From an uncultured Holdemania sp. (GTDB taxonomy: Bacteria; Bacillota_I; Bacilli_A; Erysipelotrichales; Erysipelotrichaceae): DNA of 37,759 nucleotides. Made by a program: the position numbers and the translations under genes. The stretch's first letter is position 1, and each line of letters starts with the position of its first letter. The DNA is taken from contig CAMQTJ010000017.1 in NCBI GenBank assembly GCA_947037125.1, positions 1 to 37,759 of the forward strand, given 5' to 3'. Below are positions 1-37,759 of this stretch, piece by piece. A model generated the notes under the pieces. The model saw only the letters and a list, made by a program, of their open reading frames with translations. It was not told the DNA's origin and made no database searches.

Positions 1-102
1 GATGCCCAAGAGATTTGTGATGATTGTGGACAACTTGAAAGTATTTGTAATGATAGTTGTGATATAGATGATGACAGTGATGAAAGTGATGATAATGATT
101 AA
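1..102 (+). CDS. C-terminal fragment of an acidic, Cys-containing protein (5' truncated by window edge)
   Basis: Only the last 33 codons are visible, in frame 1, ending at TAA 100-102. The residues include four cysteines (one CDDC pair) followed by an almost purely Asp/Ser/Glu/Asn tail. The cysteines suggest a small metal-binding knuckle, but nothing is diagnostic and the family is not recognised. A hairpin with a T-run follows 27 bases downstream, which supports this as the true 3' end of a transcribed gene. The real start lies outside the window. Confidence 0.6.
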   Translation, partial: DAQEICDDCGQLESICNDSCDIDDDSDESDDND

Positions 103-128
103 TTTTTAGCAGTTAATATAAACAATTA

Positions 129-166
129 GGTAGAATTAGGATTTTAAATCTTATTCTACCTTTTTT
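129..166 (+). terminator. Rho-independent terminator after the first partial gene
   Basis: An 11-12 bp stem (129-140 with 150-160, one mismatch; right arm CTTATTCTACC) encloses a short AT loop and is followed by six Ts at 161-166. It sits just downstream of the TAA at 100-102. Confidence 0.8.
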
Positions 167-428
167 CATTTGCTTTTTTAAATTCAAAAGATTATTAAAT
201 GCGTTTCATTTTACGTAGATTTTTTATGTTAATAAATTGAATTTATAATTTTTTATTCTCTCTCCTCTATTTTAATTACAAGTATGAGTGAAAGCTTACA
301 CTCTATATCTATCATTACAATTTTTTTCATTAAAATTATTCTTATTAGTTGCAACCATAGAGTATAATTAACTTAATCGTGAAATAATTCGTGGGATAAT
401 CTAAGTTATATACTAGAAGATTTGTTGT
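167..428. other. Gene-free AT-rich stretch
   Basis: No open frame with a ribosome binding site, no RNA gene and no strong repeat was seen here. It separates the terminator of the first gene from the N-terminal remnant of the AlbA-like pseudogene. Confidence 0.5.
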
Positions 429-482
429 ATGCCGATACCAATAACAATTAATAGGCTTTTAGAAGAAAATATTGTAGAGTGA
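429..482 (+). pseudogene. N-terminal remnant of an AlbA/ATP-binding regulator gene
   Basis: An ATG at 429 opens 17 codons reading MPIPITINRLLEENIVE and then TGA. This is the characteristic N-terminus of the AlbA_2 (Schlafen-like)/HATPase family of putative regulators, where the next residue is normally Trp, so the TGA may be a TGG to TGA mutation. The downstream AlbA domain is missing. The toxin-antitoxin genes follow, and the C-terminal part of the same family reappears at 1198-1973 on the same strand. Identification rests on recognising the family's N-terminal motif and has not been tested by a database search. Confidence 0.5.
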
Positions 483-543
483 ACATAATTAAATTGTTTA
501 TTGTCACTTTATTTGACAGTGTTTAAACAAAAAAATGAAGCAC

Positions 544-578
544 AAAAAAACACACTATAGATATTTCAATAGTATGTG
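544..578 (-). terminator. Probable terminator of the toxin-antitoxin operon
   Basis: Read on the minus strand, an imperfect stem (569-578 with 551-558, a two-base bulge in the left arm) is followed by seven Ts (544-550 on the plus strand are A). It lies immediately after the toxin stop codon at 580-582. Confidence 0.55.
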
Positions 579-579
579 A

Positions 580-852
580 TTAAAAGAGGTCACTGTGTGT
601 ACCCGTTCTTAGCAGATATAATATAAGCTCATTATTATCCACCTCATAAATTAGAAGCCAATCTGGTGAAATATGACACTCTCGACAACCAATATAATTG
701 CCAATCAAATTATGATCCCTATATTGAGGTGGCAGTGTATCTCCAGTGGCTAATAATAATATAATTTGTTCTAGTTTGCTTATATCTAGCGCTCTTTTTT
801 TAACAATCTTATAGTCTTTTTTGAATGAATTTTGATACTTAATCGTCAGCAT
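580..852 (-). CDS. yafQ: YafQ-family type II toxin (RelE/ParE superfamily mRNA interferase)
   Basis: The 90-residue protein matches YafQ in length and layout. YafQ toxins are ribosome-dependent mRNA endonucleases neutralised by DinJ. The residues expected for catalysis in this family are present: His47, His60, Asp64-Trp65, Arg82, His86 and the C-terminal Phe90. The toxin should therefore be active. Its start overlaps the end of the antitoxin gene by 14 bases, giving translational coupling with antitoxin first, the usual arrangement. The module lies between the two halves of a decayed regulator gene. RelE is the alternative name at superfamily level. Identification is strong from sequence pattern, but activity is inferred. 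Confidence 0.9.
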   Translation of the reverse strand: MLTIKYQNSFKKDYKIVKKRALDISKLEQIILLLATGDTLPPQYRDHNLIGNYIGCRECHISPDWLLIYEVDNNELILYLLRTGTHSDLF

Positions 853-1108
853 TTAAGTCCTCCATTAACTCCTCTACGGAAGAAAATGCACGACTTAAAC
901 CAATTCCATTGCGAGCGTTTTCTATTGCACTCATAGTTTCAGTATTATAATTTTTAGAAACCATAAAAGGCAATCGTTGTTCTCTGACAGCTTGCTTTGC
1001 AAAAACTGTAAATGCTGTGGTTAAATTCATACCTAAATCAGAAAAAAGTTCTTCAGCTTGTTTTTTAAGGTCTTCATCCATGCGAATGGTTATATTTTTA
1101 GTAGACAT
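839..1108 (-). CDS. dinJ: DinJ/RelB-family antitoxin
   Basis: The 89-residue protein begins with the ribbon-helix-helix segment typical of RelB/DinJ (residues 5-45: ITIRMDEDLKKQAEELF, then the LGMNLTTAFTVF turn), which dimerises and binds its own promoter. The C-terminal half (residues 55-89) is acidic and likely wraps the YafQ toxin. The start is supported by a GAAGGAG ribosome binding site eight bases upstream. It is the first gene of a two-gene operon with the toxin, and the promoter carries a palindrome that suits autorepression. Confidence 0.92.
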   Translation of the reverse strand: MSTKNITIRMDEDLKKQAEELFSDLGMNLTTAFTVFAKQAVREQRLPFMVSKNYNTETMSAIENARNGIGLSRAFSSVEELMEDLNADD

Positions 1109-1131
1109 AATATCAACTCCTTCACTATTAA

Positions 1132-1167
1132 TATATTCAATATAACATCAAATATGTGCACAGTCAA
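1132..1167 (-). promoter_or_regulatory. Toxin-antitoxin promoter with palindromic operator
   Basis: On the minus strand a TTGACT -35 (1162-1167) and a TATATT -10 (1139-1144) are spaced by exactly 17 bases. A 13-base palindrome, TATATT-C-AATATA (1132-1144), overlaps the -10 element. This is where a ribbon-helix-helix antitoxin such as DinJ would autorepress. The promoter call is direct from sequence and the operator role is inferred. Confidence 0.75.
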
Positions 1168-1197
1168 TACAACGTACATATTATTATTCGGAATTAA

Positions 1198-1973
1198 TCA
1201 AAAGGAATGGAAAATGTCTATGCAAAAATTAAAAATATTACAGGAGTCATCCCCACTATATCATTGGAAAATCCTTATTCTAAACCTTTGGTGGTATACT
1301 CAAAAGGCTATTTCTAACTCAAAAAAATCCCTGGTCAAGCTGAATCATTAGAAGTGTTCAATTATTGCTATGATGCTATTGAAGAATTTTTATCTAATGC
1401 AGTTTACCATAAGTCTTACCAAATACACGAACCAATTATTGTAAGAATTGAAAGTGATAGAATAGAAATCACAAGTGCTCCAAGACCCGATAATACTTTA
1501 TCAAACTCAGATATTCAAAACCTAAAAATGCGTCCTAGAAGATATCGCAACCGACGCCTCACAAGTTTTTTAAAAGATTTAAAATTGATTGATGGGCGTA
1601 ATACTGATATTCCTACCACAATTAAAGCTATTAGAAATAATGTGTCACCATTACCCATTTTCCTTACAGATGATAAAAGAAGTTTTTTCAATAACAATAC
1701 AAATTCATTCTGGTTTAATACAAAATAATAATGTATCATTAACGCAAAAAAACAACGAAGATCCTGACATGAATTAGAACAAGCTATTCTTAATTGTTTG
1801 AAATCAGAAGAAATATCTACCTCAATGATTTACAGTTCGTTAGGATATTCAGCATATCAATCAATTATTTTCGAAAAACGATTGCTGACTTATAGGATAG
1901 AAATATAATTACTTATAAGGGATCAGAAAGTAAAATTGAAAAAAAACTCAATTCTAAAACTAGTTTAATATAA
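1198..1973 (+). pseudogene. C-terminal remnant of AlbA/HATPase-family putative regulator, decayed
   Basis: The plus-strand frame from 1198 carries family hallmarks: PGQAESLEVFNY, then EEFLSNAVYHKSY (the ATPase N-box-like motif), RRYRNRRLTSFLKDLKLIDGR and SPLPIF. These are typical of the C-terminal HATPase region of AlbA/Schlafen-like ATP-binding regulators. The frame is broken by TAA at 1315-1317, by stops from 1726 on and by a TGA near 1762. A winged-helix-like tail (LEQAILNCLKSEE onward, from 1774) resumes in the same frame, with a further shift near 1905 before the last plausible stop at 1971-1973. Together with 429-482 it looks like one gene whose middle has been lost or replaced by the toxin-antitoxin genes. 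Confidence 0.75.
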
Positions 1974-2079
1974 TAAAAAATTATATTAATAGTTCAACTA
2001 AATACTATTTCATTGAAAAATTGTTGAGGATAATTAATAATAGACTTAACAAATGTTATATTAATCTATAGTACAAATA

Positions 2080-2115
2080 GGCAGATTTAATGGAATAACC
2101 ATTTCTGCCTTTTTT
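2080..2115 (+). terminator. Rho-independent terminator
   Basis: A GC-containing stem (GGCAGA then AATGG, pairing with CCATT then TCTGCC, with a three-base bulge) at 2080-2109 is followed by six Ts. It closes the decayed region before the ABC operon. Confidence 0.75.
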
Positions 2116-2270
2116 ATTTTTGGTTATTACAAAAAAAAACGCCTTGAGTATTTGTCACTACTTATTTAATAAATATTGAAGAACATATTGCAAATAAAAT
2201 TTTAAACTTCATAAATTCCACAGATTTATTTGTTAAGCTTTATTTGAAGTAAAAGAAAAGGAGTTTTATT

Positions 2271-2972
2271 ATGAATACTATATTAAAAACAGAAAATTTA
2301 AAAAAATGTTTTAATAATCAAATTGCAGTAAATGACATTTCACTAAACATTGAAAAAAACACAATCTATGGTCTACTTGGTCCAAATGGTGCTGGTAAGT
2401 CTACTATTCTTAAAATGATTTGTGGGATATTAAAACCATCAAGTGGAAATATTTTGATTGACGACCACCAATGGTGTCGTGATGACTTAGCTAATATAGG
2501 TGCACTAATTGAATCACCCCCACTATACGAAAATTTAACTGCTTATGAAAATTTAAAAGTAAAAGCATTAGTATTAGGTATTAATGAAAGTCGTATTTTT
2601 GAAGTTTTAGAAATTGTGAAATTAACAAACACTAAAAATAAAAAAGCAGGCCAATTTTCTTTAGGAATGAAACAAAGATTAGGTATTGCATTAGCGTTAT
2701 TAAATAATCCTAAATTATTAATTTTAGATGAACCAACTAATGGTCTTGATCCTGTTGGAATTGAAGATTTAAGGGCATTAATAAAATCTTTTCCAAGTAA
2801 AGGTATTAGTGTAATTTTATCTAGTCACATACTTAGTGAAGTCCAACAAATTGCTGATCATATTGGTATTATTTGCAATGGCAAGCTATGTTATCAAAAT
2901 GAAATATCAAAAAATATGGACTTAGAAAAACTTTTTATGGACATAGTAAAAAATGAAAGTTGTGAGGTTTAA
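2271..2972 (+). CDS. Lantibiotic-protection ABC transporter ATPase (LanF type; CprA/NukF/BcrA-like)
   Basis: This 233-residue ATPase powers an ABC transporter that removes lantibiotics or similar peptides from the membrane. It has Walker A GPNGAGKST (37-45), a signature FSLGMKQ (129-135), Walker B ILDEPTNGLD (151-160) and a switch-histidine segment near SSHILSE. The usual Q-loop glutamine is replaced by Glu81 in the segment IESPPLYENLT. This E-loop is characteristic of LanF proteins and argues against a generic exporter. The start has an AAAAGGAG site. The stop is one base from the next ATG, so the permeases are co-translated. Close relatives are likely CprA of Clostridioides difficile and NukF/EpiF/SpaF. 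Confidence 0.88.
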   Translation: MNTILKTENLKKCFNNQIAVNDISLNIEKNTIYGLLGPNGAGKSTILKMICGILKPSSGNILIDDHQWCRDDLANIGALIESPPLYENLTAYENLKVKALVLGINESRIFEVLEIVKLTNTKNKKAGQFSLGMKQRLGIALALLNNPKLLILDEPTNGLDPVGIEDLRALIKSFPSKGISVILSSHILSEVQQIADHIGIICNGKLCYQNEISKNMDLEKLFMDIVKNESCEV

Positions 2973-2973
2973 G

Positions 2974-3699
2974 ATGAATTATTTGAAATCAGAAAACTTA
3001 AAATTTAAATCAACTATAACTAATAGACTACTTTGGATTGCCCCTTTAATAACAACATTATTCGCCTGGTTTGTTGGTGGCTTTTACGGATTTCAATATA
3101 TGAGTTTTTATTGGTGGTATGCTTTTTTATTCTCAGGTACTATTGCCATTTTAACTGCTTTATCACATCAAAAGGAAGAAAAAGCTAGTAATTATTATTC
3201 TATTGTTTCGCTGAATATAAATCTTGAAAAATTTCAGTTATCAAAAAATATTATTATTGTAATTAAACTCATAATTACTACTTTATTTTTAATATTATTT
3301 GTATCTGTTAGTAATTTTATATCCCCAGCAACTGCTGTATATTCTATTTCAACAATTTTGATAGGAGGATTATGTGTGTGCTTATCATCAATTTGGCAAA
3401 TCCCTTTATGTTTTTATTTTATTAGAAAAACTGGAATGGCTTTTGTTATTGGTGCTAATTCCCTTCTCGCAATTTTTTCTCCAATTATCTTTGGAAACAC
3501 TTTTTTTTGGTTTTTAAATCCATATTGTTGGACAGCAAAACTTGCGGAGCCAGCACTTGGTATCTTACTAAATGGTACTTATACTGGAAATATTTCTTAT
3601 TCGTGGCTAATAATTATAATAATATTAATGTCGTTATTACTATTTTTTATTCTAGCCATACTAGATTCTAAAACATTTTCAAAAAAATGTATAAAATAA
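2974..3699 (+). CDS. Lantibiotic-protection ABC permease (LanE-like)
   Basis: The 241-residue membrane protein begins MNYLKSENLKFKSTITNRLLW, a cytosolic N-terminus typical of LanE/LanG permeases, followed by about six hydrophobic segments. The ATG at 2974 is preferred over the in-frame ATG at 2953 because GTGAGG (2962-2967) is a well-spaced ribosome binding site and the start then falls one base after the LanF stop. With the LanF ATPase and the next permease it should form a LanFEG complex. The subfamily assignment comes from gene order and general layout rather than a diagnostic motif. Confidence 0.8.
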   Translation: MNYLKSENLKFKSTITNRLLWIAPLITTLFAWFVGGFYGFQYMSFYWWYAFLFSGTIAILTALSHQKEEKASNYYSIVSLNINLEKFQLSKNIIIVIKLIITTLFLILFVSVSNFISPATAVYSISTILIGGLCVCLSSIWQIPLCFYFIRKTGMAFVIGANSLLAIFSPIIFGNTFFWFLNPYCWTAKLAEPALGILLNGTYTGNISYSWLIIIIILMSLLLFFILAILDSKTFSKKCIK

Positions 3700-4427
3700 T
3701 GAAATTTATATCTTTGATAAAATCTGAGTTTTATAAAATACGACATACATCTTTTTTAAACATTCATATATTTGCTGCACTAGCTGGTATATTAATATTT
3801 CTATTATATTTTTCAATTTATCAAAATGTTGACAAATATAAAAAAATTAAACTATTATTAGAATTCACTGCTATTGTTTTTCCATTACTTATTAGTATTG
3901 TTGTTGGAATTAATATTACTATAGAAGAAAAAGCAAACTATTTTCAAAGAATATTAGCAGTAAAAAATCGTAGTATATTATTATCAAAAATCTTATTACT
4001 TTTTTTAACTGGATTAATCACAATCTTTATGATGTTTATAATATTTTATTTCATTATTAATATCACTAATCTATCCCAAAATATTTCTCTATATTATTTG
4101 CTTTTTGTTGTAATTGGGCTTACCTTAACAAATTTTTGTATATATTTATTTCATCTATTCTTAAATTTAAAATTTGGACTTGGTATTTCTTTATTTTGGG
4201 GAGTTTTTGAAAGTCTACAAGTTATTTTATATAGTAATGTAAATCTCATTAGCATTTGGCGCTTTAATCCGTTTTCTTGGGGAGCAAGTTTTATTAATGA
4301 TTTTTTCAATAATAATTTAGTATCAAATATCAATGAATGGTTTATCATTATTTTAATTTCACTAGGCTGTTATGTAATTTTAATAAAATGGTTTAAACAA
4401 TGGGAAGGAAGAAAAAATTGTGAATAA
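3699..4427 (+). CDS. Lantibiotic-protection ABC permease (LanG-like)
   Basis: This is the second permease, about 242 residues, with an N-terminal cytosolic segment MKFISLIKSEFYKIRHTSFL and roughly six membrane segments. The ATG at 3699 overlaps the stop of the preceding permease (TAATG). An in-frame ATG four codons upstream at 3687 cannot be excluded, because neither has a strong ribosome binding site and re-initiation is plausible. The length matches LanG partners. The two different permeases plus one ATPase argue for the three-component LanFEG architecture. Confidence 0.8.
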   Translation: MKFISLIKSEFYKIRHTSFLNIHIFAALAGILIFLLYFSIYQNVDKYKKIKLLLEFTAIVFPLLISIVVGINITIEEKANYFQRILAVKNRSILLSKILLLFLTGLITIFMMFIIFYFIINITNLSQNISLYYLLFVVIGLTLTNFCIYLFHLFLNLKFGLGISLFWGVFESLQVILYSNVNLISIWRFNPFSWGASFINDFFNNNLVSNINEWFIIILISLGCYVILIKWFKQWEGRKNCE

Positions 4428-5226
4428 ATTTATAAATATATTTTGTCGCTTATCTTTTTGTTTCAGCATTATTACTTTAAGTGGTTGTAGTATAATCGAT
4501 AATCAAATTGATAAATATTCAAGTGATAAAGAACAATGTTATTTAAATAAATTAAATGTTACAGAGTTTACTTATCTTCAAAATGATTATATAATTTTAG
4601 ATGAAATATGTTCAAATGAAAATCTTAAAGAATGGGTTGGCTATATTAGAAAAATGGTCGCTATTAATGAAAATGGAGAAATTTTACTTCAACAAGAAAT
4701 CAATTCTTCTCTAATTAGTTCAACTAAAGATTTAGCTAGTGAAAAAGATGTGAAATATGTTTTATCATTTTTAAATGTATATAAAGAAAATGATAATTTA
4801 ATCCTTGATATCAATGGTAGTTATCATAAATGTATAAAAAAAGTTAATTTCACCAGTGATAAAGCTGTCTTTGACTTTAAAAAATATGGGAATTCTGACG
4901 TATTAAATAACTTCAAAATTAATGAGAATAATGCAACTCAACTTATAAATAATGAAGCAGTATATCAAGTTACTACAAAAGTTTTAGACAAAAATCAGTT
5001 AGGTAATTATTTAGATATTATTGCTGAAAACGTAACCTTTGATGATAATACAAATCAAGTTTTATCAAAAGATCAACTTTTAAAAATTGATTGGTTAGGT
5101 GAAAATAAAGATACAAGTATAACAAGTTGGATGTATTTAGATATTTACGAAATTATTGATATTGATTCCAGTATTTCAGTTGCTGTTAAAATTAATAATG
5201 AATATTATCAAGCAGATATTCAATAA
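4420..5226 (+). CDS. Lipoprotein of unknown function in the lantibiotic-resistance operon
   Basis: The start is GTG at 4420, eight bases inside the preceding gene, with GGAAGGA at 4403-4409 as ribosome binding site. The N-terminus is a hydrophobic signal ending in a lipobox LSGC, with Cys23 as the lipidation site, so the mature 246 residues should be anchored outside the membrane. The remainder is rich in Asn, Asp, Lys and Ser with no recognised domain. Its place between the LanG-like permease and the two-component genes suggests a role in peptide capture, immunity (as LanI lipoproteins do) or signalling. That role is inference, and no sequence match to LanI was recognised. Confidence 0.8.
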   Translation: MNKFINIFCRLSFCFSIITLSGCSIIDNQIDKYSSDKEQCYLNKLNVTEFTYLQNDYIILDEICSNENLKEWVGYIRKMVAINENGEILLQQEINSSLISSTKDLASEKDVKYVLSFLNVYKENDNLILDINGSYHKCIKKVNFTSDKAVFDFKKYGNSDVLNNFKINENNATQLINNEAVYQVTTKVLDKNQLGNYLDIIAENVTFDDNTNQVLSKDQLLKIDWLGENKDTSITSWMYLDIYEIIDIDSSISVAVKINNEYYQADIQ

Positions 5227-5262
5227 TATTTTATTATGATTTTTAAATAAGGAGGTAATTAT

Positions 5263-5922
5263 ATGGCATTAATACTTGCAGTTGATGATGATAATTCTAT
5301 ATTAGAATTAATTAAAAATTGTCTTTTAAAAGACAATCATACAGTTTTAACTTACACATCACCAAGTTTAGTTCCCCTTGATAGTTTAGGTAAGTATGAT
5401 CTTATTTTATTAGATATAATGATGCCAGATATTGATGGTTATATGTTTTGTGAAAAAATCAGACCCCTTGTTGATTGTCCTATTTTGTTTTTATCAGCAA
5501 AATCATTAGAAAATGATATTACATTCGGACTTAATCTTGGTGCAGATGATTATCTTTTGAAACCTTTTAGACTTTCTGAACTTAAAGCAAGAGTAAATGC
5601 TCATCTTCGACGTGAAAGTCGCGAAAAACACATTAGTTTATATTCTGGTAGAATCAGCTTAAACTTATCTGCCAAAACACTTTTAGTTGATCAAGATATA
5701 ATAGCGATGACTAAAAGTGAATATTTATTATGTGAATTTCTATTAAGAAATAAAGGACAAGTTTTTTCAAAAGAACAAATTTATGAAGCTGTATTTAGTA
5801 TATATGGTGAAAGTGATAATTCAACAATCACTACTCATGTAAAAAACATTAGGATTAAACTAAATAGCTTTGATGTATCTTCTATTACTACAGTTTGGGG
5901 GATTGGTTATAAATGGGATTAA
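5263..5922 (+). CDS. OmpR-family response regulator (likely lantibiotic-responsive, CprR/SpaR-like)
   Basis: The 219-residue protein has a receiver domain with the acidic cluster DDD (8-10), phospho-acceptor Asp51 in LILLDIMMPDIDGY and the LLKPF lysine loop. A C-terminal winged helix (about residues 125-219) contains SEYLLCEFLLRNKGQVFSKE and the terminal TTVWGIGYKW strand. AAGGAGG precedes the ATG. It overlaps the kinase gene by 10 bases, so the pair is coupled. In comparable operons such a regulator activates the adjacent LanFEG genes when the kinase senses the peptide; here that is inferred from position. Confidence 0.92.
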   Translation: MALILAVDDDNSILELIKNCLLKDNHTVLTYTSPSLVPLDSLGKYDLILLDIMMPDIDGYMFCEKIRPLVDCPILFLSAKSLENDITFGLNLGADDYLLKPFRLSELKARVNAHLRRESREKHISLYSGRISLNLSAKTLLVDQDIIAMTKSEYLLCEFLLRNKGQVFSKEQIYEAVFSIYGESDNSTITTHVKNIRIKLNSFDVSSITTVWGIGYKWD

Positions 5923-7289
5923 GAAAAACTAATTCATTAAAGTTCGCTTTTTGGAAATTTTTAATCATGTTATTGGCAGGTTTATTTTGTGCTGTAATTA
6001 TTCCATTTTGTTTATTTATCTTAAGTACAACATTTGGCTTTACTACTTCAGCTAATTATTCAGAACTAAGTGTTAAAGAAATCACTCCAATCATTGCCTC
6101 TACCGATGATTTATCAAAAATTCAATTGCCTACAGGTTGCAATTATTTAATACTTGATAAAAAGCTCCAGGTAATAGACACAAATTTAGATAGTGATGAT
6201 TTAAAATTAGCCATTAATTATGCCTCAACAGGAGCAGTTAATACTGATCACAATAAACAATTTACTTTAATAACTCGTGATAATGAATACGTTGTACTAC
6301 AATTCTATATAAATTCAACTTATACTAACCCTTGGCTCAGCAAGCATTTTATTTCCCCAGAACTTTTATTATGTATAATCATAATAATTAATTGTATATT
6401 AGTTTGTATTTACCTAACCACAAGTTTTGCGAAGAAATTGAGTTTACAATTAAATCCACTTTTTGAAGCAACTACTCAGTTTACAAATAAAGATCTTGAT
6501 TTTGAAATCGGACATTCTAGCATAAGTGAGTTTGAAGAATTACTAATTGCTTTTGATGAAATGAAAATTAGTTTAAATAAATCTCTTAAGAAACAATGGT
6601 TATCACAACAAGTTTTAAAAGAACAAATTGGAGCTTTAGCACATGATTTAAAAACTCCACTTACTGTTATCATGGGAAATGTTGATTTAATTAGTGATAC
6701 TAACATGAATGATGAACAAAAGTCTTATGCTAAGTATATTTTAGATAGTTCCTTACAAATGAAAACTTATTTAAAAATATTAATTGATATTACAAATACT
6801 TCATCTGGTTATAAACTTGCTTTAAAAAGTACTAATACACAAAATTTCATTAAGCAAATACAATCGCAGATCACAGCTTTATGTAATATCAAGCACCTTC
6901 AACTCGACTTCACTTTTACTAACATGCCCTTAAATATCTATTGTGATGAAATATTACTGCAACGATCTATTATGAATATCATTAGTAATGCTGTAGATAA
7001 TTCTTGTAATAAAGACTATATTCATGTTTGTTTTTGCACTAGTGATAATGATTTACTAATAAATATCACAGATCATGGTAAGGGATTTTCATATGATGAT
7101 CTAAACTATGGCAAACAACAATTCTATATGGCTAATAGTAGTCGAGATAATAAAATGCACTATGGTATGGGATTATACATTGCGGATTGTATTGTTCAAC
7201 AACATAATGGTCAACTTATATTAGAAAATTCTTTAATATCAAAAGGGGCAAAAGTCACAATCAAAATACCCTTATCAACGTTATGTTGA
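5913..7289 (+). CDS. Sensor histidine kinase, partner of the adjacent OmpR-type regulator
   Basis: The 458-residue kinase has two membrane helices (about 14-38 and 150-172) enclosing an extracellular loop of roughly 110 residues, then a linker, the phospho-acceptor His244 in GALAHDLKTPL, an N-box IISNAVDNSC and a G-box GMGLYIADCIVQQHNG. The 110-residue sensor loop resembles the layout of NisK/SpaK/CprK kinases that sense lantibiotics, but the ligand cannot be read from sequence. The gene ends in TGA and is followed by a strong hairpin, closing the operon. Confidence 0.92.
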   Translation: MGLRKTNSLKFAFWKFLIMLLAGLFCAVIIPFCLFILSTTFGFTTSANYSELSVKEITPIIASTDDLSKIQLPTGCNYLILDKKLQVIDTNLDSDDLKLAINYASTGAVNTDHNKQFTLITRDNEYVVLQFYINSTYTNPWLSKHFISPELLLCIIIIINCILVCIYLTTSFAKKLSLQLNPLFEATTQFTNKDLDFEIGHSSISEFEELLIAFDEMKISLNKSLKKQWLSQQVLKEQIGALAHDLKTPLTVIMGNVDLISDTNMNDEQKSYAKYILDSSLQMKTYLKILIDITNTSSGYKLALKSTNTQNFIKQIQSQITALCNIKHLQLDFTFTNMPLNIYCDEILLQRSIMNIISNAVDNSCNKDYIHVCFCTSDNDLLINITDHGKGFSYDDLNYGKQQFYMANSSRDNKMHYGMGLYIADCIVQQHNGQLILENSLISKGAKVTIKIPLSTLC

Positions 7290-7351
7290 AATTGAATTTT
7301 TTCATATTTGAATATATGGTTTATTTTAAAATAATTTATAATTATATCCCT

Positions 7352-7389
7352 AAATAAAAATACTATTATTTACAATAGTATTTTTATTT
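7352..7389. terminator. Bidirectional hairpin terminator closing the lantibiotic-resistance operon
   Basis: A perfect 16-bp inverted repeat (7352-7367 with 7374-7389) has a six-base loop. The arms themselves are A-rich on one side and T-rich on the other, as in intrinsic terminators with U-tracts in the stem foot. Confidence 0.8.
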
Positions 7390-7453
7390 GCATTTTAATA
7401 ATCTCAAATATATGTAATTCTATGATACAAAAAATATTCAATAACTATATAAC

Positions 7454-7483
7454 TTGCCTAAAAAGTTATTTTTTTGGTATAAT
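7454..7483 (+). promoter_or_regulatory. Sigma-A-like promoter of the LytTR two-component genes
   Basis: TTGCCT (7454-7459) and TATAAT (7478-7483) are separated by 18 bases. They lie about 90 bases upstream of the chosen start of the response regulator. This also argues that the in-frame extension from 7422 is not translated. Confidence 0.65.
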
Positions 7484-7571
7484 CAATTCATATAAGCATA
7501 AAAAAAGTATGTTTTTAAAAGTAAGTATTATATCAATAAGATTGGTTATAAAATTATTAAGGGGGATATTT

Positions 7572-8282
7572 ATGAATATTGTTTTATGTGATGATGATCA
7601 ATTACAGATCGATTTACTACAAAAATACTTAGCAAAGTGGCAAAATAAAAATAATAATTATTGTTCTTGTATAAGCTTTTCATCTGCAATTCAATTACTT
7701 TTAAATATCGAAGATTTACAAAATACCGACCTATTTATTTTAGATATTGAAATGAAAGATTTGAATGGTATGCAACTTGCAAAAAAATTACGTGATTTAA
7801 ATTTCAATTGTCAAATTGCATTTATTACAGGCTATAAAGAATATGTTTTTGAGGGCTATTTAGTAGATGCCATTTCTTATATTTTAAAACCATTATCTGA
7901 AAATGAGTTTTTTTCATGTCTTGATAAAGTTGTAAACAAGCAACAAAAACAACAAGCTACAATTCTTGTTCAAACTGAATCTGGTATACAAAAAGTCATT
8001 GTACAAGATATCGTTTGCATCGAAAGTCAAAAACACAACTTACTTATTACAACCAAAAATGGTTCATTAATAACAAGAATGACAATAAATCAGATAGAAG
8101 ATTTATTAAATAATCAATTCTTTATTTCTCCACATCGCTCATATCTTGTGAACATCGCTTATATTGAACGAATTAATAAAAGTGAAATCCAACTTATTAA
8201 AGAATTAATCATTCCAATCGCAAGAGGTAAGTGGCAACTTATAAATAAGTGTTATCTTGATTATTACAGAGGTAAAATCTAA
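7572..8282 (+). CDS. LytTR-family response regulator (AgrA/VirR-like)
   Basis: The 236-residue protein has a receiver domain with DDD (7-9) and phospho-acceptor Asp58 in LFILDIEMKDLNG. A LytTR DNA-binding domain from about residue 125 includes ESQKHNLLITTKNGSLITRM and the FISPHRSYLVNIAYIERI core. The ATG at 7572 is chosen because AAGGGGGA precedes it at 7559-7566. The 50 codons upstream in the same frame overlap the promoter and look non-coding. The stop overlaps the next ATG (TAATG), so the kinase is coupled. The probable target is the pair of 21-bp spaced repeats in front of the downstream exporter genes. Confidence 0.9.
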   Translation: MNIVLCDDDQLQIDLLQKYLAKWQNKNNNYCSCISFSSAIQLLLNIEDLQNTDLFILDIEMKDLNGMQLAKKLRDLNFNCQIAFITGYKEYVFEGYLVDAISYILKPLSENEFFSCLDKVVNKQQKQQATILVQTESGIQKVIVQDIVCIESQKHNLLITTKNGSLITRMTINQIEDLLNNQFFISPHRSYLVNIAYIERINKSEIQLIKELIIPIARGKWQLINKCYLDYYRGKI

Positions 8283-9421
8283 TGGAATCATTAACTTATA
8301 TTATTTTAGTCATTTTGCTTATGTATTATATTCATAAAATAGGTGATATTAAAATTGATAAAAAATTAGTCATTATCTTAAGTTTAACTTCTTATTTACT
8401 ACTATTTTTATCAAGTCTAATTTTTGTTGGTTATATCACAATATTCTTTATCCTGTTACTACTTATTGGTTATGCAGGTTTTTATGGGCAACAACCATTT
8501 GTATTACAATATAAATATTATCTTATAATGTTAATAACTTTTCCTATTTTGTTTTATTTATTTAAAACAAATTTGATAACTAGTTCAACATTATTATTAT
8601 TAATAGAATTATTTTTACTTATTCACTTATCATTTAAGGCTAGAAAATTAGTATCACTATGGAATTTAATAATAGTTATCATTTTCATTTTACTTATATT
8701 TAATAAACAACAATTGATTTCTATATTATTATCCACATTAGTATTTATAATCTTAGAATATGGGTTTAATTCATATAAAAAACAATGTGATCAAAACACT
8801 AATAGTTTAGTCGATTCTATTATTAGTTCACAGTATGAAGAAATCAAAAGTATTTACCTTAATATGCGTGGCTTTAGACATGATTATCATAGTCATATCC
8901 AAGCAATAAAAGCACATGTTTGCAATAATCAAATAAAAGAATTGACTAGTTATTTAAATCAACTTGAAACCGATTTAACAAGTATTGATAGTTATATCAA
9001 ATCTGGAAATGTTATGATTGATGCTATTTTAAATAGTGAACTAACTATAGCGCAAAACAACGATATCCCCTTTACTTGCAAGGCAATTTGTCCAGATTAT
9101 CTTACAATCAAAGAAACGGATTTATGTGTTATTTTAGGAAATGCATTAGATAATGCCATTGAAGCATGTATATTAGATGATCGTGTTGATAAATTTTTAC
9201 GTATTTATATTGTAGTCAATAAACAACAATTATATATTTCAATTCAAAACTCAGCAATAAAGCAAATGAATTTTAATCAAAAAAATTATATCAGTAGTAA
9301 AAAAGGTAATCATGGACTTGGTCTAAAAAGACTAAAACACACTATTAATAAATATGATGGCTATTTAAATCTTCAAAATGAAGAAGGTGTTTTCGCAACC
9401 GAAGTTACCTTACCTTTATAA
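8282..9421 (+). CDS. GHKL-type sensor histidine kinase (AgrC/BlpH-like), partner of the LytTR regulator
   Basis: The first 165 residues are strongly hydrophobic with about six membrane helices, as in peptide-sensing kinases of the AgrC/ComD class. A short coiled linker leads to the phospho-acceptor His200 in RGFRHDYHSHI, the N-box ILGNALDNAIEAC and the G-box NHGLGLKRLKHTINKYDG typical of HPK10 kinases. No AgrB protease gene and no obvious autoinducer peptide gene lie nearby. The ligand may thus be an external peptide or an envelope stress signal rather than a self-made pheromone. Confidence 0.9.
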   Translation: MESLTYIILVILLMYYIHKIGDIKIDKKLVIILSLTSYLLLFLSSLIFVGYITIFFILLLLIGYAGFYGQQPFVLQYKYYLIMLITFPILFYLFKTNLITSSTLLLLIELFLLIHLSFKARKLVSLWNLIIVIIFILLIFNKQQLISILLSTLVFIILEYGFNSYKKQCDQNTNSLVDSIISSQYEEIKSIYLNMRGFRHDYHSHIQAIKAHVCNNQIKELTSYLNQLETDLTSIDSYIKSGNVMIDAILNSELTIAQNNDIPFTCKAICPDYLTIKETDLCVILGNALDNAIEACILDDRVDKFLRIYIVVNKQQLYISIQNSAIKQMNFNQKNYISSKKGNHGLGLKRLKHTINKYDGYLNLQNEEGVFATEVTLPL

Positions 9422-9464
9422 TCTTATATTTTAAAAAAAATAAATAAGATCAATTTTGTTTAGT

Positions 9465-9531
9465 ACATTTGGTGTCGCTATAATAACATTTAGTGCCAAA
9501 ATATGAAAAAAGATAATTAATTAGCTATAAT
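9465..9531 (+). promoter_or_regulatory. Exporter promoter with tandem LytTR-type operator repeats
   Basis: Two near-identical direct repeats, ACATTTGGTGTC (from 9465) and ACATTTAGTGCC (from 9486), start exactly 21 bases apart. A TATAAT -10 element lies at 9526-9531 with no good -35 (ATGAAA at the expected place). The second repeat ends just upstream of the -35 position. LytTR regulators (AgrA, ComE and BlpR types) bind direct repeats of about 9-10 bp separated by about 12 bp and activate promoters with a weak -35. The assignment to the adjacent LytTR regulator is an inference. Confidence 0.65.
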
Positions 9532-9558
9532 TAAACCAAGATTTAGGAGGTCAAAAAA

Positions 9559-11373
9559 ATGAATAAAAAAAATTATTCAGTTTTATCAAACCTTAAATAT
9601 TCGCTTGGTTTTTTTGTATTCTACATGAAAAAATCAACTTTATTTATTGGAGTCATGGATATTGTAATAGGTGTAGCAATTCCTTTTGTAAGTGTTTTTA
9701 TACCTAGTATCGCCATTTATTATTTAACTGGTGATTTTGATGTGATTACATCAATTATCGTAATTATTTCTAGCATTGTTATTTTTCAACTAATTTCTAT
9801 TTTATCAGTTAAACTTGAGAAAACATTTAGTGGAAAACTTTTTATTTTTCGATTACATTTCACTAAAGAATATAGTGACCATATTATTGATATGGACTAT
9901 GAAGCTATGGAAAGTACACAAGGGCGTAAGCAGTGTGCAAATGGCTTAGAAATGGTTTATATGGGTAATGAAGATGGTATTGAAGCTTATCTTCGTTATT
10001 TTTTTGGTGTCGTTAAAAATTTATTAGGTTTAGTTATTTCAATAATAATAACTTATACATTACATCCATTAATCGTTGTATTTTTAATTCTTAGTTCAGT
10101 AGGCGTTATATATTTTAACGATCAATTTCATAAGTTTAATGTTGAAAACGAAGATTTTAATGCAGCCTACTATGCAAGAAATCAATACCTTGAAAAAACT
10201 AGTATTGACCCAAAAAACATTAAAGATATAAAGCTTTATTCAATGCAAAAATGGATAGCGAGCTTATATGAAAGGCTTATTAATGATCGCAAAAAATATA
10301 TTGATATTTATTTTAACATCATGTTTAAATCAACTCAGTTTACACTAGTATCTACATTTTTAAAGGATATTATAGTATATTTATATTTAATATATTGTCT
10401 TATTCAAAATACAATTGATGTTCCTTATTTTATTATGTATGTAGGTGTTATTTCTACTTTATCTAATTGGTTGATTGAAGTTTTCAATAATTATAAAGAG
10501 TTTATTCGTAATGATATTGTCATTAGTAATTTCAGAAACTTTAAACAATATGGTAAACCTTTAAAAAGTAATGGTAAATCACTGTTAAAAAATGAAGCTC
10601 ACAGTATCACTCTTGAAAATGTAAGTTTTAAATATTCTGACAATGATAAATATTCAATCGATAATTTATCTTTAGAAATTAAAAAAGGTGAAAAACTTGC
10701 AATAGTCGGTGCCAATGGTGCAGGTAAAACAACTTTAGTTAAATTAATTTGTGGTCTATACACACCTACAAAAGGTCGAATATTAATCGATGGAATTGAT
10801 TGTGCTACTCTTTGTAAAGATCAAATTTTTAAAGAATTCTCTGTTGTTTTTCAAGATGAAGTTATTTTTGCATTTGATGTAGAAAGTAATGTTACTGGAA
10901 ATATTGAAAGTAAAACTGATTATATTAAGCTTGAACAGGCATTAAAACAAGCAGGGATTTACGATAAAATTGAAAGTCTTCCAAATAATATCAAACAAAA
11001 TATGACTAAAAGAATTTATGAAGATGGGGTAGAATTTTCAGGTGGTGAATCTTCTAAATTAATGCTTGCTCGTGCCTTATATAATGATGCACCTGTTATG
11101 ATTTTAGATGAACCTACAAGTGCTCTTGATCCAATTGCAGAAAGTATATTATATGAAAGCTATAATCAATTAATTGAAAATAAAACAAGTATTTTTATTT
11201 CTCATCGTCTTAGTTCGACAAGATTTTGCGATAGAATTATCTTATTGGGTGATGGAGCTATTCTTGAAATTGGAACCCATGAACAGTTAATGAATAAGGG
11301 TGGGGCATATCACAACATGTTTGATATTCAATCACATTATTATAAAAAAAGTGAGGTGAAAAACAATGACTAA
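9559..11373 (+). CDS. ABC exporter half-transporter, membrane plus ATPase domain (first of a pair)
   Basis: The 604-residue protein has an N-terminal membrane domain of about 320 residues with five or six helices. The ATPase domain has Walker A GANGAGKTT (384-392), signature FSGGES near 493-498, Walker B MILDEPTSALDP (514-525 region) and ISHRLSS. There is no N-terminal C39 peptidase domain, so it does not itself cleave a leader peptide. TAGGAGG precedes the ATG, and the gene overlaps the next by eight bases. The pair probably forms a heterodimer exporting a peptide or small molecule, or protecting against one. The substrate is not visible in the sequence. Confidence 0.88.
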   Translation: MNKKNYSVLSNLKYSLGFFVFYMKKSTLFIGVMDIVIGVAIPFVSVFIPSIAIYYLTGDFDVITSIIVIISSIVIFQLISILSVKLEKTFSGKLFIFRLHFTKEYSDHIIDMDYEAMESTQGRKQCANGLEMVYMGNEDGIEAYLRYFFGVVKNLLGLVISIIITYTLHPLIVVFLILSSVGVIYFNDQFHKFNVENEDFNAAYYARNQYLEKTSIDPKNIKDIKLYSMQKWIASLYERLINDRKKYIDIYFNIMFKSTQFTLVSTFLKDIIVYLYLIYCLIQNTIDVPYFIMYVGVISTLSNWLIEVFNNYKEFIRNDIVISNFRNFKQYGKPLKSNGKSLLKNEAHSITLENVSFKYSDNDKYSIDNLSLEIKKGEKLAIVGANGAGKTTLVKLICGLYTPTKGRILIDGIDCATLCKDQIFKEFSVVFQDEVIFAFDVESNVTGNIESKTDYIKLEQALKQAGIYDKIESLPNNIKQNMTKRIYEDGVEFSGGESSKLMLARALYNDAPVMILDEPTSALDPIAESILYESYNQLIENKTSIFISHRLSSTRFCDRIILLGDGAILEIGTHEQLMNKGGAYHNMFDIQSHYYKKSEVKNND

Positions 11374-13207
11374 AAAAAGTGAGATATTTAACACAGTTTA
11401 TAGGTTATTAAAGTTAATGCATTCTTTTGATAAGGATTTAATTCCCTTGTCATTGTTGTGTGCTATATTTAGTGGTATAACTCCATACCTTGCTATTTTT
11501 ATGTCAGGTTTATTACTTGATAATCTGCATAGTAAAAATTATGAGTTAGCTTTTTATATTGTAATCTTTTTTTCAACATTAATTTTTATATTAAGTTATT
11601 TAAAGGAATACTTCCAAAAAATTCGTTGTAAAAAAAATAACTGTAATGAACCTAAATTTGCAGCATTCATCCGCGATAAAATGCTTTCGTATAAATATGA
11701 AAAAATACAAAGTCCGCAAGTTTACCAAAAACTAGTTCTATTAGAAAGAATGATAAGCATATCAGGTGGTGTTGATGCTCTTGTTGCGAAATTAATAATA
11801 TTTCTAAAAGGATTAATTTCTTCACTTATCTCTTTTATCATGATTATCTATTTATGTTTAACTTTGCCACAAAGCGACAATCAAGTATTATCTTTAATTG
11901 CATCTCCTATTGTTTCAACCTTAATTATTTGTGGTTTTATAACACTTACTTTAATGATAATAATACCAAAAAACCGTAAGTTTAATCAAGCTTTACAAGA
12001 TTTATTACAAATACAAGGGAAAAGCGAGCTTGCTATTACTTCAATTATTACTGATATATTACAAAATTATAAAGTTGGAGCAACTACACGTATTTATGAT
12101 ATGGGTGATATGCTAAAGCAACGTCTTATGGATGTTAATGAAAATGATATTATAAAATGCCATAAAATGTTTGCTGATTATATTACAAACCTTGCTGTTT
12201 TTCATTCAATTAGTAAATCAGCCATTATAGTCGTTGCTTATTTTGTTATTCTTGTAAAGATATTATCAAATGCCATCACAATCGGGATGTTCACAACTTA
12301 TGGACTAATGATAACGTTCTTTACTTCTACTTTAATGGATACTTTAAGCAGTTACACAACAATTTGTTCTATTAGTAATTATCTTAAATATTATCTTGAA
12401 ATATTAGATTGGAAAGAATGTGAAGAATCTGGTAGTATTCCAATTGAAAAAAGATTAGATAATGAATACGAAATTGAATTTAAAGATGTTTGCTTTCATT
12501 ATCCTGATACTGATGTTGAAGTATTAAAAAACATTAATTTCAAGTTAAACTTAAAAGAAAAAATGGCCATTGTCGGTAAAAACGGAGCAGGTAAAAGTAC
12601 CTTTATTCATTTGTTAGTTAGACTTTATAAACCTACTAGTGGAATGATTACATTAAATGGTATTGATATTCAAAAGTATGATTATAATGAATACATCAGT
12701 TTATTTTCAGTAGTTTTTCAACAATTTAAAATGTTCGCCTTTTCTATTAAAGAAAATGTTACAACAACAAAAAATTGTGATGAAAAAAAATTAAGAGAAG
12801 TATTAACTCAAGCAGGAATCATGGAAAGAATTGATGAATTAGAACAAGGTGTTGATACATTTTTAATGAAATATAATGAGGATGGCGTAGAATTTTCAGG
12901 TGGTGAAATGCAAAAACTTGCCATCGCCCGTGCCCTATATAAAGATGCACCATATGTTATTTTGGATGAACCAACAGCAGCACTTGATCCATTAAGTGAA
13001 TATGAAATCTATAAAGGTTTTGATGCAATGGTTCAAGATAAAACAAGTATTTATATTTCTCATAGAATGAGTAGTTGTCGCTTTTGCCCTAATATTATTG
13101 TTTTTGATATGGGTGAAATTGTAGAAACAGGAAGTCATGATGATTTACTTAAACTTGATGGTGTATATTCAACAATGTGGAATGCACAAGCTCAATATTA
13201 TGAGTAA
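11366..13207 (+). CDS. ABC exporter half-transporter, membrane plus ATPase domain (second of a pair)
   Basis: The 613-residue partner has the same layout: membrane domain to about residue 340, then Walker A GKNGAGKST (404-412), Q-loop VVFQQF, signature FSGGEMQ (510-516), Walker B VILDEPTAALDP (with Asp534-Glu535) and ISHRMSS. Both pair members keep the catalytic Walker B glutamate and switch histidine, so neither site is obviously degenerate, unlike many heterodimeric exporters. GAGGTG at 11352-11357 is the ribosome binding site. A weak AT-only hairpin with a T-run (13218-13247) may end the transcript. Confidence 0.88.
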   Translation: MTKKSEIFNTVYRLLKLMHSFDKDLIPLSLLCAIFSGITPYLAIFMSGLLLDNLHSKNYELAFYIVIFFSTLIFILSYLKEYFQKIRCKKNNCNEPKFAAFIRDKMLSYKYEKIQSPQVYQKLVLLERMISISGGVDALVAKLIIFLKGLISSLISFIMIIYLCLTLPQSDNQVLSLIASPIVSTLIICGFITLTLMIIIPKNRKFNQALQDLLQIQGKSELAITSIITDILQNYKVGATTRIYDMGDMLKQRLMDVNENDIIKCHKMFADYITNLAVFHSISKSAIIVVAYFVILVKILSNAITIGMFTTYGLMITFFTSTLMDTLSSYTTICSISNYLKYYLEILDWKECEESGSIPIEKRLDNEYEIEFKDVCFHYPDTDVEVLKNINFKLNLKEKMAIVGKNGAGKSTFIHLLVRLYKPTSGMITLNGIDIQKYDYNEYISLFSVVFQQFKMFAFSIKENVTTTKNCDEKKLREVLTQAGIMERIDELEQGVDTFLMKYNEDGVEFSGGEMQKLAIARALYKDAPYVILDEPTAALDPLSEYEIYKGFDAMVQDKTSIYISHRMSSCRFCPNIIVFDMGEIVETGSHDDLLKLDGVYSTMWNAQAQYYE

Positions 13208-13217
13208 GCAAGTATTT

Positions 13218-13247
13218 AAATTTAATATATAAACTTAAAATTTTTTT
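13218..13247 (+). terminator. Weak possible terminator after the exporter pair
   Basis: An A/T-only imperfect stem (13218-13225 with 13235-13243) runs into seven Ts. It is placed correctly 11 bases after the stop codon but is thermodynamically weak. Confidence 0.35.
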
Positions 13248-13368
13248 AATGCCAATATATTTTATTGTTGTTAAGGAATTTTTTTATCATTACTTATAAT
13301 TTCTTTTTTGATATTTTATATTTATCTAACATTAAAATTTCCTTGGAAATACTATATATTTTCATTAA

Positions 13369-13452
13369 TTACTCATTTATTCACCTATGTTAACAATCCG
13401 TGACATAATTCATGTTATGATTGGTAGACTGAAATGAGTAAAATGCTATAAT
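13369..13452 (+). promoter_or_regulatory. Promoter region of the XRE/pentad-repeat gene, with long inverted repeat
   Basis: A TAGACT -35-like box (13425-13430) and TATAAT (13447-13452) are spaced by 16 bases. A perfect 10-base inverted repeat, TTACTCATTT (13369-13378) and AAATGAGTAA (13432-13441), brackets about 53 bases and its right arm lies in the spacer. A smaller CATAA/TTATG hairpin lies between. The arms could be paired operator sites for the XRE protein. The remainder of the 13248-13529 gap shows no gene. Confidence 0.45.
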
Positions 13453-13529
13453 TTTAATATGTTATAACAAAAATATTAATAATTGTTGAAGTATTTAAAA
13501 ATATTACGATATTTTAAAAGGAGGATATT

Positions 13530-14318
13530 ATGGAATTTAATGATAAATTAATGCAATTAAGAAAAGAAAAAGGTTGGTCACAAGAAGAATTAGGAATTAA
13601 AATTAATGTTACAAGACAAACTATATCAAAATGGGAGCTTAAAGAAACTACACCTGAAATGAAGAAATTAGTAGAACTAAGTAAAATATTTGATGTATCA
13701 ATTGATAGTCTTGTTGGGAATAAATCAAATGATATACCTTCACAAAAAGTTGTCCATCATTATAGTTTTGGATGTGCTCCTTATGAATATATTAGTAAAA
13801 TAAAACTTTTCAATCTTCCTTTAGTTCATATAAATGTAGGTAATGGTCATGCTTCAAAAGCAAAAGGTATCATTGCAATTGGAAATTATGCTTACGGTTT
13901 AATTACTATCGGGTTATTTTGTTTTGGTGGCATAAGCATTGGAATATTGCCTATTGGATTATTTTCTTTAGGATGTTTATCAATAGGTCTATTGTTAAGT
14001 ATTGGAGCAATAGCGATAGGTACTGTCTCAATCGGTGGTATTTCAATAGGTATATTTGCTACTGGAGGACTTGCTATTGGATTTTATGCACTTGGTGGTG
14101 CTTGCTTTGCGAAAAATATTGGTGTTGGTGGATATGTACAAGCAGCTATTGCAATTGCAGATATTCCAACTGGGGATATCACCTTTAATACTAATAATGT
14201 TATTAAGTTCAATGAAGTACAATCAGCTATTAATCAAAATCTTCCTGATACACCAAAATTTATCTGTGACTTTTTCGCTAAGATTGCGGAATTGTCATCT
14301 ATGAGCAATTATCGTTAA
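13530..14318 (+). CDS. XRE-family regulator fused to a glycine-pentad repeat domain
   Basis: Residues 1-63 form a Cro/CI-type helix-turn-helix (LGIKINVTRQTISKWE recognition region). After a linker, residues 113-190 form a repeat in which glycine falls at every fifth position: 113, 118, 123, 128, 133, 138, 143, 148 and 153, then one residue of slip, then 159, 164, 169, 174, 179, 184 and 189. The residue before each glycine is mostly Ile, Leu or Phe. Such regularity suggests a solenoid or packed membrane-associated fold rather than ordinary helices. The last 50 residues are non-repetitive. AAGGAGG supports the start. Firmicute proteins of this layout exist, but their function is not known to me. 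Confidence 0.8.
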   Translation: MEFNDKLMQLRKEKGWSQEELGIKINVTRQTISKWELKETTPEMKKLVELSKIFDVSIDSLVGNKSNDIPSQKVVHHYSFGCAPYEYISKIKLFNLPLVHINVGNGHASKAKGIIAIGNYAYGLITIGLFCFGGISIGILPIGLFSLGCLSIGLLLSIGAIAIGTVSIGGISIGIFATGGLAIGFYALGGACFAKNIGVGGYVQAAIAIADIPTGDITFNTNNVIKFNEVQSAINQNLPDTPKFICDFFAKIAELSSMSNYR

Positions 14319-14403
14319 CTCTATTTAATTTAACAATCTACAAGTTAAGAAGTGTAATCAAAAGCTTACTTAAAAAATAAAACAACTTTATCTAGTCCGA
14401 TGG

Positions 14404-14440
14404 CGACAACTTAGCAAATTATGTTAAGTTGTCGTTTTAT
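14404..14440 (+). terminator. Rho-independent terminator after the XRE gene
   Basis: CGACAACTTA (14404-14413) pairs with TAAGTTGTCG (14425-14434) as a perfect 10-bp stem, followed by TTTTAT. Confidence 0.85.
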
Positions 14441-14576
14441 ATGAAAAAGCATTTTTAGCATACATTATACGATTTTATTTTTTTTCGCCCTATTTTTGTG
14501 GTTAACTTTTTATTTAATAACCTATTGTTTATTACTAATTTATAGCATAATATAATTAAGAAATAAGGTGTTTTTA

Positions 14577-14609
14577 TGTTTGTAAGAGCTATAAAATACA
14601 ACAAATAAT
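14577..14609 (+). pseudogene. Possible N-terminal stub of a transposase gene
   Basis: After AAGGTG an ATG at 14577 opens ten codons (MFVRAIKYNK) before a TAA. The start resembles the N-terminus of IS1634-type transposases. The rest is missing. This is a short match and is offered only as a possibility within a region of decayed mobile DNA. Confidence 0.25.
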
Positions 14610-14688
14610 TAATACCATTACCATCTTATTTATTCTCATTTAAAGTGGTTTAGCTTAGCTTTTAGTTTAAATAAGTTGCAGTTGTTTT

Positions 14689-15173
14689 CTAAAAAGCATA
14701 ACCACTAATATCAAACAAATCGTTCAATAATGCTTCATAATTATCTAAAAGAGAAATAAAAATATTCTTGTTATACTTATTTGTAATTTGAATATAAACG
14801 CTTAAATACAATGAAAACCTATTTACCGCACGATAGATAGTTAATATCGTTATATTTTTTTTTTCTAATTTCCTTTTCCGTTAACATTTTTTGTGATTTA
14901 TCATAATTAACCAGTAATATAAATGATAGAGATGTGAGAATAATCCACAGGAAAGTTGTGAGGAAATAAGGCATGAAAATGGTTGCAGCTTTGACAATAG
15001 ACAACAGGTATTTTACATTTAGATTCAATGATTCTATTAACTTGATATACTATATAATTTTTTTCATATGCCACTTTATAAACAGAGTTAGGTGATTTAC
15101 ACCTTTCTTTATTTCCGACATTATTTGTATGAATATGATTTTTGCCCAACAGATATTGAAATATTAAACGCAA
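14689..15173 (-). pseudogene. Decayed DUF6431-like (transposon-associated zinc-ribbon) protein gene
   Basis: On the minus strand, one frame from 15173 encodes a segment with VVYCQSCNHFHALFPHNFP and DYSHIS. This resembles the zinc-ribbon plus HALLP plus PYS motif of DUF6431 proteins, which travel with insertion sequences. The frame ends at a stop at 14907. A different minus frame continues with plausible protein (TIYRAVNRFSLYLSVYIQ, then KNIFISLLDNYEALLNDL and a stop at 14689-14691), so at least one frameshift has occurred. The N-terminal CxxC half is not clear. The family call is from memory of the motif. Confidence 0.45.
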
Positions 15174-15302
15174 TATTTCAGTGTTTTAAAGATAAAAACT
15201 TTATTAAAACATAACTTTTTTATTGATTTCAGAAAAAACTTTGGCTTTCTTCATACTAAATATTATAATATAGTTATTAAGTAAGTTGAAAGGTGGAGCT
15301 AT

Positions 15303-16506
15303 ATGGTACAGCGTAAAGAATATCTTCAAAAGCTAATAAATCAGCGAGAGCAAAAAGTAATTAAAGTTGTAACAGGTGTACGTAGATGTGGTAAATCTAC
15401 ATTATTCCAGTTATATCAAACTTATTTGAAGGATACAGGAGTGGAAGAAAATCAAATTATATCCTTAAATCTCGAAGATATTGAGTTTGAAGAACTTTTA
15501 GATTATAAAAAATTATATGCCTATATCAAAGAGCGACTGTGTGCTGATAAATTCACATAAGTATTTATTGATGAAGTGCAAAGTTGTAATAATTTTGAAA
15601 AAGTTGTAGATAGTCTATTTATTAAAGATAAAGTAGATGTATATATTACAGGTTCAAACGCTTATATGCTATCTGGAGAGCTGGCAACTTTACTTTCTGG
15701 ACGATATGTAAAAGTAGATATGTTACCACTATCTTTTAACGAATATACACAGGCAAATGTGAACATGGAAAAATCTAAAATGGAAAAGTTTAACGATTAT
15801 TTACGTTTTGTTCATTTCCATATGTGGCTACCTCTTACAAAAATTTAGATAATATTCCAAGTTATTTGGATGGTATTTATAGTTCTATTTTAATTAAAGA
15901 TGTTGCAAAGCGTGAAGGGATTACTGATGTTGCGTTGCTTGTAAGTATTGTGAAAACGGTGGCTGCGAGTATTGGCAGCCCTATTTCTATAAAGAAAATT
16001 TCTAACATTATTGTTTCATCTGGAAGGAAAATATCTGTAAATACTGTTGATAACTATCTGAGCGCACTGTGTGATGCTTGTATTTTCTATAAAGTAGTCG
16101 TTATGATATTAAAGGTAGACAGCACCTGAAAACATTAGGCAAATACTATATGGTCGATACAGGTATTCGAAATTTACTATTACCATCTTCTGGCGCTGAC
16201 CTTGGACATTTAATTGAAAATATAGTATATTTTGAGCTCGTTAGACGTGGGTACAAGGTTAATATTGGAAAAGTGGCAGAAAAAGAAGTAAACTTTGTTG
16301 CAAGTAATATGGAAGGTATTTTGTATGTTCAAGTATCGGCGTCAGTTCTTGATGAAAATACTTTGAAAAGAGAATTAGAATCACTTGAAGCAATATCCGA
16401 TCATCACCCTAAAATTTTATTAACCTTAGATGAAATCGGAAATGGTGCAAATTTCAACGGAATAAAGCACCTCAATTTACTCGATTGCTTACTAGGTATA
16501 GTATAG
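15303..16506 (+). pseudogene. AAA+ ATPase with DUF4143-type C-terminus, broken by one stop and two frameshifts
   Basis: The three-part frame would encode about 400 residues, the normal family length. It begins with MVQRKEYLQKL, Walker A GVRRCGKST and the Walker B region VFIDEVQ, followed by the ITGSNAYML sensor. Lesions are TAA at 15558-15560 (where Tyr is expected before VFIDEVQ), a one-base deletion near 15810 (restoring RFGSFPYVATSY across it), and another frameshift near 16098 (restoring RYDIKGRQHLKTLGKYY). The C-terminal part, with FELVRRGYKVNIGKV and EVNFVAS, is the nuclease-like DUF4143 region. Reading continues to TAG at 16504-16506. An intact member of the same superfamily lies at 19597-20886. 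Confidence 0.88.
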
Positions 16507-17166
16507 AAATAATTATGCACATTTAAATTAAATATGGATTTTATGATACTATTCTGACACTAAAAAGTGTCAAGCGAAAATTAAAATGTCTCAAAAAATG
16601 TTAATTATTAGCATCGTATTCTGTACGGTGCTTTTGTTTAATAAAAAAAGCATTGTAAGATATCTGCTTCCATAAATGATTCATTTTTAGTATATTTTGC
16701 TTCTTTGGTTTTACAGCAATTACTTCATTAAATGTCTTTTGTTGTTCTTCTTTTTGCTTGTTGAATGCCATTTTATTAACTAGGTTTTTAGTCTAGTTAA
16801 ATGGTACTATTTAATCAATATATAATATATATTTTCAATTTAATTGATACTTAGTATTAAAGTTTAATACTTTATTTATAACAAATAATCCAGATTATAG
16901 GATTTCTTTAAGACTATAATTAATCATTGTTATATGTCGTAACTACTGCACCATTCCCTATGATATTTTAATTACTATTTGCGTCATATTAGATGCCACT
17001 GCGTTGTCTATGTAGTAAATTACATTCAAAAATTCACTAAAGTATATTTCGTTTTTTTCTTTTGATTTTATATTATTATAGAAAAACATAAAAAACTACT
17101 TGGCAAATAATTTGACGAAATTTAAGTCAAATAAAAAATGCTAAGCCTTTATTTATTTTTAAGATT
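16507..17166. other. Mostly non-coding decayed region with small inverted repeats
   Basis: The only structures seen are a perfect TGACACT/AGTGTCA hairpin near 16554-16572, a 56-codon minus-strand frame (listed separately), and an 8-bp inverted repeat TTAACTAG/CTAGTTAA at 16776-16800. From 16810 to 17166 the sequence is AT-rich with no credible gene. Confidence 0.5.
16601..16771 (-). CDS. Small hypothetical ORF (56 aa), doubtful
   Basis: A minus-strand ATG at 16771 opens 56 codons beginning MAFNKQKEEQQKTFNEVIAV and ending in TAA at 16601-16603. It is Lys/Gln rich and hydrophilic. There is no convincing ribosome binding site; an 8-bp inverted repeat (16776-16800) lies directly upstream. It could be a real small gene or the relic of a larger one. 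I do not recognise it. Confidence 0.25.
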   Translation of the reverse strand: MAFNKQKEEQQKTFNEVIAVKPKKQNILKMNHLWKQISYNAFFIKQKHRTEYDANN

Positions 17167-17355
17167 TTAAACGTTTTTGTAAGCGAATAAAATGCTGAAC
17201 AACACTTGCTCTACAACTTCTAATCCAGATAATTGATCTTTTATATTGACTAATAATGTCTTATCAAAAGCTTCATGACCATCGCATTCATTTTTTTCCA
17301 ATATACTTTTTCACCGTTTCACCTATTTAGGGTAATTTTCTTTCAGTTCTAACCA
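17167..17355 (-). pseudogene. Unidentified degraded coding remnant
   Basis: A minus-strand frame of 63 codons reads like protein (WLELKENYPK, then ECDGHEAFDKTLLVNIKDQL and GLEVVEQVLFSILFAYKNV) but has internal TAG and TGA codons. It ends at TAA 17167-17169. The family is not recognised. It lies back to back with the CynX-like fragment on the other strand, adding to the picture of a decayed block. Confidence 0.35.
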
Positions 17356-17359
17356 TGAG

Positions 17360-17650
17360 GTAAAAATTTTGATTTTTGTAATCATTGTATCACTTGGAAT
17401 GGGGGGTAGTATAAGTTTATCTATAGCATTTATTTTTTATTAAATGGCAAGTGAAACAAGAGCTTTTGATTTATCTGGAATATCTCAATCTGCAGGTTAT
17501 CTTTTGACCGCTATTGGAACTATGTTGATGGGTTTAATCTTTGATATTTTTGAATCATGATCATTAAATATCATCATATTTTGTTGCCTTATTATCTTTT
17601 TAGAATTTTGTGGTTGGTTTGCTGGAAATAATATCGAAATGCAAGATTAG
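17360..17650 (+). pseudogene. C-terminal remnant of a CynX-like MFS transporter
   Basis: The plus frame shows the end of a CynX/NimT-type major facilitator transporter: a glycine-rich helix (VSLGMGGSISLSIAFIF), then LSGISQSAGYLLTAIGTMLMGLIFDIF and a final hydrophobic helix. In-frame stops occur at 17441-17443 (TAA) and 17558-17560 (TGA), and the N-terminal ten or so helices are absent. It ends at TAG 17648-17650, followed by a terminator. It is dead as a gene. Confidence 0.65.
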
Positions 17651-17694
17651 ATTAAATCAGCTTCAATAATAGTTTAGAAAATCATATACAATAA

Positions 17695-17743
17695 ACCCAT
17701 AAGCTATCGCAAATTAAATGTGATTTCTTACGGGTATTTTTTT
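17695..17743 (+). terminator. Terminator after the CynX-like remnant
   Basis: ACCCATAAG (17695-17703) pairs with CTTACGGGT (17727-17735) with one A/C mismatch and runs into seven Ts. The T-run reaches the 3' end of the convergent small gene at 17742. Confidence 0.65.
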
Positions 17744-18092
17744 ATTTGAAATATAACTCTTTTCCTTCTTCGTCAATTACAATATTAATCTGTTTATCAC
17801 ATTCAATTATTTTATAATAAGCATAGGTAAACATATTGCTTTTATCTAATGGCTTTATTACATTATTAAAAATAAATTTTTTTTCTTTATTATTTTTAAA
17901 ATAAAAGATTAAATCTTGTTCTTCTTTAATGTGCGAATTTATAATTAAGAATTGTTTTGTTGTATCATTATCAGCGTTCTCTACCTTTGTTTCAGGATAA
18001 TTTGTAAATGTATAAACTAAATCCGTGATTTTATGTGAAGTCGTATTTCTTATAATAACCGTTAAACCATTCAATGGGTATCCGTATAACAT
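17742..18092 (-). CDS. Hypothetical protein (116 aa)
   Basis: This soluble-looking protein starts MLYGYPLNGLTVIIRNTTSHK and appears to be mostly beta strand with alternating hydrophobic residues. No signal peptide, membrane segment or known motif is seen. The start is supported by AGGAGGTG six bases upstream and by a promoter at 18134-18162 on the minus strand, so it is probably a real, separately transcribed gene. The phrases on 'NTTSHKITDLVYTFTNY' recall proteins that modify or mimic beta-sandwich domains, but no function can be assigned. Confidence 0.7.
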   Translation of the reverse strand: MLYGYPLNGLTVIIRNTTSHKITDLVYTFTNYPETKVENADNDTTKQFLIINSHIKEEQDLIFYFKNNKEKKFIFNNVIKPLDKSNMFTYAYYKIIECDKQINIVIDEEGKELYFK

Positions 18093-18133
18093 TTAACACC
18101 TCCTGTGTCATTTAAACACTTATCTCTATCTTT

Positions 18134-18162
18134 ATAATAGCACTCAACAAATTATTAAACAA
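18134..18162 (-). promoter_or_regulatory. Promoter of the 116-aa hypothetical gene
   Basis: On the minus strand TTGTTT (18157-18162) and TATTAT (18134-18139) are separated by 17 bases, about 40 bases upstream of the ATG. Confidence 0.55.
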
Positions 18163-18424
18163 CCTAGATTGCATTAATGTTTTTTTCTTCTTATTATTTT
18201 GAAGTTTATAAAATATCCCAATTTAACTTTACTATAAGATCAGTTATAAACAATAATGATATGCTTGTTATTATCAAAATATCCTTCACTAATAGGCTTA
18301 CTTCATGCAATTTAAACATCAATTGTATAATTTTAATAAGATTAGCCTAATTCATATCTAAAGTGAAATTTAAATCTTGTTTAAACAATCTAATTTGCGA
18401 TGTTTTTTTAGGTATCACCTTTGC
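18163..18424. other. Intergenic region between divergent genes
   Basis: This AT-rich stretch between two divergent promoters holds no open frame with a ribosome binding site and no clear RNA gene. Confidence 0.45.
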
Positions 18425-18454
18425 TTGACAACAATTTTAAAAAAAGGATATAAT
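18425..18454 (+). promoter_or_regulatory. Sigma-A promoter of the GNAT gene
   Basis: Consensus TTGACA (18425-18430) and consensus TATAAT (18449-18454) are separated by 18 bases, 43 bases before the start codon. It is one of the strongest promoters in the window. Confidence 0.8.
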
Positions 18455-18497
18455 TAGTTATGATATATTATGTACTATTAGATTAGAGGACGATGCT

Positions 18498-18998
18498 ATG
18501 CCAATTAAAAATATTATTCAACCACTATTTATCAACATAAATGATACTTTAAGATTAAAAAAATTTGATGAAATCTGTTTAGCTTCATTTGATTGGTATC
18601 AAGATTTAGATACCGTTTATCTAGTTGATGGGATTAAAATTCCTTATGACTTAGACAAATTAAAACGAATGTATAATCACCTTAATAATCATGGTGAATT
18701 ATATTATATAGAAATACTTGAAAATAATGTCTTCATTCCTATAGGGGATGTGACTTTTTGTCAATATGATATGCCTATTGTTATCGGAGATAAAAAATAT
18801 CGTAATAAAGGAATTGGTAAGCTTGTATTACAAACACTAATTGCTCGTGCAAAAGAATTAAAAATGACTAAATTAAATGTTAAAGAAATCTACAAATTCA
18901 ACAAGCAATCTCAAAAAACTTTTGAAAGTCTTGGTTTTAAACAAGTTAGCAATACTGAAATTTCATATTCATATTCTCTTGATTTAGAAATCAATTAG
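18498..18998 (+). CDS. GNAT-family N-acetyltransferase
   Basis: The 166-residue protein has the GNAT fold pattern: a beta strand with PIVIGDKKYRNKGIGKLVLQ, where R-N-K-G-I-G is the acetyl-CoA pyrophosphate-binding motif A (about residues 106-112), then KLNVKEIYKFNKQSQKTFESLGF, the motif B region with the conserved Asn and LGF. The substrate is not predictable. The ATG follows AGAGGA. It is a single-gene unit with its own consensus promoter and a shared terminator at the 3' end. Confidence 0.9.
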   Translation: MPIKNIIQPLFININDTLRLKKFDEICLASFDWYQDLDTVYLVDGIKIPYDLDKLKRMYNHLNNHGELYYIEILENNVFIPIGDVTFCQYDMPIVIGDKKYRNKGIGKLVLQTLIARAKELKMTKLNVKEIYKFNKQSQKTFESLGFKQVSNTEISYSYSLDLEIN

Positions 18999-19089
18999 TT
19001 AAAATAACTATAATGATTACAGTAACATAATACTCATAAATCTTAGTGTATCCAAATGTTAATGACATTTATATAAATACAGAAAAAAC

Positions 19090-19140
19090 AACAATAGATA
19101 TTCAATTATTTAAAATTTTGAATCCTCTATTGTTTTTTAT
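19090..19140. terminator. Bidirectional terminator between convergent genes
   Basis: AACAATAGA and TTCAA (19090-19105) pair with TTGAA and TCTATTGTT (19118-19134) with a small internal loop. Six Ts follow on the plus strand and six As precede, giving a T-run on the minus strand as well. Confidence 0.8.
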
Positions 19141-19547
19141 TATCTATTATTTTTATTTAACTCTAAAACTAAATCGCTTAAATATTTTGTTTGTTGTTTT
19201 TTAATGTAGTTTGTAATAAATAAATTCATAATAGGATTTTTTACCTGAACTTCTTCAGTGAATTCTATTTTTGTACCATTAGCTAATTTTATAAATTTTC
19301 CACACCAGTGACCTGATAAATTACTATTTTTAATATCAAACTCAAAAGTATCATTTTTTATTTTATTTGTGATATTAAAAGTTGTTTGATACCCTTTTTT
19401 AGTATGCTCAATAAAGGTTTTTCCTTCATCTTGTACAGTGATTTTTTCAATGTCACTTCTCCATTCATAATCACTAAGATTACATACTAAATTAAATACG
19501 CTATCAATATCGCAATTTATTATTTTTTTAAATATCACTTTTTTCAT
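19140..19547 (-). CDS. SRPBCC/START-like superfamily protein
   Basis: The 135-residue protein starts MKKVIFKKIINCDIDSVF and contains NLSDYEWRSDIEKITV, the pattern of polyketide cyclase/dehydrase-like SRPBCC proteins that bind hydrophobic ligands in a deep cavity. The central HWCGKF and the C-terminal helix with FITNYIKKQQTKYLSDL fit the fold. No enzymatic residues are diagnostic, so the ligand is unknown. It is next to the intact AAA/DUF4143 gene, on the same strand but about 50 bases downstream. Confidence 0.75.
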   Translation of the reverse strand: MKKVIFKKIINCDIDSVFNLVCNLSDYEWRSDIEKITVQDEGKTFIEHTKKGYQTTFNITNKIKNDTFEFDIKNSNLSGHWCGKFIKLANGTKIEFTEEVQVKNPIMNLFITNYIKKQQTKYLSDLVLELNKNNR

Positions 19548-19596
19548 AAATTCACTCTTTCTAGCTGCATATTATTCTAATCATTTAAAATCATCA

Positions 19597-20886
19597 TTAG
19601 TTTTTAAGGCAGCCTATCGGTATTATTTTAACTCCATCATCTCTAGTATAAGCCATTTCTCCGCCTGTTACAATTAATAATAAATCAGGTTCTCTCATTT
19701 TGTCTTTTGGGTTATTTAAATTATATTCAATGATCAAATTCTTAATAGAAATCAAGTTTTTTGCACCCATATCAATTTCAAAACTACCTAGCTTAAACTC
19801 TATCAAAGCAAATTGTCCGTTATCTAAATGTAAAACAGCATCTGCCTCTAATCCTGTTTTATCTCTATAATATGACATTGTTCCCCCTAATGATTGTGAG
19901 TATACTTTTAAATCTCTAATGCAAAGACACTCAAATATAAATCCAAAAGTTTTTAAGTCAGATAAAAAGTAATCAGGATTTACCCCTAAAGCAGCTACTG
20001 CAATTGAAGGATCTACAAATTGGCGTTTATTTGATGCTCTTATCGAGCTTTTAGATCTTATAGATGGAGTCCATGCCTGCAAATCATCAATTACAAATAA
20101 TCTTTCTAATGCGTTTAAATATGCATCCAATGTATCCATAGAAACACTTGTTTGATTTGACTTAACGTCTTGTAGTATATTAGTTTTTTTTGCTAGTGTT
20201 GATATATTTCTAGCATATGACTTTAATATTAATCTAGCTAACACCGGGTTTCTTGATACGGCGTCTATACTAGATATATCAGCTTCACATATGTTATTTA
20301 GATAGTCTTTCGCAACCATAAGTACATTATTACTTATATTATTTATTGTATCAGGCCAACCGCCTCTACATGCTGAGAATATTAATTTTTCAATTGTTAA
20401 ATTACTTTTTATTCCATCAACATTTAGTTTATTATCAGCAAATAAAGCATTTAAACTTATTAATCCATTTGACTCAGACGATTCATATAAACTCATAGGA
20501 TACATTCTAAGTCTAGTGATTCTCCCAATCCCTGAATGCATTATATTTTTATTTTCTACTGCTGTCGATCCTGTAAGTATAAATAATCCCTTTTCGTCTC
20601 TATCATCACAAGCAACTCTTACAGCATCCCATATACTTGGTATATCTTGCCACTCGTCTATCAATCTTGGATTATCTCCAATTAAAAGAAGTGATGGTTT
20701 AATATTGGCAGTTTCTATATATCCCTGCCTTTTATCTGGATCTTGAATTCGTATTATACTTTTAGACTTTTGCATTCCAGTTGTTGTTTTACCACACCAT
20801 TTCGGACCAACAATTAGTATTCCCTTAAAAGTATCAAGTCTTACATCCAACTCATTATCAACTATTCTATTATTATACTTTTTCAT
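19597..20886 (-). CDS. AAA+ ATPase with DUF4143 C-terminal domain (intact)
   Basis: The 429-residue protein has Walker A GPKWCGKTT (27-35), Walker B RLIDEWQ with the following LFILTGSTAVE sensor segment, and a C-terminal DUF4143 region with GLEADAVLH and ALIEFKLG, a PD-(D/E)xK nuclease-like pattern. The ATG at 20886 is preferred to the GTG at 20898, because that GTGAGG is the ribosome binding site. Its role is unknown; these ATPases are variable accessory genes and are often suspected of mobile-element or defence roles. A tandem repeat array abuts its promoter. A broken relative lies at 15303-16506. Confidence 0.88.
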   Translation of the reverse strand: MKKYNNRIVDNELDVRLDTFKGILIVGPKWCGKTTTGMQKSKSIIRIQDPDKRQGYIETANIKPSLLLIGDNPRLIDEWQDIPSIWDAVRVACDDRDEKGLFILTGSTAVENKNIMHSGIGRITRLRMYPMSLYESSESNGLISLNALFADNKLNVDGIKSNLTIEKLIFSACRGGWPDTINNISNNVLMVAKDYLNNICEADISSIDAVSRNPVLARLILKSYARNISTLAKKTNILQDVKSNQTSVSMDTLDAYLNALERLFVIDDLQAWTPSIRSKSSIRASNKRQFVDPSIAVAALGVNPDYFLSDLKTFGFIFECLCIRDLKVYSQSLGGTMSYYRDKTGLEADAVLHLDNGQFALIEFKLGSFEIDMGAKNLISIKNLIIEYNLNNPKDKMREPDLLLIVTGGEMAYTRDDGVKIIPIGCLKN

Positions 20887-20906
20887 TTTATACCTCACTT
20901 GATCTT

Positions 20907-20935
20907 ATTATATACTAATATTAAACAAATTACAA
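20907..20935 (-). promoter_or_regulatory. Promoter of the AAA/DUF4143 gene
   Basis: On the minus strand TTGTAA (20930-20935) and TATAAT (20907-20912) are separated by 17 bases, 20 bases before the ATG. The tandem array begins six bases upstream of the -35 element. Confidence 0.7.
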
Positions 20936-20941
20936 CGTAAT

Positions 20942-21049
20942 CGGCGTTTTTGACCACTTTTGTTCGGTGTTTTTGACCACTTTTGTTCGGTGTTTTTGAC
21001 CACTTTTGTTCGGTGTTTTTGACCACTTTCGTTCGGTGTTTTTGACCAC
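20942..21049. repeat. Tandem repeat array, 23-bp unit, 4.7 copies
   Basis: The unit CGGTGTTTTTGACCACTTTTG plus two bases begins at 20942, 20965, 20988, 21011 and 21034, with a period of exactly 23 bases. The first copy has CGGCG for CGGTG, the fourth has TTTCG for TTTTG, and the last is cut after GACCAC. There are no variable spacers, so this is not CRISPR. Read on the minus strand the array starts with TGTGGTC and lies just upstream of the ATPase promoter. It may be the multi-repeat end of an IS21-like element or a regulatory array; both are inference. Confidence 0.92.
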
Positions 21050-21333
21050 AATAATTCATCATAATAAAAAGCTCTATTAATAATGCTATTTCATAGTTTG
21101 TCAGGTAAAAATATATAAAAAAGCAAAACCTCTGTATTAAATGTGGTTTTTGCTATTTTTGATGTAAATTATTTGTTGTGTATTTGTATTAATTTTGGTA
21201 AATCAAAGTTAGTTTGACTCTGTAAAATCTTGCTTTTTCATTAAAGTAATACATTGAAATAAATTATGATTATCTTTAATCCAATATAACTTATACTATA
21301 CATATAAGCTAATATTTATGAACATATTAAACA
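21050..21333. other. Intergenic stretch holding the selenium-operon terminator
   Basis: On the minus strand, AGCAAAAACC (21144-21154 region) pairs with GGTTTTGCT (21122-21130) with a one-base bulge and runs into TTTTTT, ending the operon that finishes at 21334. Nothing else was seen. Confidence 0.65.
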
Positions 21334-21573
21334 TTAAATATTAAAAATAACTTGATCCGTTGTGCTAATATTTTTATCTATGATCAATTGCCTTATTAAT
21401 ATTTCTTCATCCACAGGACTACACCAAGCAAACCCACATCCTGCACGAATACTTGGTGGAGTAGGAATTAATCTTCCTTTCGACCCTGCAAGTTTCGCAT
21501 GCTTTTCTAATGCCATAGCATTTGTTGTTGTTTCAAATACAACAATAAACTTATCTTCTTTTTTTCGCAACAT
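21334..21573 (-). CDS. DUF3343 family protein, selenium operon
   Basis: The 79-residue protein contains FETTTNAMALEKHAKLAG, then IPTPPSIRAGCGFAWC, the conserved core of DUF3343 with Cys46 and Cys51. The family occurs with cysteine-desulfurase-like and YedF proteins in selenium-cofactor loci and has been thought to act as a small Se or S carrier or chaperone. AGGAGC precedes the ATG. It follows the desulfurase gene by 21 bases and is the last gene of the operon before the hairpin at 21122-21154. Confidence 0.88.
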   Translation of the reverse strand: MLRKKEDKFIVVFETTTNAMALEKHAKLAGSKGRLIPTPPSIRAGCGFAWCSPVDEEILIRQLIIDKNISTTDQVIFNI

Positions 21574-21594
21574 GTCAAACGCTCCTTTTTTATT

Positions 21595-22731
21595 TTAATT
21601 TATATAGGCTTGATTCGCTAAATATTTTATAACTTCTATTACTCGATCAACTTCATCAGTCATGTTGTAATAAGCAAATGAAAAACGTACAATACCTTGA
21701 TTAATTGTGTTTAAAGATTGGTGCATTAAAGGTGCACAATGTCCACCTGATCGTGTACATATATCATACTCATGCTGTAAAATATCGGCAAGTTCATTCG
21801 AATCCACATCCACAATATTCATAGCAAGTATTGAACCACTATCACTATTTTGACTTCCATATATTACAACATTTGGTATACTTCTAATTCCATCAGCAAG
21901 TCTTTTAACTAGTTGTTTTTCATGTTCATTAATTTTACTAATTCCAATATTTTTAATGTATTTTATTCCTGCCAATAGCCCTGCAATTCCATGAGTATTA
22001 AGTGTTCCTGCTTCAAGTGCTGATGGTAATTGTATTGGGTGATTTTTATCAAAAGTATTAATCCCACTGCCTCCAACTATTAAGGGTTTTATGTGTACAC
22101 CATTAGCCACACATAATCCACCTGTTCCTTGAGGTCCTAGTAATCCTTTATGACCAGTAAAACATAGTATCGAAGCTTGTATTTCTTCCATATTTATATC
22201 CATACAACCTGCACTTTGTGCAACATCTAAAATAAAATATAGATTGTGTTTTTTGCATATTTCGCCAATTGCAACAACATCATTTATTTCACCTGTTAAG
22301 TTTGAAACATGTGTACAAATAACTGCTTTTGTATTTGGTAAAATTGCCGCTTCAAGCATTTTTAAATCTACACCACCTGATAAATCTTGTGGTAAAATTG
22401 TTAGTTTAGCACCTGTTTTATATAATGGACGTAAAACAGAATTATGTTCCATAACAGTTGTAATTACATGATCTTTTTCATCAATTAATCCATTAATAGC
22501 GATATTTAGTGATTGTGTCGCATTCGCTGTAAAAACTACTCTATCTGGATTATTAAAATTAAATAAACTTGCAACTTCTTCTCGACATGCATAAACAATT
22601 CTTGATGAGTCTAATGATGCTGAATTAACTCCACGCCCTGCCGAACCCATACCTACCATTGCATCTTGTACTGCCTTTATAACTGAATCTGGTTTATAGT
22701 ATGTAGTTGATGCATTATCAAAATATATCAT
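21595..22731 (-). CDS. Cysteine desulfurase-like PLP enzyme (EF2568 type, selenium metabolism)
   Basis: The 378-residue class V aminotransferase starts MIYFDNASTTYYKP. It has the PLP lysine Lys195 in CFTGHKGLLGPQGTGGL and the active-site Cys332 in TRSGGHCAPLMHQSL. The RSGGHC loop is typical of group II desulfurases that can act on selenocysteine as well as cysteine. Family members of the EF2568 kind accompany SelD and YedF. The likely role is to supply Se or S for a labile selenium cofactor; its substrate preference cannot be read from the sequence. AAGGAAG precedes the ATG. Confidence 0.9.
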   Translation of the reverse strand: MIYFDNASTTYYKPDSVIKAVQDAMVGMGSAGRGVNSASLDSSRIVYACREEVASLFNFNNPDRVVFTANATQSLNIAINGLIDEKDHVITTVMEHNSVLRPLYKTGAKLTILPQDLSGGVDLKMLEAAILPNTKAVICTHVSNLTGEINDVVAIGEICKKHNLYFILDVAQSAGCMDINMEEIQASILCFTGHKGLLGPQGTGGLCVANGVHIKPLIVGGSGINTFDKNHPIQLPSALEAGTLNTHGIAGLLAGIKYIKNIGISKINEHEKQLVKRLADGIRSIPNVVIYGSQNSDSGSILAMNIVDVDSNELADILQHEYDICTRSGGHCAPLMHQSLNTINQGIVRFSFAYYNMTDEVDRVIEVIKYLANQAYIN

Positions 22732-22800
22732 AGTTTAACTTCCTTTTTATTAATAATTATTCAATATTGTTGAAATCAAATAATTTTATAACCTTTTTAT

Positions 22801-23418
22801 TTACGGTTTAATAATTCTTGTAGCTTTTGATAATAACTCAGCAATTGCATACATATTTGTTATTTCACCAACTCCAAGATTTTTAGTTTGGTTATAATAA
22901 TCTAAACAAGCTCCACAACTAGCGATTTTTGTACCATTTGCTTGTAGATAAATTAAATCCTGTAATGTATCAGCACCATTGATTGATAGATGAACGCCGC
23001 CATTATATAAAAGTATATAATCAGGCAATACATCTAATTGTGTTAGTGCATATATGTACCCTTTTAATAATGTTTTTCCAAGTAATTCATCACCACTTCC
23101 CATCATTTCACTAGAAATGACAACAATTGTATTCTGTTCAGTATTTTCCTTATTTTTTTGTTTTGTATCTTTTATTTCAACACTGTTTTGATCATTACTA
23201 TTTTCATTTATAAAAAGTATCACTTCGTACTCATTTTTTGATATTTCATTAACTGTTATTTCACAACTCATTTGCTTTCCTAGTTTTTGTAGATTTTCTA
23301 CTGCAATAATGTTATCAACAACTGTCATTATTTTTTGATTTAAATTTTCTTTTAACATTTTTTTAGTTTCGATAACAGGCAAAGGGCACTGTTTATTTCG
23401 CATATCAATTTTTATCAT
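22801..23418 (-). CDS. yedF: Selenium metabolism protein YedF (TusA domain plus C-terminal domain)
   Basis: The 205-residue protein has an N-terminal TusA-like domain with the CPLP motif (Cys11 to Pro14) that carries persulfide or perselenide. A Lys/Asn/Glu-rich linker (about 72-95) follows. The C-terminal domain starts VVISSEMMGSGDELLGKTLLKG and includes YNGGVHLSINGADTLQDL and a Cys-rich ASCGACLDYY (about residue 170). This matches the two-domain selenium-associated YedF family. It starts six bases after selD ends, so the two are co-translated. Confidence 0.92.
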   Translation of the reverse strand: MIKIDMRNKQCPLPVIETKKMLKENLNQKIMTVVDNIIAVENLQKLGKQMSCEITVNEISKNEYEVILFINENSNDQNSVEIKDTKQKNKENTEQNTIVVISSEMMGSGDELLGKTLLKGYIYALTQLDVLPDYILLYNGGVHLSINGADTLQDLIYLQANGTKIASCGACLDYYNQTKNLGVGEITNMYAIAELLSKATRIIKP

Positions 23419-23423
23419 TTTAA

Positions 23424-24446
23424 CTATCCTTCTACTATAATAGATACATCCATTCTTGGAATCATTTCACCGACAATTCCAACTGGTAAATCTAATTGTT
23501 GTAATTCTTTTAGTAATGCTGGGGCATCTTTTGGATCTACAGCTATTAATAATCCGCCTGATGTTTGTGGATCAAATAATAATTCCTCTTGTGCAAAACT
23601 TACGTTTTTAAAACGTACGTTATCACCTACAAAATTACGATTTTTTTGTGCAGCTCCTGTAATATAAAATTCTTCACTATATTCTAATGATTGTGGAATA
23701 TATGGAATTGTCTTCATTTTTACACGAATACTCATATTATCTGTCATCATTTCTAATAAATGACCTAAAAATCCAAATCCTGTCACATCCGTACAACCAT
23801 GAACTTGATATTTTTTTGATATATCACTACTATATTTGTTTAATGTTGACATACTTTTATAAGTTAAGTCTAGTGCTTGTTTACTTGCTACACCCATTGC
23901 TCTTGCAGTTGATACAATTCCTACACCCAAAGGTTTTGTAAGGATTAATATATCACCAATTTTAGCACCTGTATTTTTCATTATTTTATCAGGATGAACA
24001 ATCCCTGTTACTGATAGACCATATTTTACACTTGCATCATGAATTGAATGACCACCTACTAATGATCCACCAGCTTCACTAACTTTTTCACTTCCACCTT
24101 GTAGTATTTTACCTAAAATATTTAAATCCATATCTTCAGGAAAACAAACAATGTTTAGTGCTGTTTTAACTTCTCCACCCATTGCATAAATATCACTTAA
24201 GGCATTTGCTGCTGCAATTTGACCAAATAAATATGGGTCTTCTACCATTGGAGGAAAAAAATCTAGAGTTTGTACAATTGCAATATCGGCAGTTAATTTA
24301 TAAACTGCTCCATCATCACTTGATTCTGTTCCTACTAATAACATAGGATCAGTTGGTTGAGTTAGCTTACTTAATACTTTACTTAACGCTTTTGGTCCAA
24401 GTTTTGCTGAACAACCTCCATTATTACAAAATAGTATATCTTCCAT
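23424..24446 (-). CDS. selD: Selenide, water dikinase
   Basis: SelD makes selenophosphate from selenide and ATP. The 340-residue protein has the N-terminal glycine-rich loop with the catalytic Cys in [11 protein letters not shown], so it is the cysteine form, not the selenocysteine form. ATP-binding signatures include [13 protein letters not shown] and [15 protein letters not shown], and the tail [13 protein letters not shown] is present. The ATG at 24446 is chosen because GTGGAGG precedes it; the longer frame from 24509 lacks a good signal. It leads an operon with yedF, a desulfurase and DUF3343. No selA or selB lies in the window. Confidence 0.95.
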
Positions 24447-24596
24447 AATTACCTCCACTTCACTAACATTAATTATAACAAAAATATGAGTTATTAGCAC
24501 CAAAAACAATTACTGGAATTTCAATTAAGTTACTTTATACTAAAAATTTAAAATACTAAAAGTTATTATGAATAGTTAAATTATTGTTATACACAT

Positions 24597-24636
24597 AAAA
24601 AGCAAGATATTAGAACTTATAATTTCTTGCTTTTTA
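24597..24636 (-). terminator. Hairpin terminator for the HD gene transcript
   Basis: AAAAAGCAAGA and TCTTGCTTTTT are perfectly complementary 11-base arms around an 18-base interior. The T-rich arm gives a U-tract on either strand. Confidence 0.75.
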
Positions 24637-24664
24637 TAGTTTATATAAATACAGAAAACACATC

Positions 24665-24799
24665 GACCCTAGTAATTTTGTCTTGACCCTAGTAATTTTT
24701 CGCTTGACCCTAGTAATTTTCGCCTGACCCTAGTAATTTTTCGCTTGACCCTAGTAATTTTTCGCTTGACCCTAGTAATTTTTCGCTTGACCCTAGTAA
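24665..24799. repeat. Tandem repeat array, 20-21 bp unit, seven copies
   Basis: The core GACCCTAGTAA begins at 24665, 24685, 24706, 24726, 24747, 24768 and 24789, so spacing is 20 or 21 bases. Between cores lies TTTTTCGCTT or close variants (GTCTT, CGCCT). There are no unique spacers, so it is not CRISPR. The last copy can pair with the following TTATTAGGGT to form a hairpin with a T-rich tail on the plus strand. The period is close to two helical turns. The core shares the GACC motif with the 23-bp array at 20942, but the units are different. Confidence 0.92.
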
Positions 24800-24849
24800 A
24801 ATTTATTAGGGTATTTTTATCTGACATTTATGAGTTTCTGATATTGAAG

Positions 24850-26055
24850 TTAGCTCTTTGGATAATACATTTTAATATCATTTTGATCTTCTACATTTAA
24901 TAACGCTCTTACAATTGGCGATAAAACACTTAATTCTTTCAAATTATCATCTTGCGATAAAATATAAATAAAGTTTTCATCAGCACCATGATACGGTTGA
25001 TAAGGTCTTTGATTTGCTTGATCATGTAATACATAATACTTATCATCGAAACCTTTTTCTGTGATTTCTTTTCTTTTTGCAATTAAATCATGTTCATTTT
25101 TAATATCACTATATTTAAATAAATCTCTATTAATTAAACGTGTCGCTAAATCACTAAGAACTTTATCGCTGCTTTGAGCCAACAATTTAAATCCATAATT
25201 ACATGTTGCTTCATCCATTTGATAGTGCGCTTGTAAAGAAATATCCCCTTGTAAAAAATCATCAAAAGGCTTGAATATAGACTCATTACCTTTACTTAAA
25301 TAATTAAAATAACATTTAAATAATGAATGCATCATAATCTCATATGACCTTGCTACGGGATGATAATAAACTTGCCAGTACATATGATATCTAGCCATGA
25401 TATAATCTTCAACACTGTGAATTCCACTTTCCTTTACACATAGTGTATTATCCTTTACAAGTAATGTTCTAAGTATTCGTGCAATATCAAACTCACCGTA
25501 TGCTGTTCCTGTAAAATATGCATCACGTAATAAATAATCCATTCTATCAGCATCAAGTTGTCCACTTACAATTTGACACAACACTTTATTTTTATGTTTT
25601 TTTGCTATTATACTTTCTACATCTTTCGCAAGATTTTCATTATAACTATTCAAAACTTGATTAATTTCACTATTACCTAAAATAATCATTTTCGTAAATT
25701 CTTCATGTGATGTATTCATGATTGCTTCAAAAGCATGAGAATATGGACCATGCCCTAAATCATGTAACAATGCTGCCAACATAACACAAACTTTTTCATA
25801 TTCACTTAAATAATCATTGATGCTTTGATTATCAAATACTAGTTGTCTACTAAGTTCATAAACACCTAAAGAATGTGAAAAACGAGAATGTTCAGCAGTG
25901 TGATACACCATAAAAGATGCACCTAATTGTTTTATTCTTCTAAGTCTTTGAAACTCTTTTGTACCTAAACAATCCCAAATCACTTTATATTCGATTTTCA
26001 CATATCCATGAATTGGATCTCTTAATACTTTAATTTCATCAAGTTTATCAAACAT
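24850..26055 (-). CDS. HD-domain phosphohydrolase (YwfO-like, dNTPase superfamily)
   Basis: The 401-residue protein starts MFDKLDEIKVLRDPIHGYVKI, the usual opening of YwfO and related HD proteins. Metal ligands are visible as His61 in EHSRFSHSLGV, His98-Asp99 in LLHDLGHGPYSH and the later Asp in QLDADRMDYLLRDA. These hydrolases act on nucleotides, mostly dNTPs; the exact substrate is unknown. GAGGG precedes the ATG. Length and motif order are normal, with no sign of damage. Confidence 0.9.
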   Translation of the reverse strand: MFDKLDEIKVLRDPIHGYVKIEYKVIWDCLGTKEFQRLRRIKQLGASFMVYHTAEHSRFSHSLGVYELSRQLVFDNQSINDYLSEYEKVCVMLAALLHDLGHGPYSHAFEAIMNTSHEEFTKMIILGNSEINQVLNSYNENLAKDVESIIAKKHKNKVLCQIVSGQLDADRMDYLLRDAYFTGTAYGEFDIARILRTLLVKDNTLCVKESGIHSVEDYIMARYHMYWQVYYHPVARSYEIMMHSLFKCYFNYLSKGNESIFKPFDDFLQGDISLQAHYQMDEATCNYGFKLLAQSSDKVLSDLATRLINRDLFKYSDIKNEHDLIAKRKEITEKGFDDKYYVLHDQANQRPYQPYHGADENFIYILSQDDNLKELSVLSPIVRALLNVEDQNDIKMYYPKS

Positions 26056-26226
26056 ATTATACCCTCAACTATTCTTTATAGTTTAATAATATCATATTTT
26101 ATCCAACCTTTCATTAAAGTTTTAGTCATATCTTATATTGTTTATAATTAAATCTATTAATAATGATAACTGATATTATTTATTATCTAAAATTGTCCAC
26201 ATTCATTTTCAATTGTATAATTCATT

Positions 26227-26257
26227 ATAAAAAAGCATGAATTCATCATTCATACTT
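26227..26257 (-). terminator. Terminator of the ispF operon (minus strand)
   Basis: On the minus strand AAGTATGAAT and ATTCATGCTT form a 10-bp stem with one G-T pair and a five-base loop, then TTTTTT. It lies about 50 bases after the carboxypeptidase stop. Confidence 0.8.
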
Positions 26258-26308
26258 TATTTATACTATTTTTTTGTATTATGTATTTTTATATTTAAAC
26301 AAATTATA

Positions 26309-27787
26309 TTATTTAAGATCATATAATAATGTGTATTTATTTTTAAGATAGTCAACAAAATATTGTGGATTAAAGCTTTCATCCATCATTTTATTTAATA
26401 ATTCATCCGTATTATATGTAGCACCATATTGATGGATTCCTTTATTTAAAAATTCTTTAATTTTATTAAGGTCACCATTTAACAAACAATCATCAATTGA
26501 AAATTGCTTATTCATGTGATCATAAATTTGAGCACTAATTGCACTACCAACAGCATATGATGGGAAATAACCAAATAATCCTGCTGACCAGTGAACATCT
26601 TGAAGTATACCTTCACTGTCATTTGGCACATCAACACCTAAATATTCCTTGTACATTTCATTCCATATAATGTCTAAGTTATCCACACTTAAGTTTTCAT
26701 TAAAGATTTTCTTTTCGATTTCATATCTAATCATAATGTGTAATGGATATGTAAGTTCATCTGCTTCAGTTCTTATTAAACTTGCTTGTGCTTGATTAAT
26801 ATAATTCATGAATTCATCAATTTTCATATCAAGACCATAATCAGCATTAAACTTATCAAAGATAGGAAGCCAAAAGTTTTTATTTCGAGCTATCATATTT
26901 TCATAAAAACGTGACTGTGATTCATGCACTCCCATACTAGTACCACCACCAATGTTAGTAAATGTTATCTCATCACTGACTCCTTGTTCATACATACCAT
27001 GTCCTGCTTCATGTAGTGTAGAAAAAATTGCACTTTCCATAATATCCTCATAAAAATGCGTTGTGAAACGAACATCTTTATTATAGATATGAGTCGTAAA
27101 AGGATGGTCACTTTCCTTGATTAAACCATGTGTTAAGTCAAAACCAATATACTGTGCAATAAATTCATTGAATGCTTTTTGCTTATGACTTTCAACCTTT
27201 TGATTATATGGCTTAACAAATTTCTTATCACTTGCTTGCACTTTTTTTAGTAAAGGAACAATTTCAGCTCTTAATAATGCGAAAAATTCATCCAATTTAT
27301 CACTATTAAATCCTGGTTCATAATCACTTAAAAGTACATCATATAATGTTTTTTCATCAACACGTTTATAGTTTGCGAATTTAATTTGAAAATTAATAAT
27401 TTTTTGTAATGTTTCTTTAAAAGAATGATAATCATTATTATTTTTAGCGTTTTGCCATATAGAAAATGACTGTACCATCAATACTTGATTAGCTTCAAAA
27501 TCCTCTTTAGGTACTAAATTCATTTCTCTAATTGTTTTTTTAATGTCTTTAACAATGGCTTTTTCTTGATCATTTAATTCTTCAATATTGATTTCATTAA
27601 CCAATTGACTTAACTTTGGATCATTAATTTCAACATAATAAAGACCTGATAAATATCCCATCATTTTTTCAATACCTAACATACCATCAGAAGGTGCTTG
27701 AGTACTTTGATCAAAGTTAACTAATGTCATTAGTGCATTGATATTTTTTAATGTTTCGATTCTTGTTTTAATTTCATTATAACTCAT
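26309..27787 (-). CDS. Carboxypeptidase, peptidase family M32 (thermostable carboxypeptidase 1 type)
   Basis: The 492-residue metallocarboxypeptidase has the HExxH zinc motif His259-Glu260-x-x-His263 in STLHEAGHGMYEQG, with the third ligand Glu289 in GVHESQSRFYEN. The NFDQSTQAP segment near residue 24 and the DVPNDSEGILQDVHWS region are typical of M32. It removes C-terminal residues from peptides in the cytoplasm. AGGAG precedes the ATG, nine bases after the DUF4438 stop. It belongs to a minus-strand operon with ispF and DUF4438. Confidence 0.93.
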   Translation of the reverse strand: MSYNEIKTRIETLKNINALMTLVNFDQSTQAPSDGMLGIEKMMGYLSGLYYVEINDPKLSQLVNEINIEELNDQEKAIVKDIKKTIREMNLVPKEDFEANQVLMVQSFSIWQNAKNNNDYHSFKETLQKIINFQIKFANYKRVDEKTLYDVLLSDYEPGFNSDKLDEFFALLRAEIVPLLKKVQASDKKFVKPYNQKVESHKQKAFNEFIAQYIGFDLTHGLIKESDHPFTTHIYNKDVRFTTHFYEDIMESAIFSTLHEAGHGMYEQGVSDEITFTNIGGGTSMGVHESQSRFYENMIARNKNFWLPIFDKFNADYGLDMKIDEFMNYINQAQASLIRTEADELTYPLHIMIRYEIEKKIFNENLSVDNLDIIWNEMYKEYLGVDVPNDSEGILQDVHWSAGLFGYFPSYAVGSAISAQIYDHMNKQFSIDDCLLNGDLNKIKEFLNKGIHQYGATYNTDELLNKMMDESFNPQYFVDYLKNKYTLLYDLK

Positions 27788-27796
27788 AATTTTCTC

Positions 27797-28660
27797 CTAT
27801 TTTTTAAATTCTAAGTAATTTGCGATATTCGCATCTTTATTGATATTACCAATTAAGGTATCATTTGCACAAGTAAACAGTATTGTTACACCTGGTCCAT
27901 GACCTGCAGTAAAACTATCACTGTGTACAATTATTCCAATACTTGTTGCACCTTTTTTATAAATTGCACCATTGCCACAATAACAATTTTCAATCATAAC
28001 TAAATCACCAAATCTTAATGATTCAAGTTTATATTTTTCATTTGCATTTTTATCTTGTGTCATAATATCAAAATCACCTTGAAACAATGAGGCAGAACCA
28101 AGTCCTGAACCCATAAGTTCACCACCAATTATATGAGTAACATCAATTACCAGCTTACCATTATCTTCTTTCAAGTTTAATTTATCTAAAAGATTAGGAT
28201 CAAGGTTCATACACATTACATCTTGATAATCATTTAATTGTAGACCTTGTCCACATCCATAAACTAAAATTTTATCATCTACTAACATTTTATCAAGTGT
28301 TGCTGCATCAAAAGCTATTATGACATGATCAATACCACCATGTTTTCCACTAACAAAACCTAAACTACCTTTTGCATCTCCACTCACAACTTTTGCAACA
28401 TTACCAACACAGGCAAATGTATTATAAGCACCATCTTCTAATGCATCAGCATTTTTACTGCTAACACCTGGTTCTACATGATCTCCTACAATATTCATAC
28501 AACTATCACCTACAAAATAATTATAAGTGATTCCACCAACAGCTGGCAAAATTCTTGCGACACCATCAAATCCTACGCGATATCCATTTCCTCTAAGTGT
28601 TGGATGATGAACACGACCTTGAACGCCTTGTATTACTAAGTGATCTTTATTTGTTTTCAT
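27797..28660 (-). CDS. DUF4438 domain-containing protein
   Basis: The 287-residue protein starts MKTNKDHLVIQGVQGRV and contains GGITYNYFVGDSCMNIVGDHVEPG and GFVSGKHGGIDHVIIAF, the conserved core of DUF4438. The many Gly, Asp and His residues suggest an enzyme, but the biochemical role is not known to me. It overlaps the end of ispF by 14 bases, so translation is coupled, and the M32 carboxypeptidase follows. Confidence 0.85.
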   Translation of the reverse strand: MKTNKDHLVIQGVQGRVHHPTLRGNGYRVGFDGVARILPAVGGITYNYFVGDSCMNIVGDHVEPGVSSKNADALEDGAYNTFACVGNVAKVVSGDAKGSLGFVSGKHGGIDHVIIAFDAATLDKMLVDDKILVYGCGQGLQLNDYQDVMCMNLDPNLLDKLNLKEDNGKLVIDVTHIIGGELMGSGLGSASLFQGDFDIMTQDKNANEKYKLESLRFGDLVMIENCYCGNGAIYKKGATSIGIIVHSDSFTAGHGPGVTILFTCANDTLIGNINKDANIANYLEFKK

Positions 28661-29141
28661 TATTGTCTCCTTTTTTAAGCATTACAACAGCTTGGGCTAA
28701 AACACCTTCACTACGTCCTACATAACCTAATTTTTCACCACGTGTTGCTTTAACATTAACTTGATTACTTTCAATGCCTAAACATTTTGCAATGTTATTA
28801 ACCATATCTTCTATATGTGGTGCCATTTTTGGTTTTTCAATCATGATTAAAGAATCAATATTTACTATTTGATAATTGTTTTTAAGCATAACATCATTAA
28901 CACCATCTAGTATTTGTAATGAATTAATTCCTTTATATTGTGGATCATTGTCTGGGAAAAACTTACCTAAATCACCCATTGCCATTGCACCAATTATTGC
29001 TTCACTAATTGCATGCAACAATGCATCAGCATCACTATGTCCTAAAAGTCCATATTCACTTTCGATATGTACTCCACCTAAAATTAATTTTCTTCCTTTA
29101 ACTAATTGATGAATATCACTTGATTGTCCTATACGATACAA
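28647..29141 (-). CDS. ispF: 2-C-methyl-D-erythritol 2,4-cyclodiphosphate synthase
   Basis: IspF catalyses the cyclisation step of the methylerythritol phosphate isoprenoid pathway. The protein has the metal-site Asp-x-His in GQSSDIHQL, the core LLGHSDADALLHAISEA and GDLGKFFPDNDPQY, and the C-terminal KATRGEKLGYVGRSEGV signature. Start choice: a TTG at 29141 fits AAGGTGAT and the family N-terminus (MYRIG); the GTG at 29150 would sit on top of the ribosome binding site. This puts a 164-residue protein, near family length. It heads a three-gene minus-strand operon. Confidence 0.93.
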   Translation of the reverse strand: MYRIGQSSDIHQLVKGRKLILGGVHIESEYGLLGHSDADALLHAISEAIIGAMAMGDLGKFFPDNDPQYKGINSLQILDGVNDVMLKNNYQIVNIDSLIMIEKPKMAPHIEDMVNNIAKCLGIESNQVNVKATRGEKLGYVGRSEGVLAQAVVMLKKGDNNENK

Positions 29142-29219
29142 ATTAATCACCTTCCTTTCATATATTATATATCATTTTGTGTAAATATTTGTTATTATTT
29201 TAAAAGGATGTGATAAAAT

Positions 29220-30065
29220 ATGGCAATTGCAGTTTATGGTATGTGTTTAGCAAATAAAATGCTGACATCTGACAGAGTTATTTATGAAGGAAAACAAAAT
29301 AAAATCAATATGACCGGTGATTTCACTGGAAAAATGTATAATGTTTGTATGAATTTATCATATTTAAAAGATGAAGTTCACTTCATTACTAAATTTGGTG
29401 GTGATAATACAGCTTTTGAACTAGAACAAAAACTAAATCAAAATCTAATTTTTAATTACCCAATTTTCGTAGATGAAATTACACCTACAGTTTTTTATAT
29501 AAATGATTTAGAAAAACAATTATCTCTTTTTACAAGCACTGATTCGTTCGATTTCAAACCTATTGATAATACATTTCATCACGCAATAGGTAGTTGTAAT
29601 GTTGGAATTATTGATACAAATAATATCAAATTCATTGAAAAAATATTTAATCGCAGCCCTAATATTGATTGGATATTAACACATACTGTAACTGATGAAA
29701 ATATCTTATCAAAATGTTTTGGTATGATTATTAATCGACAACAACTTTTAAAACTATCATCAAATAGTCAATCTATGGATCATACAGCTAAGGCTTTACT
29801 TTTAAAAGGCTTGAACTTTATTATAATTACACTTGATAAAGAAGGAGTTGTTTATTTTGATAAAAATAACTCATGGCATTTTCCACTGAATTATAATAAT
29901 CATGGAAATACTTTTGGGATGGATGAAAGTTTTATTGCAGGTTTTACTCATGAAATCGCTAAAAGATCACAAATAAAAGTAGCAATTCAAAAAGGCCTTT
30001 TGTTAACAACAATCACACTTAATAGTAAAGAAATTATACCTGAGGAAATAAAAAATACAATTTAA
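29220..30065 (+). CDS. Degenerate PfkB-family (ribokinase-like) sugar/nucleoside kinase
   Basis: The 281-residue protein begins MAIAVYGMCLANKM and has the ribokinase-type N-terminal GDFTGKMYNVCMNLSYLKDEVHFITKFGGDN segment. The usual C-terminal GAGD catalytic motif is here FGMDESFIAGF, keeping the base Asp235 but not the flanking Gly-Ala-Gly pattern. It may therefore be a divergent or weakly active kinase. The strand GLNFIIITLDKEGVVYF is typical. AAGGATG precedes the ATG. It is divergent from the ispF operon and about 120 bases ahead of the cca gene, on the same strand. Substrate unknown. Confidence 0.75.
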   Translation: MAIAVYGMCLANKMLTSDRVIYEGKQNKINMTGDFTGKMYNVCMNLSYLKDEVHFITKFGGDNTAFELEQKLNQNLIFNYPIFVDEITPTVFYINDLEKQLSLFTSTDSFDFKPIDNTFHHAIGSCNVGIIDTNNIKFIEKIFNRSPNIDWILTHTVTDENILSKCFGMIINRQQLLKLSSNSQSMDHTAKALLLKGLNFIIITLDKEGVVYFDKNNSWHFPLNYNNHGNTFGMDESFIAGFTHEIAKRSQIKVAIQKGLLLTTITLNSKEIIPEEIKNTI

Positions 30066-30186
30066 CATTAAACAAAGTAGAAGATTAAATCAATATATAA
30101 TATGAAATATGTAATTATTGCAAAAAGTAAATTAGTTAATACTTTTCTACTTAAATAGTTTATAATTAATATAGGAGGAATGCATT

Positions 30187-31416
30187 ATGAAATTATCTTA
30201 TCCTAAGGAAATAGAAATTTGTCTAGATTTATTAAATGAAGAATTTGAAGCATATATTGTTGGGGGTGCAGTTAGAAACCAACTTATGAATATAGCATGT
30301 AGTGATTATGATATTACTACTAGTGCAACACCTGAGCAAATAACTGAGGTATTCATTAATTACCGTGTATTTAATTCAGGTAAAAAACATGGATCTATTG
30401 GTGTTTTAATCGATAAAACATTAGTTGAAATAACTACTTACCGTATCGAATCTGATTACCCTGATCATCGTCATCCAAAAACAGTTTCTTTTACTGATGA
30501 TTTAAAACTTGATTTGCAACGCAGAGATTTTACAATTAACACTTTATGTTACAATAATAAAATGGGGCTTGTTGATCATTATGATGGCTTAGAAGACTTC
30601 AATAGATGTATTTTACGTACAGTAAAAGATCCTGAGATTAGTTTTTTTGAAGATTCATTACGTATATTAAGAGCTATAAGAATAGCATCTGAATTAAACT
30701 TTAAAATTGATAAAGATACTAAAAATGCTATATTTAATAATATACAATATTTAAATTACGTATCAATTGATCGTTTTTCACAAGAATTCTCAAAATTTGT
30801 TGTTTCTGAAAAGTTTTGTGACTACTTAATGGAATACTTAGAAGTATTCGCTATGTTTATACCAGAACTTGACACTCTAAAAAAGAATGATGTATTATTT
30901 CATCGTTCATTGATGGCAATACGAGAAGCAGATAAAATTAATTATCGCTTAGCACTATTATTTGTCCATTTAAATCCAACTTCAGTGATCCAAAGTGCAT
31001 CTACATTTATCATGATGGCTAAACGACTAAATTTCAATAATGAAATTACTGGAACTGTTGCAAGATTTATTCAAAATGCAAATATTGATATGCGTAATGA
31101 TAAATGTTTAATCAAAAAACGTTTGAATCAATTTGGTGATTCATTTCTTGATTTTTTGGCATTCAGAAAATATTTCGACTTGTCAGATGATCAATACACT
31201 GCCATTACAAAATCAGTTGGTACAATTATTGCAAATAATGAATGTTATAGTCTTAAACAATTACATATCAATGGTGATGATTTAATTAAATTAGGGTTAA
31301 GTGGTAATCAAATTTCAATTACTTTAAATAAACTATTAGATTTAGTTATTAATGATAAAATTGATAATAATAAATATAAACTTATTGATGCAACAGAAAA
31401 ACTTATTCAAAAATAA
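30187..31416 (+). CDS. cca: CCA tRNA nucleotidyltransferase (class II)
   Basis: The 409-residue protein carries the nucleotidyltransferase signature IVGGAVRNQLM with catalytic carboxylates Asp40 and Asp42 in SDYDITTSA, the later LQRRDFTINTLCY motif and DHYDGLEDF. A poly(A) polymerase would be the alternative in some bacteria, but in Firmicutes this is the CCA-adding enzyme acting on tRNA 3' ends. TAGGAGG precedes the ATG. The gene ends in a long hairpin with T-run. Motifs are complete and it looks intact. Confidence 0.88.
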   Translation: MKLSYPKEIEICLDLLNEEFEAYIVGGAVRNQLMNIACSDYDITTSATPEQITEVFINYRVFNSGKKHGSIGVLIDKTLVEITTYRIESDYPDHRHPKTVSFTDDLKLDLQRRDFTINTLCYNNKMGLVDHYDGLEDFNRCILRTVKDPEISFFEDSLRILRAIRIASELNFKIDKDTKNAIFNNIQYLNYVSIDRFSQEFSKFVVSEKFCDYLMEYLEVFAMFIPELDTLKKNDVLFHRSLMAIREADKINYRLALLFVHLNPTSVIQSASTFIMMAKRLNFNNEITGTVARFIQNANIDMRNDKCLIKKRLNQFGDSFLDFLAFRKYFDLSDDQYTAITKSVGTIIANNECYSLKQLHINGDDLIKLGLSGNQISITLNKLLDLVINDKIDNNKYKLIDATEKLIQK

Positions 31417-31423
31417 ATTAATT

Positions 31424-31471
31424 AATTCCTATAATATTTACTGTATGCTAGTAAAATATAGGAATTTTTTT
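31424..31471 (+). terminator. Strong terminator after cca
   Basis: AATTCCTATA (31424-31433) pairs perfectly with TATAGGAATT (31457-31466), extended inward with minor mismatches, and then seven Ts. Confidence 0.88.
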
Positions 31472-31497
31472 ATTCATATAAAATATATAGTACATTA

Positions 31498-31528
31498 ACT
31501 TGTATACAAGTGGTTTTTGTCGTATAAT
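31498..31528 (+). promoter_or_regulatory. HIT-gene promoter with a perfect palindromic operator over the -35
   Basis: TTGTAT (31500-31505) and TATAAT (31523-31528) are spaced by 17 bases. The -35 lies inside the perfect 14-base palindrome ACTTGTATACAAGT (31498-31511). GntR-type repressors commonly bind GTATAC-centred palindromes, so repression is likely, but the regulator is unknown. A small ATGAAC/GTTCAT hairpin (31586-31601) sits just before the ribosome binding site. Confidence 0.75.
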
Positions 31529-31614
31529 TAAATTAATATTTACATAATTATTATAAACTTTAATAGTTTAAAATATTAATATTCTATGAACTATTGTTCA
31601 TAAAGGGAGAAATT

Positions 31615-32037
31615 ATGACAGATAATCAATGCATGTATTGCGAAGAAACAAAAAAACTTACTGATTTAATGACTTTTATATGTAAGGTAGATGGATTTTC
31701 TTTATATTTATTTAAAAATCAAGCTTATAAAGCTCGTTGTGTTTTAGCTTATAATGAACATGTTGCTAAAATTGTAGATATTGAAGATGATAAATATATC
31801 AATTATTTAATGGCCATAAAAAAAGTATCAACAGCTCTTACTAATGCTTTTAAGCCTGATCAAATTAATTTGGGTTTTTATGCTGATACTGTTCCTCATG
31901 TTCATGCGCATATCGTACCAAAATATGTTGGAACACTTGATTTTGGTTCTACGTTTCAAATGAATCCATCACCTGTTACTCTTAAAGATGATGAGTTTGA
32001 ACAAATCATGCAACAAATTAGACAAGCTCTTATTTAA
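31615..32037 (+). CDS. HIT family protein (histidine triad hydrolase)
   Basis: The 140-residue protein has the histidine triad HVHAHIV with His95, His97 and His99, the catalytic motif of Hint/Fhit-type nucleotide hydrolases. An N-terminal Cys pair (CMYCEE) could bind zinc. AAAGGGAG precedes the ATG at 31615; the in-frame TTG seven codons earlier at 31594 has no such signal. Substrates are probably small nucleotide conjugates. The gene has its own promoter with an operator-like palindrome and its own terminator. Confidence 0.9.
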   Translation: MTDNQCMYCEETKKLTDLMTFICKVDGFSLYLFKNQAYKARCVLAYNEHVAKIVDIEDDKYINYLMAIKKVSTALTNAFKPDQINLGFYADTVPHVHAHIVPKYVGTLDFGSTFQMNPSPVTLKDDEFEQIMQQIRQALI

Positions 32038-32051
32038 TATTTTTAATTTAG

Positions 32052-32092
32052 TTCAATTATATGATGATATTATCTTGTAATTGAATTTTTTT
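32052..32092 (+). terminator. Terminator after the HIT gene
   Basis: TTCAATTA (32052-32059) pairs with TAATTGAA (32078-32085), followed by seven Ts. Confidence 0.8.
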
Positions 32093-32104
32093 ATTTATTT
32101 ATAT

Positions 32105-32144
32105 TTGCTTTAATACTTTCTTATATATATAATTAGATAAGAAA
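32105..32144 (+). promoter_or_regulatory. MFS-gene promoter with an 8-bp inverted repeat around the -10
   Basis: TTGCTT (32105-32110) and TATAAT (32128-32133) are spaced by 17 bases. The arms TTTCTTAT (32117-32124) and ATAAGAAA (32137-32144) flank the -10 box symmetrically, a probable repressor site. Confidence 0.6.
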
Positions 32145-32182
32145 GAAATTATTTCAAAATATAATTTGCTATGGGGTTATTT

Positions 32183-33355
32183 ATGATTGGATTACTAATT
32201 GCTTTAATCTATTTATCATTTATTGCACTTGGTTTACCAGATGCTGTATTAGGTTCTGTTTGGCCCACAATTGGAGCACAATTTGGTGTTCCAATATCAA
32301 ATATGGGAATAATAACCATTATTATTTCATTCGCTACAATCTGTTCTAGCTTACTAAGTGATCGATTGATTAATAGGTTTGGAGTATATTTAATTACTAC
32401 TATTAGTATTTTAACAACATCAATTGCCCTGCTTGGATTTTCGTCATGTACAACATTTTTACAGCTATGTTTATGGTCAATTCCATATGGGATTGGCGCT
32501 GGAAGTGTTGATGCTGCCTTAAATAATTATGTGGCTGTAAACTTTGAAAGTAAGCATATGAGCTGGCTACATTGTATGTGGGGTGTTGGCGCAACCTTAG
32601 GTCCATTTGTTATGGGAAGTGTCCTTACACAAGGGTATGTATGGAATGTTGGATATATTGTTTTATTTTCGTTGCAATTTATTCTAACTTTTTGTTTATT
32701 AATAAGTAAACCTGTTTGGAAGTGTAAAATATCAAATACTATTGAAAATAATAATGTATCAAAAAAATCACTAAGTTTAAGTCAAATTTTAAGAATTGAT
32801 GGAACCATTGAAACCATGATTACTTTCTTTTGTTTTTGTGCATTAGAGCTAACAACAGGATTATGGGCCAGTAGTTATTTAGTTTTAAATCGTGATGTTT
32901 CTGTTTTAGTAGCTACAGGGTTTGCAGGTTTATTTTATTTAGGTATAACTATTGGTAGAGGAATTTGTGGTTTTATCGCAATGAAATATAGTGATTCACA
33001 AATGATTCATTATGGTTGTGCTATTATGCTTGTGGGTGTGTTAATTTTAGCATTACCTTTAAATAAAAACTTTGCATTTATCGGATTAATTTTAATCGGA
33101 CTTGGCTCTTCTCCTGTTTATCCATGTATTATACATTCAACACCTAAAAATTTTGGCATTGAAAACTCACAAGCAATTACGGGCGTTTTAATGGCTAGTG
33201 CCTATAGTGGAACTCTTGTAATGCCGGCATTATTTGGGGTAATTGCCAATAATATTAGTATTAGTCTATATCCATATTTTATTGGTTTGTTATTAATCAC
33301 AATTATATTCATGTATAATAAAACCTTAATGAAAGTAAAATCAAATATTAACTAG
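32183..33355 (+). CDS. Major facilitator superfamily transporter
   Basis: The 390-residue transporter has about 12 hydrophobic helices. It opens MIGLLIALIYLSFIALGLPDAVLGSVWP and has a loop with SSLLSDRLINRFG between helices 2 and 3, an MFS hallmark, then a second half after a polar linker. The ATG at 32183 is chosen because GGGG at 32173-32176 is a plausible ribosome binding site; the ATG at 32171 has none. The substrate is not predictable. Its promoter carries an inverted repeat, suggesting control by a repressor. Confidence 0.85.
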   Translation: MIGLLIALIYLSFIALGLPDAVLGSVWPTIGAQFGVPISNMGIITIIISFATICSSLLSDRLINRFGVYLITTISILTTSIALLGFSSCTTFLQLCLWSIPYGIGAGSVDAALNNYVAVNFESKHMSWLHCMWGVGATLGPFVMGSVLTQGYVWNVGYIVLFSLQFILTFCLLISKPVWKCKISNTIENNNVSKKSLSLSQILRIDGTIETMITFFCFCALELTTGLWASSYLVLNRDVSVLVATGFAGLFYLGITIGRGICGFIAMKYSDSQMIHYGCAIMLVGVLILALPLNKNFAFIGLILIGLGSSPVYPCIIHSTPKNFGIENSQAITGVLMASAYSGTLVMPALFGVIANNISISLYPYFIGLLLITIIFMYNKTLMKVKSNIN

Positions 33356-33365
33356 ATTATTAGAT

Positions 33366-33390
33366 AACTTAACAATTTGATAAGTTTTTT
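33366..33390 (+). terminator. Terminator after the MFS gene
   Basis: AACTTA (33366-33371) pairs with TAAGTT (33381-33386) and runs into Ts. Confidence 0.6.
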
Positions 33391-33702
33391 AATTTATACT
33401 ATTAAAATAAGTATTTTATACACAATTATTTCAGGATAAATAGTTTATTAGCGTATAAATAATTAATATTATATTATTACTTTATTAATTATATTGTGAT
33501 GGTACTTTTATTAAAATTTATATTTAAGTGATTGTTTTAATATCATTTATTTGTACTATACTTTAATGTGGAAGTCACATAATAAAATAAGTAATAATTT
33601 TTTTATATATATTATATGATATATTATGCATATCGTTGTTTTTATTATATACACATGTTACTATGATTATATTACTAAATTATGTAATAAGGAGAAAATA
33701 CT
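33391..33702. other. Gene-free upstream region of the SPFH operon
   Basis: This AT-rich stretch must hold the promoter of the next operon. I see several TATAAT-like boxes but no clean -35/-10 pair and no structured RNA. Confidence 0.4.
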
Positions 33703-35097
33703 ATGGGTTTAATTAAAGCTTTAACTGGTGCTGTTGGTGGTACCGTAGCCGATCAATGGAAAGAATATTTTTACTGTGATGCCTTAAGCAGTGATGTTTT
33801 AATTTCAAAAGGTGTAAAACAAGTTAGTGGCCGTTCTTCTAATACAAAAGGAAATGACAATATAATTTCTAATGGATCTGGAATTTCTGTTTCTAATGGT
33901 CAATGTGCAATAATTGTCGATCGTGGCGCTGTAACTGAAGTTTGTGCTGAACCTGGTACTTTTATTTATGATAAATCTAGTCAACCATCATTATTTCAAG
34001 GTTCTCTTGGAAAAAGTATTGTAGCAACATTTAAAACTGCAAGTTCACGTTTTCAACATGGTGGTGATACAGGAACAGATCAACGTATTTATTACTTTAA
34101 TATAAAAGAAATAATGGGAAATCGTTATGGTACACCAAGTCCAATTCCTTTTAGAATCGTTGATAATAATATTGGTCTTGATATGGATGCCTCAATTCGT
34201 TGTAATGGTGAATACACGTATAAAATTGTGAACCCAATGCTATTTTATACGAATGTTGCTGGAAATGTTAGTAGTGAATATCGTAAAGAAACTTTAGAAA
34301 GTACTCTTAAAATGGAGCTTTTAGATGCGCTACAACCTGCATTAGCTCAAATTTCAAAATTACAAATTAGATATTCTGAAATAGGTGCACATAAAAGTAA
34401 AGTTTGTGATGAACTAAATATAATATTAGATGAAAAGTGGGCAGAACTTCGTGGTTTAGAACTAGTGTCATTTGGCTTTAATAGTATTACTGCTCCAAAA
34501 GAAATTGAAGATTTGATTGTAGAATTACAAAAAACTAAAGTGTTAACAAATGCGAACATGGCAGCCGCTACTTTAGTGAGCGCTCAAGCAGAAGCTATGA
34601 AAAGCGCTGCAGCAAACGAATCTACAGGACCTATGATGGCCTTTGCGGGTATGAATATGGCTCAAGGAGCTGGTGGAATGAACGCTAGCAACCTATTTAA
34701 TATGGGTGCACAACAAATGCAACAAAATCAAGTGCCAACTAATAGCTGGACTTGTAGTTGTGGTACTAATAATCAGGGTAAATTTTGTGCAGGTTGTGGT
34801 AAACCAATGACACCTGTTGTTTCAAATGACAGTTGGACTTGTAATTGTGGACAATCAAATACTGGTAAATTTTGCAGTAGTTGTGGAAATGGAAAACCTG
34901 CAGCAGTTTTAGGTTGGACGTGTAGTTGTGGGACAATTAATCGTGGTAAATTTTGCGCTGATTGTGGAAATGGAAAACCTGTAGATGCTCCATTATATGT
35001 ATGTGATAAATGTGGATTCGAACCAGTTGATCCTAAAAACCCTCCAAAATTTTGTCCTGAATGTGGCGATACATTTGATCAAAATGATATAAAATAG
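33703..35097 (+). CDS. SPFH-domain protein with four C-terminal zinc ribbons (YdjI-like)
   Basis: The 464-residue protein has an N-terminal SPFH/virion-core-like domain (MGLIKALTGAVGGTVADQWK, EYFYCDALSSDVLISKG). An Ala-rich coiled region (about 280-330) follows, then four zinc ribbons near 347-460 with repeated WTCSCGTNNQGKFCAGCG-type motifs and a final CDKCG/CPECG. B. subtilis YdjI has the SPFH part; the four ribbons make this version longer. AAGGAG precedes the ATG. It precedes homologues of YdjG and YdjH, so it is probably part of a membrane-stress complex, an inference from gene order. Confidence 0.85.
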   Translation: MGLIKALTGAVGGTVADQWKEYFYCDALSSDVLISKGVKQVSGRSSNTKGNDNIISNGSGISVSNGQCAIIVDRGAVTEVCAEPGTFIYDKSSQPSLFQGSLGKSIVATFKTASSRFQHGGDTGTDQRIYYFNIKEIMGNRYGTPSPIPFRIVDNNIGLDMDASIRCNGEYTYKIVNPMLFYTNVAGNVSSEYRKETLESTLKMELLDALQPALAQISKLQIRYSEIGAHKSKVCDELNIILDEKWAELRGLELVSFGFNSITAPKEIEDLIVELQKTKVLTNANMAAATLVSAQAEAMKSAAANESTGPMMAFAGMNMAQGAGGMNASNLFNMGAQQMQQNQVPTNSWTCSCGTNNQGKFCAGCGKPMTPVVSNDSWTCNCGQSNTGKFCSSCGNGKPAAVLGWTCSCGTINRGKFCADCGNGKPVDAPLYVCDKCGFEPVDPKNPPKFCPECGDTFDQNDIK

Positions 35098-35124
35098 TAT
35101 TCAATTATATGAAAGGATAAAAAT

Positions 35125-36213
35125 ATGAGCGATTTAATGGAATATAAATGTCCTAATTGTGGTGGGGTTGTTGAATTTAATATTAACACTCAAGAAATGA
35201 CATGCCCTTATTGTGATTCTACTTTTGAAATAGAATCTTTAAGAAAATATGAAGAAGAATTAGCACTAGAAGCTTTAAAAGAAAAAAAGACGTGGTCAAA
35301 ATATAATGTTGAAGATGGCAGTAATAATTGGCAATATGGTGAAACTGATTCACTTGCAAGCTATGTTTGTGAAAGCTGTGGTGGTGTAATTACAGGTGAT
35401 AAAACAACTGTAGTTACTAAATGTCCATACTGTGAAAATCCTGTTGTTATTACTAATCTATTAGCAGGTGATCTTAGACCTGATTTTGTCATACCTTTTA
35501 AATTTGATAAAAAGCAAGCTCAAGAAAAACTTGTGGAATTTTACAAAGGAAAGTATTTATTACCAAAATTTTTTAGTGAACAAAATAGAATTGACAGTAT
35601 TCAAGGGGTTTATGTACCTTTTTGGTTATTTGATTGTAAGGCACAAACACAGGCAAGATTTAATGCAACTAAAGTAAGAACCTATAGTGATGGAAATTAT
35701 ATGTATACAAAAACTCGTCACTTTAGTGTTTCTAGGGGTGGAGAATTTAAATTCACCCATGTACCAGTAGATGGTTCATTTAAAATGAATGATGCGTATA
35801 TGGAAGCTATTGCTCCTTACGACTATAATCAAATGCTTGATTTTGAAACTGCATATTTATCAGGTTTTGTTGCAGATAAATATGATGTGGAAGCAGATGA
35901 TGTATCTGAAAGAGTTAGTGAGAGAATTAAAAATACTACGGTACAAATTTTACGCCCAAGTGAATATACATCTTGTGTTTTAAATACAGCAAATTTAAAT
36001 CTTGATGAAAGTAATATCAAATACGCTTTATTACCTGTGTGGATGTTGAACACAAAGTATAATGGCGAAATGTACACCTTTGCAATGAATGGACAAACTG
36101 GAAAACTTGTTGGAAAACTTCCAGTAGATAATAACAAAGCGATGACATACTTTGGCTTAATTTGTGGGTCAATATCTGCAATTGCAGCAGCTGTTATCTT
36201 CTTTGTAATATAG
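35125..36213 (+). CDS. Zinc-ribbon membrane protein (YdjG-like)
   Basis: The 362-residue protein has two N-terminal zinc ribbons, CPNCGG with CPYC (9-35) and CESCGG with CPYC (about 89-110). A soluble beta-rich central domain (PFKFDKKQAQEKLVEFYKG, FWLFDCKAQTQ) follows, and a single C-terminal membrane helix (about 343-362, ICGSISAIAAAVIFFV). This matches B. subtilis YdjG and related proteins often labelled 'TFIIB-type zinc ribbon'. It lies 27 bases after the SPFH gene and ten bases ahead of the TPM gene, one operon. AAAGGA supports the start. Confidence 0.85.
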   Translation: MSDLMEYKCPNCGGVVEFNINTQEMTCPYCDSTFEIESLRKYEEELALEALKEKKTWSKYNVEDGSNNWQYGETDSLASYVCESCGGVITGDKTTVVTKCPYCENPVVITNLLAGDLRPDFVIPFKFDKKQAQEKLVEFYKGKYLLPKFFSEQNRIDSIQGVYVPFWLFDCKAQTQARFNATKVRTYSDGNYMYTKTRHFSVSRGGEFKFTHVPVDGSFKMNDAYMEAIAPYDYNQMLDFETAYLSGFVADKYDVEADDVSERVSERIKNTTVQILRPSEYTSCVLNTANLNLDESNIKYALLPVWMLNTKYNGEMYTFAMNGQTGKLVGKLPVDNNKAMTYFGLICGSISAIAAAVIFFVI

Positions 36214-36223
36214 GGGTGCAAAT

Positions 36224-37006
36224 ATGAAAAAATTAACTAAAATATTTCTTAGCTCCATTATTTCAATTATATTATTTTCAAGTTGTGTGATAGCCGAAAC
36301 ATTACCATCAAATGGTAAAAAATATGTAGATGATCAAGATAATATCTTATCTGATAATACAGAAATCAAACTTGAAAAAGAATTAGCACAAATATCACAA
36401 CAATATGATTGTGATATAGTAATTGTAACATTTAAAAATTTCAACGATTATGACTTTATGAGTTTTGTGAATGATTATTATGATCAAAGAGGCTTTGATA
36501 GTGATGGAATAATCTATGCTGTTTCATCAGAACATGGATATGCTCAAGTTAACACACATGGTGTAATTCAAAATTCTATAAGCGATTACGGAACAGATTA
36601 TTTGATAGATGAACTCTTACCTATTTTATCAGATGGTAACTATGATAAAGCAGCCTTAAAATTCATAAATCTTAGTGATCAATTCTTAAAACAAGCAGAA
36701 AATGGATCACCTTATAGTTACGATAATAGGATTGTTACAATTAATCAGAAGTTATTTTATTTATTAATAAGTGTTATTGTATCACTAATTATAGCTTGGT
36801 TAATACTTCACTCAATGAAAAGTGCCATGAATACTGCAAAAGCTGTAGACACTGCGCATGATTTTGTAGATAAAAATAATATTATTACCAGCAATAATAG
36901 TGACACATTTTTGTATAGCACACTTACAAGAGTTCCAATACCGAAAAAAAGTTCGTCAGGCGGCGGTGGCGGTGGTTCACGCGGAGGATCTGGTGGAAGA
37001 TTCTAA
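36224..37006 (+). CDS. TPM-domain membrane protein (YdjH/YgcG-like)
   Basis: The 260-residue protein starts with a signal peptide (MKKLTKIFLSSIISIILF), then a TPM domain (YVDDQDNILSDNTEIKLEKEL, CDIVIVTFKN, YDQRGFDSDGIIYAVSS) outside the membrane, one membrane helix (about 177-195) and a Gly/Ser/Arg-rich tail ending SGGGGGGSRGGSGGRF, which is characteristic of YgcG/YdjH proteins. SSCVIA could be a weak lipobox, but signal peptidase I cleavage is as likely. GGGGTG precedes the ATG, ten bases after the YdjG-like stop. A terminator follows. Confidence 0.88.
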   Translation: MKKLTKIFLSSIISIILFSSCVIAETLPSNGKKYVDDQDNILSDNTEIKLEKELAQISQQYDCDIVIVTFKNFNDYDFMSFVNDYYDQRGFDSDGIIYAVSSEHGYAQVNTHGVIQNSISDYGTDYLIDELLPILSDGNYDKAALKFINLSDQFLKQAENGSPYSYDNRIVTINQKLFYLLISVIVSLIIAWLILHSMKSAMNTAKAVDTAHDFVDKNNIITSNNSDTFLYSTLTRVPIPKKSSSGGGGGGSRGGSGGRF

Positions 37007-37040
37007 AAAAAAGATCATTATGTTGTAATAATATATATAA

Positions 37041-37090
37041 CCCCTTCTAGTTTGATGATATTCATTGGATGAAATGGGGGTTTATTTTTT
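37041..37090 (+). terminator. Terminator of the SPFH operon
   Basis: AACCCC and GGGGTT form the base of a stem with mismatches higher up, followed by TATTTTTTAT. Confidence 0.65.
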
Positions 37091-37162
37091 ATATATTTTA
37101 TTGTATTTATAAGCTAATAATGGTATATTATATCATATTTAATTTATTACTAAGGAGAACTC

Positions 37163-37711
37163 ATGGAAAAATTATCATTTAAAAAATCAATTTATTTAAT
37201 TACATATTCAATTATTTTATTAGTGGTTTTATTTAACTTTAATGTAGTTGTTACAGGATTCAACACTTTATTGGGCATCTTATCACCTTTTTTTATTGGT
37301 CTAACTATAGCTTTTATTGTAAACTTACCATTAAAAAAAATTGAACCATTATTATCGAATAAACTCAAAATGAATCATAAAAGAGTTATATCTATTATTT
37401 TATCATTTTCATTAATTGCATTATTTTTTGGGTCAATTCTATTTTTCTTAATTCCTCAAGTAATGCAAAGCATGGCTACATTAAGTTCACAATTTGATAG
37501 TTATATATTAAATTTTGATAAGTTGGTTATGGATATGGCAACTACATTCAATATTCCATTAGATTTTTGGAATGAATTATTAGTTGAATTTAATAGTTTC
37601 ATAAGTGATTTTATCAATGTTTTATTATCACTTTTCCCTCATCTATTTGATGCAACAATAGGATTTGCGAATGGAGCTGTAAATGTTTTCTTAGGCTTTG
37701 TTTTATCATTT
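37163..37711 (+). CDS. AI-2E/YdbI-family transporter, 3' truncated by adapter
   Basis: AAGGAG precedes the ATG at 37163. The 183 genuine codons start MEKLSFKKSIYLITYSIILL and show the multi-helix pattern of AI-2E/PurR-type (DUF20) permeases, including LLGILSPFFIGLTIAFIVNLPL and FLIPQVMQSMATL. The family is usually near 350-400 residues, so about half is present. The frame stays open through the adapter, adding the artefact residues RSEEHTSELQS and more. Those residues are not part of the protein. Confidence 0.8.
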
Positions 37712-37759
37712 AGATCGGAAGAGCACACGTCTGAACTCCAGTCACTCCGGAGAATCTCG
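37712..37759 (+). other. Illumina TruSeq adapter and index at contig end (artefact)
   Basis: AGATCGGAAGAGC starts at 37712 and the adapter continues exactly to 37745. An eight-base index TCCGGAGA (37746-37753) and the start of the flow-cell arm (ATCTCG, 37754-37759) follow. This is synthetic sequence, not part of the genome. Confidence 0.99.

Follow-up and report, generated by a model that had tools for sequence, protein, structure and literature searches.

A regulator gene from an uncultured Holdemania sp. joins an XRE DNA-binding domain to a conserved glycine array, probably built of ten-residue units

A helix-turn-helix regulator whose C-terminal domain has a glycine at every fifth position raises the question of whether such an array is a repeat fold or a set of ordinary membrane helices, and of what it does for a DNA-binding protein. 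We analyzed such a gene in a 37,759-nucleotide stretch of contig CAMQTJ010000017.1 from an uncultured Holdemania sp. (hereafter the window). The open reading frame is intact, with 262 codons and an ATG start, and its features are listed in Table 1. The DNA-binding domain scored 55.3 bits against the Pfam HTH_3 profile (cut-off 23), and AlphaFold2 run on a two-sequence alignment gave pLDDT block means of 72–92 across residues 1–60.

Table 1. Features of the XRE-array gene, with positions in the window.
Feature	Residues	Position	Strand	Basis
Ribosome-binding-site-like aaggagg, a few bases 5' of the start codon		13519..13525	+	sequence reading
Whole gene, XRE helix-turn-helix regulator with glycine-repeat C-terminal domain, 262 aa		13530..14318	+	ORF reading, Pfam
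XRE/HTH_3 DNA-binding domain	7-60	13548..13709	+	Pfam HTH_3, E 7e-15
Conserved cap motif 5' of the array (YEYISKIKLFNLPLVHINVGNG..AK)	85-112	13782..13865	+	alignments A1/A2
Period-five glycine array, 16 pentapeptides [AS]-[ILF]-G-x-[ILF]	113-189	13866..14096	+	sequence statistics
One-residue slip, Gly 153 to Gly 159	153-159	13986..14006	+	sequence statistics, relatives
Degenerate, more polar repeats 3' of the array	190-217	14097..14180	+	alignment A1
C-terminal helical tail, conserved P...F...F helix	224-258	14199..14303	+	alignment, AlphaFold2

The first-pass annotation had counted 16 glycines in a period of five, and a recount gave the same positions: nine from 113 (113, 118 and so on to 153) and seven from 159 to 189, separated by a single six-residue step. 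As it had also stated, the residue before the glycine is mostly Ile (10/16) or Leu (2/16). It had not mentioned Ala or Ser at position -2 in 13 of the 16 repeats, mostly Ile, Leu, Phe or Tyr at +2, the alternation over ten residues or the conserved cap motif. Residues 105–215 contain 14 glycine pairs at a spacing of five, compared with 5.2 on average in shuffles that kept the composition, none of which reached 14 in 100,000 trials; an unbroken chain of nine period-five glycines was attained in three of 100,000 shuffles of the same region.

Sequence comparison showed that the glycine-array C-terminal domain is a real and conserved family with a patchy distribution. A single-sequence query found array relatives in 17 of 392 genomes sampled from the phylum, and profile searches found them in 21 of 395 genomes of the class and in 9 of 245 of the order. 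One full-length relative belongs to Treponema lecithinolyticum; in its phylum, 12 of 198 genomes gave matches, mostly weaker, the Treponema genome being one of the 12. It had been argued that relatives lacking the period would speak against a repeat fold: the period was kept in all 16 aligned sequences, whereas the mid-array one-residue slip recurred in about half of the relatives. Across these 16 sequences, the register position was Gly in 99% and position -2 was Ala or Ser in 92%, with Ile, Leu, Phe or Val at -1 and +2 in most. Alignments A1 and A2 gave the domain order cap, array, more polar repeats and helical tail, with the consensus YEYxSKxKxxxxPLVHIxxG...AKGIIAIGN just ahead of the array.

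Pfam and NCBIfam searches gave no family covering the array domain. Its profile had no match in the PDB, where the whole protein matched helix-turn-helix relatives only. Three protein or alignment scans of viral contigs yielded no relative, the array was present in none of the 11 viral contigs found by DNA pattern, and phage records gave no match. Domain copies with stop codons inside (L047/L067 and L081, in G083 and G730) suggest gene loss in some genomes. A miaA-like gene sits immediately upstream of the XRE-array gene in four genomes from a related family (L090, L115, L116 and L117), and since this position is stable, vertical inheritance is indicated there.

The structural unit of the array is, to judge from its residue pattern, probably ten residues, i.e. 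two pentapeptides. Three tests on the sequences agreed in this. A second glycine came after the register glycine in every other repeat, 70% at a lag of two and 17% at a lag of one, against a base rate of 16%. The residue following each glycine alternates between small and large with a period of ten; the autocorrelation of its size was +0.64 at lag 2 and -0.27 at lag 1, and none of 5000 within-array permutations reached either value. The slip-corrected array length, measured as the distance from Gly113 to Gly200, was 76 or 86 in 20 of 21 sequences (6 of the 21 lengths were carried over from a separate measurement); that is, lengths were never one pentapeptide apart, and the steps were whole ten-residue units. 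The single exception, 75, came from a protein with an end that was hard to align, and one protein (G210) gave 86 when counted from the start picked by the alignment and 96 when counted from the first AKG motif, values that both fit ten-residue steps. Because the sequences share ancestry, the permutation test and the length counts are not fully independent, and the lengths 76 and 86 may be the product of a few ancestral events. The pentapeptide harmonic at 2.5 residues was strong (16–28) in the eight sequences that lack the mid-array slip; a slip cancels it over the whole array.

The suggestion that the array is a repeat fold and not a set of membrane helices was supported by these statistics; the two structure predictions were too uncertain to show a fold. 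The array departed from what is expected of transmembrane helices, namely a 3.6-residue periodicity and polar loops between segments of roughly 20 residues: the spectral power of side-chain volume at 3.6 residues was at most 0.7 in all 16 sequences, i.e. there was no alpha-helical periodicity, and no charged residue occurred for 82 residues. On this pattern, ordinary transmembrane helices are unlikely. An AlphaFold2 run with the window protein first in a two-sequence alignment gave pLDDT 20–33 for the array, and a second two-sequence run with the Treponema domain first gave two long low-confidence helices (pLDDT roughly 45–59). The cap motif formed beta strands in both models, at low confidence.

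The array is probably a narrow beta-coil placed against or within the membrane. A coil of ten residues, made from two pentapeptides, is described as the shortest that a beta-solenoid can have and was predicted with AlphaFold2 for mycobacterial PPE repeats (PMC9663297). Four prediction methods agree on a solenoid for the Pentapeptide_2 family; AlphaFold2 over-predicts solenoids for perfect repeats, and such predictions can be false (PMC11795689). The PPE analogy for the array fold is itself a prediction. A ten-residue coil is so narrow that its interior should admit Gly, Ala and Ser alone, and Ile, Leu and Phe would then lie on the outside.

The PPE-MPTR proteins (PF01469, Pentapeptide_2) share with the array a glycine at every fifth position, a small or polar residue at -2 and a decapeptide unit, and the sequence period of ten together with the ten-residue length steps fits a two-pentapeptide coil of this type. 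PPE-MPTR pentapeptides have Asn at -2. The array differs in having Ala or Ser there and Ile, Leu or Phe elsewhere, and its domain carries the conserved cap motif and an attached DNA-binding domain. Some array relatives gave weak Pentapeptide_2 profile matches (E 0.0022–0.0039), the best at 18.3 bits against a gathering cut-off of 26.4, and the window protein gave none. Since these matches lie below the Pfam cut-off, we regard the relation as likeness and not membership. The window domain scored 13.3 bits against the GLTT repeat (PF01744, cut-off 21), which some relatives also matched weakly, and at least one relative passed at 26.6 bits, a match that is probably compositional. Canonical pentapeptide-repeat proteins (A[DN]LxX, quadrilateral beta-helix) also repeat every five residues and have a small residue at i-2, whereas the array has Gly in place of Leu or Phe at the centre, hydrophobic in place of polar neighbours, and a unit of ten and not twenty residues. 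Identity with these proteins was rejected on register, and there was no match to that Pfam family.

The array has a mean hydropathy of 1.78; for comparison, four ABC proteins of the window reach 1.59–1.74 in their most hydrophobic stretches of 76 residues. Since the array sits within the charge-free stretch, membrane association is likely; its hydropathy and the company that the domain keeps likewise point to a likely membrane-apposed position. By eye, members from a second phylum carry the module close to the N-terminus of larger proteins, and a hydrophobic segment that looks transmembrane comes after it. Three of them (L085, L086 and L088; open frames of 594–640 aa) contain decapeptides of the form QFGFGxIxxS, with Gln recurring every ten residues, and this array variant is followed by the hydrophobic segment and a long tail.

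In three relatives, each in a different genome, a short HAAS-like domain with a GxP motif replaces the XRE domain ahead of the array, and the gene directly upstream encodes PadR in all three (Pfam E 4e-24 to 7e-22). The HAAS-like domain had no HAAS match in Pfam or NCBIfam. With 13 repeats, the array of this HAAS version is the shortest. Unlike these systems, the window protein has its DNA-binding domain in the same chain as the array, and it has neither a HAAS domain nor a PadR partner. A proposal for HAAS-PadR pairs is that they pass on signals from the membrane or from inside the cell (PMC11237479), and the same paper notes HAAS with pentapeptide repeats in Firmicutes (AOH56696.1). Since the array module is found swapped, fused to a DNA-binding domain in one setting and paired with a separate regulator in the other, it is most simply a sensor or an anchor, and its occurrence with an entirely different DNA-binding partner makes it look like an undescribed, reusable sensing module. 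The first-pass conjecture that the state of a solenoid controls transcription gains support from this swapping, while still being a conjecture.

The reading that we favor, at about even odds, is that the window protein is a membrane-associated one-component regulator with a hydrophobic solenoid of ten-residue coils that senses the envelope. The N-terminal XRE helix-turn-helix would bind an operator, and the C-terminal beta-solenoid, with two pentapeptides per turn, would anchor the regulator to or in the cytoplasmic membrane and sense the state of the envelope. Gly and Ala or Ser would occupy the narrow core, with Ile, Leu and Phe pointing outward to lipid or a partner chain. A membrane disturbance or a lipophilic antimicrobial might then alter solenoid packing or dimerisation and, in turn, DNA binding. 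A bolder version, which we think unlikely, is an inside-out transmembrane beta-solenoid that serves as a plug-in for different DNA-binding domains, having a Gly/Ala/Ser core, lipid-facing Ile, Leu and Phe and about eight coils crossing the bilayer. Eight coils of ~4.8 angstrom would span ~38 angstrom, near the thickness of a bilayer, an arithmetic of the model to which we give no evidential weight. No solved membrane protein of this architecture is known to us.

Other readings of the domain have to be weighed against these. The array could be a soluble or sub-membrane solenoid whose large residues pack into the core or onto a partner chain and which acts as a scaffold for dimerisation or docking, not as a part of the membrane. 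HAAS partners of the pentapeptide type have been called intracellular (PMC11237479), which favors this possibility and counts against a solenoid in the membrane; in addition, Knotted Solenoid proteins dimerise via hydrophobic surfaces (PMC13123833), and polar coils and a helical tail come after the array. This alternative is nevertheless somewhat unlikely, given the hydropathy and the long run without charge, the continuation of second-phylum members into hydrophobic segments, and a ten-residue coil that would offer little space for large core residues. It is also possible that the array is a bundle of ordinary glycine-rich transmembrane helices. BcrR-type regulators likewise have an N-terminal XRE helix-turn-helix followed by a hydrophobic domain, with ~33% identity over query residues 1–104. 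The hydrophobic domain of BcrR consists of conventional transmembrane helices, whereas the window protein has the glycine pentapeptide array. The hydropathy of the array equals that of transmembrane stretches, the second AlphaFold2 model was helical at low confidence, and membrane-bound helix-turn-helix regulators are common (PMC10269533), but the lack of charge and of a 3.6-residue periodicity, together with strict periods of five and ten and length changes by ten residues, makes a helix bundle improbable.

A further possibility, compatible with any fold, is that the protein is a local regulator of the neighbouring export and lantibiotic-immunity genes and that its repeat senses a lantibiotic-type peptide. 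Directly upstream, a same-strand block (2953–13207) encodes MutE- and MutG-type lantibiotic immunity permeases, a VanR/VanS-like pair, a LytTR/GHKL pair and two ABC exporters, a content that suggests a role in envelope stress. In two genomes of the same family, the gene order by eye is FtsH, XRE and a MATE-like exporter, which also speaks for local control. Against it, the exporters, which end at 13207, are separated from the XRE-array gene by 322 bp, and the XRE versions had no common neighbour or conserved target gene (FtsH and MATE-like in two genomes, miaA in four, the others singletons, with names assigned by eye). An operator search upstream identified none: promoter-like sites occurred there at chance number, and the inverted repeats were simple AT-rich pairs. 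We consider this reading distinctly unlikely. The lack of a conserved target gene among the XRE versions also weighs against the favored envelope-sensing reading.

The array family is of wider interest. Since the module is conserved and shared, and Pfam, NCBIfam and the PDB contain no match to it, solving a single structure would serve to annotate a whole family of probable sensors, comprising XRE fusions, HAAS/PadR systems and the larger proteins of the second phylum. The family also supplies naturally occurring sequences on which the predicted shortest beta-solenoid coil can be tested, and if the solenoid truly lies in the bilayer, it would represent a third membrane-domain architecture besides helix bundles and beta-barrels.

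PADLOC matches were rejected as evidence for a defence function, as they concerned the helix-turn-helix only. Elsewhere in the window (15303–16506), four successive same-strand open reading frames resemble, by eye, pieces of one ATPase, the first with the P-loop GVRRCGKST; they probably represent a decayed gene or sequencing frameshifts.
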